Of a stretch of DNA of 64,000 bases, positions 1-64,000 are shown one piece after another. This DNA comes from Runella defluvii (GTDB taxonomy: Bacteria > Bacteroidota > Bacteroidia > Cytophagales > Spirosomataceae): assembly GCF_014195535.1 (NCBI RefSeq), contig NZ_JACIBY010000001.1:248001-312000 (forward strand), written 5' to 3'. The notes under the pieces were generated by a model that worked only from the letters and a program-made list of their open reading frames with translations, did not search any database and was not told the origin of the DNA. Made by a program: the position numbers and the translations under genes. Positions within the stretch are counted from its first letter, which is position 1. The number at the start of each line of letters is the position of its first letter.

Positions 1-2
1 AA

Positions 3-374
3 GTAATGCCTTTTGACAACGATTTGGTAGTACTTACCCTCTCGGGTGCCACCATGCAAAAAGTGATTGACTATTTGGCTCAACGCAAGGAACCTCAGTC
101 GGGGCTGAAACTTGTTGTTGACAAGGCGACCAACAAACCAAAAGAAGTGCTGATTGGTGGAAAACCGCTTAATACGGAGCAAACTTATACGCTGATTACA
201 AGCGACTACATGGCAATGAGTAGCGACCTAGCACCTGTTGTAAAGAACAATCAAGGATACCAAGCGTTGAATTATCTCATGCGTGACGCCATGGCGGACT
301 ACTTGCGGCGCAAAGGAAAACAAGGTCAGGCGATTGACCCTAAAAAAGACGGTAGAACGACCGTCGTTGAGTAA
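3..374 (+). CDS. 5'-nucleotidase C-terminal domain protein (5' end outside window)
   Basis: The reading frame is open to the left edge of the window and stops at 372-374, so only the C-terminal 123 or so residues are visible. They match the substrate-binding C-terminal domain of UshA/5'-nucleotidase proteins: a PFDNDLVVLTLSG strand near the edge, then a LNTEQTYTLITSDYMA segment. The next gene, 39 bp downstream on the same strand, encodes the matching metallophosphatase domain, so the two-domain enzyme is encoded as two polypeptides. It probably acts in the periplasm on nucleotides, but the signal peptide would lie outside the window. Confidence 0.8.
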   Translation, partial: VMPFDNDLVVLTLSGATMQKVIDYLAQRKEPQSGLKLVVDKATNKPKEVLIGGKPLNTEQTYTLITSDYMAMSSDLAPVVKNNQGYQALNYLMRDAMADYLRRKGKQGQAIDPKKDGRTTVVE

Positions 375-413
375 GTAGTCATATTTGAACCAACTTGTTG
401 CTTTATCATTATC

Positions 414-1334
414 ATGCAAAGACGTATATTTCTTCAACATATTTTTGGGGCCACTGGGGCCGTAGCTTTAGGGGCGTTACCTTTTGAAACGTGGGCGTCG
501 CCTCAGGCAAAAGAAGTTAAAATCACCATTTTACATACCAACGACCAACACAGTCGCTTGGAGCCATTTCCAAAAGGCGACCGCATGGCGGGGCGCGGTG
601 GCGTGGTGAATCGGGCGCGAATTTTGAGCAAAATTCGTTCGGAAGAGCAGAACGTGTTGCTTTTTGACGCGGGTGATATTTTTCAAGGAACACCCTATTT
701 CAATTTCTACAAAGGCCGCCCTGAAATCGAACTAATGAGCCAAATGGGCTACGACGCTGTGACAATGGGCAACCACGATTTCGACGGCGGACTTGACCTG
801 TACGTAAATCAAATCAAGGCGTATGCCAAATTTCCTGTCCTGGTGGCCAATTATGATTTTGCGGGGACGTCGATGGAAGGATTGGCTCAGCCGTACAAAA
901 TTTTCAACGTTCAAGGAGTGAAAGTAGGCGTGTTTGGCATTGGAATTAGCCCCGATGGCTTGATCCCGCAGAAACTATTTGGTGGAACCAAGTACCTCGA
1001 CCCCGTAAAAACCGCCAACGAAACTGCCGCGATGCTCCGCAACGAAAAGAAATGTAGTTTGGTGGTTTGTCTTTCGCATTTGGGCTATAAAATGAGTGAT
1101 GGTGAAATGTCAGATTTAGTGATGGCACCGCAAACCAAAGACATCGACGTGATTATCGGAGGACATACGCATACGTTCTTAAACGAACCTACAATACTGA
1201 AAAATCAAGCAGGAAAGTCGGTGATTATCAACCAGGCAGGCTGGGGTGGTGCGAGCCTTGGACGTTTGGATTTTAGATTTGACCGCGTTTCTAAAAAAGT
1301 CTATTTCGAAAGCCGAGCCGTACCTGTTCAATAA
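414..1334 (+). CDS. Tat-exported 5'-nucleotidase-type metallophosphatase
   Basis: A 306-residue calcineurin-like phosphoesterase of the UshA/5'-nucleotidase type. Metal-binding motifs appear in order: HTNDQH (about residue 41), DAGD, GNHDFDGG (about 119) and GGHTHTF (about 249). The N terminus QRRIFLQ followed by a small hydrophobic stretch and a WA-SP cleavage-like site resembles a twin-arginine signal, so export through Tat with metal already bound is likely. The protein ends after the catalytic domain; the substrate-binding C-terminal domain is the separate gene just upstream. The two are likely co-transcribed and form one hydrolase of nucleotides or related phosphoesters. Confidence 0.88.
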   Translation: MQRRIFLQHIFGATGAVALGALPFETWASPQAKEVKITILHTNDQHSRLEPFPKGDRMAGRGGVVNRARILSKIRSEEQNVLLFDAGDIFQGTPYFNFYKGRPEIELMSQMGYDAVTMGNHDFDGGLDLYVNQIKAYAKFPVLVANYDFAGTSMEGLAQPYKIFNVQGVKVGVFGIGISPDGLIPQKLFGGTKYLDPVKTANETAAMLRNEKKCSLVVCLSHLGYKMSDGEMSDLVMAPQTKDIDVIIGGHTHTFLNEPTILKNQAGKSVIINQAGWGGASLGRLDFRFDRVSKKVYFESRAVPVQ

Positions 1335-1367
1335 TGGTGTCACGGTATTCATTCGTGCATCGTGCGG

Positions 1368-1639
1368 GTTCTACAAACGTTGCGCATCTCCGATGCTTGG
1401 AAATGATGTTTATTCGTGCAGTTCTACAAACGTTGCGCATCTCCGATGCTTGAAAATGATGTTTATTCGTGCAGCGGGTTCTACAAACGTTGCGCATCTC
1501 CGATGCTTGAAAATGATGTTCATTCGTGCGGCGGGTTCTACAAACGTTGAGCATCTCCGATGCAAATGCCCCTCGTGCAGCGGGTTTCTCAAAACCCGCT
1601 GACTACAAATGTTATGTATATCCGATGCAAATGCTCCTT
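1368..1639. repeat. Tandem 53-57 bp repeat cluster with a terminal palindrome
   Basis: Units begin with GTTCTACAAACGTTGCGCAT at 1368, 1421, 1478 and 1535 (lengths 53, 57, 57 and a shortened 49 bp). A diverged remnant (GACTACAAATGTT..CCGATGCAAATG) lies at 1600-1639. The last junction holds a perfect inverted repeat, 1579-1587 and 1592-1600 (AGCGGGTTT/AAACCCGCT), a compact hairpin that could end transcription of the phosphatase gene although no T-run follows. The 476-bp gap 1335-1810 has no credible gene; open frames through it simply translate the repeat. Confidence 0.85.
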
Positions 1640-1810
1640 GTTTTATTGGTCAAAATGACTGAATATGTTGAAATAAAGCGAATTGTTTTTTCAAAAATTA
1701 GAATTTTACGTCTTTTTGCCTTGTAAATCCTTTGTTTTGGGTCAAAAGTGTATTTTGCGAAAAAACAAAAAACACCGCGGCTTACCAAGCTCTTTCACCA
1801 AGTTTTCCTT

Positions 1811-3256
1811 ATGACATTCGACAACCAACTCAGAGTATCGTCCGAAGTAGGGACGCTTCGTAGATTGCTTATTCACAGCCCCGACCGTGGTTTGGGCAAG
1901 GTTGTTCCTTCTAAAGCGCAGGACTGGCTTTTTGAGGACATCGTTCACCTCGACACCATGCGCCGCGAAGAGTATGATTATTATGTTAAAATTTTACTCT
2001 ATTTTCTTGACCCTGAAAAAGTGAGAGGGAAAATAAAAGAGATAGATGCTGACCCTGAGCGGTTGTTTTATAAACCAGGAAGTGCTGCTTATTTTAACTC
2101 AGATAAAGTTGTTGATATCCAGAAATTATTGGCAGAAATCCTTGAAGACGACGCGATTCGGGTAAAACTCATTGCTTCGATTTGTGCTGTCGAGCGTTGT
2201 TCGTTTCGGATTCAGGAAAAACTCAAAGAATACGACCCGATTGAATTGGCGAAAATCTTGATTTCTGGGTCCTTGCCCGACCTTCACATGATTTTTGCTC
2301 CGCTGCCCAACTTCATTTTTACGCGCGATATTGGCATTGTCATCAATGATCACGTGCTTCTCAATAAACCCGCCAAAGCAGCTCGTACGCGGGAGTCGCT
2401 GTTGACCCAATACATCTTTTTTTACCACCCGCAGTTTGAAGGTTGTCGCAATAATATCATCGAAATTCCTGATAATGAGCACCATTTCTTGTTGACGGAA
2501 GACGAGCTCAAAAGCGATTATCACCGTTCTACGCTAGAAGGGGGCGACGTGATGATGGTGGCACCACGGCATTTGCTGATTGGATGCAGTGAGCGCACGA
2601 CCTTGTACGCAGCTCAGCAGGTGATGAAATCGTTGTTTGAACGTAACGTAGTCGATACCATTACCATCGTGAAAATCCCTAAAAAACGGGATTATATGCA
2701 CATCGACACGGTTTTTACGCAAGTAAAACGCAACGTCTGGGTATTGCTAGGGTCGATTGCTCGTCAGGGCGACGAAGCCAAAAAACGGGATGTGCTCCAC
2801 TTTTTTGCCCCGAAAGAAGACCCTGATCGTTTGCAAATTATGCAGTTCAACAAAGGCTGGGAAAACAAACCCACCGAAATCGAAAATTTAGAAGATTTGT
2901 TGACCGACATCAGCAAAAACGATTTGGGGTGCAACGAGCCCGTGGAGTTTATCTATTCAGGAAACAACGAATTTCCGTTTGGCGCCCGCGAACAATGGAC
3001 GGATTCGTGCAATTTGTTGGCGCTTAAAGACGGCGTAGTGATTGGTTACGATCGCAACGATAAAACCCTTGAAGCATTTCGTGCCAAAGGCTTCCAAACG
3101 GTGCGGGCCAAAGATCTATTGGAAGAATTTGAAGCAGGAATTTCATCGCCCGAAACGATTCAAAATACGTTTATTATGCTGCCTTCAGCCGAGCTTTCGC
3201 GGGCGAGAGGAGGTTCGCATTGCATGAGTTTACCTATTTTGCGAGATGGATTTTAA
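1811..3256 (+). CDS. Arginine deiminase family protein
   Basis: A 481-residue guanidino-modifying enzyme, predicted to hydrolyse arginine to citrulline and ammonia. Visible family motifs in order: IFTRDIG, EGGDVMM with downstream GCSERT, MHIDTVF (catalytic His), REQWTDSCNLLAL, and a C-terminal RGGSHCMSLP carrying the catalytic Cys. The start is placed at ATG 1811 (MTFDNQLRV); an upstream in-frame start at 1748 would add 21 residues unlike the family. It is longer than the usual roughly 400-420 residues because of extra sequence in the first half. The next gene is a paralogous-fold citrulline hydrolase, so the pair could take arginine via citrulline to ornithine without carbamoyltransferase. 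Substrate is inferred from motifs. Confidence 0.82.
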   Translation: MTFDNQLRVSSEVGTLRRLLIHSPDRGLGKVVPSKAQDWLFEDIVHLDTMRREEYDYYVKILLYFLDPEKVRGKIKEIDADPERLFYKPGSAAYFNSDKVVDIQKLLAEILEDDAIRVKLIASICAVERCSFRIQEKLKEYDPIELAKILISGSLPDLHMIFAPLPNFIFTRDIGIVINDHVLLNKPAKAARTRESLLTQYIFFYHPQFEGCRNNIIEIPDNEHHFLLTEDELKSDYHRSTLEGGDVMMVAPRHLLIGCSERTTLYAAQQVMKSLFERNVVDTITIVKIPKKRDYMHIDTVFTQVKRNVWVLLGSIARQGDEAKKRDVLHFFAPKEDPDRLQIMQFNKGWENKPTEIENLEDLLTDISKNDLGCNEPVEFIYSGNNEFPFGAREQWTDSCNLLALKDGVVIGYDRNDKTLEAFRAKGFQTVRAKDLLEEFEAGISSPETIQNTFIMLPSAELSRARGGSHCMSLPILRDGF

Positions 3257-3356
3257 GAAAAACTGATTGGATTCTCCCTCCGTATAAGTAATTTTAGGGT
3301 AATAAAGCGTTCAGAAGATTTTCAATTTGAAGTTTCCTAAAAATCAGCAACTAGAG

Positions 3357-4307
3357 ATGAGTAGTATGTCGTACAAAATGCAACCTCAAGCCACCACGCA
3401 CATTATGATGATTCGGCCTGTGCGTTTTGGGTTTAATGAAGAAACGGCCGAAAGCAACGCGTTTCAAGACGCCGCCTTGGCTACTCAAACCAAAGACAGT
3501 GCGCAACAAGATGCCTTGACCGAGTTTGAAAACATGGTAGCACAACTCACAGCCGCAGGCGTGGATGTGATTACGTACGACGATACGCCTGAACCTTATA
3601 CGCCCGATTCTATTTTTCCAAACAACTGGGTTTCGTTCCACCAAAGCGGCAAGGTGATTCTCTACCCAATGCAAGCCGAAAATCGCCGTTTGGAGCGCCG
3701 TATGGACATTATTGAGAGCCTGAAAGAACATTTTCAAGTGGATGAAGTCATTGATTTGACCCACTTCGAAAAGGAAGGAAAGTTTTTGGAAGGAACGGGA
3801 AGTATGGTGCTCGACCGTCGGTATAAAATGGCGTACGCCTGTCTTTCTCCGCGCACGCATCCCGAGGTTTTGGACGCATTTTCGGAAGCGACGGGCTTTA
3901 GTATCGTGAAATTTAACGCAGCCGATGCCAACGGAAAAGCAATTTACCATACCAACGTCCTCATGTGCATAGGCGACGCCTTTGCCGTAGTTTGTTTACA
4001 AGCCATCACTGACCCCGACGAGCGATTGTACGTGCGCGAAGAGCTTGAAAAAACGGGAAAACAAGTAATAGAAATTACGCTGGAGCAAATGAACAGCTTC
4101 GCAGGAAATATGTTATTGGTATATAACAAACGGGGCGAAAAACTGCTCGTGATGTCCACGCAAGCGTTTGAGTCATTGACGGCCAAACAGCGGGATGAAC
4201 TCGATGATTATGCCGTATTGCTCCACTCAGATTTGTCAATTATCGAAAGAAATGGGGGTGGTTCTGCCCGCTGCATGATGGCCGAAGTGCATCTTACTGA
4301 GAAATAA
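3357..4307 (+). CDS. ctlX: CtlX-type citrulline hydrolase / amidinotransferase-fold protein
   Basis: About 316 residues of the guanidino-modifying (pentein) fold. Visible motifs: IMMIRPVRFGFNEET at the N terminus, DSIFPNNWVSFH, LEGTGSMVLDR, IYHTNVLM (catalytic His) and GGGSARCMMAEVHL (catalytic Cys). This matches proteins annotated as citrulline utilization hydrolase CtlX, which split citrulline to ornithine. Start candidates are ATG 3357, 3366 and 3378; the conserved region begins at the last, so the true start could be any of these. It follows the arginine deiminase by 100 bp on the same strand, consistent with one arginine/citrulline catabolic unit. Confidence 0.75.
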   Translation: MSSMSYKMQPQATTHIMMIRPVRFGFNEETAESNAFQDAALATQTKDSAQQDALTEFENMVAQLTAAGVDVITYDDTPEPYTPDSIFPNNWVSFHQSGKVILYPMQAENRRLERRMDIIESLKEHFQVDEVIDLTHFEKEGKFLEGTGSMVLDRRYKMAYACLSPRTHPEVLDAFSEATGFSIVKFNAADANGKAIYHTNVLMCIGDAFAVVCLQAITDPDERLYVREELEKTGKQVIEITLEQMNSFAGNMLLVYNKRGEKLLVMSTQAFESLTAKQRDELDDYAVLLHSDLSIIERNGGGSARCMMAEVHLTEK

Positions 4308-4311
4308 GTCG

Positions 4312-4344
4312 TACCTTTGTGGCTTATTACGATGAATAAGCCAC
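4312..4344 (+). promoter_or_regulatory. Promoter -7 element plus palindrome abutting the helicase start
   Basis: TACCTTTG at 4312-4319 fits the Bacteroidota -7 element TAnnTTTG; no clear TTG -33 element is seen. It is followed by a perfect 10-bp inverted repeat, GTGGCTTATT (4319-4328) and AATAAGCCAC (4335-4344), separated by 6 bp and ending exactly at the ATG of the RNA helicase. It could be a repressor operator over the start site, or a 5'-leader hairpin that hides the start codon. Confidence 0.5.
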
Positions 4345-5679
4345 ATGAAGTTTGACGAACTAAATCTGAACAAATCCCTGTTGAAATCCCTTGATGACTT
4401 GGGTTTTACGACGGCCACAACCATCCAATCGAAGGTTTTTCCAGTCGTGATGTCAGGGAAAGATGTATATGGAATTGCACAAACAGGGACGGGAAAGACC
4501 TTTGCGTACTTGTTGCCGTGCTTGCGTCTGTTTCAGTTTTCCAAAGAGAAATCTCCGCAATTAGTGATATTAGTGCCCACCCGCGAGTTGGTGGTGCAGG
4601 TCGTGGAGTCAGTAAAACAGCTAACGACCTACATGAACCTGCTCGTGGTGGGTGTCTATGGAGGGGTAAATTTTAAACCCCAAGTGGCTGAGGTGTCCAA
4701 CGGTGTTGATATTTTGGTCGCTACGCCAGGTCGATTGGTCGATTTGCTGTCGAGTGGGGTAGTGAAGCCAAAGAATATCAAGCGGTTGGTGCTCGACGAA
4801 GCCGACGAAATGCTCAATTTAGGGTTTCGGGCGCAATTGAAACTAATTTTAGATACGCTGCCTGAACGACGCCAAAATCTTCTTTTTTCGGCGACCATTA
4901 CTGATGAAGTAGAGGCGTTGATGAACAGCTACTTCGAAAGCCCTGTGCGGGTAGAGGCCACTCCCGTAGGAACACCATTGGATAATATTTATCAAACCGC
5001 CTACGACGTTCCCAATTTTTATACCAAAATCAATTTGTTGACATTGCTCCTTGGCCACGACCCTGACATGACAAAAGTGTTGGTGTTTGTGGCAACCAAG
5101 CACTTGGCTGAGTTGGTGTACAACGAATTGTCGGTGGAGTTTGGCGAAGAATTAAGCGTTATTCACTCAAATAAAGCCCAAAACCAGCGTTTTGAGGCCG
5201 TGAATCGTTTTGAAAAAGGCGAAGCACGTATTTTGGTTGCGACCGACGTGATTGCGCGCGGCTTGGACATTGCCGAAGTGTCGCACGTCATTAATTTTGA
5301 CATGCCAGAGTTCCCCGAAACTTACATTCACCGCATTGGTCGTACAGGTCGGGTGGACAAAAAAGGCGTGGCCATTAGTTTTATTACCGAAAACGAGAAA
5401 GAGCAGCAGTTGGAGGTAGAAGTGCTAATGCAGCAGGAAATTCCAATGCGGCCGTTGCCCAAACACCTCGAAATTTCGGATGAACTGATTGAAGAGGAGA
5501 AACCGAAACAAATGATGAAACTCCCGCAAGTCAAGATTGCATTGAGCGAATCGTTTGGTGGTGCATTTCACGACAAATCGGAGAAAAACAAAAAAGTAAA
5601 CGTGCGCCGCGACCATGCCAAAGAAATGATGAAAAAGTACGGCAAACCCATCAGAAAAACACGCCCTAACAATGGGTGA
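4345..5679 (+). CDS. DEAD-box ATP-dependent RNA helicase
   Basis: A 444-residue RNA helicase with the full motif set: AQTGTGKT (motif I), PTREL (Ia), TPGR (Ib), LDEADEML (II), SAT (III), VATDVIARGLD (V) and HRIGRTGR (VI). A short basic, Lys-rich C-terminal tail follows the helicase core, as in RhlE-type bacterial DEAD-box proteins that remodel ribosome precursors or mRNA, often in the cold. The ATG lies directly against a perfect palindrome (4319-4344) that may control expression. A weak terminator (5716-5746) follows. Confidence 0.93.
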   Translation: MKFDELNLNKSLLKSLDDLGFTTATTIQSKVFPVVMSGKDVYGIAQTGTGKTFAYLLPCLRLFQFSKEKSPQLVILVPTRELVVQVVESVKQLTTYMNLLVVGVYGGVNFKPQVAEVSNGVDILVATPGRLVDLLSSGVVKPKNIKRLVLDEADEMLNLGFRAQLKLILDTLPERRQNLLFSATITDEVEALMNSYFESPVRVEATPVGTPLDNIYQTAYDVPNFYTKINLLTLLLGHDPDMTKVLVFVATKHLAELVYNELSVEFGEELSVIHSNKAQNQRFEAVNRFEKGEARILVATDVIARGLDIAEVSHVINFDMPEFPETYIHRIGRTGRVDKKGVAISFITENEKEQQLEVEVLMQQEIPMRPLPKHLEISDELIEEEKPKQMMKLPQVKIALSESFGGAFHDKSEKNKKVNVRRDHAKEMMKKYGKPIRKTRPNNG

Positions 5680-5715
5680 TGATGTGCTTCTGCAGGAGAT
5701 TTAAAAAAAATTAAG

Positions 5716-5746
5716 CCTCTCTATTGACATGTATGGAGAGGTTTTT
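5716..5746 (+). terminator. Probable helicase terminator
   Basis: CCTCTC (5716-5721) pairs with GAGAGG (5736-5741), followed by a T-run and preceded by an A-rich stretch. The stem is short. The -33 element of the next promoter lies in its loop. Confidence 0.5.
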
Positions 5747-5755
5747 ATATGTTTG
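5724..5755 (+). promoter_or_regulatory. Promoter of the ABC-GntR operon
   Basis: TTG at 5724-5726, a 21-bp spacer and TATGTTTG at 5748-5755 fit the Bacteroidota sigma-A consensus (TTG, about 19-21 bp, TAnnTTTG). It lies 42 bp upstream of the ABC ATPase start and directly upstream of a palindromic operator. Confidence 0.65.
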
Positions 5756-5781
5756 TAGTGTATTAGTTAAATAGTACACTA
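5756..5781. promoter_or_regulatory. Palindromic operator, probably for the operon's own GntR (YtrA-type) repressor
   Basis: TAGTGTATTA (5756-5765) and TAGTACACTA (5772-5781) form a near-perfect inverted repeat (one mismatch in 10-bp arms, 6-bp spacer). It starts one base after the -7 element, so a bound protein would cover the transcription start. The GTGTA..TACAC form resembles known YtrA-subfamily operators, and a YtrA-type gene lies in the operon at 8287-8649. Confidence 0.65.
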
Positions 5782-5796
5782 AATCTCAAAGATTCC

Positions 5797-6501
5797 ATGA
5801 TTCATTTAGACGCTATTTCGTTCAGCTATGAAAAGCAGCCCCTGTTTTCGGGGTTGACAATGCACTTGCAGCCAGGGCATATTTATGGGCTTTTGGGGGC
5901 AAACGGGGTGGGTAAAACGACTTTGCTCAAGTTACTAGCAGGGTTGGTTTTTCCAAAAGGAGGGACGTGCAAGGTGTTGGAGCAGGAGCCACGCCACCGC
6001 AGGCCTTCGTTGATGAGTCAGCTGTATTTTGTGGCCGATGAACCTCATTTGCCACATACAACGGCGGCGCGGTACGCGGATACCTACGGCGTTTTTTACC
6101 CAAATTTTGACAAATCGTTGTATTTGGAGTACTTAAAGGAGTTTCAAGTCCCTGCCGAACAGGTCTTTTCTAAACTGTCGTTTGGGCAGCGGAAGAAGGT
6201 GGTCATCAGCTTTGCTTTGGCGACCCAAGTACCGCTGGTACTCATGGATGAACCTACCAATGGCTTGGACATTCCTTCAAAAAGTACCTTCCGAAAGTTG
6301 GTAGCGGGGGCGATGACCGACGAACGCTGCATCGTGATCTCGACCCACCAAGTGCGCGATTTGGATAGCTTGATAGACGCCGTTTTGATTCTTCATCAGG
6401 GCAAAATCGTTTATAACGAAGACCTCAATGCCTTGGCCGCCGAGGCAACCGCGCAGCCCAATCTCGAAAGTTTGTTCCAAGAAGTCATTCAATTTCACTA
6501 A
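5797..6501 (+). CDS. ABC transporter ATP-binding protein
   Basis: A 234-residue ABC ATPase: Walker A GANGVGKTT (about residue 37), signature LSFGQRKK, Walker B LVLMDEPTNGLD and the switch histidine in STHQ. It is the first gene of a tight operon: its TAA (6499-6501) is immediately followed by the ATG of the membrane subunit. The single short ATPase paired with six-helix membrane proteins and a YtrA-type repressor resembles YtrB-like exporters, which respond to cell-envelope stress in Gram-positives. The substrate is unknown. Confidence 0.93.
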   Translation: MIHLDAISFSYEKQPLFSGLTMHLQPGHIYGLLGANGVGKTTLLKLLAGLVFPKGGTCKVLEQEPRHRRPSLMSQLYFVADEPHLPHTTAARYADTYGVFYPNFDKSLYLEYLKEFQVPAEQVFSKLSFGQRKKVVISFALATQVPLVLMDEPTNGLDIPSKSTFRKLVAGAMTDERCIVISTHQVRDLDSLIDAVLILHQGKIVYNEDLNALAAEATAQPNLESLFQEVIQFH

Positions 6502-7308
6502 ATGATGAACGATACGTTTGACCTTCGCCGATTTGGGTGGTATACTCAGAGAGAGTTACGCGAAAACTGGAAAGCCTATGCGTTGGGTTTGGTAGGAATG
6601 GTTGCATTGATGGGCTTTTTCATTTACTCAGAAAGCAGTAAAGTGCCAGAAAAATACCGAGATATTCCCATCGATATTTACCCTTCGTTGGTGATAACAA
6701 TGGGTATGATGGTATGGGTAAGCAGTGGATTTAGCCTGAGAGGTTTTTCGGTAGCAGACGAACGTTTTGGGACGTTGCTTTTGCCCGTATCCAACCTTGA
6801 GCGTTTGCTGTATGCGTGGTTGGTGTCGCTTCCCGTGCCGATGTTGGTTTGCGCGTTTGTGTGGAAAATAAGTTGGTTGCTAATCATTGAGCAATGGCAA
6901 GAAGAGTTTCCTACCTTAAAAATCAACACTGATTTTGCCTACTGGGCCGACGCTTCTTACTTTTCTATTTTTATCTTGACGGGTTCGGCGGTTTTTATGC
7001 TGGGTGCAATGACCCTCGGCAAACTCAATTTCCTCAAAACGATGGGAGTTTTATTGCTCGCTGGCGTTGGGGTACTTCATTGGGGGCAAGGGTATTTGTT
7101 ACGAGCATTATTCCCTGCCGAAGGACTGCGGTATCCTACACCCGCACCTTGGGTACCTCCGACGATTACGGTGCGTAGCCCTGAGGGAATTTCGGTCGAA
7201 CGTATCCACTCTATTTACGAAAACCTCTATCAGTGTTGGTGGGTAATTTGTTTGCCGATTTGTTTGTACGCCATCGTGTTTCTAAAAATGAAAGAACGAG
7301 AAGTGTAA
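6502..7308 (+). CDS. ABC transporter membrane subunit (first paralogue)
   Basis: A 268-residue integral membrane protein with about six hydrophobic segments after a cytoplasmic N terminus FDLRRFGWYTQRELRENWK. It starts right after the ATPase stop codon, so translational coupling is likely. It is clearly paralogous to the next gene: both share the MMNDxFDxRRFG N terminus, an LPVSxLERxxxAW motif and a C-terminal KxKExEV end. Probably the permease of the exporter; the two paralogues may form a heterodimer. Confidence 0.8.
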   Translation: MMNDTFDLRRFGWYTQRELRENWKAYALGLVGMVALMGFFIYSESSKVPEKYRDIPIDIYPSLVITMGMMVWVSSGFSLRGFSVADERFGTLLLPVSNLERLLYAWLVSLPVPMLVCAFVWKISWLLIIEQWQEEFPTLKINTDFAYWADASYFSIFILTGSAVFMLGAMTLGKLNFLKTMGVLLLAGVGVLHWGQGYLLRALFPAEGLRYPTPAPWVPPTITVRSPEGISVERIHSIYENLYQCWWVICLPICLYAIVFLKMKEREV

Positions 7309-7345
7309 GTAGTTATCCGTTATTAGTTATCGGTTATCAGTAAAA
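7309..7345. repeat. Low-complexity GTTATC-word repeat
   Basis: The gap between the two permease paralogues starts with repeated TTATC words (AGTTATCCGTTATTAGTTATCGGTTATCAGT). The same words make up a longer array at 38852-38941. The rest of the gap to 7453 shows nothing recognisable. Confidence 0.6.
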
Positions 7346-7453
7346 TCTAATCAGCTGTCTATCAGCTTTCTAATGACGATTAACAGAGCGAAGCGGTGCA
7401 ACTGTGCGTAAGTAAGCGCTTAGAAGATTTTTTAAAACAAATTAATCTTATTG

Positions 7454-8281
7454 ATGATGAATGACCTATTTGATATTCGACGCTTCGGACTCTATGCCCG
7501 AAAAGAATTTCGTGAAAACTGGAAAGTGTATGCGCTGTTTGCCGTAGGTATTATGGTAATGCAGCTGATATTCATTTATTTGTTGTGTAAACCACTGGAG
7601 GATAAATTTTATTATGACCAGTTGAAAGGGTATGATTTAAACCCTTTTGCTGGGCTTTTTAACTCTGCCGTAATAGCCACCTGGATTTCGGGAAGCTATG
7701 CTTACTCTTATTTTTCTTCTTCTTCTTCTTCTAAAACTTTATCTTCTCTAACATTGCCCGTTTCCCCCTTAGAACGATTTTGTTTCGCTTGGCTTCTTAC
7801 TATCCCTTTAAGCTTGATAATAACGGCTATTTTATGGCGAGTAACGTGGTTCTTTGGTACCCCGTTTATCCTTTCAACCTTTCCTAAAGTAATTATCAGA
7901 ATGGATTATGAGAAGGCATTTAGAAATGTAATTCAAACAAGTTTAGCAATTGGAGTTTTCGGCATTTCGGGAGCGTTTATGTTGGGAAGTTTGATTTTTA
8001 GGAAATATAGTTTTTTCAAAACATTGGCAATTGGGTTAGGAGCGATAGCACTTCTCTATGTGTTTCAGCAAAAAGCACTAACAGCAATTTTGCCAAATGC
8101 CGATAGAGTGGAAACCTCCCCTTATCCAGGGTTTATATACGCAAGTGTAAGAACTATCTCCAAACTTCATCTCCAATTTGGTTCAACCCTTGACTTACCC
8201 TACTTGGTTTGGTGGATGGGGTGTTTGCCTGTCATTTTGTGGGTAGCTACGTACTTGAAAATCAAAGAAAAAGAAGTTTAA
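7454..8281 (+). CDS. ABC transporter membrane subunit (second paralogue)
   Basis: A 275-residue multi-spanning membrane protein paralogous to the gene at 6502-7308 (shared N terminus MMNDLFDIRRFG, ARKEFRENWKVYAL, LPVSPLERFCFAWLL and the KIKEKEV end). A run of seven Ser residues (YFSSSSSSKT, near residue 88) sits between two helices. The ATG at 7454 was chosen to match the paralogue; TTG 7451 is in frame just before. It probably arose by duplication within the operon and serves as the second permease subunit. The GntR gene follows 5 bp after its stop. Confidence 0.78.
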   Translation: MMNDLFDIRRFGLYARKEFRENWKVYALFAVGIMVMQLIFIYLLCKPLEDKFYYDQLKGYDLNPFAGLFNSAVIATWISGSYAYSYFSSSSSSKTLSSLTLPVSPLERFCFAWLLTIPLSLIITAILWRVTWFFGTPFILSTFPKVIIRMDYEKAFRNVIQTSLAIGVFGISGAFMLGSLIFRKYSFFKTLAIGLGAIALLYVFQQKALTAILPNADRVETSPYPGFIYASVRTISKLHLQFGSTLDLPYLVWWMGCLPVILWVATYLKIKEKEV

Positions 8282-8286
8282 CAGCC

Positions 8287-8649
8287 ATGAATTTTCATAA
8301 CCAAATCCCGATTTACCTGCAAATTGCCGAACACATCGGCGAGCAGATTCTGACCCAACGTTGGAAACCCGATGACAAAATTCCGTCCATTCGGGAGTTG
8401 GCGGTGCAGCTGGAAGTAAACCCCAATACGGTGCAGCGTACTTACGATTTTTTGCAAACGCAAGAGGTGATTTTTACCAAGCGTGGGTTGGGGTATTTTG
8501 TGGCATCGAATGGCGAACAAAATTACCTCAACTGGCGCAAGGAAACGTTTGTACAAAACGAACTACCGATTTTTTTTAAACAAATTCGCTTACTAAAAAT
8601 GAGTTTTGAAGAACTCGAAAAACGATTTTACGAATATGAAAACATCTAA
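8287..8649 (+). CDS. GntR-family (YtrA subfamily) transcriptional repressor
   Basis: A 120-residue regulator: a winged helix at residues 5-75 (IPIYLQIAEHIGEQILTQ, IPSIRELAVQLEVNPNTVQRTY, GLGYFVA) and a short helical tail of about 40 residues instead of a ligand-binding domain. This short form is typical of the YtrA subfamily, which usually represses the ABC operon it sits in. The palindrome at 5756-5781 is the likely operator, giving autoregulation. The 3' end overlaps the next gene (ATG at 8636). Confidence 0.88.
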   Translation: MNFHNQIPIYLQIAEHIGEQILTQRWKPDDKIPSIRELAVQLEVNPNTVQRTYDFLQTQEVIFTKRGLGYFVASNGEQNYLNWRKETFVQNELPIFFKQIRLLKMSFEELEKRFYEYENI

Positions 8650-9295
8650 TCTATTGCTAACCGTAGCCGTCGTTGTGACGCTGGTAGTTCAGGCGCTTTT
8701 AGTGTTTGGGTACAAGAGTGCCTATTTGGAACAACTGACCGCCAAACGAGGAAAAGCGCATACAGTTTTTGAAGCGTTTCGAATTGAAAATAAGCCAATT
8801 AAAGTATTGAGAGCCAAAGGTATTCGCTTTGTGCTACATCTAGGAGAAGAAAAACAAGGCTTTCGCCACGATTACCGTCGGGTAGGTTTTGGTTATAGTA
8901 AAAGGGGAGACACGCTCGAAATCTCAGCGGTAACGGGACGGCAGGATGATGTCGATTTTTGTGAGTTGTATTTTTCCGAAATGCCCACGATTGAGCTGTA
9001 TGATTCAAACGTCAGTATCGTCACTGTCAAGCCCATGCAGGCGTCGCTGTTGGTGAAGAAAAATAGCGTGTGTGCGCTGCAAAAAGGAACGTGGGAAAAG
9101 CTAGATGCACGGGTAGAAGATATTTCTAAACTCCGATTGGCAGAAGGAAGCGAAATCAATCAGTTGACGGTGAGCTTGGCGGACAAAGCAGGTTTGGAGG
9201 ACGTGGGAGCAACGGTGAAGAAAATTCGATTGGCTTCTCAGTCGGATAGTAGTGAGGTAACACTTTCGGGCAAATCACTGAAAAATTTACAATAA
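8636..9295 (+). CDS. Membrane-anchored protein of unknown function in the ABC operon
   Basis: A 219-residue protein with one N-terminal transmembrane helix (LLLTVAVVVTLVVQALLVFG) and an extracytoplasmic remainder rich in beta-strand-like segments, vaguely like the beta-helical GIN/DUF2807 proteins. Its ATG overlaps the end of the GntR gene by 14 bp, so it is co-translated with the operon. I do not recognise the family. Its place suggests an envelope accessory to the exporter or a stress sensor, which is inference only. Confidence 0.6.
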   Translation: MKTSNLLLTVAVVVTLVVQALLVFGYKSAYLEQLTAKRGKAHTVFEAFRIENKPIKVLRAKGIRFVLHLGEEKQGFRHDYRRVGFGYSKRGDTLEISAVTGRQDDVDFCELYFSEMPTIELYDSNVSIVTVKPMQASLLVKKNSVCALQKGTWEKLDARVEDISKLRLAEGSEINQLTVSLADKAGLEDVGATVKKIRLASQSDSSEVTLSGKSLKNLQ

Positions 9296-9336
9296 AAAAT
9301 TGTACATTTCCTGAAAAATAAACCCTTTTCACGGAA

Positions 9337-10950
9337 ATGACATTCGATTACATCATCATCGGGGCGGGCTCGGCGGGTTGTGTGCTGGCGCATCGCCTTT
9401 CGGCAAATCCAGCGATCCAAGTATTGTTGTTGGAAGCAGGAGGGCCTGACAAAAAAATGGAAATTCATATTCCAGCGGCTTATTCCAAACTCAATCGTAC
9501 GGAGGTCGATTGGGGATTTGAAACCGAGCCTCAGCCGCATGTACTTAATCGAAAAATGTATTTGCCGCGCGGAAAAGCATTGGGCGGCAGTAGTTCTACC
9601 AATGCCATGGCCTACGTGAGAGGCAACCGCGCCGATTACGACCAATGGGCAGCACTTGGAAATGAAGGCTGGAGTTACGAAGACGTATTGCCTTATTTTA
9701 AAAAATCAGAACATAACGAGCAGATTCACAACGAGTACCACGGGCAAGGTGGACCGCTCAACGTCACCTACGCGACGGGCTATCGTACGCCCGTGGCGGA
9801 GGCGTTTGTGAAAGCTTGTGCCGAAAAGGGAATTCCCGAAAACCCCGATTATAACGGTGCCGAGCAAGCAGGAACGAGCCTGTTTCAGTTTACCATCAAA
9901 GACCAAAAACGGTGGAGTACGGCAACGGCGTTTTTGAAGCCCATTTTAAATCGCTCCAACTTAAAAGTCATTACGTTTGCGCACACAACTCAACTGATTT
10001 TGGACAATGACCGTGCGGTAGGCGTGGAGTTTTTGACGGGAAAAAATACCACCGAAAAAGCGTTTGCCAACAAAGAAATCATCCTCTCGGCGGGAGCGTT
10101 TAATTCCCCACAAATTTTGATGTTGTCGGGGATTGGCGATAAAGACGAGCTAAAAAGGCACGGAATAAAGGCTAAAAAACACTTACCAGGGGTGGGTAAA
10201 AACCTACAAGACCACTTATTTACGGGGGTGAGTGCCTTGGCTAACGTACCAACCGCCAACGATTATCTGTCGGCGTGGGGGCAGGTGAAGGGGTTAGCGC
10301 AGTACGTATTCATGAAAAAAGGACCGATGACGATTAGTCCGTTGGAAGCCAATGCGTTTACCAAAATTCATTCAGGCCCCGACCCCGTCGATTTCCAGTT
10401 TCATTTTGCGCCAGTTCACATGGGCAACGACGGGAAAGCCGATTTTTACAACATTGATACCTTTCCACATACCAGCGGTTTTACCATTTTACCAACGCTT
10501 CTCAAGCCCAAAAGTGTTGGTTATGTGGGGCTTCATTCGTCAAATCCGTTGGATGCGCCACTCATTGACCCACGTTTTTTATCCGAAGAAGACGACGTGC
10601 TAACGCTGTTGAAAGGGACGAAAAAAGCGCTGGAGATTATGGACGCCAAAGCATTTGACATGGTGCGAAAGGAAGTAATTCTTCCCCTTCAACGTAGTTC
10701 TGACGAGGCACTTGTTTTACACATCAAAACGTTGCTAGAGACGGTATATCACCCCATTGGTACGTGTAAAATGGGCAACGACGAAATGGCGGTGGTGGAC
10801 AGCAAATTGCGGGTGCACGGCATCGAAGGGCTTCGGGTGGCCGATGCGTCGATTATGCCCCGTATCATCGCGGGCAATACCAACGCCGCTTGCATTATGA
10901 TTGGCGAAAAAGCCGCTGATTTGATTTTGGGGGATATTCGTCATAGTTAA
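9337..10950 (+). CDS. GMC-family FAD-dependent oxidoreductase (choline dehydrogenase-like)
   Basis: A 537-residue flavoprotein of the glucose-methanol-choline family. The N terminus YIIIGAGSAGCVLA binds the FAD ADP moiety; the GMC signature 1 region is PRGKALGGSSSTNAMAYVRG (about residues 74-93); signature 2 lies near GAFNSPQILMLSGIG. The C terminus carries the catalytic His (YHPIGTC) and Asn (GNTNAAC). It oxidises an alcohol; the closest annotated types are choline or alcohol dehydrogenases, but the substrate cannot be told from sequence. No signal peptide. It stands alone on the plus strand. Confidence 0.9.
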   Translation: MTFDYIIIGAGSAGCVLAHRLSANPAIQVLLLEAGGPDKKMEIHIPAAYSKLNRTEVDWGFETEPQPHVLNRKMYLPRGKALGGSSSTNAMAYVRGNRADYDQWAALGNEGWSYEDVLPYFKKSEHNEQIHNEYHGQGGPLNVTYATGYRTPVAEAFVKACAEKGIPENPDYNGAEQAGTSLFQFTIKDQKRWSTATAFLKPILNRSNLKVITFAHTTQLILDNDRAVGVEFLTGKNTTEKAFANKEIILSAGAFNSPQILMLSGIGDKDELKRHGIKAKKHLPGVGKNLQDHLFTGVSALANVPTANDYLSAWGQVKGLAQYVFMKKGPMTISPLEANAFTKIHSGPDPVDFQFHFAPVHMGNDGKADFYNIDTFPHTSGFTILPTLLKPKSVGYVGLHSSNPLDAPLIDPRFLSEEDDVLTLLKGTKKALEIMDAKAFDMVRKEVILPLQRSSDEALVLHIKTLLETVYHPIGTCKMGNDEMAVVDSKLRVHGIEGLRVADASIMPRIIAGNTNAACIMIGEKAADLILGDIRHS

Positions 10951-10952
10951 TT

Positions 10953-11027
10953 GGGAAACACATAGTTCACAATAGAATTTTTCACAATAGGGTACATAGT
11001 TATATCTTATGTTTTCTATGTGTTTTA
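10953..11027. repeat. Inverted CACATAG repeat in the GMC-leuA gap
   Basis: AAACACATAG just after the GMC stop and CTATGTGTTT about 60 bp further form a 10-bp inverted repeat, with CACAATAG words between. It lies between convergent genes. It may be a weak 3' stem for the GMC transcript. Confidence 0.45.
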
Positions 11028-11041
11028 AAAAAAATGACAAA

Positions 11042-11073
11042 ACAAAACCCCCGCAAAAGTGATTCTGCGGGGG
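11042..11073 (-). terminator. leuA rho-independent terminator
   Basis: Read on the minus strand, CCCCCGCA and TGCGGGGG (11073-11066 and 11055-11048) form an 8-bp GC-rich stem with a 10-nt loop, followed by TTTTGTTTTG. It lies 39 bp after the leuA stop. Confidence 0.85.
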
Positions 11074-11111
11074 AGGAATGATTTTCGGCTAAACTGGTAA
11101 CCAGTACCCAA

Positions 11112-12269
11112 TTAACCAGCAACAACTATCTCACGAGCAAGCTCTACCAAATCTTTGTCGTTTACTTCTTTTTTGATGTCGGCTACGTCCAAGAATTGCT
11201 TGTAAATAATGTCCAACGTTGCTTTATCGAACGTATAACCCAACAATTCCAAACGGTGCTTCAACGCGTGGCGACCGCTACGAGCCGTCAACACAATCAT
11301 TGATTTATCCACACCCACGTCGGTAGGGCTCATAATTTCGTAATTGAGGGTATGTTTCAAGAAACCATCTTGGTGAATACCCGAAGAGTGTGCAAACGCG
11401 TTACGCCCCACAATCGCCTTGTTGGCTTGTATTGGCATACGCATCATTTTTGAAACCAATTGGCTGGTAGGGAAAAGCAACTGAGTATTGATGCCCGTTT
11501 CGTATCCTAATTCTTTGTGTACATTGAGAGCCATCACCACCTCTTCCAACGACGTATTTCCAGCCCGTTCGCCAATTCCGTTCATCGTTACTTCCACCTG
11601 ACGGGCTCCGTTCATGATACCAGCCAAAGAGTTGGCCGTTGCCAAACCAAGGTCGTTATGACAGTGAATCGAAATAGTCGCAAGGTGAGCGTTTGAGGTA
11701 TTTTCAAAAATATACTTGATTTTGTCGCCATACTCATTAGGCAAACAATAGCCCGTTGTATCTGGGATATTTACAACCGTAGCTCCTGCTTTGATTACTG
11801 ACTCTACCAAATGTGCCAAGAAAGCCACATCCGCACGTCCCGCATCTTCACAATAAAACTCTACATCCTCTACGTACGACTTGGCGTGTTTTACGGCGCC
11901 AATCGCTTGTTCTACGATTTTCTCACGTGTGCTGTTGAATTTGTGCTGAATGTGAATATCGGACGAACCAAGTCCCGTGTGAATCCGTCCGCGTTGAGCA
12001 TATTTGAGGGCTTCTCCAGCGGCATCAATATCCCCTTTTACGGCGCGTGAAAGGGCGCAAATAACAGGCTGACGAACAGCTTTTGAAATTTCTACCACCG
12101 AACGAAAATCACCAGGGCTCGAAACAGGAAAACCCGCTTCGATGATATCAACACCCAGTTTTTCGAGTTGTTGTGCTACCACAATCTTTTCATCGGTTGT
12201 CAATTGGCAGCCAGGCACTTGCTCGCCGTCCCGCAACGTGGTGTCGAAAATTTGGACTTTTTGGCTCAT
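11112..12269 (-). CDS. leuA: 2-isopropylmalate synthase, short form without regulatory domain
   Basis: A 385-residue enzyme condensing acetyl-CoA with 2-oxoisovalerate, the committed step of leucine synthesis. The TIM-barrel motifs are clear: [12 protein letters not shown] near the N terminus and [15 protein letters not shown] with the metal-binding histidines, then [17 protein letters not shown]. Full-length LeuA proteins are about 500-570 residues and end in a leucine-binding regulatory domain; here the protein stops soon after the catalytic subdomains (about residue 385), so leucine feedback inhibition of the usual kind is not expected. A leucine attenuator (12328-12436) precedes the gene. 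Homocitrate or citramalate synthase are alternatives in this family, but the Leu-rich leader supports leuA. Confidence 0.87.
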
Positions 12270-12327
12270 TGTGTGTAAAGAGAAATTATAAATTGGTTAG
12301 ATTTCGACTTTTGGGATTTTTATTCAC

Positions 12328-12356
12328 AAAAAACCCTTTCTCAACGTGAGAAAGGG
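12328..12356 (-). terminator. Leucine attenuator: intrinsic terminator in the leuA leader
   Basis: On the minus strand CCCTTTCTC (12356-12348) pairs with GAGAAAGGG (12342-12334) across a short loop, followed by six T (12333-12328). It lies upstream of leuA, not after it. Its 5' arm is also able to pair with GTGAGAAAGG (12386-12377), a perfect 10-bp match, giving an alternative antiterminator. A third stem, CTCACA (12400-12395) with TGTGAG (12387-12382), can sequester that segment. This is the complete protector / antiterminator / terminator set of a translation-coupled attenuator. Confidence 0.88.
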
Positions 12357-12382
12357 CCTTTTTACTACAAAGGTTTCCTTTC

Positions 12383-12436
12383 TCACATGACCTGTGTGAG
12401 GAGAAGACCGAGAATATTATTAGGTTGTAATGTCAT
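12383..12436 (-). CDS. Leucine leader peptide (leuL-like) of the leuA attenuator
   Basis: A 17-codon ORF, MTLQPNNILGLLLTQVM, ATG at 12436 and TGA at 12385-12383, about 114 bp upstream of leuA. Five codons are Leu (TTA, CTC, CTT, CTC, CTC), four of them in the cluster L-G-L-L-L, plus one Ile and one Val. The last Leu codons overlap the protector arm (12400-12395) and the stop codon overlaps the antiterminator arm (12386-12377). A ribosome stalled at the Leu cluster would free the antiterminator; one that reaches the stop would cover it and let the terminator form. It is too short for ordinary gene finders. Confidence 0.85.
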   Translation of the reverse strand: MTLQPNNILGLLLTQVM

Positions 12437-12477
12437 AAATTGTGTTGCGAATTTTCGCTGTACGCGTATTTCTTCTA

Positions 12478-12507
12478 CAAAAATAGCGGAATAATTTTTT
12501 GGTGCAA
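12478..12507 (-). promoter_or_regulatory. leuA promoter
   Basis: On the minus strand TTG (12507-12505), a 19-bp spacer and TATTTTTG (12485-12478) match the Bacteroidota consensus exactly. Transcription would start near 12471, about 35 nt before the leader peptide ATG. Confidence 0.75.
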
Positions 12508-12593
12508 AAAGTTTTCAAAAAAAATGTAGCGGTATATAAATTTTGTTCTTGCCGCAGATTTTCCTATTTTTCTACAAATAAAGCAGAAATACC

Positions 12594-12601
12594 TAGTTTT
12601 G
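12594..12601 (+). promoter_or_regulatory. -7 element of the glycerophosphodiesterase gene
   Basis: TAGTTTTG fits TAnnTTTG and lies 24 bp before the ATG. No convincing TTG -33 element is seen at the expected distance. Confidence 0.45.
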
Positions 12602-12625
12602 TAAAGACATACGTTCCCGAATCAG

Positions 12626-13516
12626 ATGAAACCCCGCTTTTTGTTTATTTTTCTCCTAACTATTGGTATGGAAGTTACCTTTGCCCAAACGCCACTTTTC
12701 AATTGGCAAGGCCACCGTGGCTGCCGTGGATTGATGCCCGAAAACACCATTCCTGCGTTTCTGAAAGCACTCGACTACGGAGTGAATACCCTAGAATTGG
12801 ATGTCGTTGTTTCGAAAGATAAGAAAGTAGTCGTTTCGCATGACCCTTATTTTCACGCCGACTTTTCGATAAAACCCGATGGTACGCCCGTGCCAAAAAG
12901 TCCCAAAATTGTGTTGTACGACCTCACGTATGACGAAATCAAACGCTACGATGTGGGGAGCAATGGCAACGCAAATTTTCCCGAACAACAAAAACAGAAA
13001 ACCTACAAGCCGCTTTTAAGCGAGATGATTGAGGCCGTGGAGGCGTACCGAGTTAAAAACAAACTGCCGATTTTCTTGTACAACATCGAAATCAAGAGCG
13101 AAGAAAAAGAATACGATAAGTCGCAGCCTCAACCTGCGGAGTTTTCGGACTTGGTTTATCAAGAAATCATGGCTCAATTGCCACCCGAACGGATTGTTCT
13201 CCAAAGTTTTGATTTCAACGTTTTAAAACATTGGAAGAAACAAATCGACGCGGGCAAGTACAAAAAAGTAGCCTTGTCGGCGCTGGTAGCCAATGCCAAA
13301 GGGATTGAAAAAAACGTCGAAGATTTAGGGTTCATCCCTGAAATATACAGTCCTTACTATTTATTACTTTCGACGGAGCGGGTACAACAACTGCACAAGA
13401 TGGGAATGCAAGTGGTGCCGTGGACGGTAAATACGACCGAAGAAATGCACAAAGTGAAGGCCATGGGCGTCGATGGCATTATTACGGACTACCCGAATCG
13501 CATCCCGAAATCCTGA
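12626..13516 (+). CDS. Secreted glycerophosphodiester phosphodiesterase
   Basis: A 296-residue GDPD-family enzyme that hydrolyses glycerophosphodiesters to glycerol-3-phosphate and an alcohol. It starts with a signal peptide (MKPRFLFIFLLTIGM, cleavage likely after FAQ near residue 21). The TIM-barrel active-site signature is intact: GHRGCRGLMPENT, LELDVVVSKD and VVSHDP. The C terminus VVPWTVNTTEEMHK..GVDGIITDYP is also typical. It is divergent from leuA and has its own -7 element; likely periplasmic. Confidence 0.92.
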   Translation: MKPRFLFIFLLTIGMEVTFAQTPLFNWQGHRGCRGLMPENTIPAFLKALDYGVNTLELDVVVSKDKKVVVSHDPYFHADFSIKPDGTPVPKSPKIVLYDLTYDEIKRYDVGSNGNANFPEQQKQKTYKPLLSEMIEAVEAYRVKNKLPIFLYNIEIKSEEKEYDKSQPQPAEFSDLVYQEIMAQLPPERIVLQSFDFNVLKHWKKQIDAGKYKKVALSALVANAKGIEKNVEDLGFIPEIYSPYYLLLSTERVQQLHKMGMQVVPWTVNTTEEMHKVKAMGVDGIITDYPNRIPKS

Positions 13517-13566
13517 TTTTTACCAAAACCTATTAGGAGGGTAGTGTATGATTCATTGCTTTTATT

Positions 13567-13574
13567 TATGTTTG
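13567..13574 (+). promoter_or_regulatory. -7 element of the GH3-like gene
   Basis: TATGTTTG fits TAnnTTTG and lies 22 bp before the GTG start at 13597. The -33 element is not obvious. Confidence 0.4.
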
Positions 13575-13596
13575 AGAAAATAAAACCTGATTTTCT

Positions 13597-15126
13597 GTGT
13601 CTCTACTGAACGACATAATGGTCTTTTTTATGAAGCGTCGTGCCGAGCGTATCGAACACTTCAAGGCGAATCCCATCGAGGTTCAGTACAAAGTATTCCA
13701 CGATTTGCTGGAAGCGTCTCGCTACACCGATTGGGGGCGAAAGTACCGCTATGATTCGATTCAAACCATCAAACAATACCAAGAACGCGTACCGATTTCG
13801 AGCTACGAAGACTTGTATCCGTCGATTGAGCGGGTGTTGCACGGCGACCAAAACGTCCTTTGGCCGTCGGATGTAGAATGGTTTTCAAAATCGTCGGGAA
13901 CGACCAATGCCCGCAGCAAATATTTGCCCATCACGCCCGAATCGTTGGAAGAATGCCATTACCGAGGTGGCCGCGACGTGATGACGCTGTACGCCCAAAA
14001 CCGTCCAGGAACGTTGGTTTTTGAGGGAAAAGGGTTGTCGATTGGCGGAAGTTTGCATGATAATCCCTTCAACAGCGAAGGTGGAATGGTCGGCGACGTG
14101 TCGGCGGTGATTATGCGGAATTTACCCGCGTGGGCCGATTACATTCGCACGCCACCCATCGACATTGCTTTGATGGACAAATGGGAGGAGAAATTGGTCA
14201 AGATGGCTGAAATCTGTGGCAACGAAAACGTGACAAGTATATTGGGCGTACCGACTTGGACGATTGTACTCCTCGACCGCATTATGGAGGAACGTGGAGC
14301 GCAGCACATGCTCGATATATGGCCTAATTTTGAGGTGTTTATCCACGGAGCAGTTGCCTTTCAGCCTTACCGTGAGCTGTTTATGAAAAAATACTTTCCA
14401 AGCGACAAAGTTACCTACATGGAAACGTACAATGCTTCGGAAGGGTTTTTTGCGGTGCAAGACGACCTTGCCCACCCAGGCGAAATGCTGTTGATGCTCG
14501 ATTACGGTATTTTTTACGAATTTGTACCCGTAGAAGAGTGGGACAAACCGCACCCCAAAGCCGTTACGCTGGATGAAGTAGAGTTGGATAAAAACTACGC
14601 GCTTATCATTTCGACCAACAGTGGTTTGTGGCGTTATCAAATTGGAGATACCATTAAGTTTACCTCAAAATATCCTTTCCGTATCAAAATTAGCGGCCGT
14701 ACCAAGCACTTTATCAACGCTTTTGGCGAAGAAGTCATCATCGAAAACGCCGACGAGGCCGTCACCTTTGCTTGTGAAAACACGGGAGCCGTGATCAATG
14801 ACTACACCGCAGGGCCTGTCTATATGGACGATGGCAGTAAAGGCCGCCACGAATGGGTGATTGAATTTAGTACGGCACCGTCCGACTGGCAAAAGTTTTG
14901 TCACTTGCTAGACAAACGCCTTCGGGAAGTGAACTCTGACTACGATGCCAAGCGTTATCAAGACCTTGCGTTGTTGGCGCCGCTCATGCACAATGTTCCG
15001 TCGGGTACATTTTATGAATGGATGGGGCGTCGAGGAAAATTAGGCGGCCAAAATAAAGTACCACGCTTGAGCAACTCGCGGGAGTATTTAGAAGGAATTT
15101 TACAAATGGTGTATCAAATGGAGTAA
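13597..15126 (+). CDS. GH3-family acyl-adenylating enzyme (auxin-responsive GH3-like)
   Basis: A 509-residue member of the GH3 branch of the acyl-adenylate/thioester-forming superfamily, which in plants conjugates hormones such as auxin or jasmonate to amino acids. The phosphate-binding loop is SKSSGTTNARSKYLP (about residues 95-109); YNASEGFFAVQ and GLWRYQIGDTIKFT are further superfamily elements. The start is GTG 13597 (MSLLNDIMVFFMKRR); ATG 13618 is the alternative. Bacterial members are common in Bacteroidota but their substrates are unknown. No biosynthetic neighbours point to one; it appears monocistronic. Confidence 0.85.
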   Translation: MSLLNDIMVFFMKRRAERIEHFKANPIEVQYKVFHDLLEASRYTDWGRKYRYDSIQTIKQYQERVPISSYEDLYPSIERVLHGDQNVLWPSDVEWFSKSSGTTNARSKYLPITPESLEECHYRGGRDVMTLYAQNRPGTLVFEGKGLSIGGSLHDNPFNSEGGMVGDVSAVIMRNLPAWADYIRTPPIDIALMDKWEEKLVKMAEICGNENVTSILGVPTWTIVLLDRIMEERGAQHMLDIWPNFEVFIHGAVAFQPYRELFMKKYFPSDKVTYMETYNASEGFFAVQDDLAHPGEMLLMLDYGIFYEFVPVEEWDKPHPKAVTLDEVELDKNYALIISTNSGLWRYQIGDTIKFTSKYPFRIKISGRTKHFINAFGEEVIIENADEAVTFACENTGAVINDYTAGPVYMDDGSKGRHEWVIEFSTAPSDWQKFCHLLDKRLREVNSDYDAKRYQDLALLAPLMHNVPSGTFYEWMGRRGKLGGQNKVPRLSNSREYLEGILQMVYQME

Positions 15127-15281
15127 ATGAACCGAAGGTAAACCCAAAAACTAGGCTTGGTCATTTTTTTGAAACGTAAAAAGCCTATTTTGCCACGAAA
15201 ACAAACCATCGGTGTAAATAGTCCACCAGAAATTTTAGAATTACACAACTTTGCAACCGTTAACTAAAACCTAACAAAACC

Positions 15282-15863
15282 ATGTCAAAAACCACATTAA
15301 TTGTCATTGTCGTCCTTGCCATTTTTGGAATGTACGGCTGTAGTACTTACAATGGCCTCGTGAGCAAAGACGAAACTGTCAACAATGCGTGGGCCAACGT
15401 ACAAAGCGCCTACCAACGTCGTGCAGATTTGATTCCTAACTTAGTAAATACGGTCAAAGGAGCGGCTGATTTTGAAAAAAGTACGCTTACCGCAGTGATT
15501 GAAGCACGTTCAAAAGCTACGTCTATCCAGTTGAAACCAGACCAATTGACTCCTGAAAATATGCAGAAGTTTCAGGCAGCTCAAGACCAATTGAGTGGAT
15601 CTCTTTCGCGCCTTTTGGTATCGGTAGAGCAGTATCCGCAACTAAAAGCCAACCAAAACTTTTTGGAATTGCAAGCTCAGTTGGAAGGCACCGAAAACCG
15701 TATCAAGGTAGAGCGTGACCGTTTCAATGAAGTGGTGAAAGGTTATAATCAATCGGTACGTACGTTCCCTGCCAACATTTTTGCTGGTATGTTTGGCTTT
15801 GCGCAGAAGGGCTATTTTGAAGCCTCTCAAGCGGCACAAACGGCACCTACGGTGAAGTTCTAA
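15282..15863 (+). CDS. LemA family lipoprotein
   Basis: A 193-residue LemA protein: N-terminal membrane segment ending in MYGCSTYNGLV (lipobox-like Cys near residue 20), then VNNAWANVQSAYQRRADLIPNLVNTVKGAADFEKSTL, the hallmark LemA core, and a helical remainder (LLVSVEQYPQLKANQNFLELQ, IKVERDRFNE). LemA proteins are often encoded beside TPM-domain proteins, as here with two TPM genes downstream, and are thought to act in the envelope. The exact role is unknown. Confidence 0.92.
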   Translation: MSKTTLIVIVVLAIFGMYGCSTYNGLVSKDETVNNAWANVQSAYQRRADLIPNLVNTVKGAADFEKSTLTAVIEARSKATSIQLKPDQLTPENMQKFQAAQDQLSGSLSRLLVSVEQYPQLKANQNFLELQAQLEGTENRIKVERDRFNEVVKGYNQSVRTFPANIFAGMFGFAQKGYFEASQAAQTAPTVKF

Positions 15864-15885
15864 TTTCAAAACTTTCTGAAAAACA

Positions 15886-15938
15886 ACCTTCCCGAAAGTT
15901 TAACAATCTTCCCGAAAGTTTAAAACTTTCGGGAAGAT
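15886..15938. repeat. Palindromic repeat CTTCCCGAAAGTTT in the LemA-TPM gap
   Basis: A 16-bp perfect inverted repeat (15906-15921 and 15923-15938, arm ATCTTCCCGAAAGTTT) is preceded by a third, direct half-copy at 15888-15901. No T-run follows, so it looks more like a small palindromic repeat or mRNA stabiliser than a terminator. Confidence 0.65.
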
Positions 15939-15948
15939 GTACTTTCCA

Positions 15949-15980
15949 ACCGTAAACTTGTAAACTCTAAACCGTACATT
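15949..15980. repeat. GTAAAC-word low-complexity repeat
   Basis: Words such as CCGTAAACTTGTAAACTCTAAACCGT precede the first TPM gene. Closely similar words occur between fusA and rpsJ (36100-36182). Confidence 0.5.
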
Positions 15981-15984
15981 GTTC

Positions 15985-16416
15985 ATGTCTCTTCTTTTGA
16001 CTTCTTCCCAACAAGAGCAAGTAGTGGCGGCGATTCGTTCGGCAGAACTGGTGACTTCGGGCGAAGTACGTGTTCATATCGAGACCAATTGCCTCGAAAG
16101 CGATGTCATCGAACGTGCCAAACAAGTCTTTGCGGACCTTGGAATGCACCGCACTGATTTGAAAAACGGGGTGTTGTTTTATTTGGCCACAGACGACCGA
16201 AAGTTTGCCGTACTGGGTGACAAAGGCATCAACGAACGCGTTCCTGATAATTTTTGGAACAATGTGCGCGATACAATGCGAGCTCATTTCAAAAAAAATG
16301 AATTTGCCGAAGGTCTCAGTCAAGGGATTCAGTTGGCAGGTGAGCAACTGAAAACGTTTTTCCCTCGCCAAGCAAACGACATCAACGAACTCTCCGACGA
16401 TATTTCGTTCGGGTAA
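15985..16416 (+). CDS. TPM-domain protein, cytoplasmic form
   Basis: A 143-residue protein consisting almost only of a TPM (TLP18.3/Psb32/MOLO-1) domain: SAELVTSGEVRVHIETNC, GVLFYLATDDRKFAVLGDKGINERVP and FAEGLSQGIQLAGEQL. No signal peptide or membrane segment, in contrast to the next gene. ATG 15985 chosen; TTG 15979 is in frame. It lies 10 bp upstream of the second TPM gene and downstream of lemA, forming a three-gene set. The function of these domains in bacteria is uncertain; phosphatase activity has been proposed for plant relatives. Confidence 0.85.
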   Translation: MSLLLTSSQQEQVVAAIRSAELVTSGEVRVHIETNCLESDVIERAKQVFADLGMHRTDLKNGVLFYLATDDRKFAVLGDKGINERVPDNFWNNVRDTMRAHFKKNEFAEGLSQGIQLAGEQLKTFFPRQANDINELSDDISFG

Positions 16417-16426
16417 CTTTTTTCCA

Positions 16427-17197
16427 ATGCGTCATTTCTTTTCTCTTTTGTTGATAACCTTGTGCACCATTCGTGTTTGGGCACAAGATATTCCCGAACC
16501 GATGAATCCTCGGCGTTTGGTCAACGACTACGCGGGTATGCTAAACGGGACAGAACGTGAAACCCTCGAACAAAAACTGCGGGTTTTTAATGATTCCACT
16601 TCGACACAAATTACGGTGGTGATTGTGAAATCAACGTTGCCGTATCCTCCAGGCGATTATGCGTTTGAGCTGGGACGACGTTGGGGTGTTGGACAAAAAG
16701 ACAAAGACAATGGCATAGTGTTGTTGTGGGCGTCGGATGACCGCAAGATTTTTATCGCTACGGGGCGAGGCATTGAGGGCGCGTTGCCTGATGCAATTGC
16801 CAAACGGATTATTTCGACGGTTATATCTCCTGAATTTAAACAAAAGATGTATTACCGTGGCCTTGACCGAGGAACGGATGAAATCATCAAGTACACAGCG
16901 GGAGAATACAAATCGGACGGCACCGAGGGCGGCGATGGAGAGTTACCTTTGGGGGTTATTATTTTCCTAATCATCATTGTCATTATTATTATCATCATCA
17001 TTTCCAAAGCCAACAAAGGCGGCGGTGGCGGTGGTTTAAGCCGACGCGGCGGCGGATGGTATCCGTACACCACTTACACGGGCTGGGGTAGCTCGTCGGG
17101 CAACTGGGGCAACAGCGGCGGCGGTGGTGGCGGTTCAAGCTTTGGTGGTTTTGGTGGGGGAGACTTTGGCGGTGGAGGCGCTGGAGGAGATTATTAG
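16427..17197 (+). CDS. TPM-domain membrane protein with Gly-rich tail (YgcG family)
   Basis: A 256-residue protein: signal peptide (MRHFFSLLLITLCTIRVWA), exported TPM domain (about residues 30-160, LVNDYAGMLN, TVVIVKSTLPYP, GIVLLWASDDRKIFIATGRG), one transmembrane helix of almost pure Ile/Val (about 180-196), then a Gly/Ser-rich tail GGGGGGSSFGGFGGGDFGGG. This is the classic YgcG/TPM layout, with the TPM domain outside and the Gly-rich tail inside the cytoplasm. It follows the soluble TPM gene by 10 bp, in the LemA cluster. Confidence 0.9.
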   Translation: MRHFFSLLLITLCTIRVWAQDIPEPMNPRRLVNDYAGMLNGTERETLEQKLRVFNDSTSTQITVVIVKSTLPYPPGDYAFELGRRWGVGQKDKDNGIVLLWASDDRKIFIATGRGIEGALPDAIAKRIISTVISPEFKQKMYYRGLDRGTDEIIKYTAGEYKSDGTEGGDGELPLGVIIFLIIIVIIIIIIISKANKGGGGGGLSRRGGGWYPYTTYTGWGSSSGNWGNSGGGGGGSSFGGFGGGDFGGGGAGGDY

Positions 17198-17304
17198 GAA
17201 TGACGAGTGAGGGAGTGTAGAATGACGAATAAAAGTGGGTTCTCGGTTGCAATAACCGTGTTTTCGGTTGCTTACTACCGAAAAAATAACAAAATAGATT
17301 CTTT

Positions 17305-17745
17305 ATGAAAGTACGGCCTGCGGCGCTCATTATTGAAAATAACCATTTGCTTTTGCTGCGCTATAACTACAGCGGCAACGACGTATTTGCTTTGCCTGGT
17401 GGTAACCCCGACCGTGGCGAAACCCTCCCGCAGACGATTGAACGTGAACTAAGCGAAGAGTTAGGGATTGAGGTAGAAGTTCAGGGAATGCTTTTTTCGG
17501 GGGAGGTACTGTTACCACACCAAAAAGACGACGTGCTTCATGTGGTTTTTGGGACACAAATCATCGGAGGAATCCCACGACTCAACCCCAACGAGACGAC
17601 AGCCTTGGAAATTTGCTGGAAGCCTGTGAATGTGCTACACCAATTAAACCTCTACCCCAACGTTGGGCAATACATTCAAGATGGATTACTAGGCAGCCCG
17701 CCCCATCCCTACGTCGGGCAAATCAACCAGCCTTTTTTTAGTTAA
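17305..17745 (+). CDS. Nudix hydrolase
   Basis: A 146-residue Nudix protein. The Nudix box begins at GGNPDRGETLPQTIERELSE (about residues 31-50) and continues ELGI, with the metal-binding REXXEE intact. It hydrolyses a nucleoside diphosphate-linked compound; the substrate is unknown. The last 57 bp overlap, tail to tail, the end of the symporter gene on the other strand. Confidence 0.88.
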   Translation: MKVRPAALIIENNHLLLLRYNYSGNDVFALPGGNPDRGETLPQTIERELSEELGIEVEVQGMLFSGEVLLPHQKDDVLHVVFGTQIIGGIPRLNPNETTALEICWKPVNVLHQLNLYPNVGQYIQDGLLGSPPHPYVGQINQPFFS

Positions 17746-19104
17746 CAACGACCCCACAAGCATTCCTAACAAGCTTGCGGCTGTTCCGTAGAGAATGGCA
17801 GGAAACGTCGTATGCCATACAAATGCGCACAACACCCAAACGACGAACCCGAGTATCATTGACGCCATACATCCAACGGCATTGGCGCGTTTCCAATAAA
17901 GCCCAAAAGTGAGCGGTACAAAAAGAGAGACCAAACTAAAGGCCGAAGATTCTCCCACTAATTCAAAAATGTCCTGTCGTGTTTGTGCCATCCAAATAGA
18001 GGCAAACGTCACGAAAACAACGCCCAAGCGAATGACAAGCAAAAGGCGGGTGTCAGATAGGTTAGGAAGATAGGGTTTGACAAGATTTTCGCCCAATACT
18101 GCCGCAGGAGCCAAAATAGCGCCACTACTGGTGCTCAGCAAGGCCGAAATTAAGGCGCCAAAAAACAAAATTTGAATCCACAATGGTGCGTGTTGAAGCA
18201 CCATGTTGGGAATGATGAGGGAGGTATCTCCGTTCATTAATTCAGGATAAAGCGTTTTGGCGGCCAAGGCGATAAACAAAGGCAAAAGCGCCACCGTCAA
18301 ATAAAGACCTCCCGCAAAAATCGAAGATTTCACGGCAGTGTCAGCATCTTTGGACGACATAACTCGCTGGAAAATATCTTGTTGGGGGATAGACCCTAGC
18401 CCTACCGTAATCCAAGCTGCCAGGTATTCGGCGTAGCTTTGCAAACTCATTTCTTTCGGGGTAATGCGGAAAAAATCAGCAGGCTGTTGGCTCGTGACAG
18501 GAGCGATTCCTCCCGTTTTGGAAAAGAGGATAATGGCCAAAATGATAAGTCCAAAAATCAAGATAATATTGTGTAAAAAGTCAGTAATCGACACCGACCA
18601 CATCCCGCCCATAAACGTATAGAACATAACGAGGATGGCGCCAACCCAGATGCCTGTGCTCAACGGCAGCCCAAACACGACTTGCCCCACAATGCCCATG
18701 GCGACAAACTGAGCAGCAATCCACCCAAAGTACGAGGGGATAATCATCACTGCCGAGACAAACTCTGACGTCCTACCAAAACGCATCAAGAAAAAATCAC
18801 AAAAAGTAATGATGTTCCAACGATAAAAAGTTCGGGCAAAAAATATACCTACAAGTATCAAACATAAGGCCGCGCCGAAAGGCTCCTCAATGACATTTAG
18901 GAAACCGCCTTCGATAAATTCTTTGGGAGCCCCCATCATGGTTTCCGAGCCAAACCAAGTCGCAAAGGTAACCATTGTGGCCAGTCCCATGGGTAAACGG
19001 CGCCCAGCCAACACAAAATCTTGGGTGCTGTGTACTCGCCGAGACGCCCAAAAACCGACGGCGACGTTGATAAGAAGATATATACCAATGGAAAAAATAA
19101 GCAT
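17689..19104 (-). CDS. Sodium:solute symporter family protein
   Basis: A 471-residue, roughly 13-helix inner-membrane protein of the SSS family. Typical features: N-terminal FWASRRVHSTQDFVLAGRRLP, MVTFATWFGSETMMGAPKEF, and a core helix with GGMWSVSITDFLHNIILIFG. The family couples sodium import to uptake of sugars, amino acids, sialic acid or other solutes; the substrate cannot be assigned. Its 3' end overlaps the Nudix gene by 57 bp on the opposite strand. The ATG at 19104 is about 90 bp from the divergent Rpn-type gene. Confidence 0.88.
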   Translation of the reverse strand: MLIFSIGIYLLINVAVGFWASRRVHSTQDFVLAGRRLPMGLATMVTFATWFGSETMMGAPKEFIEGGFLNVIEEPFGAALCLILVGIFFARTFYRWNIITFCDFFLMRFGRTSEFVSAVMIIPSYFGWIAAQFVAMGIVGQVVFGLPLSTGIWVGAILVMFYTFMGGMWSVSITDFLHNIILIFGLIILAIILFSKTGGIAPVTSQQPADFFRITPKEMSLQSYAEYLAAWITVGLGSIPQQDIFQRVMSSKDADTAVKSSIFAGGLYLTVALLPLFIALAAKTLYPELMNGDTSLIIPNMVLQHAPLWIQILFFGALISALLSTSSGAILAPAAVLGENLVKPYLPNLSDTRLLLVIRLGVVFVTFASIWMAQTRQDIFELVGESSAFSLVSLFVPLTFGLYWKRANAVGCMASMILGFVVWVLCAFVWHTTFPAILYGTAASLLGMLVGSLLTKKRLVDLPDVGMGRAA

Positions 19105-19194
19105 AAATCAAGCGAAAAAGTGGGAAGGGGACGAATTTGGGAACATTAACTGGTTTTTGCAATTTTGTTTGAGTAAAACAACAAACTTGAACCT

Positions 19195-20046
19195 GTGGCA
19201 AACGATTACGACAAGATTTTCAAAGAAAATATCGAAAATTTGATTCCATTTCTTGCCCGAAAAGTGCTTGGAATTGATGTTGATATTTTAATCGAATTAC
19301 CCGATGATATTCAGTTGACGGTAGAACGAAAACCTGACTTTTTGAAGAAAGTCGTACCAAATGATGGCTCTGAACCCTACCTACTTCATTTGGAGTTTCA
19401 AACAGCGTTGGACAAGGATATGCCTTACCGAATGCTGGAATATTATGCACTTCTTTTACGAAAATATCGTTTATCAGTACGACAGTACATCGTTTATCTT
19501 ACAAAAAATGGAGGTGATAAATGGGAAGTGAAGCATGATTTTGGTAGTTGTCAATTTGAGTACAACCAACGTAGCCTTCAATCTTTTGACTATGAGCTGT
19601 TTTTAAATAGTACTTCGCCTGAGGAGGTATTGTTGGCTATTTTAGCAAACTTTAAAAATATTCCACCCATTGAAGTCGCGCATCGGATTATTACAAAACT
19701 TCAAGAGCTGGAACCTAACCATTTTTCTTTGGGGCGGTACGCCAACCAGTTGGTAATTTTATCAGGAATCCGTAATTTAGATGAGACAACCTTAAAACTT
19801 TTAGAAGATATGCCAATCACAGATATTTCACTGGAAGATTTCTACAGCTACCGCAAAGGAATGGAGAAAGGAATGGAAAAAGGAATGGAGAGGGGGATGG
19901 AAACAGGGATGCAGCAAAAGCAACGAGGAATTATTACTAAAATGTTACAATCAAACCTACTGACGATAGAGCAAATCGCTGATATTGTGGGGGTAGAGGT
20001 GTCGGTGGTAGTAGAAATTCAATCTGCAATTAAAACAAACGACTAA
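19195..20046 (+). CDS. Rpn/PDDEXK-type nuclease (transposase-related) protein
   Basis: A 283-residue protein with a GTG start (VANDYDKIFKENIE). The N-terminal half carries a PD-(D/E)XK-like core: KPDFLKK followed by YLLHLEFQTALD with the ExQ element. The C terminus has a Met-Gly-Glu-Lys repeat (GMEKGMEKGMERGMETGM), typical of Rpn/YhgA-like and DUF4351-type proteins, and then a short helix-turn-helix-like end. Family members are linked to recombination-promoting nucleases and are often patchily distributed. A second, more distant member lies at 36646-37497. Confidence 0.75.
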   Translation: MANDYDKIFKENIENLIPFLARKVLGIDVDILIELPDDIQLTVERKPDFLKKVVPNDGSEPYLLHLEFQTALDKDMPYRMLEYYALLLRKYRLSVRQYIVYLTKNGGDKWEVKHDFGSCQFEYNQRSLQSFDYELFLNSTSPEEVLLAILANFKNIPPIEVAHRIITKLQELEPNHFSLGRYANQLVILSGIRNLDETTLKLLEDMPITDISLEDFYSYRKGMEKGMEKGMERGMETGMQQKQRGIITKMLQSNLLTIEQIADIVGVEVSVVVEIQSAIKTND

Positions 20047-20055
20047 GGTCTTTAT

Positions 20056-20787
20056 ATGCAACGTTTTTTAGACGGATGGCACAGCCCATCGCTCAATAAA
20101 CACATGGAAATCGCGGTGTATGGTCACTACGGATTTGCTCTATTGATGATTCCAACCGCCGCCGCTGATTACCTTGAATACGAACGTTTTCAACTCATTG
20201 ATACGATTGCAAAACCTATCAACGAAGGGAAAGTGAAAGTTTTTTCGGTCAATAGTATCAATACCGAGAGTTGGTTAAACAATCACATGAGCGGACGCGA
20301 CAAAGCGGTGCGTCATCAACAGTTCAATGAGTATATTTTTAACGAAGTGATTCCGTACATCAAAAGCCAAACAAGCCCTGATACGCCGATTATTGCGGCA
20401 GGAGCGTCGTTTGGGGCGTTACATTCGGCCAACCTTTTCTTTCGCCGTCCTGATTTGATTAATGGAGTGATTGCCATGAGTGGGTGCTATGACCTAACGG
20501 CTTATACCAAAGGACACTACGACGACAATGTCTATTTCAACTCGCCTGTTCATTATTTGCGAAACCTTTCGGATGAAGCTTATTTGGCAAAGTATCGTGC
20601 GAGTAAACACATCCATATCGTCACGGGCTCGGGCAGTTACGAAGACCCCGATTCATCACGTTACCTTTCGAGCGTGTTGAGCTCCAAAAATATCCCACAT
20701 GAGTTAGACGTTTGGGGGTACGATATTCCGCACGATTGGCCGTCATGGCGAAAAATGTTGCCTCATTACCTCGAAACTCGCTTCTAA
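20056..20787 (+). CDS. Alpha/beta hydrolase, esterase-D-like
   Basis: A 243-residue putative esterase. The nucleophile elbow is GASFGA (about residue 117); a C-terminal HDWPSWRKMLPHYL carries the likely catalytic His. It lies 9 bp after the Rpn-type gene. It is a paralogue of the esterase at 28586 (shared W-x-SP-L N terminus, NxPVxx, HDWPxWxKMxPHYL). No signal peptide, so probably cytoplasmic. Substrate unknown. Confidence 0.82.
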   Translation: MQRFLDGWHSPSLNKHMEIAVYGHYGFALLMIPTAAADYLEYERFQLIDTIAKPINEGKVKVFSVNSINTESWLNNHMSGRDKAVRHQQFNEYIFNEVIPYIKSQTSPDTPIIAAGASFGALHSANLFFRRPDLINGVIAMSGCYDLTAYTKGHYDDNVYFNSPVHYLRNLSDEAYLAKYRASKHIHIVTGSGSYEDPDSSRYLSSVLSSKNIPHELDVWGYDIPHDWPSWRKMLPHYLETRF

Positions 20788-20790
20788 CTT

Positions 20791-23700
20791 TTAGCGAATT
20801 ACTACGGTTTTTCCTGTTGTCTTGACTCCGTCGGCAACAGGAATATCTTCTCCATTCTTCTTGACAGTCACCCGATACACATACGTTCCTGCGGGTAGGT
20901 CGGTGGTGTTTGTCCAAATCCATTCATTAAACCCAACCCGAGGCACAAACGAAGCGGTTTTGAAGATTCTCCCCGTCATATCTACCAGCGCAATCGTTGC
21001 TTCGGTGGGGTTTTCTTTGCCCGAAACCGTAAAAGAAACTTTAATAAGCTCATTCGCTGGGTTGGGAGTAGCTTCTACCGAAACAAGTTTTTGTTCGTTT
21101 ATCACTCGAAAACTGATTTGATAAACGCCCGTTCGGTTTAAGGTAGCATCAGCCCCTTGAAAACGAAGGGTGTACACCCCATCGGGAAGGGAAGCGGGGC
21201 GAAATTCAATTCGAGCTACATTTTGGTTATCGGCGGGTATAAATCGAAGGACTGAGCTAGAAAAAGCAACGCGCTGGAAGGTCGTTTGTGAGGGGCGTTG
21301 CAAAAATAAATCCATGCCTAACGTATCCCTTTTGAAAAGAAAACGATTCTCGTCTTTGAGTTGAAGCAAAATCGTTGGTGTAGCCGAAACTACTTCTCCG
21401 TCGCGGATGCGTTGTCCGTCAAAAAACACATCGAGCGTGGGAGCAAAGCGGTCAGAGACAACCGTAAACGGTAGATTGATGGTGTTATTATCGTAGTTTT
21501 GCTCAGGCTGACGGCGTGGGTTTATTGTTACCAACAAACGGTTATCGCCGCCTTTCCCCAACGTAGGCATTGCAACGGTAAACGCTGCTTCTTCATTGGG
21601 TTGCAGGCGCCCCAACTTTCGCTCACTCATTTGGGGCGCACCTGTGGGGCTAAAAATCGTTTGCTGAACAACCAGCGAATCGCGAAAAGCAACGGGAGAG
21701 ATATTTTTGAACGAAACATTGACTGAAACCACTTCTCCTTCTTGACGTTCAAGAGCGCCATTCAGGCTTGCGGTGGCACTTCCTTCGGGAACGGGTGTGT
21801 AGTTGACCCACCAATTTCGTAATTGCAAAGGTGTACTCACTCGGGCATCATTATTGGCCAGTTGAAGCCTTAAACGAAGGTAAGGATACGTAGTGGCGTC
21901 AACGTCTTGGAGAGAAATTGTCCCCGTGGCTACGCCCGTTTTTAAAACCTTTTCAGCACCGTTGAGGGAAATTCCAATCATTTCTAGGGTTGCTTGTGTT
22001 TGGTTAGAAGTAAGAGGTTTTGTGTTGTAGTTCAGCATTTTCCATTGACTAGCTGGCCCCACCAACGAAGAGGTAATTTGTCCTTTCCCGCTGTTACTTT
22101 TTAAGGTGAAATTATCCAATGTAAGCGTCCGAAGGCTCGGAGCAAGGTCATTTGGGTCGGGGCCAACCTCAACGGCAGGTTGTTTGGCTCCTTTTTGAAC
22201 AATCAGTAAATAAGGGCTTTTAAGTCGTGCCATACTCGCTTGCGTTAGTCCAAGCTCAGTGAGTTTAGTAAGCTCTGAGGCTGGCCATAAATCAAATTGA
22301 ATACCGTTGAGCGTCATCAGCACAATCCAATCACCGTCAGGAACGGCGTCCACCCATTTGCTAAAAAGCTTATCGTTCACAATCTCGCGCTGGCGGAGGG
22401 TGTTCATAACGTACGGCGGATTTCCGCAATTACGGCTGGGCATCACTGAATACGCTTGAAGGTTGTCGCGGTGAAGTGCCGTGACGGCAAGATTGGCACC
22501 AGGTCGCCAATTGTCGATTTGGTCAAAAGTCGTGCAGTTGCCTTCCACCACCAACAAAATGTCATTGATGGATAATTGTGACGCTTTGTAACCCTCATTA
22601 AAAGCCCCGACGGAACTTCCTGCCACTACGGCTTTTACGTTGGTGAAAACGGTCTTGTACGACCAAGTAGGTTGGGTATTGACGGATAAATTCACCTCCA
22701 ATGGAGTAGCTTTGGTAAACTGAGGAGGCTGACGCTGTGCCCAACCTTCTCCGCCATTTTTGACAAAGGTAAACGAACTTTCGGTCCAGACATTGTCGCT
22801 GCTTGCGGGGCGGTCGGCGTAGCGAATGCGCCAATAATAGGTGGTTGAATCGCGGTTAAGAAGCGTTACTTTCCAACTTGGTAGCACCGTTGCCGCGACG
22901 GCTTGGGTACGTTTGAAAGGACTGTCAAAACGGGCAGTCGTGTCAATTTCAACGGTGTAATTTCGGTTACTATTATCAATTTGCTGGGCAACCAGCAGCG
23001 TGGTTGGCAGGCCATTTTCGGTCGTTGAAACCACGGAATACTCCGCAGGTAACAAAGGGTAAGCCCCTGCAACGGGCAAACTTAATTCAACAGCAGCTAC
23101 ATTATTCGTACGACTGGTCTCGGCCAAAACGCTATTGGGGTCAATTTGAACCTCAAAGCGATTCAACCCGCTTTGGCTACGGTCGTGGGGAAGGCTGAAG
23201 GTAAGTGTATCAAGGTACGCAACGGCTGAGAAACTAGCGTCATAGGCCGAAACAATTCCGTCGCGGGTAGTACGGGTAAGGCGAAGGGGTAGTTTTTCGT
23301 TGCGATAAAGTCCCAGATTCGCTACCACCACCTTGATTTTGAGCGAGTCACTAAACGCAGAAACAGCAGCTCCGTTTTTGCCTTGAACCAAAATACTTTG
23401 GCTGTTAACAGCATAATCAGGTTTTTGGGTGGGGAAAATCACCACGGCAGGGTCGCCTTGAAGTGTCATCTGTTGGGCATCTGCTTGGTACGTAGGGTCT
23501 TCGGGGTAAAGCGCCAACGTTTTACGGATAATTTGCTGGTAAACCTCTCCAAACGGACGATTGAAGTTGGTACTATCACCCAGCATGACGTTATAAAAAG
23601 TGTTGGCATAATCATTTAGCGAATACACATAAGCCACGTTGGAGTGTGCCAAAAACAAAATGGCTCCGCGGTCTTTGGTCGTAATCCAGTCTTGGGCGTA

Positions 23701-25755
23701 GGTTCGGCTGTAGCCAAACGTAAAATTCCCAACCACGCAGCCATTGGCAAATACTAACGGATAACGGCCTTTGTTGCGGTAGCCAAACACGTCGTTGGAC
23801 ACCATGCCCAAATCAATATCGGTGACGTTGAGGGCCGAATGCCCAAACAGCGTCATAATTCCCGCTCCTTCGTTGACTTCGTTGGTAATGCCCACGTACT
23901 CAATGGCTTCGTCGGTTTTTTTGGTGATGGTTGTTACTTTGGCACCTAAAAATTCCTTTTGGGCTTTTTTCCTGAAAGACTCCATGATACCCAAAAATTG
24001 CGCTTGCTCAAACGAATTGGTGCCACCGCTCAAATGCAGAATGTTTTTTCGCCAAAGCGCATTCATGGGCGTGGCTTCGTGCTCTTTTACTTTTTCTAAG
24101 TAGTTAAGTACTTCCTGTGGATTATCCGTCCAAATTCGCCCCGTAGGAAGGGCGGGCACGAGCGAGGGTTGTCCCTTTAAGCCGTGCGAAAACAGATTGT
24201 CGGAGCCAGGCCATCCAAACGTTGGCACCATGTCCACATTCGCAAGGTTGGAATTGGTACGGTTAAAGTCGATTTGTTGGGTACGTCCCACAATGAATAA
24301 AAACTTGGGATTCCCTTTTTCGACCATAAATTGTACAAAACGACGCACAGCCAACGGGCTAAACTCGCCGTAGTTAAATTGATTAACGAGTAAATCCATC
24401 TGCACGGTGAGGGTGTCGTATTTCCCTCCTGCAACAGACGCTCGGTAGCCACCAAACTGTTTGGCGACGTTGATAAGGTTACGGTGCGTCACCACCAGAT
24501 AATTGGCTTTGGTTGGGTCAATGTTGCGGAACGTAACGCGCTGTATGCTCGGAACGGCCAATGGGAGGCGCGTGGTAAAAAGCGTTTTTTCAGAAGCGGT
24601 TTCCCGCACTACGGCTTTTAGGATGCTGTTTTCGAGGGTTGAACCAACACGACCTACGTTGTTTTTATCGCTGATGTCAAATAAGCGTGTGGCAGCGGTA
24701 GCATTGGCAATTTCGAGGTACGATTTGTTTTGAGAATTGGGTAAAAGGTAAAAGTATTTCTGAGAAGTATTGAGTACATCAAAACGTTGGGGATAGCGGA
24801 GGCGATAATAAGTCACGCTATAAACATCTTCGGCTTGGTTCGGAAAACCGCCTCTTGAAACCGTGGCAATTGAAATACGATTGCTGTCGAGCGACACGTC
24901 CGAAAATGAAATAGGATACTGAACCAACAACGCATTTTGGTAACTAAACCGAACCGTATCCACCAATCGATTGGCATTGAGGGTGCTTCCAACGCTGATT
25001 TCGATAAAATGGGCGCGGTGGTCGCGGCCCATCAAATGCAGCTCAAGTTGAGGCTGAAAAGCCGTTCGGACGGGATTTTCGAGGGCAAATCTCCGTTGGT
25101 TTCGTTTGTTGATGGAAATTTCTGGCCCCGTCCATCCTTCACCATAATCATAAAAAGAATTTTGTGCCCCACTCGGCGAACCTAAAGGATACATCAAGCC
25201 TTCCGACATGCCCGTGTAATTGTAACTTGCAATGTTGGAAACCAACAAATCTTCGTGGTGATAAGGCTCAGGGGTGAGCGTTGGTGTCGGATTTTCCTGA
25301 TAAAAAACCATGCGTTTGCCCGCTTGCCCATCAAGGCGCCAGGTCAAAAAGTAGGCAGTAGTGTCTGAATAAAGATTGTATAGTTTGTGCGGTTGGGCGC
25401 TGTGAGGTAAGTAAAGCAACGAGTCTTGGGTGCCGTCATTTCCTTCCCCGTAAAACTCAAGGTAGTCGGTTTCATCCAGCTTATTATCGCTCTCGCCTTG
25501 AATAAAAATAGCCTGTTCTTTACCCCGAAAAAACAATTGAATGGAGGTAGGGTTGAGGGTCGAAACAGGAACCCCCGCTTGGCGAAGTTCGTTGGTGGAG
25601 ATACGATAAAGCCCTTTTTGAGCAACAGGAATTTTAAAATACGTTTGCTGAAAATTAATCCACTCGTTGCCGTAGCGCTGGGCGTTGGTTGAGAGTGCAA
25701 CAATAAAAAAGAGAAACGTAGCAATTTTCGCCTCTACCTCAAATCTAAGTTTCAT
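20791..25755 (-). CDS. porU2: Giant gingipain-family (C25) T9SS sortase-like protein, PorU2 type
   Basis: About 1654 residues from ATG 25755 (MKLRFEVEAK); an upstream ATG at 25785 would extend it by 10 residues ahead of the signal peptide (IATFLFFIVALSTNAQ). The peptidase C25 domain lies at about residues 390-790, with catalytic His in LFGHSALN (about 640) and Cys in ANGCVVGNF (about 673). Beta-rich, fibronectin/CARDB-like regions follow, and the last 85 residues are a T9SS type A sorting domain (ATPNPANELIKVSFT, DMTGRIFKT, LPAGTYVYRV). Proteins of this type are annotated as putative T9SS sortase PorU2. It is itself a T9SS cargo and is transcribed alone. Confidence 0.85.
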   Translation of the reverse strand: MKLRFEVEAKIATFLFFIVALSTNAQRYGNEWINFQQTYFKIPVAQKGLYRISTNELRQAGVPVSTLNPTSIQLFFRGKEQAIFIQGESDNKLDETDYLEFYGEGNDGTQDSLLYLPHSAQPHKLYNLYSDTTAYFLTWRLDGQAGKRMVFYQENPTPTLTPEPYHHEDLLVSNIASYNYTGMSEGLMYPLGSPSGAQNSFYDYGEGWTGPEISINKRNQRRFALENPVRTAFQPQLELHLMGRDHRAHFIEISVGSTLNANRLVDTVRFSYQNALLVQYPISFSDVSLDSNRISIATVSRGGFPNQAEDVYSVTYYRLRYPQRFDVLNTSQKYFYLLPNSQNKSYLEIANATAATRLFDISDKNNVGRVGSTLENSILKAVVRETASEKTLFTTRLPLAVPSIQRVTFRNIDPTKANYLVVTHRNLINVAKQFGGYRASVAGGKYDTLTVQMDLLVNQFNYGEFSPLAVRRFVQFMVEKGNPKFLFIVGRTQQIDFNRTNSNLANVDMVPTFGWPGSDNLFSHGLKGQPSLVPALPTGRIWTDNPQEVLNYLEKVKEHEATPMNALWRKNILHLSGGTNSFEQAQFLGIMESFRKKAQKEFLGAKVTTITKKTDEAIEYVGITNEVNEGAGIMTLFGHSALNVTDIDLGMVSNDVFGYRNKGRYPLVFANGCVVGNFTFGYSRTYAQDWITTKDRGAILFLAHSNVAYVYSLNDYANTFYNVMLGDSTNFNRPFGEVYQQIIRKTLALYPEDPTYQADAQQMTLQGDPAVVIFPTQKPDYAVNSQSILVQGKNGAAVSAFSDSLKIKVVVANLGLYRNEKLPLRLTRTTRDGIVSAYDASFSAVAYLDTLTFSLPHDRSQSGLNRFEVQIDPNSVLAETSRTNNVAAVELSLPVAGAYPLLPAEYSVVSTTENGLPTTLLVAQQIDNSNRNYTVEIDTTARFDSPFKRTQAVAATVLPSWKVTLLNRDSTTYYWRIRYADRPASSDNVWTESSFTFVKNGGEGWAQRQPPQFTKATPLEVNLSVNTQPTWSYKTVFTNVKAVVAGSSVGAFNEGYKASQLSINDILLVVEGNCTTFDQIDNWRPGANLAVTALHRDNLQAYSVMPSRNCGNPPYVMNTLRQREIVNDKLFSKWVDAVPDGDWIVLMTLNGIQFDLWPASELTKLTELGLTQASMARLKSPYLLIVQKGAKQPAVEVGPDPNDLAPSLRTLTLDNFTLKSNSGKGQITSSLVGPASQWKMLNYNTKPLTSNQTQATLEMIGISLNGAEKVLKTGVATGTISLQDVDATTYPYLRLRLQLANNDARVSTPLQLRNWWVNYTPVPEGSATASLNGALERQEGEVVSVNVSFKNISPVAFRDSLVVQQTIFSPTGAPQMSERKLGRLQPNEEAAFTVAMPTLGKGGDNRLLVTINPRRQPEQNYDNNTINLPFTVVSDRFAPTLDVFFDGQRIRDGEVVSATPTILLQLKDENRFLFKRDTLGMDLFLQRPSQTTFQRVAFSSSVLRFIPADNQNVARIEFRPASLPDGVYTLRFQGADATLNRTGVYQISFRVINEQKLVSVEATPNPANELIKVSFTVSGKENPTEATIALVDMTGRIFKTASFVPRVGFNEWIWTNTTDLPAGTYVYRVTVKKNGEDIPVADGVKTTGKTVVIR

Positions 25756-25919
25756 GGGTTTTACTCGCTGATATTGAAGATGCAAGTTAACGACTCAGCG
25801 AAGAAATGCCAAGTATTTAAAAATATGTTATGCTTGCAGAGTATTTTTTACAAAAAAAATGGTTGTTTTGTGGTAAGGAATCTAAAACGTTAAACAATAA
25901 GACGAAACAACCTTAAAAC

Positions 25920-27098
25920 ATGAACGCATACATTGTAGCAGGATACCGCACCGCCGTGGGAAAAGCCCCGAAAGGTGTTTTTCGTTTTACACGCCCCGAC
26001 GACCTTGGTGCAGAAGTAATCAAACACATGATGGCGCAATTGCCGCAACTTGACCCCGCTCGGGTGGATGACCTCATCGTGGGAAATGCCGTGCCTGAAG
26101 CCGAACAGGGAATGCAAATTGCGCGTTTTATTTCGCTGCTTGCTTTGCCTAAAAGCGTCCCTGGTTTTACGATTAACCGTTACTGTGGGTCAGGGGTGGA
26201 GGCGATTGCGATTGCAGCGGCTAAAATCAACGCGGGCATTGCGGATTGCATCGTGGCAGGAGGTGTAGAGTCGATGTCGATGGTGCCTACAACGGGTTGG
26301 AAAACAGCCCTCAACTACGAAATCGCAAAAGACCACGCTGATTATTACATTGGAATGGGATTAACGGCTGAGCAAGTAGCTAACCAATTTAAAATTGGCC
26401 GCGATGAGCAAGATGCGTTTTCGTTGGCTTCGCACCAAAAGGCATTGGCCGCACAAGCTGCGGGTAAATTTGACGGAGAAATTGTCCCTATTACGGTAAA
26501 AGAAACGTTTTTCGACGCCAACTCAGGAAAGAAAAAGACAAAAGAATATGTAGTAAACAAAGACGAAGGTCCACGCGCCGATACTACCCTCGAAGCCCTA
26601 GGGCGTTTGAAGCCCGTATTTGCAGCAGGCGGAAGTGTGACAGCAGGGAATTCGTCTCAGACGTCAGATGGAGCGGCTTTTGTGGTGGTGATGTCTGAAA
26701 AAATGGTAAATGAACTAAACCTGAAGCCGATTGCGCGCATGATGTCGTACGCATCGGCAGGGGTAGAGCCACGCATTATGGGTATCGGCCCCGTGGCGGC
26801 GATTCCGATTGCGCTTAAACAAGCGGGTCTTACCCTCAATGACATTGACCAAATCGAATTGAATGAGGCGTTTGCAGCTCAGTCGCTGGCAGTAATAAAA
26901 GAATTGGGAATTGACCCGACTAAACTAAACCCTAACGGGGGCGCTATTGCGCTTGGACACGCCCTGGGCTCAACGGGTGCGCGTTTGTCGGTGCAATTGT
27001 TCAACGAAATGCGCCGTCGCGAGCAGAAATACGGCATGGTGACCGCCTGCGTCGGTGGTGGCCAAGGAGTAGCAGGTATTTACGAGTTTTTGAACTAA
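25920..27098 (+). CDS. Acetyl-CoA acyltransferase (thiolase)
   Basis: A 392-residue thiolase of the FadA/FadI or AtoB type. The acylation-site Cys is in NRYCGSGVEAIA (about residue 89); NEAFAAQS, GGAIALGHALGSTGAR (His) and VTACVGGGQGV (second Cys) complete the active site. It breaks down 3-ketoacyl-CoA in beta-oxidation or condenses acetyl-CoA. No beta-oxidation partner is next to it, so degradative versus biosynthetic use is undecided. A repeat array follows its stop. Confidence 0.92.
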   Translation: MNAYIVAGYRTAVGKAPKGVFRFTRPDDLGAEVIKHMMAQLPQLDPARVDDLIVGNAVPEAEQGMQIARFISLLALPKSVPGFTINRYCGSGVEAIAIAAAKINAGIADCIVAGGVESMSMVPTTGWKTALNYEIAKDHADYYIGMGLTAEQVANQFKIGRDEQDAFSLASHQKALAAQAAGKFDGEIVPITVKETFFDANSGKKKTKEYVVNKDEGPRADTTLEALGRLKPVFAAGGSVTAGNSSQTSDGAAFVVVMSEKMVNELNLKPIARMMSYASAGVEPRIMGIGPVAAIPIALKQAGLTLNDIDQIELNEAFAAQSLAVIKELGIDPTKLNPNGGAIALGHALGSTGARLSVQLFNEMRRREQKYGMVTACVGGGQGVAGIYEFLN

Positions 27099-27103
27099 TT
27101 CTG

Positions 27104-27304
27104 TGCAAGTTTGCAAAGAGCAAATTTGTACAGAGCAAATAGCAAGAGGCAAGTTAGCAAGGAGCAAAACGCAGAATACCAACTTTGCCTTTTGCTATTT
27201 TGCAAACTTGCCTTTTGCTATTTTGCAAACTTGCCCTTTGCTATTTTGCAAACTTGCTCTTTATTTTTTGCCCTTTGCTATTTTGCAAACTTGCCCTTTA
27301 TTTT
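27104..27304. repeat. 23-bp tandem repeat with inverted left arm, between convergent genes
   Basis: From 27185 the unit TTGCCTTTTGCTATTTTGCA (plus AAC; 23-bp period) repeats at 27185, 27208, 27231, 27254 (interrupted) and 27288. The left part (27104-27170) is made of the reverse-complement words GCAAGTTTGCAAA and GAGCAAA, so the transcript can fold into a long imperfect hairpin. It sits between the thiolase and ridA stops and may serve both as a 3' end. Similar GCAAAGAGCAA words recur at 58213-58265. Confidence 0.8.
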
Positions 27305-27311
27305 TTTGCCA

Positions 27312-27695
27312 CTAATCTTTCACCGCAATTACTGAAATTTCAACGTTAACATCCTTCGGTAGGCGTGAGACTTCTACAGTTTCACGGGCAGGGTAGTGAC
27401 CCGAAAAAAAGTGCCCATACACTTCATTCACCTTCCCAAAGTTATTCATGTCCTTCAAAAAAATGGACGTTTTGATGATGTTATGGTAGTGCAGTCCAGC
27501 TTCTTTTAAGATAGCTCCAATGTTCAACATCACCTGACGCGCTTCGTTTTCGATATTGCCCGTGACGAGGTCGCCATTGTCAGGGTCAATGGGAATTTGT
27601 CCTGATACATACAACGTATCGCCAACCATCACAGCTTGCGAATAAGGGCCAATGGGCGAGGGTGCCGCAGTGGTGAAAATGATTTTCTTCGACAT
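27312..27695 (-). CDS. ridA: RidA family reactive enamine/imine deaminase
   Basis: A 127-residue RidA/YjgF protein: APSPIGPYSQAV, LYVSGQIPIDP, and the conserved C-terminal Arg region PARETVEVSRLPKDVNVEISVIA. RidA hydrolyses reactive 2-aminoacrylate and related enamines made by PLP enzymes. It lies 27 bp downstream of pdxJ in the same direction; co-transcription with PLP synthesis is sensible since its substrates come from PLP enzymes. Confidence 0.93.
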   Translation of the reverse strand: MSKKIIFTTAAPSPIGPYSQAVMVGDTLYVSGQIPIDPDNGDLVTGNIENEARQVMLNIGAILKEAGLHYHNIIKTSIFLKDMNNFGKVNEVYGHFFSGHYPARETVEVSRLPKDVNVEISVIAVKD

Positions 27696-27722
27696 AACTA
27701 TAAAATTATAAGGTTAATTTAG

Positions 27723-28439
27723 TCACTCCAATTCGCGTAAATACATCTGGATGGTGTTTTCAAGGCCGTAGTAGAGCGCGTCGCAGATAAGCGCGTGGCC
27801 GATGGATACTTCGTCCAAATGGGGTATTTGTTGTTTCAAAAATCGCAGGTTATCCAAACTCAAATCGTGTCCCGCATTCAGCCCCAAACCCACTTCTTTG
27901 GCAACGTTCGCCGCTCGTACGTAGGATGCCACCGCTGCTTCACGGTTATCAAAATACTCAGCGGCGTAGGGTTCGGTATAAAGCTCTACTCGGTCGGCTC
28001 CGCAAATTTTGGCACCTTCAACCATGGCTTCGATAGGGTCAACGAACACCGACACTCGAATTCCTGCTGATTTGAAGGTCTGTACCAAATCGGTCAGTCG
28101 GTCGCGGTGAGCAATGGTATCCCAACCTGCGTTTGAGGTAATCGCCCCTAGTGCATCAGGAACGAGCGTTACTTGAGCTGGCTGCGTTTTCAAGACTAAC
28201 TCAACAAACTTTTTTTCGGTAGGATTGCCCTCAATGTTAAACTCAGTAGTGACGACTTCCTTGAGTTCAAGGACGTCTTGGTAACGAATATGACGCTCGT
28301 CGGGACGGGGATGAACCGTGATGCCCTGCGCTCCAAATCGCTCGCAATCAAGCGCAGTTCTTACGACATTTGGATTATCGCCGCCCCGCGAGTTGCGGAG
28401 GGTAGCAATTTTGTTGATGTTTACACTAAGACGAGTCAT
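27723..28439 (-). CDS. pdxJ: Pyridoxine 5'-phosphate synthase
   Basis: A 238-residue PdxJ, which condenses 3-amino-2-oxopropyl phosphate with 1-deoxyxylulose 5-phosphate in the DXP-dependent vitamin B6 route. Motifs: [17 protein letters not shown] at the N terminus, [13 protein letters not shown], and [12 protein letters not shown] near the C terminus. Length fits the family. It has its own strong promoter (28475-28505) and is followed by ridA. Confidence 0.95.
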
Positions 28440-28474
28440 AAGCGGTAGTTAATTAATGGTCGAATAGACACACC

Positions 28475-28505
28475 CAAAGGTATTCGGAAAACGAGTTTTT
28501 GACAA
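28475..28505 (-). promoter_or_regulatory. pdxJ-ridA promoter
   Basis: On the minus strand TTG (28505-28503), a 20-bp spacer and TACCTTTG (28482-28475) fit the Bacteroidota consensus, 36 bp before the pdxJ ATG. Confidence 0.7.
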
Positions 28506-28585
28506 TTTTTAGTTCAGAAACTTGATATTCTGAGTTTTTATCTATATTTCGTCAAAATATTTATTCATCAAACACTTTATCAACC

Positions 28586-29296
28586 TTGAAAGAAACCTAT
28601 CACAAATGGTATTCCCCCACCTTGGGGCGCGACATTGAGATGCAGGTATTTGGGCATTGGGGGTATCCTATCTTGCTCTTCCCGACGTCGATGGGGCGTT
28701 ATCACCAAAACAAAGACTTCGGACTGATTGAATCGGCGCGATGGTTGGTTGAATCAGGCAAAGTAAAGCTCTATTCGGTTGACAGCATCGACCGAGACAG
28801 TTGGTACGCCAAACACCTTCATCCTTCGGTGCGCGTACACAATCACAGTATTTACGATAGTTTTTTGACCAACGAACTCGTTCCTACGATTCGCCACGAA
28901 AGTAATGTTGACAAAATCGGGGTTGCGGGCTGTAGCTTTGGCGGGTACCACGCCCTCAATTTTGCGCTAAAACACCCCGACAAAGTCGCGTATCTGTTTA
29001 GCATGAGTGGCGCGTTTGATATTCGTAGCTTTTTGGAAGGTTACAGCGACGAAACGGTCTATTACAACAATCCCGTCGATTTTATGCTCAACGAGGAAGG
29101 CTGGAAATACAACCACATGAAAATCGTGCTAGGGACGTCCGAATGGGATATTTGCCTCAACGATAACGTGCGGATGTCACAAATTCTGAATTCAAAAGGT
29201 ATTAATCATTGGCTTGACATTCGTGGGTGGGAGAGCCACGATTGGCCACTTTGGAACAAAATGTTTCCGCATTATCTCTCATTAATGGGTTTATAA
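28586..29296 (+). CDS. Esterase-D-like alpha/beta hydrolase, first gene of the ligase operon
   Basis: A 236-residue esterase, start TTG 28586 (MKETYHKWYSPTLGRDIEMQ). The nucleophile motif is GCSFGG (about residue 113), with a C-terminal SHDWPLWNKMFPHYL His. It is a paralogue of the gene at 20056. Two further enzymes that look like amide-bond-forming ligases follow in the same direction. The esterase may release or process the product, but that is inference from position. Confidence 0.82.
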   Translation: MKETYHKWYSPTLGRDIEMQVFGHWGYPILLFPTSMGRYHQNKDFGLIESARWLVESGKVKLYSVDSIDRDSWYAKHLHPSVRVHNHSIYDSFLTNELVPTIRHESNVDKIGVAGCSFGGYHALNFALKHPDKVAYLFSMSGAFDIRSFLEGYSDETVYYNNPVDFMLNEEGWKYNHMKIVLGTSEWDICLNDNVRMSQILNSKGINHWLDIRGWESHDWPLWNKMFPHYLSLMGL

Positions 29297-29299
29297 AAA

Positions 29300-29363
29300 A
29301 GCCCCCCTATCCCCGATGGGGGCTTAAAAAATAACTAGACTTCCCCATTGGGGGTGGGGGGCT
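29300..29363. repeat. GC-rich cloverleaf-like palindromic repeat
   Basis: Outer arms AGCCCCCC (29300-29307) and GGGGGGCT (29356-29363) enclose two smaller hairpins, CCCC-GAT-GGGG (29311-29321) and CCCC-ATT-GGGG (29343-29353). The arm AGCCCCCC can alternatively pair with the nearer GGGGGCTT. It occupies nearly the whole gap between the esterase and the ATP-grasp gene and could modulate read-through. It looks like a dispersed Bacteroidota intergenic repeat. Confidence 0.6.
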
Positions 29364-29371
29364 CAAACATC

Positions 29372-30439
29372 ATGAAAAAAATAGGAATTTTACACGGAAT
29401 GGAAAATACGTTTCCGCAGGCATTTGTGGAGCGTGTCAATCAATTGGACGGAAAAAACATTGTAGCCGAACCCGTACTCATCGACCGCGTAGTACAAGGT
29501 GAAGCTACGGATTATGCCGTAATCATCGACCGTATTTCGCAGGATGTGCCGTTTTATCGGGCTTTTTTGAAAAATGCCGCTTTGTGCGGAACGGCCGTTA
29601 TCAATAACCCTTTTTGGTGGAGTGCCGATGAGAAGTTTTTTAACAATGCTCTGGCCGTAAAATTGGGCGTTCCTGTGCCAAACACAGTGTTGATGCCTTC
29701 TAAAGAACGTCCAGACGATACCAGTGAGACGTCGTTCCGTAACCTAAAAATGCCAATGGCATGGGGGGAAATGTTTGACTATGTAGGTTTCCCTGCCTAC
29801 ATGAAGCCACACGCAGGTGGTGGTTGGAAGAGCGTTTATAAAATCAACGACATGGACGACCTTTGGCACAAACATGCCGAAACCGAGCAGTTGGTGATGC
29901 TCCTCCAAAGCGAAGTGACGTTTGAAGATTATTATCGTTGCTATTGCCTTGGTGGAAAGTACGTCCATATCATGCCGTATGAGCCTCGCAATCCGCACCA
30001 TTTGCGGTACGCGACGCAGCCTAAAACAACGGGAGAAGCACATAAAAAATTGATTGCGACGATTACCGATTACGTACTCCGTTTGAACAAAGCATTAGGC
30101 TACGATTTTAACACGGTAGAATTTGCGGTACACAACGGCATTCCGTACGCGATTGACTTCTGTAACCCTGCTCCTGACGCTGATATTCATTCGGTAGGAC
30201 AAGAAAACTTTGATTGGATTGTCGATAACGCGGCGAAAATGGCGATTGAAAAAGCCCAAGCCCACAAAGATGGTCAAACCAACTTGACGTGGGGTTCGTT
30301 TGTGCGTACTTCGGCGATGAACTTGCCGATTAGCCATTTGGCCAAAGGAGATGTAGAGCCTACCGAAGAAAAGCCTAAAAAAGCAGCACCAAAGGCCAAA
30401 GCTGAGGAGCCTGCCAAAAAAGCGCCTAAAAAGAAATAA
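29372..30439 (+). CDS. ATP-grasp-like ligase of unknown substrate
   Basis: A 355-residue protein from ATG 29372 (MKKIGILHGMENTFP). The middle resembles ATP-grasp enzymes: VGFPAYMKPHAGGGWKSVYK (nucleotide-binding Lys and Gly-rich loop, about residues 142-161), a pair of acid-rich strands, and NTVEFAVHNGIPYAIDFCNP (metal-binding Glu/Asp/Asn, about 248-267). The last 40 residues are Lys/Ala/Glu-rich. ATP-grasp enzymes join a carboxylate to an amine or thiol via acyl phosphate. It sits between an esterase and a GCS2-type ligase, 33 bp before the latter. Specific substrate not predictable. Confidence 0.72.
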   Translation: MKKIGILHGMENTFPQAFVERVNQLDGKNIVAEPVLIDRVVQGEATDYAVIIDRISQDVPFYRAFLKNAALCGTAVINNPFWWSADEKFFNNALAVKLGVPVPNTVLMPSKERPDDTSETSFRNLKMPMAWGEMFDYVGFPAYMKPHAGGGWKSVYKINDMDDLWHKHAETEQLVMLLQSEVTFEDYYRCYCLGGKYVHIMPYEPRNPHHLRYATQPKTTGEAHKKLIATITDYVLRLNKALGYDFNTVEFAVHNGIPYAIDFCNPAPDADIHSVGQENFDWIVDNAAKMAIEKAQAHKDGQTNLTWGSFVRTSAMNLPISHLAKGDVEPTEEKPKKAAPKAKAEEPAKKAPKKK

Positions 30440-30472
30440 GTTTTTCAGCGGACGATTCACTACCCAAGACCT

Positions 30473-31570
30473 ATGCACCAGTTTACAATCGGTATTGAAG
30501 AAGAATTCCAGACCATCGACCCCGAAACCCGCGCGTTACGTTCGCACATGTCGAAGATTGTTGAGAACGGAAAAATCATTCTCAAAGAGCGTGTGACGGC
30601 CGAAATGCACCAGTCAGTAGTGGAGGTGGGAACCAATATTTGTACCAATATTGAGGAAGCGCGGAAGGAAGTAACTTACCTGCGCAAGATGATTATTGAC
30701 CTCGCAAAGCAGCAAAATTTACGAATTGCTGCCGCAGGAACGCACCCGTTTTCGGATTGGCAAGACGAGTTAATTACGCCCAACGAACGCTACGACAAGC
30801 TCATCGAAGAAATGCGCGACGTGGCTCGGGGGAATTTGATTTTCGGTTTGCACGTTCATATCGGGATTCCAGACCGCGATACAGGAGTGAAGTTACTCAA
30901 CTCACTGACGTATTTTTTACCGCATATTTATGCCCTTTCGACCAATTCTCCGTTCTGGTGTGGCCGCAATACAGGCTTTAAATCGTATCGGTCGAAGGTG
31001 TTTGATAAGTTTCCGCGCACGGGTATTCCCGAGTATTTTGAAACTGCCCACGATTACGACGACTACGTGAACCTGCTCGTTAAGACGGGGTGTATCGACA
31101 ACGGTAAGAAAATCTGGTGGGATTTGCGTTTGCATCCTTTCTATAACACGATTGAATACCGCGTGTGTGACATTCCGATGCGCGCCGATGAAACTATTTG
31201 TTTGGCGGCATTGATGCAGGCATTGGTGGTGAAGATTTATAAATTGATGAGCAAAAACCTCAATTTTCAACACTACCGCAAAATCCTCGTCAACGAAAAC
31301 AAATGGCGGGCGGCTCGGTACGGTATTCACGGCAAACTCATTGATTTTGGACGGAAAGAAGAAGTGCCTTATTTCAAATTGGCGGAAGAACTCCTTGAGT
31401 TTGTCGATGACGTCTTGGACGAACTAGGCAGCCGTAAAGAAGTAGAGTACATCCACAAAATCCTAGAAATGGGCACAGGCGCCGACCGACAATTGGCCGT
31501 CTGGGAAGCCACCCACGATTTGAGCCGAGTGGTCGATTACATTGTGGAAGAGACGGAGTATGGTCTCTAA
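30473..31570 (+). CDS. Carboxylate-amine ligase (GCS2 / YbdK family)
   Basis: A 365-residue member of the glutamate-cysteine ligase type 2 superfamily. Motifs: FTIGIEEEFQTID (metal-binding Glu cluster, residues 4-16), AAGTHPFSDW, GLHVHIGIPDRD, and YNTIEYRVCDIPM. Relatives such as E. coli YbdK and EgtA ligate glutamate to cysteine or similar amines, with weak activity in YbdK. It is the third gene after the esterase and ATP-grasp genes, so the operon carries two different ATP-dependent amide ligases and one hydrolase. Confidence 0.85.
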   Translation: MHQFTIGIEEEFQTIDPETRALRSHMSKIVENGKIILKERVTAEMHQSVVEVGTNICTNIEEARKEVTYLRKMIIDLAKQQNLRIAAAGTHPFSDWQDELITPNERYDKLIEEMRDVARGNLIFGLHVHIGIPDRDTGVKLLNSLTYFLPHIYALSTNSPFWCGRNTGFKSYRSKVFDKFPRTGIPEYFETAHDYDDYVNLLVKTGCIDNGKKIWWDLRLHPFYNTIEYRVCDIPMRADETICLAALMQALVVKIYKLMSKNLNFQHYRKILVNENKWRAARYGIHGKLIDFGRKEEVPYFKLAEELLEFVDDVLDELGSRKEVEYIHKILEMGTGADRQLAVWEATHDLSRVVDYIVEETEYGL

Positions 31571-31588
31571 TAATTTGTTAGAAAAGTG

Positions 31589-31615
31589 GGAGAATTGCCA
31601 ATGAGGCAATTCTCC
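31589..31615 (+). terminator. Hairpin after the ligase operon
   Basis: GGAGAATTGCC (31589-31599) and GGCAATTCTCC (31605-31615) form a perfect 11-bp stem with a 5-nt loop, 18 bp after the stop. No U-run follows, so it may be a 3' stabiliser or a weak terminator. Confidence 0.5.
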
Positions 31616-31698
31616 ATTCATTAAAAAAACTCAACAAAAAGGAGCGAATTTGCTCGTATGTGTCGTTACAATAGACGATACAACAATTCAACCATTTC

Positions 31699-32505
31699 AT
31701 GAAGAAGATTATTCTCTTTTTATCTTTCCTTGTTTTTATTTCTTGCGACGAGAAAATTACCCCCACACCCGTTACTACTCCCACGTGTAACATCAGCAGT
31801 GAAACTGGTAGAGACAATGCCTACCGACTCGACTACGTATATGCTCCCAATGGCGTGCCTGAAGGGGTGAATATTTCGGTAAAAGACAATGCCACGGGGC
31901 AATTAAAAGCTACTGGCAAAGCGGTATATACTTATACAGATAATCGATTGGTAAAGGTAGTGGACGGAGACGTAGAAGAGACTATCGAATACAACGCCAA
32001 TGGCTCAATTGCTCGATTAACCGTGGTAAAAACTACCGATGCGAATTACGTCAATTATGTACTGAACTTCACCACCGATGCCAATCAGCGCATTACGAAA
32101 GTCACTGACTCAAAGGGTATGGAAGCGACTATCACGCGTGATGCACAAGGCAATATTTTGGAAACCATCACCAAAGATACCCGCACCAATCAGGAGGTTT
32201 TTCGGGTTGTACTAACGGGGTATGATAACAAAAAGACGATGTTTGATGCTTTTAAAGGTTGGCAGTTTAGCGTTTTGGGGTATTATGCCGATTATATCAA
32301 ATTTCCACTTTTTACGACAAAAGCAGGAGGCAATGCCACCAAACGCACTGAATACGAATCAGGTAAAGCCGTGAGAGAAACGACTTACACATTTACCTAC
32401 ACCACCGATGGGTTTCCGTTGACGGAACAAACCCTTACACGGTTTTTGGACGGTTCGGGGATTTCAACGTATAGCAAGACATTTACCTATACCGATTGTA
32501 AATAA
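31699..32505 (+). CDS. Lipoprotein of unknown function with YD/RHS-like strands
   Basis: A 268-residue lipoprotein: MKKIILFLSFLVFISCDEK with lipobox Cys at residue 16. The mature part is a series of beta-strand repeats (YTYTDNRLVKVV, IEYNANGSIARLTVV, ITRDAQGNILETIT, TYTFTYTTDGFPLTEQ) similar to YD/RHS-type repeats but without any toxin or recombination core. Likely outer-membrane or periplasmic. Stands alone, with a strong bidirectional terminator after it. Confidence 0.75.
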   Translation: MKKIILFLSFLVFISCDEKITPTPVTTPTCNISSETGRDNAYRLDYVYAPNGVPEGVNISVKDNATGQLKATGKAVYTYTDNRLVKVVDGDVEETIEYNANGSIARLTVVKTTDANYVNYVLNFTTDANQRITKVTDSKGMEATITRDAQGNILETITKDTRTNQEVFRVVLTGYDNKKTMFDAFKGWQFSVLGYYADYIKFPLFTTKAGGNATKRTEYESGKAVRETTYTFTYTTDGFPLTEQTLTRFLDGSGISTYSKTFTYTDCK

Positions 32506-32507
32506 AT

Positions 32508-32541
32508 AAAAAAGGAACTGCCCTAGAGCAGTTCCTTTTTT
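32508..32541. terminator. Bidirectional terminator between lipoprotein and HIT genes
   Basis: AAAAAAGGAACTGC (32508-32521) and GCAGTTCCTTTTTT (32528-32541) form a perfect stem of 14 bp with A- and T-runs on both sides. It overlaps the last codons of the HIT gene (stop at 32523). Confidence 0.85.
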
Positions 32542-32915
32542 ATTTTTGTGGCAATCTCTGCCAGTTCTTCTTGGCTCATTTTGAGCTTGTTATTAAAATT
32601 CATGTCTGCCATGCTGTTGAGCGGGATAAGGTGTACGTGGGCATGAGGCACTTCAAGCCCTACCACCGCAACGCCAATTCGCTTGCACGGAACCGCTTTT
32701 TCTACGGCGGCCGCCACTGTTTTTGAAAACTGCATCAATCCCGTGTAAAGGGCCTCGTCTAAATCAAAAATATAATCGACTTCTTGTTTTGGAATGACGA
32801 GTGTATGGCCAGGTGCACAAGGAAAAACGTCAAGAAAGGCTAAAAAATCGTCAGTTTCGGCGATTTTGTGGCACGGAATTTCTCCATTAACGATACGAGT
32901 GAAAATAGAAGGCAT
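32523..32915 (-). CDS. HIT family protein
   Basis: A 130-residue histidine-triad hydrolase/transferase. The HIT motif HAHVHLIP is near residue 100, and the N terminus is MPSIFTRIVNGEIPCHKIAE. ATG 32915 is chosen because upstream in-frame sequence is not family-like. It probably hydrolyses nucleoside phosphoramidates or dinucleotides in the cytoplasm. The 3' end overlaps the bidirectional terminator. Confidence 0.93.
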   Translation of the reverse strand: MPSIFTRIVNGEIPCHKIAETDDFLAFLDVFPCAPGHTLVIPKQEVDYIFDLDEALYTGLMQFSKTVAAAVEKAVPCKRIGVAVVGLEVPHAHVHLIPLNSMADMNFNNKLKMSQEELAEIATKIKKELL

Positions 32916-32971
32916 AACGGTAACTGTTAAATTTGGCGAGCAATATACAAACAAAAATGGCTTCTTTGAGC

Positions 32972-33712
32972 CTACCATCGGCGACGAATTCGCATTTTGT
33001 ATAGCCCCAATCGGCGGGTAATGTTGAACGTAGCTACTTGATACGCGTCGTTTTTCTTGGCATTGCCTGCATAACTAACGCCATCTAAATAATCGGAAGT
33101 TGAAAGCCTAAAAGACGCTTCAAGTCCTACAATCCATTCGGGAGACACATCGTATTTAATACCCAGCCCAACGGGGAACGACAAATGAAACGCATTGTAG
33201 TTGGCGTCGCGGTCGATGGCAATGCCTTCACGTATCCAAGTGTAGGGAGTTTGGCTTTCGTCGAAGTTGATTTGAGGTTTGGCATAAACTACCGACACGC
33301 CCGAAAAGAAATAAGGCGAAAAGAAGGATTGAAATCCATTTTGTTGACGATAAAAAATCGGATTCATGTTGTAGAAATCCCATTCGAGCAAGAGCGAATT
33401 TTCAACAAAGTTAGTTTCGAGGGTCAAATTGCGGGAAAGCCGAGTGGGGTAGTGTTTATCGCGCCCCCAAAATTGCCCTCCTTGAACGTTGTAGCGAAGT
33501 GCCACTACGTCTCCAATGTACTTTCTTGCATAAAGATTGACGGAGGGACGAAATTCTCTAGGCCATAAATCGTGTCGATTGAGGTCACCTAAATAACCTA
33601 CTGCACCCGTGCCGATACCTACTTCCCAGCGGTGCATCGACTGGCAAAATGCTGCACGGGCCAGCAACAATAATAGTGCCGAAATAACGAATGAACCCAA
33701 TAATCGCGTCAT
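32972..33712 (-). CDS. Outer-membrane beta-barrel protein (DUF6089-like)
   Basis: A 246-residue protein with a signal peptide (MTRLLGSFVISALLLLLARAAFCQ) and beta-barrel-like mature sequence: WEVGIGTGAVGYLGDLNR, PSVNLYARKYIGDVVALRYN, YFFSGVSVVYAKPQ, HLSFPVGLGIKYDVSPEW. The fit to DUF6089-type outer-membrane proteins of Bacteroidota is from memory of the family style. ATG 33712 chosen in front of the signal peptide. A -7-like TATTTTTG (33786-33779, minus) lies upstream. The HIT gene follows 56 bp downstream. Confidence 0.75.
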   Translation of the reverse strand: MTRLLGSFVISALLLLLARAAFCQSMHRWEVGIGTGAVGYLGDLNRHDLWPREFRPSVNLYARKYIGDVVALRYNVQGGQFWGRDKHYPTRLSRNLTLETNFVENSLLLEWDFYNMNPIFYRQQNGFQSFFSPYFFSGVSVVYAKPQINFDESQTPYTWIREGIAIDRDANYNAFHLSFPVGLGIKYDVSPEWIVGLEASFRLSTSDYLDGVSYAGNAKKNDAYQVATFNITRRLGLYKMRIRRRW

Positions 33713-33870
33713 TAGGGGGATTTTGAGGGTTATGTGATTGATTGAATAGGGTAAGTTCTGAGAACGATAAATAGTAAGCAAAAATAGTACCAACGTCTAG
33801 TAATTAAGTAGAGAAAATAAAAAAGAGGGGGCTTTGAAGGGGTAGTTTTTAAATTTGTAAAAAACGACTT

Positions 33871-33901
33871 TTGGTTTTTCAGGACAAAACTTCTAATTTT
33901 G
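33871..33901 (+). promoter_or_regulatory. fusA promoter
   Basis: TTG (33871-33873), 20-bp spacer, TAATTTTG (33894-33901) fit the Bacteroidota consensus. The leader would be about 80 nt before the fusA ATG. Confidence 0.7.
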
Positions 33902-33989
33902 CGCTCTGATTTTCAGGGGTGTGTCAGAATTGACACATTTTTTTGGTCAAGAAACAGACTTAACAGATTCAATAACAATCACAAAAACC

Positions 33990-36098
33990 ATGGCACGTGA
34001 TTTAAAATTCACAAGAAACATTGGGATTGCTGCTCACATTGATGCGGGTAAAACCACCACAACGGAGCGTATTCTTTATTATGCAGGGGTAAGCCACAAA
34101 ATCGGTGAAGTACACGACGGTGCAGCGACGATGGACTGGATGGCGCAAGAGCAAGAGCGCGGTATCACCATTACGTCTGCGGCTACAACAGTAGATTGGA
34201 AATGGAGAGACAACAGTTACCACATCAACATCATTGACACTCCAGGTCACGTTGACTTTACGGTAGAGGTAAACCGTTCACTTCGCGTATTAGATGGTCT
34301 TGTGTTTTTGTTTAGTGCGGTAGATGGTGTTGAGCCTCAATCTGAAACTAACTGGCGTTTGGCCAACAACTATAACGTAGCTCGTTTGGGCTTCGTGAAC
34401 AAAATGGACCGTTCGGGTGCTGATTTCTTGAACGTGTGCAAGCAAGTAAAAGAAATGTTGGGTAGCTACGCAGTACCTTTGCAGTTGCCTATCGGTGCAG
34501 AAGACCAATTCAAAGGGGTAGTTGACTTGATCAACAACCGTGGTATGATTTGGAACGAGCATGACAAAGGAATGACGTATGAAGTTGTGCCTATTCCTGA
34601 CGATATGAAGGAAGAAGCGGCTGAGTGGCGTGAAAAACTCCTCGAAGCAGTAGCAGAATACGATGAGACATTGATGGAGAAATTCTTCGATGATCCAGAT
34701 TCAATCACGGAAGATGAAATCTTGACTGCATTGCGTGCAGCGGTGATTGACATGAAAATCGTTCCAATGCTTTGTGGTTCTTCGTTCAAAAACAAAGGAG
34801 TACAAACCATGCTTGACTACGTGATGGCGTTGTTGCCTTCACCACTTGACAAAGAAAGCATCAAAGGAACTAACCCTGATACTGGCGTTGAGATTTCGCG
34901 CAAGCCAAGTGTTGATGAGCCTTTTGCTGCTTTAGGATTTAAAATTGCAACTGACCCTTACGTAGGTCGTTTGTGTTTTATCCGTGCTTATTCAGGAGTA
35001 TTGGAAGCAGGTTCTTATGTGTTGAACAACCGTTCGGGCAACAAAGAGCGTATTTCTCGTATCTTCCAAATGCACGCCAACAAGCAAAACTCAATTGAGC
35101 GCTTGGAAGCTGGTGACATCGGTGCGGTGGTAGGTTTTAAAGACATCAAAACGGGAGATACCCTTTCGGATGAGAAAAACCCAATCGTTCTTGAATCAAT
35201 GGTATTCCCTGAGCCAGTTATCGGGTATGCGATTGAGCCTAAGAAAACAGCTGACCAAGATAACTTCTCGAAAGCAATTGGTAAGTTGATTGAAGAGGAT
35301 CCAACGCTTCAAGTAGAATCAAACGAGGAAACAGGCCAAACCATCATCAAAGGGATGGGTGAGCTTCACTTGGAAATCATCATCGACCGTATGCGTCGTG
35401 AGTTTAAAGTAGAAGTAAACCAAGGTGCTCCTCAGGTAGCTTACAAAGAGGCACTTACTAAAAACTTTGAACACCGCGAAGTATATAAGAAGCAGTCGGG
35501 TGGTCGTGGTAAATTCGCCGATATCGTGTTTGAACTCGGGCCACGTGATGACCAGAAAGAAGGAGAAGAAGTTAAAACTGGTTTGTTGTTCGTCAACGAA
35601 ATCGTAGGTGGTGCTATTCCTCGTGAATTTATCCCTGCGGTACAGAAAGGTTTCAACGACTCAATGAAGAACGGTGCATTGGCTGGTTACCCAATCGATT
35701 CAATGAAAGTTCGTCTCTTCCACGGTTCGTACCACGATGTTGACTCTGACTCATTGTCGTTTGAATTGGCAGCTCGTATGGGCTTCAAAGAAGCGGCTCG
35801 TCAGGCAGGTCCAAAATTGTTGGAACCAATCATGTCAGTAGAAGTAGTATCGCCAGACGAATACACTGGTCCTATCACAGGTGACTTGAACCGTCGTCGT
35901 GGTATGATGAAAGGAATGGATACAAAAGCAGGTTCGCAAGTAATCAAAGCGGATGTACCATTGTCAGAATTGTTTGGTTACGTAACTGACCTTCGTACGA
36001 TTTCATCGGGTCGTGCAACTGCTAACTTGACGTTCTCGCACTACGAATTCTTGCCAAACAACTTGGCAGAAACCGTAATCGCTAAGTCGAAAGGATAG
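33990..36098 (+). CDS. fusA: Translation elongation factor G
   Basis: A 702-residue EF-G, the GTPase that drives ribosomal translocation. G-motifs [27 protein letters not shown] and [10 protein letters not shown] are intact, and domains II-V follow with the usual length. ATG 33990 ([10 protein letters not shown]) is the family start; the frame extends upstream without homology. Codon choice differs slightly from neighbours, as expected for a highly expressed gene. It has its own promoter, and rpsJ follows 155 bp downstream. Confidence 0.97.
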
Positions 36099-36099
36099 T

Positions 36100-36182
36100 T
36101 TTAAGTTTACTGTTTTGGGTTTATAGGTTTAGAGTTTAACTACAAACCGTAAACCCAAAACTTACAAACTGTAAACAGTAAA
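36100..36182. repeat. GTAAAC-word repeat between fusA and rpsJ
   Basis: The spacer consists of words such as GTTTACTGTTTTGGGTTTA, then CCGTAAACCC, CTGTAAACAGTAAA. Its two halves are partly complementary (TTTACTGTTT with AAACAGTAAA), so it can form a large loop. The same word family occurs at 15949-15980. Confidence 0.6.
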
Positions 36183-36253
36183 GATATTTCCTATCGGAGT
36201 TAATGGCTCTTTCGATGGGGAAAGTAATAATCAATCAGAGCCAACCAATTATA

Positions 36254-36559
36254 ATGAACCAGAAGATTCGTATCAAATTGAAGTCATTTGACCACAACTT
36301 GGTGGACAAATCGGCCGATCGTATCGTGAAAGCGGTAAAATCAACGGGAGCTGTAGTAAGCGGACCTATTCCATTGCCTACAGAGAAGCAAATCTACACA
36401 GTTTTGCGTTCACCTCACGTAAACAAAAAATCACGCGAGCAGTTCCAACTTTGCACTTACAAGCGCCTTATCGACATCCACTCGTCAAGCGCTAAAACTG
36501 TAGATGCCTTGATGAAACTTGAATTGCCAAGTGGTGTTGATGTCGAAATTAAAGTTTAA
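36254..36559 (+). CDS. rpsJ: 30S ribosomal protein S10
   Basis: A 101-residue S10, start ATG 36254 ([19 protein letters not shown]). Family features: [29 protein letters not shown] and SGVDVEIKV at the end. In most Bacteroidota S10 sits between fusA and rplC; here a terminator follows and rplC is absent. Confidence 0.97.
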
Positions 36560-36578
36560 TGACATTTGGTTTCAAATA

Positions 36579-36617
36579 AAAAGCCGACGCTGCAAAGTGT
36601 CGGCTTTTGTTGTTTTT
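36579..36617 (+). terminator. fusA-rpsJ terminator
   Basis: AAAAGCCGAC (36579-36588) and GTCGGCTTTT (36599-36608) form a 10-bp stem with U-rich tail, 20 bp after the rpsJ stop. Confidence 0.88.
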
Positions 36618-36645
36618 GGGGGGAGAGGTAATTCAATTCCTAATG

Positions 36646-37497
36646 CTATTGTTCTCCGAGTTTTCGTTTTAGTTCTTCTATAATTCTCTCTTTTTCATCA
36701 AGCGCTTTTTTTGTCTCGTCAAGTGCTTTTTTGCTTTCAGCTAGTGCCTTTTGAAATGCTTTTTCCTTATCTTCAAACATCGCATTGATGGTCCGCCATG
36801 CTTCTTGTTCATCTTCGATTCGTTTACGTTCTATCGGATCAGAACCGCTATGGTGTAAGATGTCGGTCAAAATTTTTAACTCCTCGTTGTCGGTTGGGTG
36901 AGAAAATTGTTTGGTAATTTTTCTGTCATCCACGAAGTTACTTTGCTCAAAAACGCTCAATAGTTTATCTAAACTCGTTTGGTAACGATTAGTAATTCTG
37001 TCCACTTGTACGATGTAGCTGTCGTGGGTCAGTTTTTCAACAAAATCCGATTTCTTTTCAATGACGGTTTTGTTGATTAAATCTTTGTAATTACGTTCTA
37101 CTCGAATACAAGCTGTTTCTATCTCAGGAAGGGTAAATCCAAGAATATAGATTGTAGTAATTGGAAGAGCTTGGTTTTCATTGTTTACTTTATCTTCTTT
37201 TTTATATTGTTCACCCAAATACCTACGAAAACGCATTAAGTCGATTTGATTTTTGGCCTTCTGAATTTCGATTAAAACCTTTTTGTATTCGCTTGTTTCG
37301 GTTTTGATAGTGGCGATAAAATCCAAACGAAAAACGGCAAGCCCTGCTAGTTCGTCCGTGTAAGTAAACTCTTGTGGTTTTACTTCTATCGTCTCAATGG
37401 CTTGTTCCAAAAGTGTCTCAATGAAAAACTTGGCTACTCGTTCGTTTTCCATCATTCTTTTAAACACAGTGTCGTATATCGGATTGGCGATTATCAT
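36646..37497 (-). CDS. Rpn/PDDEXK-type nuclease (transposase-related) protein with coiled-coil tail
   Basis: A 283-residue protein from ATG 37497 (MIIANPIYDTVFKRMMENERVAKFF), the family N terminus. The nuclease-like core shows FRLDFIATIKT and KVLIEIQKAK (D...ExQxK pattern). The C terminus has a heptad-like repeat of ALDETKKALDEKERIIEELK, predicted coiled coil. It is a distant relative of the gene at 19195. Such proteins are annotated as PD-(D/E)XK nuclease family transposase or Rpn family. It has its own promoter and convergent rpsJ neighbour. Confidence 0.78.
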   Translation of the reverse strand: MIIANPIYDTVFKRMMENERVAKFFIETLLEQAIETIEVKPQEFTYTDELAGLAVFRLDFIATIKTETSEYKKVLIEIQKAKNQIDLMRFRRYLGEQYKKEDKVNNENQALPITTIYILGFTLPEIETACIRVERNYKDLINKTVIEKKSDFVEKLTHDSYIVQVDRITNRYQTSLDKLLSVFEQSNFVDDRKITKQFSHPTDNEELKILTDILHHSGSDPIERKRIEDEQEAWRTINAMFEDKEKAFQKALAESKKALDETKKALDEKERIIEELKRKLGEQ

Positions 37498-37524
37498 TTG
37501 TGGTTGTCTTAAAAAGGAGTGAGA

Positions 37525-37557
37525 CAAATTTACACAAAAAACACTAGCACAGGCCAA
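37525..37557 (-). promoter_or_regulatory. Promoter of the Rpn-type gene
   Basis: On the minus strand TTG (37557-37555), a 22-bp spacer and TAAATTTG (37532-37525) fit the Bacteroidota consensus, 28 bp before the ATG. Confidence 0.55.
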
Positions 37558-37597
37558 ACGATCCGTGCCAGTGTTTAAGAAAGAACCCCCGTAGTAT

Positions 37598-38839
37598 TTA
37601 CTTAAATCCAAACAAAAAGGGAAACAAGAACGTAACGACGATGGTCCAGAGGCTGTAAATAGGTAAATAAATCGCAATTGTTTTTCCCACGTCGGCGAGA
37701 GAGGTTTTTTTGGTCAGTACTTTGGAAAGCTGTATCATCACGAGCAGTAAATTCACCAAAATAAGCAAGTTTCCGCCCAATACTGCCGTACGGTTGGGGG
37801 TGATGCCCCATTCCGAAATCCGAAACAAAATCGCCGAAAGTGCCACGCCATTGACCACAATCGTTAGCGCCGAGAGCAGAAATAATACCCATACTTGGGC
37901 GCGGTGGTGAGAAGTTTTGGAGGTTTCGGCAATCGAAAAGAAAATGAGTGCCATCACTCCAATGAGCAGCGCATTAAATACCATCAAAAACTCACGGTTG
38001 TTGTACGGGTCTTTGCCCGAATAAACAATCGCGCCGAGGTACACCACTAGCATCACCAACACCAACGGGCTGAAAATTTTGGCAATAACGGGCGACACTT
38101 TACCCACCAACTGCGGATTGGTTTGGGTAAGGTAAGTGCTCACCAAAGGTGCGGCGGCAAGTCCAAAAACACCGATGTTTTCAAAATAAAATTTACCGAT
38201 GTCCAGATTTATCAACGAAAACAGGCCGACGGTAATCGCACTTAATATGCCGCCCGAAATGACAATCAGCGTGGTCATCACCACCAAATCGCCGTTGTAT
38301 TTGAGGTAACCTAATCGTTTTTCGGAGTTATTAGAGTTTCCCACAAAAGAAAATCCGAGAATAGACCACGAAAACAAAACAAGGTGAACGCAGGATAGCG
38401 TCAGGGTATCGCTTGTGGGTTGGTTGGGAAGGCTATTAATAAAGATAGCTGCCACTACAAATGCTCCTGCAAGTAGGGCCATTGTCTTTGTCGAAACCTT
38501 GTTTTTCCAACCAAAATAGGCCGTCAGGAGTGGAAAGATAATAAATCCGATGTTGCGGGTGTAAAAAAACTCTTCGTTGAGCTGGGCAAAAGCGGGGAGT
38601 TTGGCAATGAGACCCGCCACCAAAGACGCCCCCACCAGAAGGGCAAGGTCTTGGCTTGTACCCCATTGAATGTCGTCGCTGTCGTAACTCAAGCGCTCGT
38701 GCCAAACGTCGGCTACGCTGTTGCCTTTGAGCTCGGGATAAACGGAGCTAAAAGTACGTTTGAACAAGGCTTTATTGGAGCGGTACAGCTTCTCAAGCTG
38801 CGGTGGCTCGTTGATATGCGCTGTGATTAGGTCTTTCAT
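37598..38839 (-). CDS. Multi-spanning membrane protein (DUF4153-like)
   Basis: A 413-residue protein with a cytoplasmic N-terminal 70 residues and about ten transmembrane helices. It resembles the DUF4153/DUF4173 group, whose role is unknown; the assignment is tentative. It precedes the Rpn-type gene in the same direction and follows two other membrane-protein genes on the minus strand (38948-39286, 39455-40627). Confidence 0.65.
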   Translation of the reverse strand: MKDLITAHINEPPQLEKLYRSNKALFKRTFSSVYPELKGNSVADVWHERLSYDSDDIQWGTSQDLALLVGASLVAGLIAKLPAFAQLNEEFFYTRNIGFIIFPLLTAYFGWKNKVSTKTMALLAGAFVVAAIFINSLPNQPTSDTLTLSCVHLVLFSWSILGFSFVGNSNNSEKRLGYLKYNGDLVVMTTLIVISGGILSAITVGLFSLINLDIGKFYFENIGVFGLAAAPLVSTYLTQTNPQLVGKVSPVIAKIFSPLVLVMLVVYLGAIVYSGKDPYNNREFLMVFNALLIGVMALIFFSIAETSKTSHHRAQVWVLFLLSALTIVVNGVALSAILFRISEWGITPNRTAVLGGNLLILVNLLLVMIQLSKVLTKKTSLADVGKTIAIYLPIYSLWTIVVTFLFPFLFGFK

Positions 38840-38851
38840 AGGAGATGGAGG

Positions 38852-38941
38852 TATTGGTGTATCTGATAACTGTTATTGGTGTATCTGTTATCGAGTACAC
38901 TGATAACGAGTACACTGATAACCGATAACGAATAACAGTTA
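38852..38941. repeat. GTTATC/GTACAC word repeat
   Basis: The gap is made of repeated elements: TATCTGATAACTGTTATTGG, TGTTATCGAGTACACTGATAA, CGAGTACACTGATAACCGAT and AACGAATAACAG. GAGTACACTGATAAC occurs twice, 17 bp apart. The TTATC words match the repeat at 7309-7345. Confidence 0.7.
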
Positions 38942-38947
38942 CACGAA

Positions 38948-39286
38948 TTAATCCCACAAAGTACCGTTGAGACCTAGAACAATCCCCAACCAGAGGGCAA
39001 TAATGTATCCCACCACGCTCACGACTATAGCAAGGGCTTTTTGCCAGCCGTTTTGTGTACCTAACAGACTTACCAAGTAAGTAGCTCCGCCGCCCGCTGC
39101 TCCAGCCAAAGGGGTAATAATGAGTGGTTTTACCATCCAGAAAGTCCCCCACTCAGGTTTTGGTGTATTGACACTAAAAACAAAAAAAGCAATGACGGCA
39201 AGCGCAATACTCGCTCCAATAACAGAGCGTTTGATGAAAGGTGCAGGCTGAAAGGGCTGCGGGGCGAAAGCGTTGGTTGGTGTCAT
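38948..39286 (-). CDS. Small three-helix membrane protein
   Basis: A 112-residue membrane protein with three hydrophobic segments: VIGASIALAVIAFFVFSV, IITPLAGAAGGGATYLVSLL and ALAIVVSVVGYIIALWLGIV, ending GLNGTLWD. The motif GTFWMVKPLIITPLAGA is shared with small Bacteroidota proteins often labelled potassium transporter KefB by automatic annotation, but nothing here shows transport. Function unknown. Confidence 0.7.
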   Translation of the reverse strand: MTPTNAFAPQPFQPAPFIKRSVIGASIALAVIAFFVFSVNTPKPEWGTFWMVKPLIITPLAGAAGGGATYLVSLLGTQNGWQKALAIVVSVVGYIIALWLGIVLGLNGTLWD

Positions 39287-39454
39287 AAAAATGAGGTGTT
39301 GACGGATGATAAAATGACTGTGATTGAAATAAATAAAAGTACTTTGTTTTGCAAAGTAAATGGATTCACAAATTATAATCCAAACAAAATCTCAATTATT
39401 TTTTTGAAGACTTTCCAAGCTTTCGATAGGTAGCTGAATCAGGCTTTTTAAGTT

Positions 39455-40627
39455 TCATTCAGCCTGCTTTATGGTCGCGCTTTTCTTGGGCTTTTGGAAC
39501 AAATAACTTTCGTCTTTGGGCAGAAAGCGTTCGAGCCAAGGTGCTTCGGCGGTGGTGAGGCTTTTAGCGTTGATTTTGAGGGAGTCGAACGATGCGGTAG
39601 GTTGGCGGATAAGGATTTCGCGACTGGCCAGCGGTTCCCCCAAATGACTATCGCTGAAATTGTAAGAGGTACAAATGCAACTCAGGGTGTCGGCGTGCAT
39701 CCAATCGTTGTTTTCGCCCCAAATTCCGCAGTTGAAATGCCGATATCCCACGGGGTTTTTGTAGCCACTGCCATTGGGATAGACGTTCAAGAAAAAATGA
39801 AGTTGCGGCAAACTGCCTCCAATAAACTCCGTCCAGCCGTCAAATTCAATGGCTTTCCAGTAGCGTTTTAAGCTCAAAAAACCGTGCTCGTCCACCGAAA
39901 TTTGCCACGCAATGCGGTTGAAGGTATAACCATCATTTTTGCCGCGCGCTTCGTAGTTGCGGTTGTAACTGTACCAATTTCCCACGATACCTTTGGCTAA
40001 AGTTGAAGTGTCGGCTACTGAGCGAATGATTTTGCCCGCTGTATTTTGCCTCGTAAAAAACAAATTCCACGCGGTCATTGCTATTAAGCCTGCACAGGCA
40101 ACGGCAGTAGCTATTTTCCAGCGTTGTTCGGAAGATTTGGGGGCTTTGGTTTCTTCCGACGGAGAAGATTCTGCGGAAGGTTTATTGATATTGGTTCGTA
40201 CGGTGGTGGGCTCAAAACCATTGGCTTGTCGGTACGCATCGAGGGTAGCGTATCCGAGGGTGCGCACCAAGGCCAACATAAAATGGTCGGTGGTGCCAAT
40301 AAAGGCTTTTGTCGATTTTAGGAGGTCATCGTGGCGGTCGCGGAAAGTACTGCCGCCAAATTTATAGGTTTCGGGGCCAATGCCTTTTTCGTGTAGTTCG
40401 AGGCTTTTTTGGTGGGTGGCGTTGCCAACAAAAGCGGGTAGTTGTCGCTTATGTTGTTTTTCGTAATTACTGCTTTTCGACCAATTGGCGTTGCCCAACA
40501 CCTGATTCATCGAGTGCGGAGGGGTTCGGAAATCGGTATAGGGCAAGCCCAGTTCTTCTTGAAAATACCGTTCGAGGACTTGGTTCCAAAGCTTTTCAAA
40601 CAAAGGGCGGGCTACTTCAATGTTCAT
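39455..40627 (-). CDS. Protein of unknown function with one internal membrane helix
   Basis: A 390-residue protein I do not recognise. The N-terminal 150 residues are helical (RPLFEKLWNQVLERYFQEELG, DRHDDLLKSTKAFIGTTDHF), a Pro/Ser/Lys-rich linker follows, then one transmembrane segment (IATAVACAGLIAMTAWNLFF, about residues 172-191) and an aromatic-rich C-terminal domain (GNWYSYNRNYEARG, WGENNDWM) that is probably extracytoplasmic. It is a single-pass architecture like a sensor or anti-sigma factor, but no known domain is evident. Confidence 0.6.
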   Translation of the reverse strand: MNIEVARPLFEKLWNQVLERYFQEELGLPYTDFRTPPHSMNQVLGNANWSKSSNYEKQHKRQLPAFVGNATHQKSLELHEKGIGPETYKFGGSTFRDRHDDLLKSTKAFIGTTDHFMLALVRTLGYATLDAYRQANGFEPTTVRTNINKPSAESSPSEETKAPKSSEQRWKIATAVACAGLIAMTAWNLFFTRQNTAGKIIRSVADTSTLAKGIVGNWYSYNRNYEARGKNDGYTFNRIAWQISVDEHGFLSLKRYWKAIEFDGWTEFIGGSLPQLHFFLNVYPNGSGYKNPVGYRHFNCGIWGENNDWMHADTLSCICTSYNFSDSHLGEPLASREILIRQPTASFDSLKINAKSLTTAEAPWLERFLPKDESYLFQKPKKSATIKQAE

Positions 40628-40646
40628 GGTGATGATGGTTTACAAC

Positions 40647-40843
40647 GGTCAGACGATAGTCAGACCGTTTTGCTGCAAACTCCGTCGCACGACGATCAGA
40701 CGATAGTCAGACCGTTTTGCCGTAAACTCCGTCGCACGACGATCAGACGGTAGTCAGACCGTTTTGCTGCAAACTCCGTCGCACGACGATCAGACGATAG
40801 TCAGACCGTTTTGCCGTAAACTCCGTCTGACTATCGTCTGACG
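40647..40843. repeat. Four 47-bp tandem repeats in alternating forms, ending in a palindrome
   Basis: Units start at 40647, 40694, 40741 and 40788 with core GATCAGACGATAGTCAGACC, then TTTTGCTGCAAACTCC (copies 1, 3) or TTTTGCCGTAAACTCC (copies 2, 4) and GTCGCACGAC. The alternation implies duplication of a 94-bp dimer. After the last copy TCTGACTATCGTCTG is the exact reverse complement of the CAGACGATAGTCAGA core, so the end can form a 15-bp stem. The remainder of the 363-bp gap 40628-40990 shows nothing else recognisable. Confidence 0.88.
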
Positions 40844-40990
40844 GGGCTGCAAGTTATCCATTTTTTAGAAAAAGCTGTGTAATCCCGCTGTAACAACCCC
40901 TTACACAGCAAGTCACTAGCGGTTACCCTTGACTTTGAGGTAGGAAAACGCCCAATTTTCGGTCCTAAACATAAACCGAACTCTTATCCG

Positions 40991-42343
40991 ATGAACACCC
41001 CACTTTCCCAACCGTCGCTCTGGCAAAAATTGAGCGATTTTCAATTAGACGATGCTCCAGAGGCTGCTGTGCAGTTTTCTGATAAGTTAATCAAAGAACA
41101 AAAATGGTCGCCTGAGTTTGCCAAACGGGCGATGGCCGAGTATAAAAAGTTTTTGTACCTCTGCCTTACAATGCCCCAAGGAGCATCGCCCTCGGAGGTC
41201 GTTGATGAAGTTTGGCATTTACACCTGACTTACACGCAAAGCTACTGGCAAAAACTCTGCGGAGAAGTACTCCAACGACAACTTCACCACTACCCCAATC
41301 AAGGAGGGGCTTCCGAAAACCAACGCCACCGTGACTGGTACGCCGATACCCTGATTGCTTACGTCAAAGAATTTCAAGAATTGCCTCCTGCCGATTGCTG
41401 GCCTTTGCCCAAAGGACTAGCACTGGAAGACCACTTAGCACCGACTTCACCTTTCCGAACGCCGACTTTGCAAGCGACGCCTCAGTGGGACGGTCACACG
41501 TATTGGCCTATTGGAGCCCTTGTCATTGGGCTGTGTTCGCTCGGAATGTTTATGCTGTCGGGGCCTCATTTTTTGTTGACTTTCCCCCTCCTAATGGCTT
41601 GGGCTTGGTGGGGTACGTATCTGAAAATCCAGTACAAAAGACGGGTGATGGGAGAAGCTGCGCGGCAATTACACCCCTACCATTTTGCCGCTTTGTTCAA
41701 AAATACGGAAACCCTGTTCCGAGCCCTCGTGGCTGATTTTGCCGAAAGAGGATGGATTCGCTACCAAGACGAAGGGAAATTTGGGTGGGATGCGCAAGTG
41801 CAGCAGCCGATGCTGTACTCGTTGCAAGCCCAAGATAAAAAGGAGCTGCCAGCGGGGCTGCTGAGGGCATTTTTGTATCCGTTTGCAGAAACAATGTCGA
41901 AAAAAGCCGTGGCTCTAAAAAATGAACTTGCCAAAGATGTGGCGGTTGGTTTGTTTCAATGGTGGGTAATCATGGTTGGATTGGCGCGCGTGGCGCAGGG
42001 GATAGTGAATGACAAGCCCGTGATTTTTTTGCTATTACTGTTGATTGTTTATGTGTTGGTTTGGATTGTGCTGGCGCAGTTACCGTTGATAGACAAAGAG
42101 GTGAAACTAGGCTACCAATCGCAAGATTGGGGAGGGTATATTACCGCAGGCGCACTTACCTTTCTGTTGCTCGATTCTTCGTACAGTTTGGGCAGTAATC
42201 AAACCCTTCAAGGGGTGTTTGGCAAACCTTCCAAAAATAGCGGTGGTGGAGAAGGAGGGACAGGTTGTAGTAGTGGCGGCGATGGTGGGGGCGGCGGCTG
42301 TGGCGGAGGATGCGGTGGTTGTGGTGGCTGTGGAGGAAGTTAG
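40991..42343 (+). CDS. GRDP-like membrane protein with Cys/Gly-repeat tail (TIGR04222-like)
   Basis: A 450-residue protein. Residues 20-130 resemble the glycine-rich-domain (GRDP) family: FLYLCLTMPQGASPSEVVDE then WHLHLTYTQSYW. Two hydrophobic segments (about 175-210) follow, then a helical region, two more helices (about 325-360), and a tail GGCGGGCGGCGGCGGS preceded by SGGGEGGTGCSSGGDGG. The low-complexity Cys/Gly tail after a membrane region is like TIGR04222 membrane proteins. Cys-rich repeats in the cytoplasm or at the surface could bind metal or be cross-linked. Function unknown. Confidence 0.65.
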   Translation: MNTPLSQPSLWQKLSDFQLDDAPEAAVQFSDKLIKEQKWSPEFAKRAMAEYKKFLYLCLTMPQGASPSEVVDEVWHLHLTYTQSYWQKLCGEVLQRQLHHYPNQGGASENQRHRDWYADTLIAYVKEFQELPPADCWPLPKGLALEDHLAPTSPFRTPTLQATPQWDGHTYWPIGALVIGLCSLGMFMLSGPHFLLTFPLLMAWAWWGTYLKIQYKRRVMGEAARQLHPYHFAALFKNTETLFRALVADFAERGWIRYQDEGKFGWDAQVQQPMLYSLQAQDKKELPAGLLRAFLYPFAETMSKKAVALKNELAKDVAVGLFQWWVIMVGLARVAQGIVNDKPVIFLLLLLIVYVLVWIVLAQLPLIDKEVKLGYQSQDWGGYITAGALTFLLLDSSYSLGSNQTLQGVFGKPSKNSGGGEGGTGCSSGGDGGGGGCGGGCGGCGGCGGS

Positions 42344-42423
42344 TAGAAAAATAAGTTTTTACAAACACTTCAATGTATCTTCGTGCAACAAACGCTATTT
42401 TAAACACCTTGATTACTGATTTA

Positions 42424-43635
42424 ATGAAACCCGCCTTTTTTCTGTTTTTGTTCGCCGCTCAAATCGTTTTTGCCCAAAAGAATACCTCCCAAGTATTGGA
42501 CAATGAGGTTAGCGCTGTTGTGGAGAAATACATCGCCGAAAATAAAATTCCTGGGGCGGTAGTAGCTATCAAAAAGGGAAATAAGGTATTGCTCAAAAAA
42601 GCGTTTGGATACGCAAAACTGAAGGAATTTGACGGCTCAGTGTCGGAGCATCCCGAAACGATGAGGGTCAATCACTTGTTTGATATTGCGTCGTTGACCA
42701 AAGTGATTGGGACAACAACTGCCATCATGAAGCTACACGACGAAGGAAAACTCAACGTGGACGACCCCGCATCAAAATACGTCAAAGGCTTAGACGAAGG
42801 AGACAAAGCCCAAATTACCCTCCGTCATTTGTTGACGCATACGTCGGGGATGTACGAGTGGTATCCGTTGTACTATTTTTCGCAACAACGCGCTACTACT
42901 TACGCGTTTATCAAACAACTACCATTGAAATATCCCGTCGGTGAAGGGCGTCATTATTCGGATTTGGGCTTTACGATTTTGGGGGAAATTATCGAAAAGG
43001 TGTCGGGTAAACCGCTGGATGTTTACGTTAAAACGGACATTTTTGCCCCGCTCAAAATGACCAAAACGACGTTTAAGCCTGATAAAAAGGCGAACCTCAT
43101 TGCAGCGACTTCGATGGGAAATCCCTACGAAAAACGAATGGTGGAAGACCCGTCATTGGGTTTTGTGGTCAAAGACCTTGATCCGAAAAGCTGGAACGGT
43201 TGGCGACAGTACGTTTTACAAGGTGAAGTAAACGACGGTAATGCCTGGTACGCCAATGAAGGGATTTCGGGGGCGGCGGGGCTGTTCTCAACCGTGGATG
43301 ACCTTCAAAAATTGGTGGATATGCTCAAAAACAAGGGAAAAGTCAAAGGGAAATCGTTTATTTCGGAAAAAACCGTAACACTTTTCTTGACCCAAGATAA
43401 CTTTAAGAACGGCCTTGGTTGGATGATGGATCCGATTAATTCTTTTATGAAAAATGGCCCGACGGGCACGTTTGGCCACACGGGTTTTACGGGCACGAGC
43501 ATTACGGTGGTTCCCGAAAAAAAACTCTCGGTGATTATTCTCATCAACCGTCAAAACATGGGTTTACAAGCTACCAAAGACTATTTTAACCCAAACCCAA
43601 TTCGCGACGCCATCTTTAAAGCCGCGATGAAGTAA
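42424..43635 (+). CDS. Serine hydrolase of the beta-lactamase / PBP-like family
   Basis: A 403-residue protein from ATG 42424 with signal peptide (MKPAFFLFLFAAQIVFAQ). Class C beta-lactamase-type motifs: SLTK (S-x-x-K, nucleophile Ser, in FDIASLTKVIG), YSD (Y-x-N equivalent, in HYSDLGFTILGE) and HTG (in FGHTGFTG). Such proteins are usually esterases or D-aminopeptidases rather than true lactamases. Periplasmic. It stands alone on the plus strand. Confidence 0.9.
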   Translation: MKPAFFLFLFAAQIVFAQKNTSQVLDNEVSAVVEKYIAENKIPGAVVAIKKGNKVLLKKAFGYAKLKEFDGSVSEHPETMRVNHLFDIASLTKVIGTTTAIMKLHDEGKLNVDDPASKYVKGLDEGDKAQITLRHLLTHTSGMYEWYPLYYFSQQRATTYAFIKQLPLKYPVGEGRHYSDLGFTILGEIIEKVSGKPLDVYVKTDIFAPLKMTKTTFKPDKKANLIAATSMGNPYEKRMVEDPSLGFVVKDLDPKSWNGWRQYVLQGEVNDGNAWYANEGISGAAGLFSTVDDLQKLVDMLKNKGKVKGKSFISEKTVTLFLTQDNFKNGLGWMMDPINSFMKNGPTGTFGHTGFTGTSITVVPEKKLSVIILINRQNMGLQATKDYFNPNPIRDAIFKAAMK

Positions 43636-43709
43636 GTTAAACAAGCTTTTACTATGAATATACCCTATTTAAAGAGGGATTTTAACTACTAAACACACCT
43701 TTTCAAAGT

Positions 43710-44090
43710 ATGAAAACTTCTCAAAAGTGCCTCATTTTTAGCCTAATGTTACTCATTGGTTCCTTGGTTGGTTGCAAAGAGAATTTCAGCTATCAAGTGC
43801 TTGAATCAAACTATTTTATCGGCAGTTGGGAGTGGAACAATGCGTTCACACCTACCGTTACGATTAAACGTAAGCTCATTTTTGATGCCAATGGAACGGG
43901 AAAAATGGCTTCTCCCGATGGTCTTGTTCAAAGTGCCGACGGTCGCCTAAGTAATTTTGAATGGGTGTTTGACAAAACAGACAGCACGCTACTTGTCAAC
44001 CAAGAGACATACAAGATAATAGAGCACGGAAAAGATTATTTTGTGTGGACAAAAGGAGGGGGAAATAGTCAGAGAGTTGTGCGAAAATAA
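43710..44090 (+). CDS. Small lipoprotein of unknown function
   Basis: A 126-residue lipoprotein: MKTSQKCLIFSLMLLIGSLVGCKENFS with lipobox LVGC. The mature part (FIGSWEWNNAFTPTVTIKRK, LIFDANGTGKM, LVNQETYKII) looks like a lipocalin-like or META/HslJ-type small beta domain seen in Bacteroidota lipoproteins, but I cannot assign it. Confidence 0.7.
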   Translation: MKTSQKCLIFSLMLLIGSLVGCKENFSYQVLESNYFIGSWEWNNAFTPTVTIKRKLIFDANGTGKMASPDGLVQSADGRLSNFEWVFDKTDSTLLVNQETYKIIEHGKDYFVWTKGGGNSQRVVRK

Positions 44091-44155
44091 TGTAGCAGTA
44101 GTATCTTGCTCATAAATATCAAAAAGCAACAACTGCGTCAGAGACGCGATGCCTT

Positions 44156-44187
44156 CTTTCGCCCCGAACCGCAGTTCGGGGCGAAAG
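44156..44187. terminator. Strong hairpin between convergent genes
   Basis: CTTTCGCCCCGAAC (44156-44169) and GTTCGGGGCGAAAG (44174-44187) form a perfect 14-bp GC-rich stem with CGCA loop, 3 bp past the sulfatase stop (44191, minus). Neither side has a U-run. It may act as a bidirectional 3' end or be a palindromic repeat. Confidence 0.55.
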
Positions 44188-44190
44188 AGG

Positions 44191-45693
44191 TTATTTCTTC
44201 AATTCTTTTACACTTTTTAGCAATTCCTCCAACTCTTTCAGCTTTGCAGGGTTGGTTTCGGCTAAGTTATTTTGTTCGCCCAAATCCGCTTTTAGGTTAT
44301 ACAACTGAGGTTTTGTATCGTTCCCTAATTCGGTATTGGTTTCAACGCTCATTTTAGCTCCCTTGCTCGGCGCAATGTACTTCCAATCGCCCTGAATGAC
44401 CGAAAACGTTCCCGCGTGTTCAATCACGTGGTCGCGGCCTTTTTTGTCTTTGCCCAGCAGTGCAGGCAAGTAATTGCGCGTGTCGGGGGCGGTGGTGGCA
44501 TCAAACGTTTGCCCTGTCAAACTGGCAAACGAAGCCAACAAGTCGATTTGACTCACCAACGCGGGAGAAACCCCCGCCTTGATTTTTTGTGGCCAACTTA
44601 CAATAAACGGCACGCGCGTCCCTGCGTCAAACGCACTGTATTTTCCGCCCCGTAGTGGCCCCGCGGGCGTATGCCCACTGAGCAATTCCACTGCTTGGTC
44701 TTGGTAGCCATCGTCCACCACAGGGCCATTATCACTCGAAAATACAATCATCGTATTTTGGGAGAGCCCTAGTCGGTCGAGCGTTTCGAGTACTTTGCCT
44801 ACTGCCCAGTCCAGTTGCAGAATCACGTCACCGCGTGGCCCCATGCCACTTTTCCCCGCAAACCGTTCGTGAGGTACGCGTGGCACGTGGATGTCTTGAG
44901 TAGCGAAATACAAGAAAAAGGGCTGCTTGGCGTGGTTTTCGATGAACGAAACGGCTTTTTGGGTAAAAATATCAGCCATGTCTTCGTCTTTCCAACGGGC
45001 ACTTTTCCCTCCCGTCATGTAGCCAATGCGTCCAATTCCGTTGATGATGGTAAAATCATGCCCGTGCGAATGCTTCATTTTGAGCAGTTCGGGGTTGGCA
45101 CGGCCCGTCGGTTCGTTGCCAATAGGTTCTTTAAAACTCACCTTGATGGGATCGTTGGGGTCGAGGTTAACCACGCGGCGATTATCGACATACACACAGG
45201 GCACGCGGTCGCCCGTAGCGGCCATGATAAATGACTCGTGGAAGCCAATGTCCAGCGGGCTTGGTTTAACTTCGCCATTCCAATCGGGACCACCTTGCGG
45301 CCCTAAGCCCAAATGCCATTTCCCAACAACTCCCGTTTGGTAGCCTGCTTGTTGGAAGACCAACGGCAAGGTGCTGCGCCCTGGTAAAATCAAGGCGGCG
45401 GCATCGCCAGTGGCCACACCCGTTCCAGGCTTTCGCCAAGCATATTCGCCCGTCAGCAACGAGTAGCGCGAAGGAGTGCAGGTAGCAGCGGTGGTGTGGG
45501 CGTTGGTAAAGCGGACACCTTTTTTAGCCAATCGGTCGATGTTGGGCGTAGCAACTTTTTTTGCACCGTAACAACTTACATCCCCGTAACCAAGGTCGTC
45601 GGCATAAATGATAATGACGTTGGGTTTGGAGGCTTGGCCATGCGCCAACAAGGAAAGGCAAAACAAGGCAAAAGACCAGATAAATTTTCTCAT
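44191..45693 (-). CDS. Secreted sulfatase
   Basis: A 500-residue arylsulfatase-family enzyme from ATG 45693 with signal peptide (MRKFIWSFALFCLSLLAHGQ). Metal-binding IIYADDLGYGD and the sulfatase signature CTPSR, whose Cys is converted to formylglycine, are intact; GVVGKWHLG and VFSSDNGP follow. It hydrolyses sulfate esters, often of algal or animal glycans; the substrate is unknown. It lies 48 bp downstream of the VCBS/ASPIC lipoprotein on the same strand, so the two may form an operon. The needed maturase gene is not in the window. Confidence 0.93.
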   Translation of the reverse strand: MRKFIWSFALFCLSLLAHGQASKPNVIIIYADDLGYGDVSCYGAKKVATPNIDRLAKKGVRFTNAHTTAATCTPSRYSLLTGEYAWRKPGTGVATGDAAALILPGRSTLPLVFQQAGYQTGVVGKWHLGLGPQGGPDWNGEVKPSPLDIGFHESFIMAATGDRVPCVYVDNRRVVNLDPNDPIKVSFKEPIGNEPTGRANPELLKMKHSHGHDFTIINGIGRIGYMTGGKSARWKDEDMADIFTQKAVSFIENHAKQPFFLYFATQDIHVPRVPHERFAGKSGMGPRGDVILQLDWAVGKVLETLDRLGLSQNTMIVFSSDNGPVVDDGYQDQAVELLSGHTPAGPLRGGKYSAFDAGTRVPFIVSWPQKIKAGVSPALVSQIDLLASFASLTGQTFDATTAPDTRNYLPALLGKDKKGRDHVIEHAGTFSVIQGDWKYIAPSKGAKMSVETNTELGNDTKPQLYNLKADLGEQNNLAETNPAKLKELEELLKSVKELKK

Positions 45694-45741
45694 AAAAAGG
45701 TTGGGATAACTAGGTTTGGAAGGAGGCAAAAATAGTTCAGC

Positions 45742-48700
45742 TTACTGCATTATTTCGCCCCGTCCGTTGTTTTTTAGAAAAAAATAAAAAAACTGGTTTT
45801 CTACTACTTTCAACCTAATAACCCTTCTGTAATCTCCTTCAAGATACAGCCCAGAACGATAGGCAGGAACGGGCGTAAAGTGTCCTTTTCCGTTACCCAA
45901 TAAAAGTATCCCAGAAGACGCATCTTGCCGACCCGAATCAATGTCGCTTCCGTACTCATTTCCGCAAAGCAGCACATCGGCGCGTTTGTCGGCATTGAAG
46001 TCTCCCACCAATAGGCTTTGCACTGTCGAAAACTGCGCTTCAACGGGCAGAGGAGTGAGGCGAAACGTCAGGTTTCCATTGTTTTGGAGGTAAGAACTGG
46101 AAAAAGTATGGGTGAGTCGTAGTTCAGCCGCGTTGGCTTCTTTGGTGCCAATCACTTGCTCAATGCTTGCATTGGAATAGGTGGCGTACCGAGTCATTTT
46201 CTTTTTAATCAAGGGAAGTTGGTTTGCCAGCTCATCCAAGCTGTGTTTAGGATACGCGCGTCCATCTTTAAAATAGTAACACGGAATGGCATCCAATCGC
46301 CCATTTTGGTCATAATCTCCCGCATACAAACGCGCAGGCTGCGCGGGGGTTGCTTTGAAAAATGAATTTTCCCCTCGATTTCCTACCACAAAGTCAACGT
46401 CGCCATCTTGGTCAAAATCAGCTCCTTCGATGCAATTCCACCAACCATTCGATTGAGTCAACTGCGCTTTGGAAGTAATATCTAGAAATTGACGCGACGA
46501 ATTTTTGAGCATGGTAATGGGCATCCATTCGCCTACGACCACTAAATCAGGAAAACGGTCGTTATCTAAATCGCTCCAAAGCGCGTCGTTGACAATGCCT
46601 AATTTACCACCATTGGGCAGCAAATGAGAAGCGTCTCGAAAACGCCCTTGGTCATTGAGAAGTAGCAAGCTTTTTTCACACAATGGATACGAATGAGGCG
46701 TAACTCCCCCGCCAATGAAGAGGTCTTGGTCGCCGTCTAAATCTAGGTCCTGTGCCTTCACGCAAGTTGCATTGGAAGCAAACGGCTGTGGAACGAGCAC
46801 GAACTGTCCTTTTCCATCGTTGAGATAAAGACGGTGGCGGTAAAGTGGCGAAGAATGTTCGTGTTGATAGCCTCCGCTGTTGACCCATAAATCCAAATCT
46901 TTATCCCCGTCAGCGTCAAAAAAGAGTGCTCCCGCGTCTTCGTAGGCCGCATCTTTTTCAAACGCAGGCTGTACCGATTTTTTAAAACCACCCTTTTTTT
47001 GTTGCAGAAAAAGCGTGCCCGATTGCCCTGCCGCTCCTCCAATGAAGAGATCTTCCAGCCCATCTTGATTGACATCGGCCTGGGCTGTGTAGGGGCCTTT
47101 ATTGGAATAAAGGTGCTCCAGCAAGGGCTCATCCTTAAAATCGATGTAGTTGTTTTCGAACTGCGTATAGGTGTCAAGCTGCGTTAAAGATGCTTTTCTA
47201 AAAATGAATTTCGGAAAAGAACTGCGAGGGGCGGCGGGTTGGGCATCTTTCTGGGCAAGAACCACCAATTGATCCGCGGGCGGTTTTGAAATCGACTGCA
47301 TCGTCCCATCTGGCCACGTCACTTTCAGTTCTTTTATCATCGTAGTTGTTCCTAAACCAAAATGAAGGGGCGTACTCGTAGAAGATAAAAATCCGCGAGT
47401 TGATGCTACGACTTGGGTTTGTTGGCCTGCGTCGGTGACTAACGTCACTTGAGCGCCAATCCCCGTTGGATTCAGCGGTGTACCTTTCAATTTTACCTGT
47501 AAATAGTGATTTGCGTTGTGCGAACGACTGTTATTTTGGTATAAAAAAGCCTCACTGTTGTAATTATTTACCACTAAATCTAAGTCTCCGTCGGCATCTA
47601 AGTCGGCATAGGCGGCGCCGTTGGAAAACGAGGGAAGGTTGATTCCCCACTCCGCTGACTTATTTTCAAAACGCAAATCATGGGTGTTACGAAATACATA
47701 ATTGGTTAAGGGCGTACTCGTCATCGATTTCAATAACTCCAATGGGTTGATATTTTTTGCGTTTCCCGCTTTTTGCAGCGCTTCCACCGAACGGTACCGA
47801 AAATAGTCCAAATCAGTGACATCACGCGCGTAGCCGTTGGTTACGAAAAGGTCTTTCCAGCCGTCGTTGTCAAAATCGGCAAAAAGCGGCGACCAACTCC
47901 AATCGGTATGCGATACCCCCGCCAGTTGGGCTATTTCACTGAATACAGGGAGACCTTCTGCGTTGAGGCCATTGTTGAGTTGAAGTGTATTGCGTACTAC
48001 TTGGTGGTGTAGCCCCAGCCCCACGGCTAAGAAATATTTATCGTAAGGGCTGTTGCCTTTGAGTTGCTTTTGGCGGTAATTGTCTTCGGCTACCATATCG
48101 AGATTAATTAAGTCCAGCAGACCGTCGTTGTTAAAATCGGCGATGTCGTTTCCCATGGCATTTTTGCTAATGTGCCTAAACATACGGTTGAGTTCGTCCG
48201 AAAAACCGCCTTTTTGGTTGTTGATATAAAAGAAATCCTTGTCGCCGTAGTCGTTGGCCACGTAAATATCAGGCCAGCCGTCGCGGTTCATATCGGCCAC
48301 CGAACAACTCAACCCAAACGTACTCTTAGCAATCCCTGCTTTCTCTGATACGTCAGTAAATGAGCCGTTTCCGTTGTTTCGGTAGAGCTTGCTATGGGTC
48401 GCAGGATTGCTTTGGGGAGTCACCAACGTTTTCTTCCCCGACGCATTAGTAGTGGTGTAGAGCGTCAAAGCCGATTCAAAATCGACGCGGTGATTGAGCA
48501 AAAACAAATCCAAATCGCCGTCTCGGTCATAGTCAAAAAAATTGGCATGATTGGAATAGCCCGTGTCAGCCAATCCGTATTCTTTGGCTCGTTCGGTAAA
48601 GGTATTGTCGTGATTGTTGATGAGTAGTAAGTTGGCCCTATTCTCAGGATTCAGGTCTAACGAGCGACACAAATAGATGTCGAGCCAACCATCTTGATTG

Positions 48701-49071
48701 ATGTCAACCATGGTCACTCCCGTCGTAAATCCCCCATAAAAGACGTTGGCTTTCTCCGAAATTTGTTCAAACTTCATGTTTCCTTTATTCAGGAATAGCC
48801 TTCCGCCAAAGAGGTTTCCTGTCAAAAACACATCGGGCAAACCATCATTGTTAATATCCCCAATGGCTACCCCTCCGCCATTGTACAGGTACTCATAGGT
48901 GAGAATATTGATTTTTTCGTTCTCGTTCACTTCGTTGATAAAATAGAGCCCGCTTTCTTGGGGAGATAAAAGCGAGAAAAGGGAGGAGGGCGATGAGCGG
49001 GTCGTTTCGGACGACTGGCATCCTATTATAAACAGTATCCAACAAACAGGGATAAGGGAGCGTAAAAACAT
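45742..49071 (-). CDS. Lipoprotein with VCBS/FG-GAP repeats and ASPIC/UnbV domain
   Basis: An 1109-residue lipoprotein (MFLRSLIPVCWILFIIGCQS, lipobox Cys 18). Many FG-GAP/VCBS Ca-binding repeats of the form DxNxDGxxD are visible (GDINNDGLPDVFLTG, DINQDGWLDIYL, DYDRDGDLDLFL, DFNADKRADVLLCG), giving beta-propellers. An ASPIC/UnbV segment lies near residue 530-590 (GIGAQVTLVTDAGQQ, FGLGTTTMIKELKVTWPDG). Such proteins sit at the cell surface in Bacteroidota and often accompany polysaccharide use. It is divergent from the histidine kinase, with LytTR-like sites between. Confidence 0.88.
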   Translation of the reverse strand: MFLRSLIPVCWILFIIGCQSSETTRSSPSSLFSLLSPQESGLYFINEVNENEKINILTYEYLYNGGGVAIGDINNDGLPDVFLTGNLFGGRLFLNKGNMKFEQISEKANVFYGGFTTGVTMVDINQDGWLDIYLCRSLDLNPENRANLLLINNHDNTFTERAKEYGLADTGYSNHANFFDYDRDGDLDLFLLNHRVDFESALTLYTTTNASGKKTLVTPQSNPATHSKLYRNNGNGSFTDVSEKAGIAKSTFGLSCSVADMNRDGWPDIYVANDYGDKDFFYINNQKGGFSDELNRMFRHISKNAMGNDIADFNNDGLLDLINLDMVAEDNYRQKQLKGNSPYDKYFLAVGLGLHHQVVRNTLQLNNGLNAEGLPVFSEIAQLAGVSHTDWSWSPLFADFDNDGWKDLFVTNGYARDVTDLDYFRYRSVEALQKAGNAKNINPLELLKSMTSTPLTNYVFRNTHDLRFENKSAEWGINLPSFSNGAAYADLDADGDLDLVVNNYNSEAFLYQNNSRSHNANHYLQVKLKGTPLNPTGIGAQVTLVTDAGQQTQVVASTRGFLSSTSTPLHFGLGTTTMIKELKVTWPDGTMQSISKPPADQLVVLAQKDAQPAAPRSSFPKFIFRKASLTQLDTYTQFENNYIDFKDEPLLEHLYSNKGPYTAQADVNQDGLEDLFIGGAAGQSGTLFLQQKKGGFKKSVQPAFEKDAAYEDAGALFFDADGDKDLDLWVNSGGYQHEHSSPLYRHRLYLNDGKGQFVLVPQPFASNATCVKAQDLDLDGDQDLFIGGGVTPHSYPLCEKSLLLLNDQGRFRDASHLLPNGGKLGIVNDALWSDLDNDRFPDLVVVGEWMPITMLKNSSRQFLDITSKAQLTQSNGWWNCIEGADFDQDGDVDFVVGNRGENSFFKATPAQPARLYAGDYDQNGRLDAIPCYYFKDGRAYPKHSLDELANQLPLIKKKMTRYATYSNASIEQVIGTKEANAAELRLTHTFSSSYLQNNGNLTFRLTPLPVEAQFSTVQSLLVGDFNADKRADVLLCGNEYGSDIDSGRQDASSGILLLGNGKGHFTPVPAYRSGLYLEGDYRRVIRLKVVENQFFYFFLKNNGRGEIMQ

Positions 49072-49211
49072 GGAAAAAACTAGATTTAGGACGATTACAA
49101 ATCAGGTTAATGGCCTAAATCTACATTGCCTCGTGATGGATTAAAAACCAGGCGCTTATTTGTAATGTTCTAATAACCAGTGTTTTTTGATTTTTGAAGG
49201 GTTGTTTTGTA

Positions 49212-49262
49212 ACAGTTGTTCCCAAAAAACAAACAGTTGTGTATTAAATAACGACAGTTATA
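49212..49262. promoter_or_regulatory. Triple LytTR-like direct repeat in the divergent gap
   Basis: ACAGTTGTT (49212-49220), ACAGTTGTG (49233-49241) and ACAGTTATA (49254-49262) are exactly 21 bp apart, two helical turns, with 12-bp spacers. LytTR-domain regulators (AgrA, ComE, AlgR) bind pairs of about 9-bp direct repeats with 12-13 bp spacing, and the core ACAGTT agrees with the first six positions of their consensus. A LytTR gene lies at 51491. No standard TAnnTTTG promoter was found on either strand of this 353-bp gap (49072-49424); nothing else was seen in it. Confidence 0.65.
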
Positions 49263-49424
49263 AAAAAATGGGAGTTTAACGGCCGCTACTAGCGTTAATT
49301 TGAAAAATGGATGCCATTACTACGTTGAAAAATTAGTTTGACTTCTTGGTTTTAACATCTTACTTTTATCGTCTGTGGGTTTCTTCCTGAAAAGGTAAAA
49401 TTCAACATCAACGGTATAAAACGT

Positions 49425-51494
49425 ATGCTTTTTCGGAAAATCACCCTACTCGTTATTTTAAGTGTTTCCCATGCTACCCTATGGGGGCAAACCGTCGAAG
49501 AACCCAAGGCGTTACTTCAAAAGTTTTATGCCAACTTCAACCCCAATGCCCGAGGCGAGGCGTTGGTGCAGTTGTGTGATGTATTTAGCGCCATGAATCA
49601 GAGCGATTCGGTTCGTAAATACATTCAATGGGGCGTTCCATTGCTACCTACCATCACTGAAGATGAAACAAAAGCGTGGCTAGAACATTACTTGGCCGCC
49701 TCCGTTGTACGTACACTTCCTGATAGTTCGCTGAGATTGCAAACGCGTAGCCTTCAGTATTTTACCAAAACGAATGATACCAAAGGGCTACTGAAAGCCA
49801 ACCACGCCTTAGGCATTTATCAATCGTATCATGGCAAACCTGCCAAGGAGCGCGCTTATTATTTTGAAGCCCTAAAATACAACGAGTTATACAACAAAAC
49901 CCGCGAGCCCAAGCGCTATGCGCGGTTTCGGGCCGCGATGTATAATAACATTTCCATCAGCTATGCCGCGGAAAACGATTACGAAAAGTCGCTCGAAGCC
50001 ATTCACGAAGTGGAAAAAGTAGCGCGAGAAAGCCAATCGGATGAACTCCACTACTTAGCCGCGCAAGGGTACGGAAATATTTACAGTAAAACGAAGCAAT
50101 TGGACAAATGTGAGTTTTACTACCGAGAAGCGTTAATGTACGCCGAAAAACTCAATCGAACTCCTTACATAGCGGTGTGTTTGAGCAACTTAGGGACGTA
50201 CTACACGTTAACCAACCAGTACGACGAAGCCCTCAAAATGAACAAACGTGCCCTTGATATTGCCTATCAAATGAAAGATTATTTGGGTGCCTCCAACCGC
50301 CTAAATAACCTTGGCAGTATCGAATCGGTGCGGAATAAATACAAAGAAGCGGAGGCATACTTTCTTCAAAGCATTGAATATGCCGATAAGCTTAAAGCAA
50401 AAAGGCCACGGCTCAACGCCATGTCGAATCTAGCCCGTATTTATTTACAGTTGGACCGCATTCCTGAGGCACAAAAAACCGCCCAAGAAGCCATTGTCTT
50501 GGCCGAAGAACTCAACGACCGAGAGGTACTGAGCAAATTGTACAACACCCTTACCAAAAGCTACGAAAAACAAAACGATTTTGCGAAGGCGCTGGTTTAT
50601 CAGCGGCAAAAAGCCAAAATGCAAGACAGTATTTTGAACGAAAAGAGCTTATCGAAAATCCACGAACTTCAGGTAAAGTACGAAACTGAGCGTAAAGAAT
50701 ACGAAATCAGAGAATTGAACCGTCAAAATCAAATTCAAACGTTGGAGCTACAAGAGCGCAACCTGTGGTTTGCGCTGTCGGGGGTTATTTTGTTTGGAGT
50801 GGTGTTGCTAACAGCTTTTTATGCCCGCCATCAAATTCTCAAGAAACAAAATCAAGTACTAGATATCAATCAAAAACTGTTACGAACCCAAATCAATCCT
50901 CACTTTTTCTTCAATGTATTGTCTTCCATTCAGACGTATTTGTTAGAAAAGAAAGAACCCATGCAAGCGGTTTCTTATTTATCGAAATTTGCTAAATTGA
51001 TGCGTTCCGTGCTGGAAACTAGCCGAGTAGAGTTTATTGCGATTGCGGAAGAAGTATCCATGACGCAAAACTACCTCGAAATTCAGAAAATTAGATTTGG
51101 GAATCAGTTTGATTATGAAATAAGGCTAGAAGAGGGCGTGTTGGCGGAAGAGTGGGGCGTTCCTCCCATGCTTGCCCAGCCTTTTTTGGAAAATGCCCTC
51201 GAACACGGCATTCGTACGTTGACCCAAAAAGGCAAAATTGAGGTAGTTTTTCAAAAATATGGCGCAGGTATTCGGTTGATTATTAAGGATAATGGCATAG
51301 GACGACAGAAAGCAGCAACGCTTATACCAGAGGCCGAAAAGCAGTCGTTGGCCACCCAAATTACGAAAGAACGCATCGCGATTTTGAACAAACAAGTACG
51401 GGGCAAAATAGATTTTACCGTAGAAGATATTCTCGAACACGAACAAGTAATCGGCACCCAAGTGCTGTTTCTCCTACCCCTAATTGAAGTATGA
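49425..51494 (+). CDS. TPR-containing LytS-type sensor histidine kinase
   Basis: A 689-residue kinase: signal peptide (MLFRKITLLVILSVSHATLWGQ), about six TPR units (residues 90-410: ANHALGIYQSYHGK, YNNISISYAAENDYEKSLEA, CLSNLGTYYTLTNQYDEALK), a short coiled coil, one transmembrane helix (LWFALSGVILFGVVLLTAFY, about 446-465), the His_kinase domain (RTQINPHFFFNVLSSIQTYL, with the phospho-accepting His near 495), and an HATPase region (PPMLAQPFLENALEHGI, IIKDNGIGRQ). The TPR part lies in the periplasm and probably senses a partner. ATGA overlap with the response regulator shows co-translation. Confidence 0.92.
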   Translation: MLFRKITLLVILSVSHATLWGQTVEEPKALLQKFYANFNPNARGEALVQLCDVFSAMNQSDSVRKYIQWGVPLLPTITEDETKAWLEHYLAASVVRTLPDSSLRLQTRSLQYFTKTNDTKGLLKANHALGIYQSYHGKPAKERAYYFEALKYNELYNKTREPKRYARFRAAMYNNISISYAAENDYEKSLEAIHEVEKVARESQSDELHYLAAQGYGNIYSKTKQLDKCEFYYREALMYAEKLNRTPYIAVCLSNLGTYYTLTNQYDEALKMNKRALDIAYQMKDYLGASNRLNNLGSIESVRNKYKEAEAYFLQSIEYADKLKAKRPRLNAMSNLARIYLQLDRIPEAQKTAQEAIVLAEELNDREVLSKLYNTLTKSYEKQNDFAKALVYQRQKAKMQDSILNEKSLSKIHELQVKYETERKEYEIRELNRQNQIQTLELQERNLWFALSGVILFGVVLLTAFYARHQILKKQNQVLDINQKLLRTQINPHFFFNVLSSIQTYLLEKKEPMQAVSYLSKFAKLMRSVLETSRVEFIAIAEEVSMTQNYLEIQKIRFGNQFDYEIRLEEGVLAEEWGVPPMLAQPFLENALEHGIRTLTQKGKIEVVFQKYGAGIRLIIKDNGIGRQKAATLIPEAEKQSLATQITKERIAILNKQVRGKIDFTVEDILEHEQVIGTQVLFLLPLIEV

Positions 51495-52243
51495 ACTGTT
51501 TTTTGATTGACGACGAAGAAGTACACCGTCGCGGATTGCGGCAATTAATCGAACAGTTTTTCCCAGAAATACAAATTGTAGGGGAAGCAGGCTCCTTGCA
51601 GGAGGCACAAGAGTGGCTGCGCACGCATGCCGTCGATATTGTTTTTTTGGATGTAATGCTAGGCGACGGAACGGGCCTTGATTTGCTCAAAGCAATGCCT
51701 GCTCGCTCTTTTCAAGTGGTGCTGGTATCGGCTCACAACGAATTTGCGGTAGATGCTTTTCGACTATCAGCCTTGGATTATTTACTCAAACCGATTGATG
51801 CCGACGACCTCCAAGCGGCCATCCACCGCGCCAAACAACAACTCCAATTTAGTCAAACGCACCTTCAACTTGAAATTTTACGCGAAAACCTAGAAAAACT
51901 CACCCACCAAAACCGTAAAATGGTGCTGCGTGATGCCGACACCATTTATGTGGTTACCCTCTCAGACATTGTTTATTGCCGAGCCGAAGGAAGTTACACG
52001 GCATTTAAACTCATCGACGACCAAGAAATTTTAGTCTCAAAAAACCTTGGCGAATACGAAAAACTACTTGAAAGCGCGCACTTTATCCGTTCGCACCATT
52101 CGTACATTGTGAACCTCAATCAAATTAAAAAATTTGATAAAACAGACGGTGGACAACTCATCATGCTTGGGGGCGCAACAGTTCCCGTTGCTGTTCGCCG
52201 AAAAGATGCGCTACTCAATGCGATGAGCCGATTTTTACAATAA
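51491..52243 (+). CDS. LytTR-family response regulator
   Basis: A 250-residue regulator: receiver domain (NCFLIDDEEVHRRGLRQLIE, phospho-acceptor Asp in DIVFLDVMLGDGTG near residue 56, SALDYLLKPI Lys) and a C-terminal LytTR DNA-binding domain (DADTIYVVTLSDIVYCRAEG, FIRSHHSYIVNLNQI). It overlaps the kinase gene by four bases (ATGA). Direct repeats at 49212-49262 and a single similar site at 52251 are candidate targets. Confidence 0.95.
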   Translation: MNCFLIDDEEVHRRGLRQLIEQFFPEIQIVGEAGSLQEAQEWLRTHAVDIVFLDVMLGDGTGLDLLKAMPARSFQVVLVSAHNEFAVDAFRLSALDYLLKPIDADDLQAAIHRAKQQLQFSQTHLQLEILRENLEKLTHQNRKMVLRDADTIYVVTLSDIVYCRAEGSYTAFKLIDDQEILVSKNLGEYEKLLESAHFIRSHHSYIVNLNQIKKFDKTDGGQLIMLGGATVPVAVRRKDALLNAMSRFLQ

Positions 52244-52250
52244 AACCCAA

Positions 52251-52301
52251 ACAGTTGTTGGTTTTTTATTAGCACTTACTGGGCAGTAAGAGGCGCTTAT
52301 A
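52251..52301 (+). promoter_or_regulatory. Possible LytTR site upstream of the adhesin
   Basis: ACAGTTGTT (52251-52259) is identical to the first site at 49212. At +21 and +42 bp lie weaker matches, GCACTTACT and GCGCTTATA. An inverted repeat CTTACTG-GG-CAGTAAG (52275-52290) overlaps. A TATTTTCG sequence near 52331 resembles a -7 element with one mismatch. Confidence 0.4.
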
Positions 52302-52396
52302 CATCTACCCGATTCGACTCAAATCAGGCATCTATTTTCGTAGTTGCCACAGCGTCGTTTGGCACGATTGTTTTCAAAACCTTACTTGCTTCGTCT

Positions 52397-55300
52397 ATGA
52401 AAAACTATGTACTGGGGGTGTTCTTTATGCTTCTAGGGCTATTGCAAAGCCATGCCCAATGTCCCAAAGGAACTCAAGCGTTTGTTAGTACCAATTTTAC
52501 TACTCCTGATGGCCTAACCGTGGGAACGCGGTCAGAGTTAGTCAATAGCATGTGGCCAGGGGAATATGTGGAGGTCAACCTCACTGCGGGGAATAGTTAC
52601 CGATTTGACGGTTGTGAAAACGTGGGAGAGGATACGTACTTGACAATCCGAAACCCGTCCGATGTAGTAGTAGCGTGGAATGATAACACCTGCAATAATA
52701 ACCCACAAATCAACTATACACCTACTGTATCGGGGAAATACTCCTTCTCAATCCACAGAAACGGATGTGGTACTACAATCAATCCAGCCCCCCCAATGTT
52801 CTATATTCATGCCACGTTGGTATCGGTCGCGGGTGGTGGTGGGGCCACGGTCTCGTCCATTGTGCGGGCATCTGCTAGTCCTTCCAATTCGAGTGTCGTG
52901 AATTATACCGTCACTTTTTCAGGAAGTGTCACAGGGGTGTCAGCCAGCAACTTTTCGCTCACCACAACGGGAAGTGTTACAGGGGCAAGTGTAGGGACAC
53001 CTTCTGGTTCAGGTACTACCTGGACGGTGCCTGTCAATACAGGTACAGGAGACGGCACGATTCGATTAGACATGGCAAATGCGACAGGGGTAAACCCAAC
53101 GGTCACGGTTCCTTACAACTCAGGAGAGGTTTATACCATTGACAAGTCACCCCCAACGGTAAGTATTGGTGCTCCAAGTTCAACGACCGTCGCTTGTGGT
53201 TCAGTTAATTATACCGTTACTTACACGGGAGCCTCCAACGTTACCTTAGCAGCCTCCAACATCACACTTACTACCACGGGCTCGGCTACTGCCACCGTAG
53301 GGGTTTCAGGGGCAGGAACAGCAACTCGAACGGTAACTTTGAGTGGAATTACAGGGGCAGGAACAATAGGGTTTAGTATAAACGCGAATACGGCTACCGA
53401 TGGAGTCGGCAATAGTGCGGCGGCGGCGGGGCCAAGCAGTACTTTTACAGTTTCGCCCCCTACGGCCTCCATTTCAGGAAACAATAGCCCCGTTTGTTCC
53501 AACAGCACCGCCACATTTACCCTGAGCGGCACCAGCGGCGCGACGGTCACGTACACAATAAACGGTAGCAGCAACCAAACAATTACGTTAACAGGCGGAA
53601 CGGCAACAGTCAGCGTACCAAGCGCGACGGCGAATCAAAACTTGACGCTGGTCTCTGTAACTGATGGAAGTTGCACTCAAAACTTGACGGGAACTTCAAC
53701 GGTGACGGTCAATAATTCTCCAACCGCCTCCATTTCAGTAAATAACAGTCCCGTTTGTACCAACAGTACGGCTACCTTTACCTTGAGCGGCACCAGCGGC
53801 GCGACTGTTACGTACAAAATAAATGGAGGCAGCAATCAAACAGTCGTACTAACGGGCGGAACAGCAACGGTCAGCGTACCAAGCGCGACGGCGAATCAAA
53901 CTTTGACGTTAGTGTCTGTAACGGACGGGAGTTGCAGCCAAAACCTGACGGGGACTTCAACGGTGACGGTCAATAATTTGCCTACCGCTTCTATTTCAGC
54001 AAATAACAGTCCCGTTTGTGCCAACAGTACCGCCACCTTTACTTTGAGCGGCACCAGCGGCGCGACTGTTACGTACAAAATAAACGGCGGTGGCAACCAA
54101 ACTACGGTATTAACGGGTGGAACAGCAACAGTCAGTGTCCCGAGTGCGACGGCGAATCAAACCTTGACGTTAGTGTCCGTAACGGACGGAAGTTGCAACC
54201 AAAACCTGACGGGAACTTCGACGGTGACGGTTAACAATTTACCAACCGCTTCCATTTCATCAAACAACAGCCCCGTTTGTGCCAACAGTACGGCTACCTT
54301 TACCTTGAGCGGTACTGTTGGCGCGGTTGTCACGTACAAAATAAACGGCGGTGGCAACCAAACTACGGTATTAACGGGTGGAACAGCAACAGTCAGTGTC
54401 CCGAGTGCGACGGCGAATCAAACCTTGACGTTAGTGTCCGTAACGGACGGAAGTTGCAACCAAAACCTGACGGGAACTTCGACGGTGACGGTTAACAATT
54501 TACCAACCGCTTCCATTTCATCAAACAACAGCCCCGTTTGTGCCAACAGTACGGCTACCTTTACCTTGAGCGGTACTGTTGGCGCGGTTGTCACGTACAC
54601 AATAAACGGCGGCAGCAACCAAACGATTACGTTGACGGGCGGAACAGCAACGGTCAGCGTACCAAGCGCGACGGCGAATCAAACCTTGACGTTGGTGTCG
54701 GTAAGCGATGGAAGTTGCAGCCAAAACCTCACAGGAGCTTCAACGGTGACGGTCAACAATTCCCCAACCGCCTCCATCACAGCAAACAACAGCCCCGTTT
54801 GTGCCAACAACACCGCCACCTTTACTTTGAGTGGAACCAGCGGCGCGACGGTCACATACACAATAAACGGCGGAAGCAATCAAACGATTACGTTGACGGG
54901 TGGAACAGCAACGGTCAACGTACCAAGCGTGACGGCGAATCAAACACTGATGCTAGTCTCGGTAAGCGACGGAAGTTGTAGCCAAAATCTAACGGGAACT
55001 TCAACGGTGACGGTCATCAATTTACCAACCGTCTCTATTTCATCAAACAATAGTCCCGTTTGTGCCAACAGTACGGCTACCTTTACCTTGAGCGGCACCA
55101 GCGGCGCGACTGTTACGTACACAATAAACGGCGGCAGCAATCAAACGATTACGTTGACGGGCGGAACAGCAACGGTCAGTGTCCCGAGCGTGACGGCGAA
55201 TCAAACCTTGACTTTAGTGTCGGTAAGCGATGGAAGTTGCACTCAAAACTTGACGGGAACTTCAACGGTAACGGTAAACAATTTACCCACGGCGTCCATT

Positions 55301-58300
55301 TCATCAAACAACAGTCCCGTTTGTGCCAACAGTACGGCTACCTTTACCTTGAGCGGCACTAGCAGCGCAATCGTCACGTACACCCTCAACGGTGGCAGCA
55401 ACCAAACGATTACGTTGACGGGCGGAACGGCAACGGTCAGTGTCCCGAGCGCTACGGCGAATCAAACACTGACGCTAGTCTCAGTAACTAATGGAAGTTG
55501 CAGCCAAAACCTGACGGGGACTTCCACGGTAACGGTAAACAATTTACCCACGGCGTCCATTTCAGGAAACAATAGCCCAGTTTGTGCCAACAGTACGGCT
55601 ACCTTTACTTTAAGCGGCAGCAGCGGCGCGACTGTTACGTACAAAATAAATGGAGGCAGCAATCAAACGACGGTACTAACGGGTGGAACAGCAACGGTCA
55701 GTGTCCCGAGCGCTACAGCGAATCAAACCTTGACGCTAGTCTCGGTAAGCGACGGAAGTTGTAGCCAAAATCTAACAGGAACTTCGACGGTGACGGTCAA
55801 CAATTTACCAACCGCTTCCATTTCATCAAACAACAGCCCCGTTTGTGCCAACAGTACGGCCACATTTACCTTGAACGGTACCAGCGGCGCGACTGTCACT
55901 TACACCCTCAACGGAGGCAGCAACCAAACGACGGTACTAACGGGAGGAACAGCAACGGTCAGCGTACCAAGCGCGACGGCGAATCAAACCTTGACGTTGG
56001 TATCGGTAAGCGACGGAAGTTGCAGCCAAAACCTGACGGGGACTTCAACGGTGACGGTCAACAATTTACCAACCGCCTCTATTACATCAAACAACAGTCC
56101 CATTTGTGCCAACAACACCGCCACCTTTACTTTGAGCGGTACCAGCGGCGCGACCGTCACTTACACAATAAACGGTGGCAGCAACCAAACTACGGTATTA
56201 ACAGGTGGAACGGCAACAGTCAGTGTCCCGAGTGCAACCGCGAATCAAACCTTGACGCTGGTGTCGGTAAGCGATGGGACTTGCAGCCAAAACCTGACGG
56301 GGACTTCAACAGTGACGGTCAACAATTTACCAACCGCCTCTATTACATCAAACAACAGTCCCATTTGTGCCAACAACACCGCCACCTTTACTTTGAGCGG
56401 TACCAGCGGCGCGACCGTCACTTACACAATAAACGGTGGCAGCAACCAAACGACGGTATTAACAGGTGGAACGGCAACAGTCAGTGTCCCGAGCGCGACG
56501 GCGAATCAAACCTTGACGTTGGTGTCGGTAAGCGATGCGAATGGGTGTTCGCAACCATTGGGGGGAGTAGCGACGATTACTATCCAAACAAAACCTTCCA
56601 TTGCGTTACAAGTTCAAAGCCAAGTACTAAACGAAGGCAATAACCAGGTATTCTGCGACACAGACGCCAATCCTGTCAATAGTTTACAGTTTAGTGTTTT
56701 GGGTTTGTGCGTTTCGCTTTCTCCCGTTTGGCGAGTGCAAGTAGGCAGTGGCGTATGGAGCAATTGGGCTACTAATCCGCCAATTTCCCAATCTTCCAAT
56801 AACCAACTCCACCGTTACCAAGCGGCCTGCGACGCCAATTGTCCCGCCACTTATTCGGGGGTGATTGAAGTAACTATCAACTATCGAGCTTCTGTTCCCC
56901 AAAATGTATCGCTGACAGCTGATGGCGTAGTGGTGTCAGTCGGCGAAACCAAAGAAGTTTGTGCTTTATCAACAGCTCCTCTCTCGTTTACAGCGACTTG
57001 TGGGGCGGGAGAAATCATTGTTTACTCCGTTGACGGCGGTGAATATACCACTGGAGTACCCATAGGACTGGCAGACAATCAGTACCACAACTACCGTGTG
57101 CGCTGTCGTGAGGCCAATGGTATTCCGTCTTGTGTAGAAAGCGAGTCTGGGGTGATGCGGTTAAAATTAGTCCCAATTCCCGCGGCTCCTCAAGTGTCCC
57201 TTTTTCCCGAAACCAGTTGCAACCCAACCGCAAGTTTTAGCGGACAATCATCTTGCGGAATCCTAAAAACGGTTTGGTACAATGCCACTACCAACGTGGC
57301 TTTGCCTAATCTACCTTCCACTATTCCTGCCGAAACGACTTCTTACTACGCTCGTTGTCAGACGGAAATGGGTTGCGTAAGCGAAAAAAGCCAAGTCGTG
57401 ACTTTTACGCTACAAACGACTGTTCAAGCGCCCGTCGTGACTGTTTCGCAAGAAATTGTATGTACAGGAACGACCGTTGTTGTCTCAGCCAATTGCCCCG
57501 CAGGAAGTCGAACGTACTGGAATACGGGTATCACCGCGACAAGTTTTGAAGTGGCATTTAGCAACGTAACCAAACAGACCTACTGGGCCAAATGCCTTTT
57601 TGACGGCGGCTGCCAAAGCCAAGAAAGTAACCGTAAAGAGGTCTATTGGAATGCCTTCGTGGTTACGTTGATTAACATTGGCGAATCAAGGTCGTCGGTA
57701 AAAATAAACGACCGAGCAGCGTGGTCTAGCCAATTCATCACGCGCGATGGTGGTCCTACGTTAGAACAAAGTACCCAGCAAAATCCGACGCTCTTTTTTG
57801 TGGAAAATCCCAATAAAATAGCTCCTCGTTTCTGGACAATCAATGCTGATGCCTGTGCCTTGGGAACAAACGGCTCGCTGACTTTTGATATGTTGGCAAC
57901 CCCCGAAATGGGTGTGGTTCGTTCGTTTAATACCCACGAAAACAATGCCCCTTATTTTATGTATGCCAATCGTGAAGGCTGGACGGAGCTATACGCCCAA
58001 AATCACCCAGCCTATGGTTTCTACGCCGACAACGGTGCGGGAGGAAATGCCTATGATTCAGGGTTACCGAAAGGTTTATACAAATTGAGTATTCGGTATT
58101 GGGACCAAAAAGGCTGGGGAAGTATTTATCCCTCCACCCGCCAAGCGCAAGGCAATGTCTTGGCTTATCAGGAATATTGGTTCCGAATCCAATCGCGAGA
58201 CGGGGTAGGTGTGGGTGCAGCAAGAGAAGAGGCAAAGGGCAGTGGGCAAGGGGCAAATGGCAAAGAGCAAGGGTCGCGTCGCACGGCAACTAATTTGTCA

Positions 58301-58585
58301 CCCTGGAAGGGGCTAAAATCCACCGATAACGGGTCTTTCGCCACCGTTCTGCCCAATCCTGTCACTAACATTCTCCGTTTGAAGGTACAAGGCAGTAAGG
58401 GGCAAGTAGTACAGACTTCGTTGATGGACGCTTCGGGACGTCAGGTGTTAAGCCGTGCATTTACCGCTGATACTGATGCACATACGGAAGAAATTTCGGT
58501 GGATAAATTAGCACCTGGTGTGTATTTTTTGAGTGTAAACACAGCCCAATCGGTTCGTACGTTAAAAGTTTTAAAAATAGAGTAG
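52397..58585 (+). CDS. Giant T9SS-secreted repeat adhesin
   Basis: 2062 residues. Signal peptide (MKNYVLGVFFMLLGLLQSHA); a PPC/CUB-like N-terminal domain (about 20-135); two Ig-like domains (about 150-355); twelve 87-residue repeats at about 355-1395, each with NNSPVCANSTATFTLSG, TVTYTINGGSNQT, GGTATVSVPSATANQTLTLV and a paired Cys (SPVC...DGSC) that could form one disulfide per repeat; four or so divergent Ig-like modules; and a type A T9SS sorting domain (final 85 residues: LPNPVTNILRLKV, DASGRQVLSRAF, LAPGVYFLSV). Likely a long fibrous surface protein. It follows the LytTR regulator gene by 150 bp. Confidence 0.9.
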   Translation: MKNYVLGVFFMLLGLLQSHAQCPKGTQAFVSTNFTTPDGLTVGTRSELVNSMWPGEYVEVNLTAGNSYRFDGCENVGEDTYLTIRNPSDVVVAWNDNTCNNNPQINYTPTVSGKYSFSIHRNGCGTTINPAPPMFYIHATLVSVAGGGGATVSSIVRASASPSNSSVVNYTVTFSGSVTGVSASNFSLTTTGSVTGASVGTPSGSGTTWTVPVNTGTGDGTIRLDMANATGVNPTVTVPYNSGEVYTIDKSPPTVSIGAPSSTTVACGSVNYTVTYTGASNVTLAASNITLTTTGSATATVGVSGAGTATRTVTLSGITGAGTIGFSINANTATDGVGNSAAAAGPSSTFTVSPPTASISGNNSPVCSNSTATFTLSGTSGATVTYTINGSSNQTITLTGGTATVSVPSATANQNLTLVSVTDGSCTQNLTGTSTVTVNNSPTASISVNNSPVCTNSTATFTLSGTSGATVTYKINGGSNQTVVLTGGTATVSVPSATANQTLTLVSVTDGSCSQNLTGTSTVTVNNLPTASISANNSPVCANSTATFTLSGTSGATVTYKINGGGNQTTVLTGGTATVSVPSATANQTLTLVSVTDGSCNQNLTGTSTVTVNNLPTASISSNNSPVCANSTATFTLSGTVGAVVTYKINGGGNQTTVLTGGTATVSVPSATANQTLTLVSVTDGSCNQNLTGTSTVTVNNLPTASISSNNSPVCANSTATFTLSGTVGAVVTYTINGGSNQTITLTGGTATVSVPSATANQTLTLVSVSDGSCSQNLTGASTVTVNNSPTASITANNSPVCANNTATFTLSGTSGATVTYTINGGSNQTITLTGGTATVNVPSVTANQTLMLVSVSDGSCSQNLTGTSTVTVINLPTVSISSNNSPVCANSTATFTLSGTSGATVTYTINGGSNQTITLTGGTATVSVPSVTANQTLTLVSVSDGSCTQNLTGTSTVTVNNLPTASISSNNSPVCANSTATFTLSGTSSAIVTYTLNGGSNQTITLTGGTATVSVPSATANQTLTLVSVTNGSCSQNLTGTSTVTVNNLPTASISGNNSPVCANSTATFTLSGSSGATVTYKINGGSNQTTVLTGGTATVSVPSATANQTLTLVSVSDGSCSQNLTGTSTVTVNNLPTASISSNNSPVCANSTATFTLNGTSGATVTYTLNGGSNQTTVLTGGTATVSVPSATANQTLTLVSVSDGSCSQNLTGTSTVTVNNLPTASITSNNSPICANNTATFTLSGTSGATVTYTINGGSNQTTVLTGGTATVSVPSATANQTLTLVSVSDGTCSQNLTGTSTVTVNNLPTASITSNNSPICANNTATFTLSGTSGATVTYTINGGSNQTTVLTGGTATVSVPSATANQTLTLVSVSDANGCSQPLGGVATITIQTKPSIALQVQSQVLNEGNNQVFCDTDANPVNSLQFSVLGLCVSLSPVWRVQVGSGVWSNWATNPPISQSSNNQLHRYQAACDANCPATYSGVIEVTINYRASVPQNVSLTADGVVVSVGETKEVCALSTAPLSFTATCGAGEIIVYSVDGGEYTTGVPIGLADNQYHNYRVRCREANGIPSCVESESGVMRLKLVPIPAAPQVSLFPETSCNPTASFSGQSSCGILKTVWYNATTNVALPNLPSTIPAETTSYYARCQTEMGCVSEKSQVVTFTLQTTVQAPVVTVSQEIVCTGTTVVVSANCPAGSRTYWNTGITATSFEVAFSNVTKQTYWAKCLFDGGCQSQESNRKEVYWNAFVVTLINIGESRSSVKINDRAAWSSQFITRDGGPTLEQSTQQNPTLFFVENPNKIAPRFWTINADACALGTNGSLTFDMLATPEMGVVRSFNTHENNAPYFMYANREGWTELYAQNHPAYGFYADNGAGGNAYDSGLPKGLYKLSIRYWDQKGWGSIYPSTRQAQGNVLAYQEYWFRIQSRDGVGVGAAREEAKGSGQGANGKEQGSRRTATNLSPWKGLKSTDNGSFATVLPNPVTNILRLKVQGSKGQVVQTSLMDASGRQVLSRAFTADTDAHTEEISVDKLAPGVYFLSVNTAQSVRTLKVLKIE
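53458..56590 (+). repeat. Twelve in-frame 261-bp tandem repeats within the adhesin gene
   Basis: Period is exactly 261 bp (87 codons). Copies are highly similar; segments starting at 54070 and 54331 are identical for about 265 bp, and the last two copies (from about 56068 and 56329) are nearly identical. Such near-identity implies recent duplication or gene conversion and makes copy number prone to change and to assembly collapse. Confidence 0.92.
58213..58325 (+). repeat. Low-complexity GCAAA-word element inside the adhesin coding region
   Basis: The linker before the T9SS tail is coded by AGGCAAAGGGCAGTGGGCAA followed by GGGGCAAATGGCAAAGAGCA, words that also make up the intergenic array at 27104-27170. 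It reads through in frame as a Gly/Lys/Glu-rich linker (EEAKGSGQGANGKEQGSRR). It may be an intergenic repeat that inserted into the gene. Confidence 0.5.
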
Positions 58586-58607
58586 GGTTTTTCATAAAGT
58601 GTAGTTG

Positions 58608-58643
58608 AACCGCCGCCTCTTTTTTGGGGGCGGCGGTTTTTTT
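58608..58643 (+). terminator. Adhesin terminator
   Basis: AACCGCCGCC (58608-58617) and GGCGGCGGTT (58629-58638) form a 10-bp GC-rich stem followed by a T-run, 22 bp after the stop. Confidence 0.9.
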
Positions 58644-58824
58644 GTAAAATTCATCCTCAAAAATCCTAAAACCAGCCCCGTTTTCAACCACTCTTCTACT
58701 TACCCATACCCTCTCAACAAAATCTTTTCTACCTTTATCAGCCTTATACGAAGGTTTTTATAACTTTCGTGGTAATACGCGTTCGCATCGAAACAATCAT
58801 TGAAAACATCAAACCTTTACAACA

Positions 58825-59547
58825 GTGGCAGACGAACCCCAAAAAAGTAAAATGAGCGGTTGGCTCCGCGATTTAGCAGGAGTTTTTGTGGTACTAGACG
58901 ACCAAAAAGCTGAAGAAAAACCAGCCGCACCTGCGTCCGCACCCGCTCCTTCCGCGCCGCCTAAAAGCACACCCGTGAGTGCGCCTGTGTTTGTGGCCCC
59001 CGCTTCTAACGACTTCGTGGAAGACCTACGAAACCGTTTTCGGAAGATTTTGGAAGAAAAAAATCAGCCTGGTTTCGATTTTTATGAGTTTTCGCAAATG
59101 TTATTGCGGACGAGCACCAACCCCAGTGTAGAGCATTTTAAGACGGCCTATGAAGGCGCTAAACTCCTGAATCCTAATTGTAATCAACAGTTTTTGCTGG
59201 AGTCGGCGGCTTTTTATAAAACAGAATTACAAAAAGCGTTTGAAGCGACGGTTTCGGCAGGAGAGCAAAAGAAAAACGCCCTCACCACCGAAAAAGCCAA
59301 AGAACAACAGCAGCTCAATACCGAAGTCAATACCATTGAGCAACAGTTGGCTAAGTTGAAGCAAGAAATTGCCAATTTGGAAAAAATACAAACCGAGAAA
59401 TTAGCGGCGCTCAACGGAATAGATAGTAAGTTTACGGATAAGTTTGCCGAAATTGAGCAAAAAATTCAGGCTACCGTGACGGCCAAAGAAGGCGTTGCCA
59501 GTGAAATTAGCTTGATTGAAAACGGCATAAAGCAGTATATTTCGTAA
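58825..59547 (+). CDS. Coiled-coil protein of unknown function
   Basis: A 240-residue protein, start GTG 58825 (MADEPQKSKMSGWLRD; ATG 58852 is an alternative). Order: short N-terminal helix (GWLRDLAGVFVVLDD), a Pro/Ala-rich linker (residues 33-60), a helical domain (NDFVEDLRNRFRKILEEKNQ, FDFYEFSQMLLRT), and a long coiled coil (about 145-235, QQQLNTEVNTIEQQLAKLKQ). No signal peptide. It lies 18 bp upstream of the membrane-anchored gene and probably works with it. I do not recognise the family. Confidence 0.65.
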   Translation: MADEPQKSKMSGWLRDLAGVFVVLDDQKAEEKPAAPASAPAPSAPPKSTPVSAPVFVAPASNDFVEDLRNRFRKILEEKNQPGFDFYEFSQMLLRTSTNPSVEHFKTAYEGAKLLNPNCNQQFLLESAAFYKTELQKAFEATVSAGEQKKNALTTEKAKEQQQLNTEVNTIEQQLAKLKQEIANLEKIQTEKLAALNGIDSKFTDKFAEIEQKIQATVTAKEGVASEISLIENGIKQYIS

Positions 59548-59565
59548 AATTTAACCACAACTACT

Positions 59566-60597
59566 ATGAATCTAACAGGTGCAGGCAAAGTCCTTTTGAT
59601 TTTATTCATCGCGGGGTTATTGGGCGCAGGGTATTATTTCTTGGGCCCCGATCCTAAAAAAGCCATAACAGAACTGACGACCAAATCGCCCGAAGGTGGC
59701 CCGTCGGCAAGTACAACAACTGAATCGACAGCTTCGGACGAGAGTTCTTCTTCGGCCAGCAGTGAGTCGTCGGCAGAGGCTACTTCGACGGCTGGGGCTT
59801 TTTCTTATACGGCTCCTGAGCCCGTGGACGGGAAGCTCAAAGGTGTCGTCGAATTGGGAGCCAGCGGGTTTAACTCGTTTGTGGTGAACATCGACAAAGA
59901 CAAAAATTGGAAGCTCGAACACGCTGAGTTTGGTAACAGCATGGTCATCGAAAACATGGCTTCTGACTACGACATCCGCATTGGCCTGAAACGCTACATC
60001 GGTAACATGATGGACCACGGCGTAAGTGGCAAAGACATTCACTTTGTGGTGAGTTCGGGCGCATTGAAAGCGGAAGTGACGGGTAAAATTATCAAAGTAT
60101 TGAAGGATATGGGGTACATGGTCAACACCGTAACGCCCGACCAAGAAGGTTCATTGGGCTTGAAGTGTGCCTTGCCTGCTTCATTTAACGACAAAGGCTT
60201 CTTTACCGACATTGGTTCAGGAAATACCAAAATCGCTTGGAGTGAAGGTGGTGCTATCAAGACCCTTGAAACGTACGGCGCTAAGTACTACGAAAAAGGA
60301 GTAGCCGACGACAAAGTGTATGAAGAAGTAGGGGCAATGTCGAAACAAGTGCCCAAAAGCAAGCGAGAAATATGCTTTATCATTGGCGGTGTGCCGTTTG
60401 ATTTGGCCAAAGAGGTACGAAATGGCAAAGAAAGATATACCGTTTTGAAGGCCGCCGAGGCGTACAAACTCGACAAAGCCAAATCAAAAGCAGGAGGAAA
60501 TATTTATAAAGCCGTTGCTGATGCCACGGGTTGCAAAACCTTTGTTTTTGACTGGGATGCCAACTTTACCATTGGCTTCTTGTTGGGCTTGAAGTAA
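59566..60597 (+). CDS. Membrane-anchored protein with ASKHA/Ppx-like phosphate-binding motif
   Basis: A 343-residue protein: one N-terminal transmembrane helix (VLLILFIAGLLGAGYYFLG, residues 9-27), a Ser/Thr/Glu-rich linker (about 40-80), and a globular domain. The core has LKGVVELGASGFNSFVVNID (about 91-110) and a second segment FFTDIGSGNTKIAW (about 212), which resemble the two phosphate-binding loops of the ASKHA fold in Ppx/GppA and actin-like ATPases. If so it would be an ATPase or phosphatase held at the membrane. The family is not known to me. It is likely co-transcribed with the coiled-coil gene. Confidence 0.6.
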   Translation: MNLTGAGKVLLILFIAGLLGAGYYFLGPDPKKAITELTTKSPEGGPSASTTTESTASDESSSSASSESSAEATSTAGAFSYTAPEPVDGKLKGVVELGASGFNSFVVNIDKDKNWKLEHAEFGNSMVIENMASDYDIRIGLKRYIGNMMDHGVSGKDIHFVVSSGALKAEVTGKIIKVLKDMGYMVNTVTPDQEGSLGLKCALPASFNDKGFFTDIGSGNTKIAWSEGGAIKTLETYGAKYYEKGVADDKVYEEVGAMSKQVPKSKREICFIIGGVPFDLAKEVRNGKERYTVLKAAEAYKLDKAKSKAGGNIYKAVADATGCKTFVFDWDANFTIGFLLGLK

Positions 60598-60615
60598 CTG
60601 TTCGTTTTTTCTTTT

Positions 60616-60652
60616 AAAAGAGGCTGTTTCACCAAACAGCCTCTTTTGTTTT
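60616..60652 (+). terminator. Terminator of the coiled-coil / ASKHA-like pair
   Basis: AAAAGAGGCTGTTT (60616-60629) and AAACAGCCTCTTTT (60634-60647) form a perfect 14-bp stem with a 4-nt loop and a U-rich tail, 18 bp after the stop. Confidence 0.92.
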
Positions 60653-60733
60653 TATTTGTTTATGTTGTTTTGTACTTTTCCACGATTTTAAAAGATTTAA
60701 AAGAAATTTATATAACCTATTGTTTATATATTC

Positions 60734-60741
60734 TATTTTTG
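60734..60741 (+). promoter_or_regulatory. -7 element of the ECF sigma gene
   Basis: TATTTTTG fits TAnnTTTG and lies 33 bp before the ATG; no TTG is at the right distance. Confidence 0.45.
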
Positions 60742-60774
60742 CCTTGAGAAACTCGGCTTTCATTTTATGCAGGT

Positions 60775-61380
60775 ATGAATTCTGACCAAAAGGAGACACA
60801 TTTGACAAGTTGGAATCGACTCAGGGCGGGTGATAACTATGCTTTGGGCGAATTATACGATGGGTATATACAAATCTTGTACAAATTTGGCCGCCGACTT
60901 TGCAACGATGAAGAACTACTGACGGATGCCATCCATGATGTATTTGAGGATATCTGGAAATACCGAGCGTCGTTAAGTGAAGTTGAGGCAAATAACATTC
61001 AATTTTATTTGTGTAAATCCCTAAAAACCAAACTGCTCAAGTACCTCAATCGGCAGTCGAGACATACGCAACTTTCTGAATTTGAAGAGATAAATGAGGA
61101 CTACATCGAGCCCGTCGATACGTGGTTTGTCAACCAAGAAACCGAATCCCTTCAAAAACATCAGCTCGAAAAACACATTGCTCAACTCCCTAAGCGTCAG
61201 CAAGAAGCGCTTCTTCTTCGTTTTTACGATAATTTAAGCTACGACGAAATCGCCGAAATGATGTCGCTAACGCGTCATTCGGTCTATAATCTTATCTACA
61301 AAGCCCTCGGCCAACTGCGCGATAGTTGGATATTTGTGGCTGTTTTTGGGCTGTTGAAATTTTTTTATAAATTTTTTTAA
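60775..61380 (+). CDS. ECF RNA polymerase sigma factor
   Basis: A 201-residue ECF sigma factor: region 2 (GELYDGYIQILYKFGRRLCN, DAIHDVFEDIWKYR) and region 4 (LPKRQQEALLLRFYDNLSYD, then EIAEMMSLTRHSVYNLIYKAL). The C terminus carries an unusual hydrophobic tail, DSWIFVAVFGLLKFFYKFF, after region 4. The order sigma, FecR, SusC-type receptor is a cell-surface signalling unit: the receptor's STN domain signals to FecR, which releases the sigma factor. Confidence 0.93.
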   Translation: MNSDQKETHLTSWNRLRAGDNYALGELYDGYIQILYKFGRRLCNDEELLTDAIHDVFEDIWKYRASLSEVEANNIQFYLCKSLKTKLLKYLNRQSRHTQLSEFEEINEDYIEPVDTWFVNQETESLQKHQLEKHIAQLPKRQQEALLLRFYDNLSYDEIAEMMSLTRHSVYNLIYKALGQLRDSWIFVAVFGLLKFFYKFF

Positions 61381-61415
61381 AAAAGAAAGAGGTAATCTTC
61401 GCACTTCGTTTCTCT

Positions 61416-62459
61416 ATGTGGTATAATGCCTCCGAGAGAATGCCTGAACCCTTAACAAAATACGCCTCCTTTGACGCTGTGCAACTCGCAGCCGATGACT
61501 TTTTCCAAGATTGGGTACGAAATCCTTCGGGAGAAGCGGATCAATTTTGGAACGAATTTCTCCACACCTATCCTGAACGCCAAACGACGATGGAAGAAGC
61601 CCGACAGTTGGTACAACGAGTCGAAGTTCGTTTGCCTGACATGCCAGAAGCGAAAGTTCAGGCCCTCAAAACCCGACTTGAGCAAACCATTGGCTTGCCA
61701 TTGTCGCCGCAAGACGCTCCCGTCGTGCCTTTACGCCGCTCGTTTGTGAAACGATTGAGCTGGGTAGCCGCCGCTGTGGTGTTGCTGGTAGGCGGTGTGG
61801 TAGCTGCTTGGTACACGTCGCAACCCACCACAGTCTCGTACGCTACTTCTTACGGCGAAACTCGCAAAGTTGAGTTGCCCGACGGTTCGGTGGTTAACTT
61901 GAATGCCAACTCCACCTTGTCGTTTTCGGAAGATTTAAAAGACAAGGCCATTCGGGAAGTGTGGTTGCAAGGAGAAGCGTTTTTCGATGTGAAACATACG
62001 CCAACCGATGCGAAGTTTCGGGTACATACCAACGACCTCGTGGTGGAAGTACTCGGGACGGAGTTCAACGTCTCAGACCGCCGCAAAACGACCCAAGTGG
62101 TGCTTCAGTCAGGAAAAGTTCAAATCAAAGCTGCCCAACAATCGGCGGTCTTGCGGCCTGGTGACATGGTGGAATTTCGGGCCGATACCCGTAGCTTGAC
62201 GCAGCGCAAAGTAAGAACCGAACTGTACAGTTCGTGGCAACAAAACATCTGGATTTTGGACGGCGAAGCAATGAGCGATGTCGCCCAGCGCATCGAAGAT
62301 ACCTTCGGGATTGAAGTAAGTTTTGAAAACCCTGCCCTTGCCAACGAAAAAATATCGGGAACTATTCCTTCGGGGAGTGCCGAAGAAGTACGGGACATTT
62401 TGGTCGATCTTCTAAAAGCCGACTGCCAACTATCAGAGAAAAAACTAACGATTAAATAA
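61416..62459 (+). CDS. FecR-type anti-sigma factor
   Basis: A 347-residue FecR protein. N-terminal cytoplasmic sigma-binding part (about residues 15-95), one transmembrane helix (LSWVAAAVVLLVGGVVAAWY, about 110-129), and the periplasmic FecR domain (YGETRKVELPDGSVVNLNAN, EVWLQGEAFFDVKHT, VEVLGTEFNVSDRRKTTQVV) plus a C-terminal STN-like segment (VAQRIEDTFGIEVSFENPAL). The start may be 61416 or the in-frame ATG 61440. It lies 35 bp after the sigma gene. Confidence 0.93.
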   Translation: MWYNASERMPEPLTKYASFDAVQLAADDFFQDWVRNPSGEADQFWNEFLHTYPERQTTMEEARQLVQRVEVRLPDMPEAKVQALKTRLEQTIGLPLSPQDAPVVPLRRSFVKRLSWVAAAVVLLVGGVVAAWYTSQPTTVSYATSYGETRKVELPDGSVVNLNANSTLSFSEDLKDKAIREVWLQGEAFFDVKHTPTDAKFRVHTNDLVVEVLGTEFNVSDRRKTTQVVLQSGKVQIKAAQQSAVLRPGDMVEFRADTRSLTQRKVRTELYSSWQQNIWILDGEAMSDVAQRIEDTFGIEVSFENPALANEKISGTIPSGSAEEVRDILVDLLKADCQLSEKKLTIK

Positions 62460-62480
62460 ACCTAACTTTTGAGATAAACC

Positions 62481-64000
62481 ATGTACAAACCATTACTATT
62501 ATCCTTTTTGGTCTGTGGGATAACAGGTTTTGTTCAAAAAGCAAATGCGCAAGTGTTTGCCGCCAATTACACAACCATTTCACAGCAAAATAAGACCCAA
62601 CCCGACCGCAAAGCGTCTATTCCTTTGAAAGAAGCGCTACGCGATGCCGAAACGCGATTTGGGATTCATTTGGTGTATAAAACCGACGAAATTCCGAATC
62701 GGTTGATTGCAGCCGACGCCCTCAGTGGCAAACTCGAACAGGTGTTGGAGAACCTCCTCAACCCTGCGGGTTTGACCTACAAAAAAGTGAGAAATACCTA
62801 CATTATTAAAACCCAAAAAGTAAAAACTTCGGGCAAGGAAATTCTCACACCTAGCGAGCCAAGTCCAGAAGCGTTGCCCAGCACTAGAACGATTTCTAAT
62901 GATTTCTCAAGTCTTCGGACGGTGCCTTCGCAACTTCAATTTCCAACCTCAGCGACCCGTGCTGTAGTGTTGGAGGATATAAAAATTGCGGGAAAAGTGG
63001 CAGAAGAAAACGGTCAAGTTTTGCCTGGTGTAAGTATTTTGCTCAAGGGCACTAACCGTGGTACAACCACCGACGTCAATGGTGGATTTCAACTCGCCGT
63101 CCCCGACGAAAAAGCGGTGTTGGTGTTTAGCTACGTGGGCTATTTACCCCAAGAGGTGGTGGTAGGTGGTCGCACGGCCCTCACTATCACGCTGGTCGCC
63201 GACACCAAGGCACTCGGTGAAGTGGTCGTCGTCGGTTACGGCGTTCAGAAAAAAACGAGCTTGACCAGTGCCGTTGCTGAGGTAAAAAGCGAACAACTAA
63301 CGCGCCGCCCCGTGTCGAACGCCAACCAAGCCTTGCAAGGGATTGCACCTGGGGTGACGATTCTTGACCGTGGTGGTTCGCCTGGCCCCAACTCTCGTGC
63401 CACGGTGCGGGTACGTGGTATCACTACGTTGAGTTCAAACGATCCGTTGTTTATCGTAGATGGAGTAGAACAACCTTTTAACACCATTAATCTCGATGAT
63501 ATTGAAAGCATTTCGGTACTAAAAGACGCCTCATCGACGGCGATTTACGGGTCGCGGGCGGCTAACGGGGTTGTGCTCGTGACAACCAAACGCGCCAAGT
63601 CGGGGAAAGCAGTGGTGGATTACAGCGGTTTTTATGCCGTTCAAAATGCCATTAATAAACCCGAAATGATGGATTTAGAGCCTTACATGCGTTTGCAAAA
63701 CGTAGCATATATCAATTCGGGCGCAGCGGCGAAGTTTAGCGAAGCCCAAATTTCAGAATACGTCAATGCCACCGACCGCCTTAAATTTCCTTTGCCCAAC
63801 ACGTGGTTTAAAACCGTGTTACGGGCAGCGCCGCAGTTTAGCCAAAACGTGTCGGTTAGCGGTGGAAATGAGTTTTTTCGCGGCCGTGTAGGGGTACGTT
63901 ACCAAAAACAAGGAGGAATTGCCCCTAATTTTGACAGCGATGTGAAAGAAATCCGCGCCAATACCGATTTTAAAGTGTCCAATCGGTTGAGCGCAAGCGT
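62481..64000 (+). CDS. SusC/RagA-type TonB-dependent receptor with STN domain (3' end outside window)
   Basis: The frame opens at ATG 62481, 21 bp after fecR, and runs past the window end; about 506 codons are visible. Order: signal peptide (MYKPLLLSFLVCGITGFVQK, cleavage likely after ANAQ), an STN domain (about residues 45-110, IPLKEALRDAETRFGIHLVY), a CarboxypepD_reg-like domain (about 173-250, GVSILLKGTNRGTTTDVNGG), the TonB-plug region (EVVVVGYGVQKKTSLTSAVA, RVRGITTLSSNDPLFIVDGV, GSRAANGVVLVTTKR), and the start of the barrel. The STN domain makes it a signalling receptor for the adjacent FecR and sigma factor. A SusD partner is expected beyond the window. Confidence 0.92.
   Translation, partial: MYKPLLLSFLVCGITGFVQKANAQVFAANYTTISQQNKTQPDRKASIPLKEALRDAETRFGIHLVYKTDEIPNRLIAADALSGKLEQVLENLLNPAGLTYKKVRNTYIIKTQKVKTSGKEILTPSEPSPEALPSTRTISNDFSSLRTVPSQLQFPTSATRAVVLEDIKIAGKVAEENGQVLPGVSILLKGTNRGTTTDVNGGFQLAVPDEKAVLVFSYVGYLPQEVVVGGRTALTITLVADTKALGEVVVVGYGVQKKTSLTSAVAEVKSEQLTRRPVSNANQALQGIAPGVTILDRGGSPGPNSRATVRVRGITTLSSNDPLFIVDGVEQPFNTINLDDIESISVLKDASSTAIYGSRAANGVVLVTTKRAKSGKAVVDYSGFYAVQNAINKPEMMDLEPYMRLQNVAYINSGAAAKFSEAQISEYVNATDRLKFPLPNTWFKTVLRAAPQFSQNVSVSGGNEFFRGRVGVRYQKQGGIAPNFDSDVKEIRANTDFKVSNRLSAS

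Follow-up and report, generated by a model that had tools for sequence, protein, structure and literature searches.

Does a leucine-rich leader peptide control transcription of the lone leuA gene of Runella defluvii, and is the same arrangement found in its relatives? In enteric bacteria, the attenuator of the leu operon (leuL) controls leuA through a Leu-rich leader and protector, antiterminator and terminator stems. Bacteroidota ribosomes largely ignore Shine-Dalgarno sequences, and gene control in this phylum is less studied. A preliminary description of the 64-kb stretch of DNA analysed here (the window) had proposed a complete leucine attenuator upstream of leuA. The comparison with relatives now provides evidence for textbook attenuation in Cytophagales and in Bacteroidales-type genomes, starting from one lone gene.

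Leader and stems upstream of leuA

The leuA product scored 595.5 bits against the NCBIfam equivalog NF002086 (cut-off 532). Its only Pfam domains are HMGL-like and HCS_D2, and no Pfam match to the C-terminal allosteric domain LeuA_dimer was obtained in the LeuA of the window; a second LeuA-type protein of the same genome, located next to leuCD, carries this domain. leuA stands alone between a GMC oxidoreductase gene and a glycerophosphodiesterase gene, both on the plus strand. The remaining pathway genes form one cluster elsewhere in the genome, interspersed with unrelated genes, which holds ilvD, ilvB, ilvN, ilvC, threonine dehydratase, leuC and leuD (both identified by aconitase domains) and the second LeuA-type protein.

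Read on the minus strand, the region runs from promoter through a 12-bp palindrome, leader ORF, three strand-sharing stems and six T residues to leuA (Table 1). The coordinates previously given for the stem arms, leader ORF and U6 tract were all exact on the sequence. Five of the 17 leader codons specify Leu (codons 3, 9, 11, 12 and 13, being TTA, CTC, CTT, CTC and CTC), and the claimed overlaps of the Leu cluster with the protector arm and of the stop codon with the antiterminator arm are as described, codon 13 overlapping strand 1 and the TGA (12385-12383) overlapping strand 2. In the antiterminator (2:3), 12386-12377 pairs with 12355-12346 over 10 bp with zero mismatches; in the terminator (3:4), 12356-12348 pairs with 12342-12334, a stem of 9 bp that becomes 10 bp with the next pair. 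The features of the attenuator class are thus present at leuA, namely a Leu-rich leader, an intrinsic terminator before the gene and an antiterminator that has a strand in common with it.

Table 1. Features of the leuA leader region (positions in the window)
Feature	Position	Strand	Sequence and remarks	Basis
Promoter, -33 box	12505-12508	minus	TTTG	sequence
Promoter, -7 box	12478-12485	minus	TATTTTTG (TAnnTTTG); 19 nt after the -33 box	sequence
12-bp palindrome	12447-12458		GCGAAAATTCGC (plus strand GCGAATTTTCGC); candidate operator or 5' RNA hairpin	
Leader peptide ORF	12383-12436	minus	MTLQPNNILGLLLTQVM; 17 codons; stop TGA 12385-12383	
Strand 1, protector arm	12395-12400	minus	CTCACA; pairs with TGTGAG 12387-12382, -6.5 kcal/mol	
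Strand 2, antiterminator 5' arm	12377-12386	minus	GTGAGAAAGG; holds the leader stop codon	
Strand 3, common to antiterminator and terminator	12346-12356	minus	CCTTTCTCAC 12355-12346; CCCTTTCTC 12356-12348	
Strand 4, terminator 3' arm	12334-12342	minus	GAGAAAGGG; terminator -16.3 kcal/mol	
U6 tract of terminator	12328-12333	minus	T6 in DNA	sequence
leuA, 2-isopropylmalate synthase	11112-12269	minus	385 aa	NCBIfam NF002086 and Pfam

The promoter was recognised by eye and follows the box consensus known for Bacteroidota. The consensus promoter of the preliminary description stands as a Bacteroidota-type TTTG-N19-TATTTTTG and not as an E. coli sigma-70 consensus; the best sigma-70 site agreed at 9 of 12 positions, and the sigma-70 scan gave no excess over shuffled sequence, two sites being counted against 1.6 in shuffles. 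Transcription would start a few nucleotides downstream of the -7 box, near 12473.

Among 5,000 dinucleotide shuffles of 12270-12510, a leader having four Leu in five codons appeared in 17 and a terminator of the required strength in four, and none contained leader and terminator in order. Across both strands of the window, the leuA leader is the sole place with this combination, and the fold of 12470-12326 has a z-score of -3.78 against 200 shuffles. These counts bear on a simpler reading, in which the hairpin simply ends antisense or upstream transcripts as an ordinary intrinsic terminator, the Leu-rich ORF is adjacent by chance and nothing is switched. The hairpin is indeed terminator-like on the opposite strand as well, and a simple terminator scan reported it on the plus strand only, though T6 follows on the minus strand; in addition, moderate-score covariance-model matches in the phylum are often ordinary terminators. 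The absence of the leader-terminator combination from all 5,000 shuffles argues against this reading, as do the conserved and covarying strand 2 and 2:3 pairing, and the leader codons, stop position and strand spacing kept in dozens of loci (see below). We regard a plain terminator as very unlikely.

The anatomy, together with the conservation, covariation and geometry observed in relatives, points with high confidence to a classical ribosome-mediated transcription attenuator answering leucyl-tRNA charging, and leuA would very probably be transcribed only under leucine shortage, by way of a switchable terminator. Start site, translation, termination and leucine response are predictions of this model. 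Polymerase would begin near 12473 and make the leader RNA, with a ribosome translating close behind. When charged tRNA-Leu is ample, the ribosome would reach the stop codon and cover strand 2, which would leave strands 3 and 4 to pair and transcription to stop in the U6 tract. When Leu-tRNA is scarce (by the codons, mainly the CUC/CUU isoacceptor), the ribosome would stall on Leu codons 9-13 with its front edge just short of strand 2; strand 1 would then be masked, strands 2 and 3 would pair and polymerase would continue into leuA. If the leader is untranslated, stem 1:2, where it exists in Runella, would favour termination. In silico, with strand 2 free and the whole leader transcribed, the terminator fold (-23.6 kcal/mol) is still favoured over the antiterminator piece (-20.3 kcal/mol), so that the predicted switch must be kinetic.

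The leader might instead act on the translation of leuA, by coupling or re-initiation, as leader ORFs near a gene can do (PMC4833913). The 113 nt between leader stop and leuA ATG are far from the 11-14 bp peak described for Bacteroidetes (PMC4833913), and a strong terminator with U6 lies between leader and gene, which makes an effect on translation rather than transcription extremely unlikely.

Conservation, covariation and ribosome geometry in relatives

Loss of the Leu codons or stems in relatives had been named beforehand as the result that would count against the attenuator; both proved to be conserved, with compensatory changes and fitting ribosome spacing. Upstream regions were compared at 48 leuA places from 59 related genomes (50 with a match) and at 80 added loci of named genomes, 112 of the 128 regions being distinct. 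The nearest named loci are from Runella, for example R. limosa DSM 17973, whose LeuA is 99% identical. A covariance model, R1, was built from 42 leuA leaders and matched the leuA strand (E <= 0.01) at 23 of the 48 places in related genomes (L001-L017, L019-L021, L028, L031 and L046), 14 of which had been in model building and nine outside it (L002, L003, L006, L010, L012, L013, L019, L020 and L046). All 12 Runella leuA places have the element by this model. Leader and hairpin are present at one further place (L018), which R1 missed.

Beyond the related genomes, a class-wide sample covered 148 genomes (44 with a match, 35 of these near full length at >=60% identity) and provided 33 leuA loci absent from the earlier sets. 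R1 matched five of them (G285, G293, G391, G394 and G426). An automatic detector of leader, terminator and antiterminator found three of the 33, and one in 330 shuffles; compared with R1, it is too strict. Several class-wide leuA genes lacking the element closely follow another frame, in some cases leuB as judged by eye from its last residues, and might do without a separate leader. The combination of Leu-rich leader, antiterminator and terminator was seen in Runella, Dyadobacter, Telluribacter, Rhabdobacter, Persicitalea and Bacteroidales-type genomes. The distribution is patchy, not universal, and comprises Spirosomataceae and some Bacteroidales-type genomes. A missing allosteric domain in LeuA was considered as a reason for having an attenuator and is unsupported by the class-wide genes: the five with the element have open frames of 502-512 codons, and many short leuA genes are without it.

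Covariation was assessed in two alignments, A1 with 46 Spirosomataceae rows selected by us and A2 with 15 Bacteroidales-type rows; in both, the cells come from related sequences and represent few independent events. In A1, 92.3% of terminator cells were paired (slid controls <=76.7%) and 86.7% of antiterminator cells (slid controls <=78.2%). Double-change cells numbered 16 in the terminator, a value reached by 1 of 500 shuffles, and 28 in the antiterminator, reached by none of 500 and by no slid control (<=14). Two other counts were less discriminating: for pairs showing a double change, 43 of 500 shuffles attained at least the observed number in the terminator and 283 of 500 in the antiterminator; for further pair types, 386 and 492 of 500 did so, respectively. 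Column 142, in strand 3, forms AU 24, GC 12 and GU 10 with its strand-2 partner and UA 18, UG 16 and CG 12 with its strand-4 partner; this co-variation with both strands fits the demand of two exclusive helices. In A2, 88.5% of terminator and 89.6% of antiterminator cells were paired. Each helix had four double-change cells, a number reached in 11 of 500 shuffles for the terminator and 5 of 500 for the antiterminator; the pair types were reached in 334 and 271 of 500, respectively. Strands 2, 3 and 4 thus covary, more weakly in A2 than in A1.

The three stems of the preliminary description did not fare alike. The 2:3 and 3:4 stems are kept and covary in relatives, whereas the 1:2 protector appears to be a Runella feature: all 12 Runella loci have the motif CTCAC-N5-14-GTGAG, which was also found at 3 of 15 Bacteroidales-type loci but at none of 33 Dyadobacter loci and none of 12 loci from other Spirosomataceae. 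Because the 1:2 stem is rare outside Runella, the core device appears to be two-state, with 2:3 and 3:4 as the alternatives.

From the 112 distinct regions, 73 showing a leader and the strand-3 motif were taken. One (L068) was removed since its ORF had been picked in the wrong frame, and ribosome positions were examined for the remaining 72 leaders, with the assumption that the front edge lies 15 nt downstream of the first base in the P site. In 72 of 72, no more than 4 nt of strand 2 would stay uncovered by a ribosome at the stop codon. With the ribosome at the last Leu codon, strand 2 starts 0-13 nt beyond its edge in 62 of 72, and the overlap with strand 2 is <=3 nt in 68 of 72. In the R. 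defluvii leader, strand 2 is fully covered at the stop and exactly free (0 nt) for codon 13.

In all four groups of leaders, 22-27% of the codons specify Leu, compared with 9.2% in the long ORFs of the window; the most Leu-rich ATG ORF at the proper location was taken as the leader, a selection that favours Leu. The choice among Leu codons is also biased. In the 12 Runella leaders, which are related so that their 45 Leu codons are not independent draws, TTG is absent (0 of 45, against 36% in long window ORFs, where it is the commonest Leu codon) and CTC makes up 58% (against 15%). TTG reaches 7% in Dyadobacter leaders and 13% in Bacteroidales-type leaders, and a Runella subclade (L006-L012) has leaders with only two or three Leu codons. 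Since TTG is avoided and CTC enriched, the Runella leader probably reads the CUC/CUU tRNA-Leu isoacceptor.

A palindrome behind the promoter

The palindrome between promoter and leader occurs at one place in the window and at four in the 8-Mb genome, so it is not a general repeat; by eye, the three other places lie away from amino-acid genes. The pattern GCGAAnnTTCGC was found at 55 of the 73 leader loci and at none of 15 Bacteroidales-type loci. In 29 of these 55 (L001-L021, L057-L061, L067, L097 and L098), the palindrome is preceded at 18-19 nt by a TAnnTTTG or TAnTTTG box; two have a -7-like box at 46 nt and 24 have no box recognised by pattern. The distance from palindrome to the next ATG is 1 to 20 nt.

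A similar arrangement occurs at ilvD. In G013, G017 and G022, TATATTTG is followed after 22 nt (by eye) by the palindrome, an Ile/Val/Leu leader and a terminator. The palindrome also lies upstream of ilvD at three loci (L195, L196 and L198) in which searches for a terminator and for an R1 match were negative; at L195, a short Ile/Leu/Val-rich ORF precedes ilvD.

The palindrome therefore raises the question of whether a DNA-binding regulator at GCGAAWWTTCGC (12447-12458) is the main control of leuA, with the attenuator secondary. Such a regulator would account for the palindrome at 55 of 73 leader loci, for its set spacing from a -7-like box in 29 of them, and for its presence before ilvD even at the three loci without terminator or R1 match. 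It would have no counterpart at the 15 attenuator-bearing Bacteroidales-type loci, which lack the palindrome, and the site is a candidate operator for which a 5' RNA hairpin is the alternative. We consider main control by a regulator unlikely. Alongside the attenuator, the evidence points to the palindrome as a putative operator for a branched-chain regulator.

In Spirosomataceae, GCGAAWWTTCGC follows the promoter both at leuA and at ilvD, as seen in the window and at L190, L191, L192 and L198. A 13-mer, AGCGAAWWTTCGC, which misses leuA palindromes starting with a base other than A, was found at 15 distinct places in eight related genomes picked by us: seven at leuA or ilvD (G012, G016, G017 and G022), four before a small ORF (G015, G023, G027 and G036) and four elsewhere. 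Its reversed control was found in only one of the eight (G012). The small ORF behind the palindrome in four genera is MKxxLWLFPVAL-like and about 35-40 codons long by eye (L278, L280, L282 and L283, around 1501). In G018 (L199, 646-797), the palindrome is followed by an R1 match and leader MKLGLIFVGVILILV, about 700 nt before ilvD with another frame between.

Known attenuators and further leaders in the phylum

The mechanism class is already known, and the leuA leader is a further case of the classical attenuator. It has the Leu-rich leader, three stem types and leuA control of enteric leuL; it differs in phylum, in preceding leuA alone and in its CUC/CUU control codons, the enteric control codon being CUA. 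At gathering score, Rfam families gave no match in the 64-kb window (leu leader, Leu/phe leader and Bacteroid-trp included), and the best hit of a permissive scan of 12270-12520 was rli38 on the opposite strand, at 27.3 bits against a threshold of 49. Lopatovskaya, Seliverstov and Lyubetsky (2010) reportedly surveyed attenuation across bacteria and may already list Bacteroidetes leuA.

Comparable devices have been described in several phyla. In Staphylococcus aureus, a leucine-rich attenuator peptide is likewise cis-acting and leucine-responsive in branched-chain synthesis, but this is a Firmicutes system that serves a branched-chain biosynthetic operon and is combined with CodY (PMC5794164). 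The Corynebacterium glutamicum ilvBNC attenuator is described by a three-hairpin model with terminator, antiterminator and anti-antiterminator of overlapping arms, in Actinobacteria and at ilvBNC rather than leuA (PMC11857589). The preliminary description had named Proteobacteria and Actinobacteria as the best-described groups; attenuation has already been proposed in Bacteroidota (PMC9723704). In Flavobacterium psychrophilum, a member of this phylum, amino-acid operons have been proposed to be controlled by leader peptides on the same principle as in Runella, and the main text of that source contains neither 'leuA' nor 'ilv' (PMC9723704). The same phylum and principle apply to the Bacteroid-trp motif, RF01692 in Rfam (PMC2864571).

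More surprising than the leuA switch itself are the shared palindrome, the biased control codons and the stacked attenuators in the sister operon. R1, which was built from leuA leaders only, found a second place in the R. defluvii genome at ilvD (E 0.02). Here (G000:C6:21588-21949; L172 and L178), two Ile/Val leaders, MIIRTKNSVILVSIITPSTV and MFTITGVVVVLIISTQMV, lie in series, and a separate hairpin with a T run belongs to each. Across 12 Runella ilvD places, both leaders were present in four and the second alone in eight (one near a contig end). Ile/Val-rich leaders at ilvD, a Leu-rich leader at leuA and a LeuA without allosteric domain together suggest that leucine-specific control is separated from the ilv-leuCD cluster in the Runella genome.

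Upstream of trpE in the same genome (L177, G000:C15), the leader MNPNVKNTSWWWRSSFPR contains Trp-Trp-Trp and is accompanied by a terminator and a complementary upstream arm, both seen by eye; this is likely a tryptophan attenuator. Rfam at family thresholds gave no match in the trpE leader loci L156 and L177, and no convincing His or Thr leader was found in this genome.

A search of 392 genomes of the phylum with R1 gave a match (E <= 0.01) in 140. As a genome-wide detector, R1 is reliable at high score only: its weak matches in one genus (41 genomes), which include pairs of matches in G572, G575 and G581, look unspecific and often fall on both strands of one hairpin. Of 29 loci (L143-L171) inspected by eye, 18 were read as amino-acid genes preceded by a suitable leader and the other 11 as ordinary terminators; nine of the 18 downstream proteins were profile-checked, L148 by Pfam only. 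The best R1 places include ilvE, ilvD, ilvN-like, leuA, trpE, aspartokinase and prephenate dehydrogenase genes, whose leaders, by our reading, have many codons for Ile/Val, Leu, Trp, Thr or Tyr. By eye, Thr-rich leaders precede aspartokinase genes at L160 and L166, and a Tyr-Tyr-Tyr leader with a GTG start precedes prephenate dehydrogenase genes at L164 and L170.

Tandem leader and terminator units were found in seven Bacteroidota genomes (G140, G396, G277, G083, G311, G460 and G536) upstream of ilvE, ilvD or ilvN-like genes (L241, L242, L243, L151, L244, L250 and L257), six of them as two R1 matches and the one in G083 by leader scan. L203 was rejected as a tandem, its second R1 match in series having no fitting leader. 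From the first T run to the second ATG there are 12-29 nt in six of these genomes and 102 nt in G536, and no TAnnTTTG box was found between the units in any of the seven. Given the short gap and the lack of a box between them, both units are probably on one transcript. Among the open-access full texts searched, the sole tandem leader-ORF transcription attenuator found was Salmonella mgtCBR, where a single transcript carries two successive leader ORFs that respond to ATP and proline (PMC3641672). Its stem-loops are unlike intrinsic terminators and its authors call it a singular example; the tandem ilv leaders resemble it in their serial leader ORFs and differ in signals and terminator design (PMC3641672).

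We tentatively suggest, as a possibility that falls somewhat short of being probable, that the branched-chain attenuators of Bacteroidota (leuA, ilvD, ilvB, ilvE and ilvN-like) are one family by descent, with a similar GUGAG / CCUUUCUCAC / GAGAAAGG core, multiplied in series behind a single promoter and joined in Spirosomataceae by a palindromic operator, at set spacing from the promoter, shared between leuA and ilvD. If so, the termination probabilities of two like units in series would multiply, and the response would be steeper and tighter than with a single unit. The tandem ilv units are a natural system in which to ask what a second attenuator adds to the first. In G311 (L244/L149), an apparent third unit was seen by eye.
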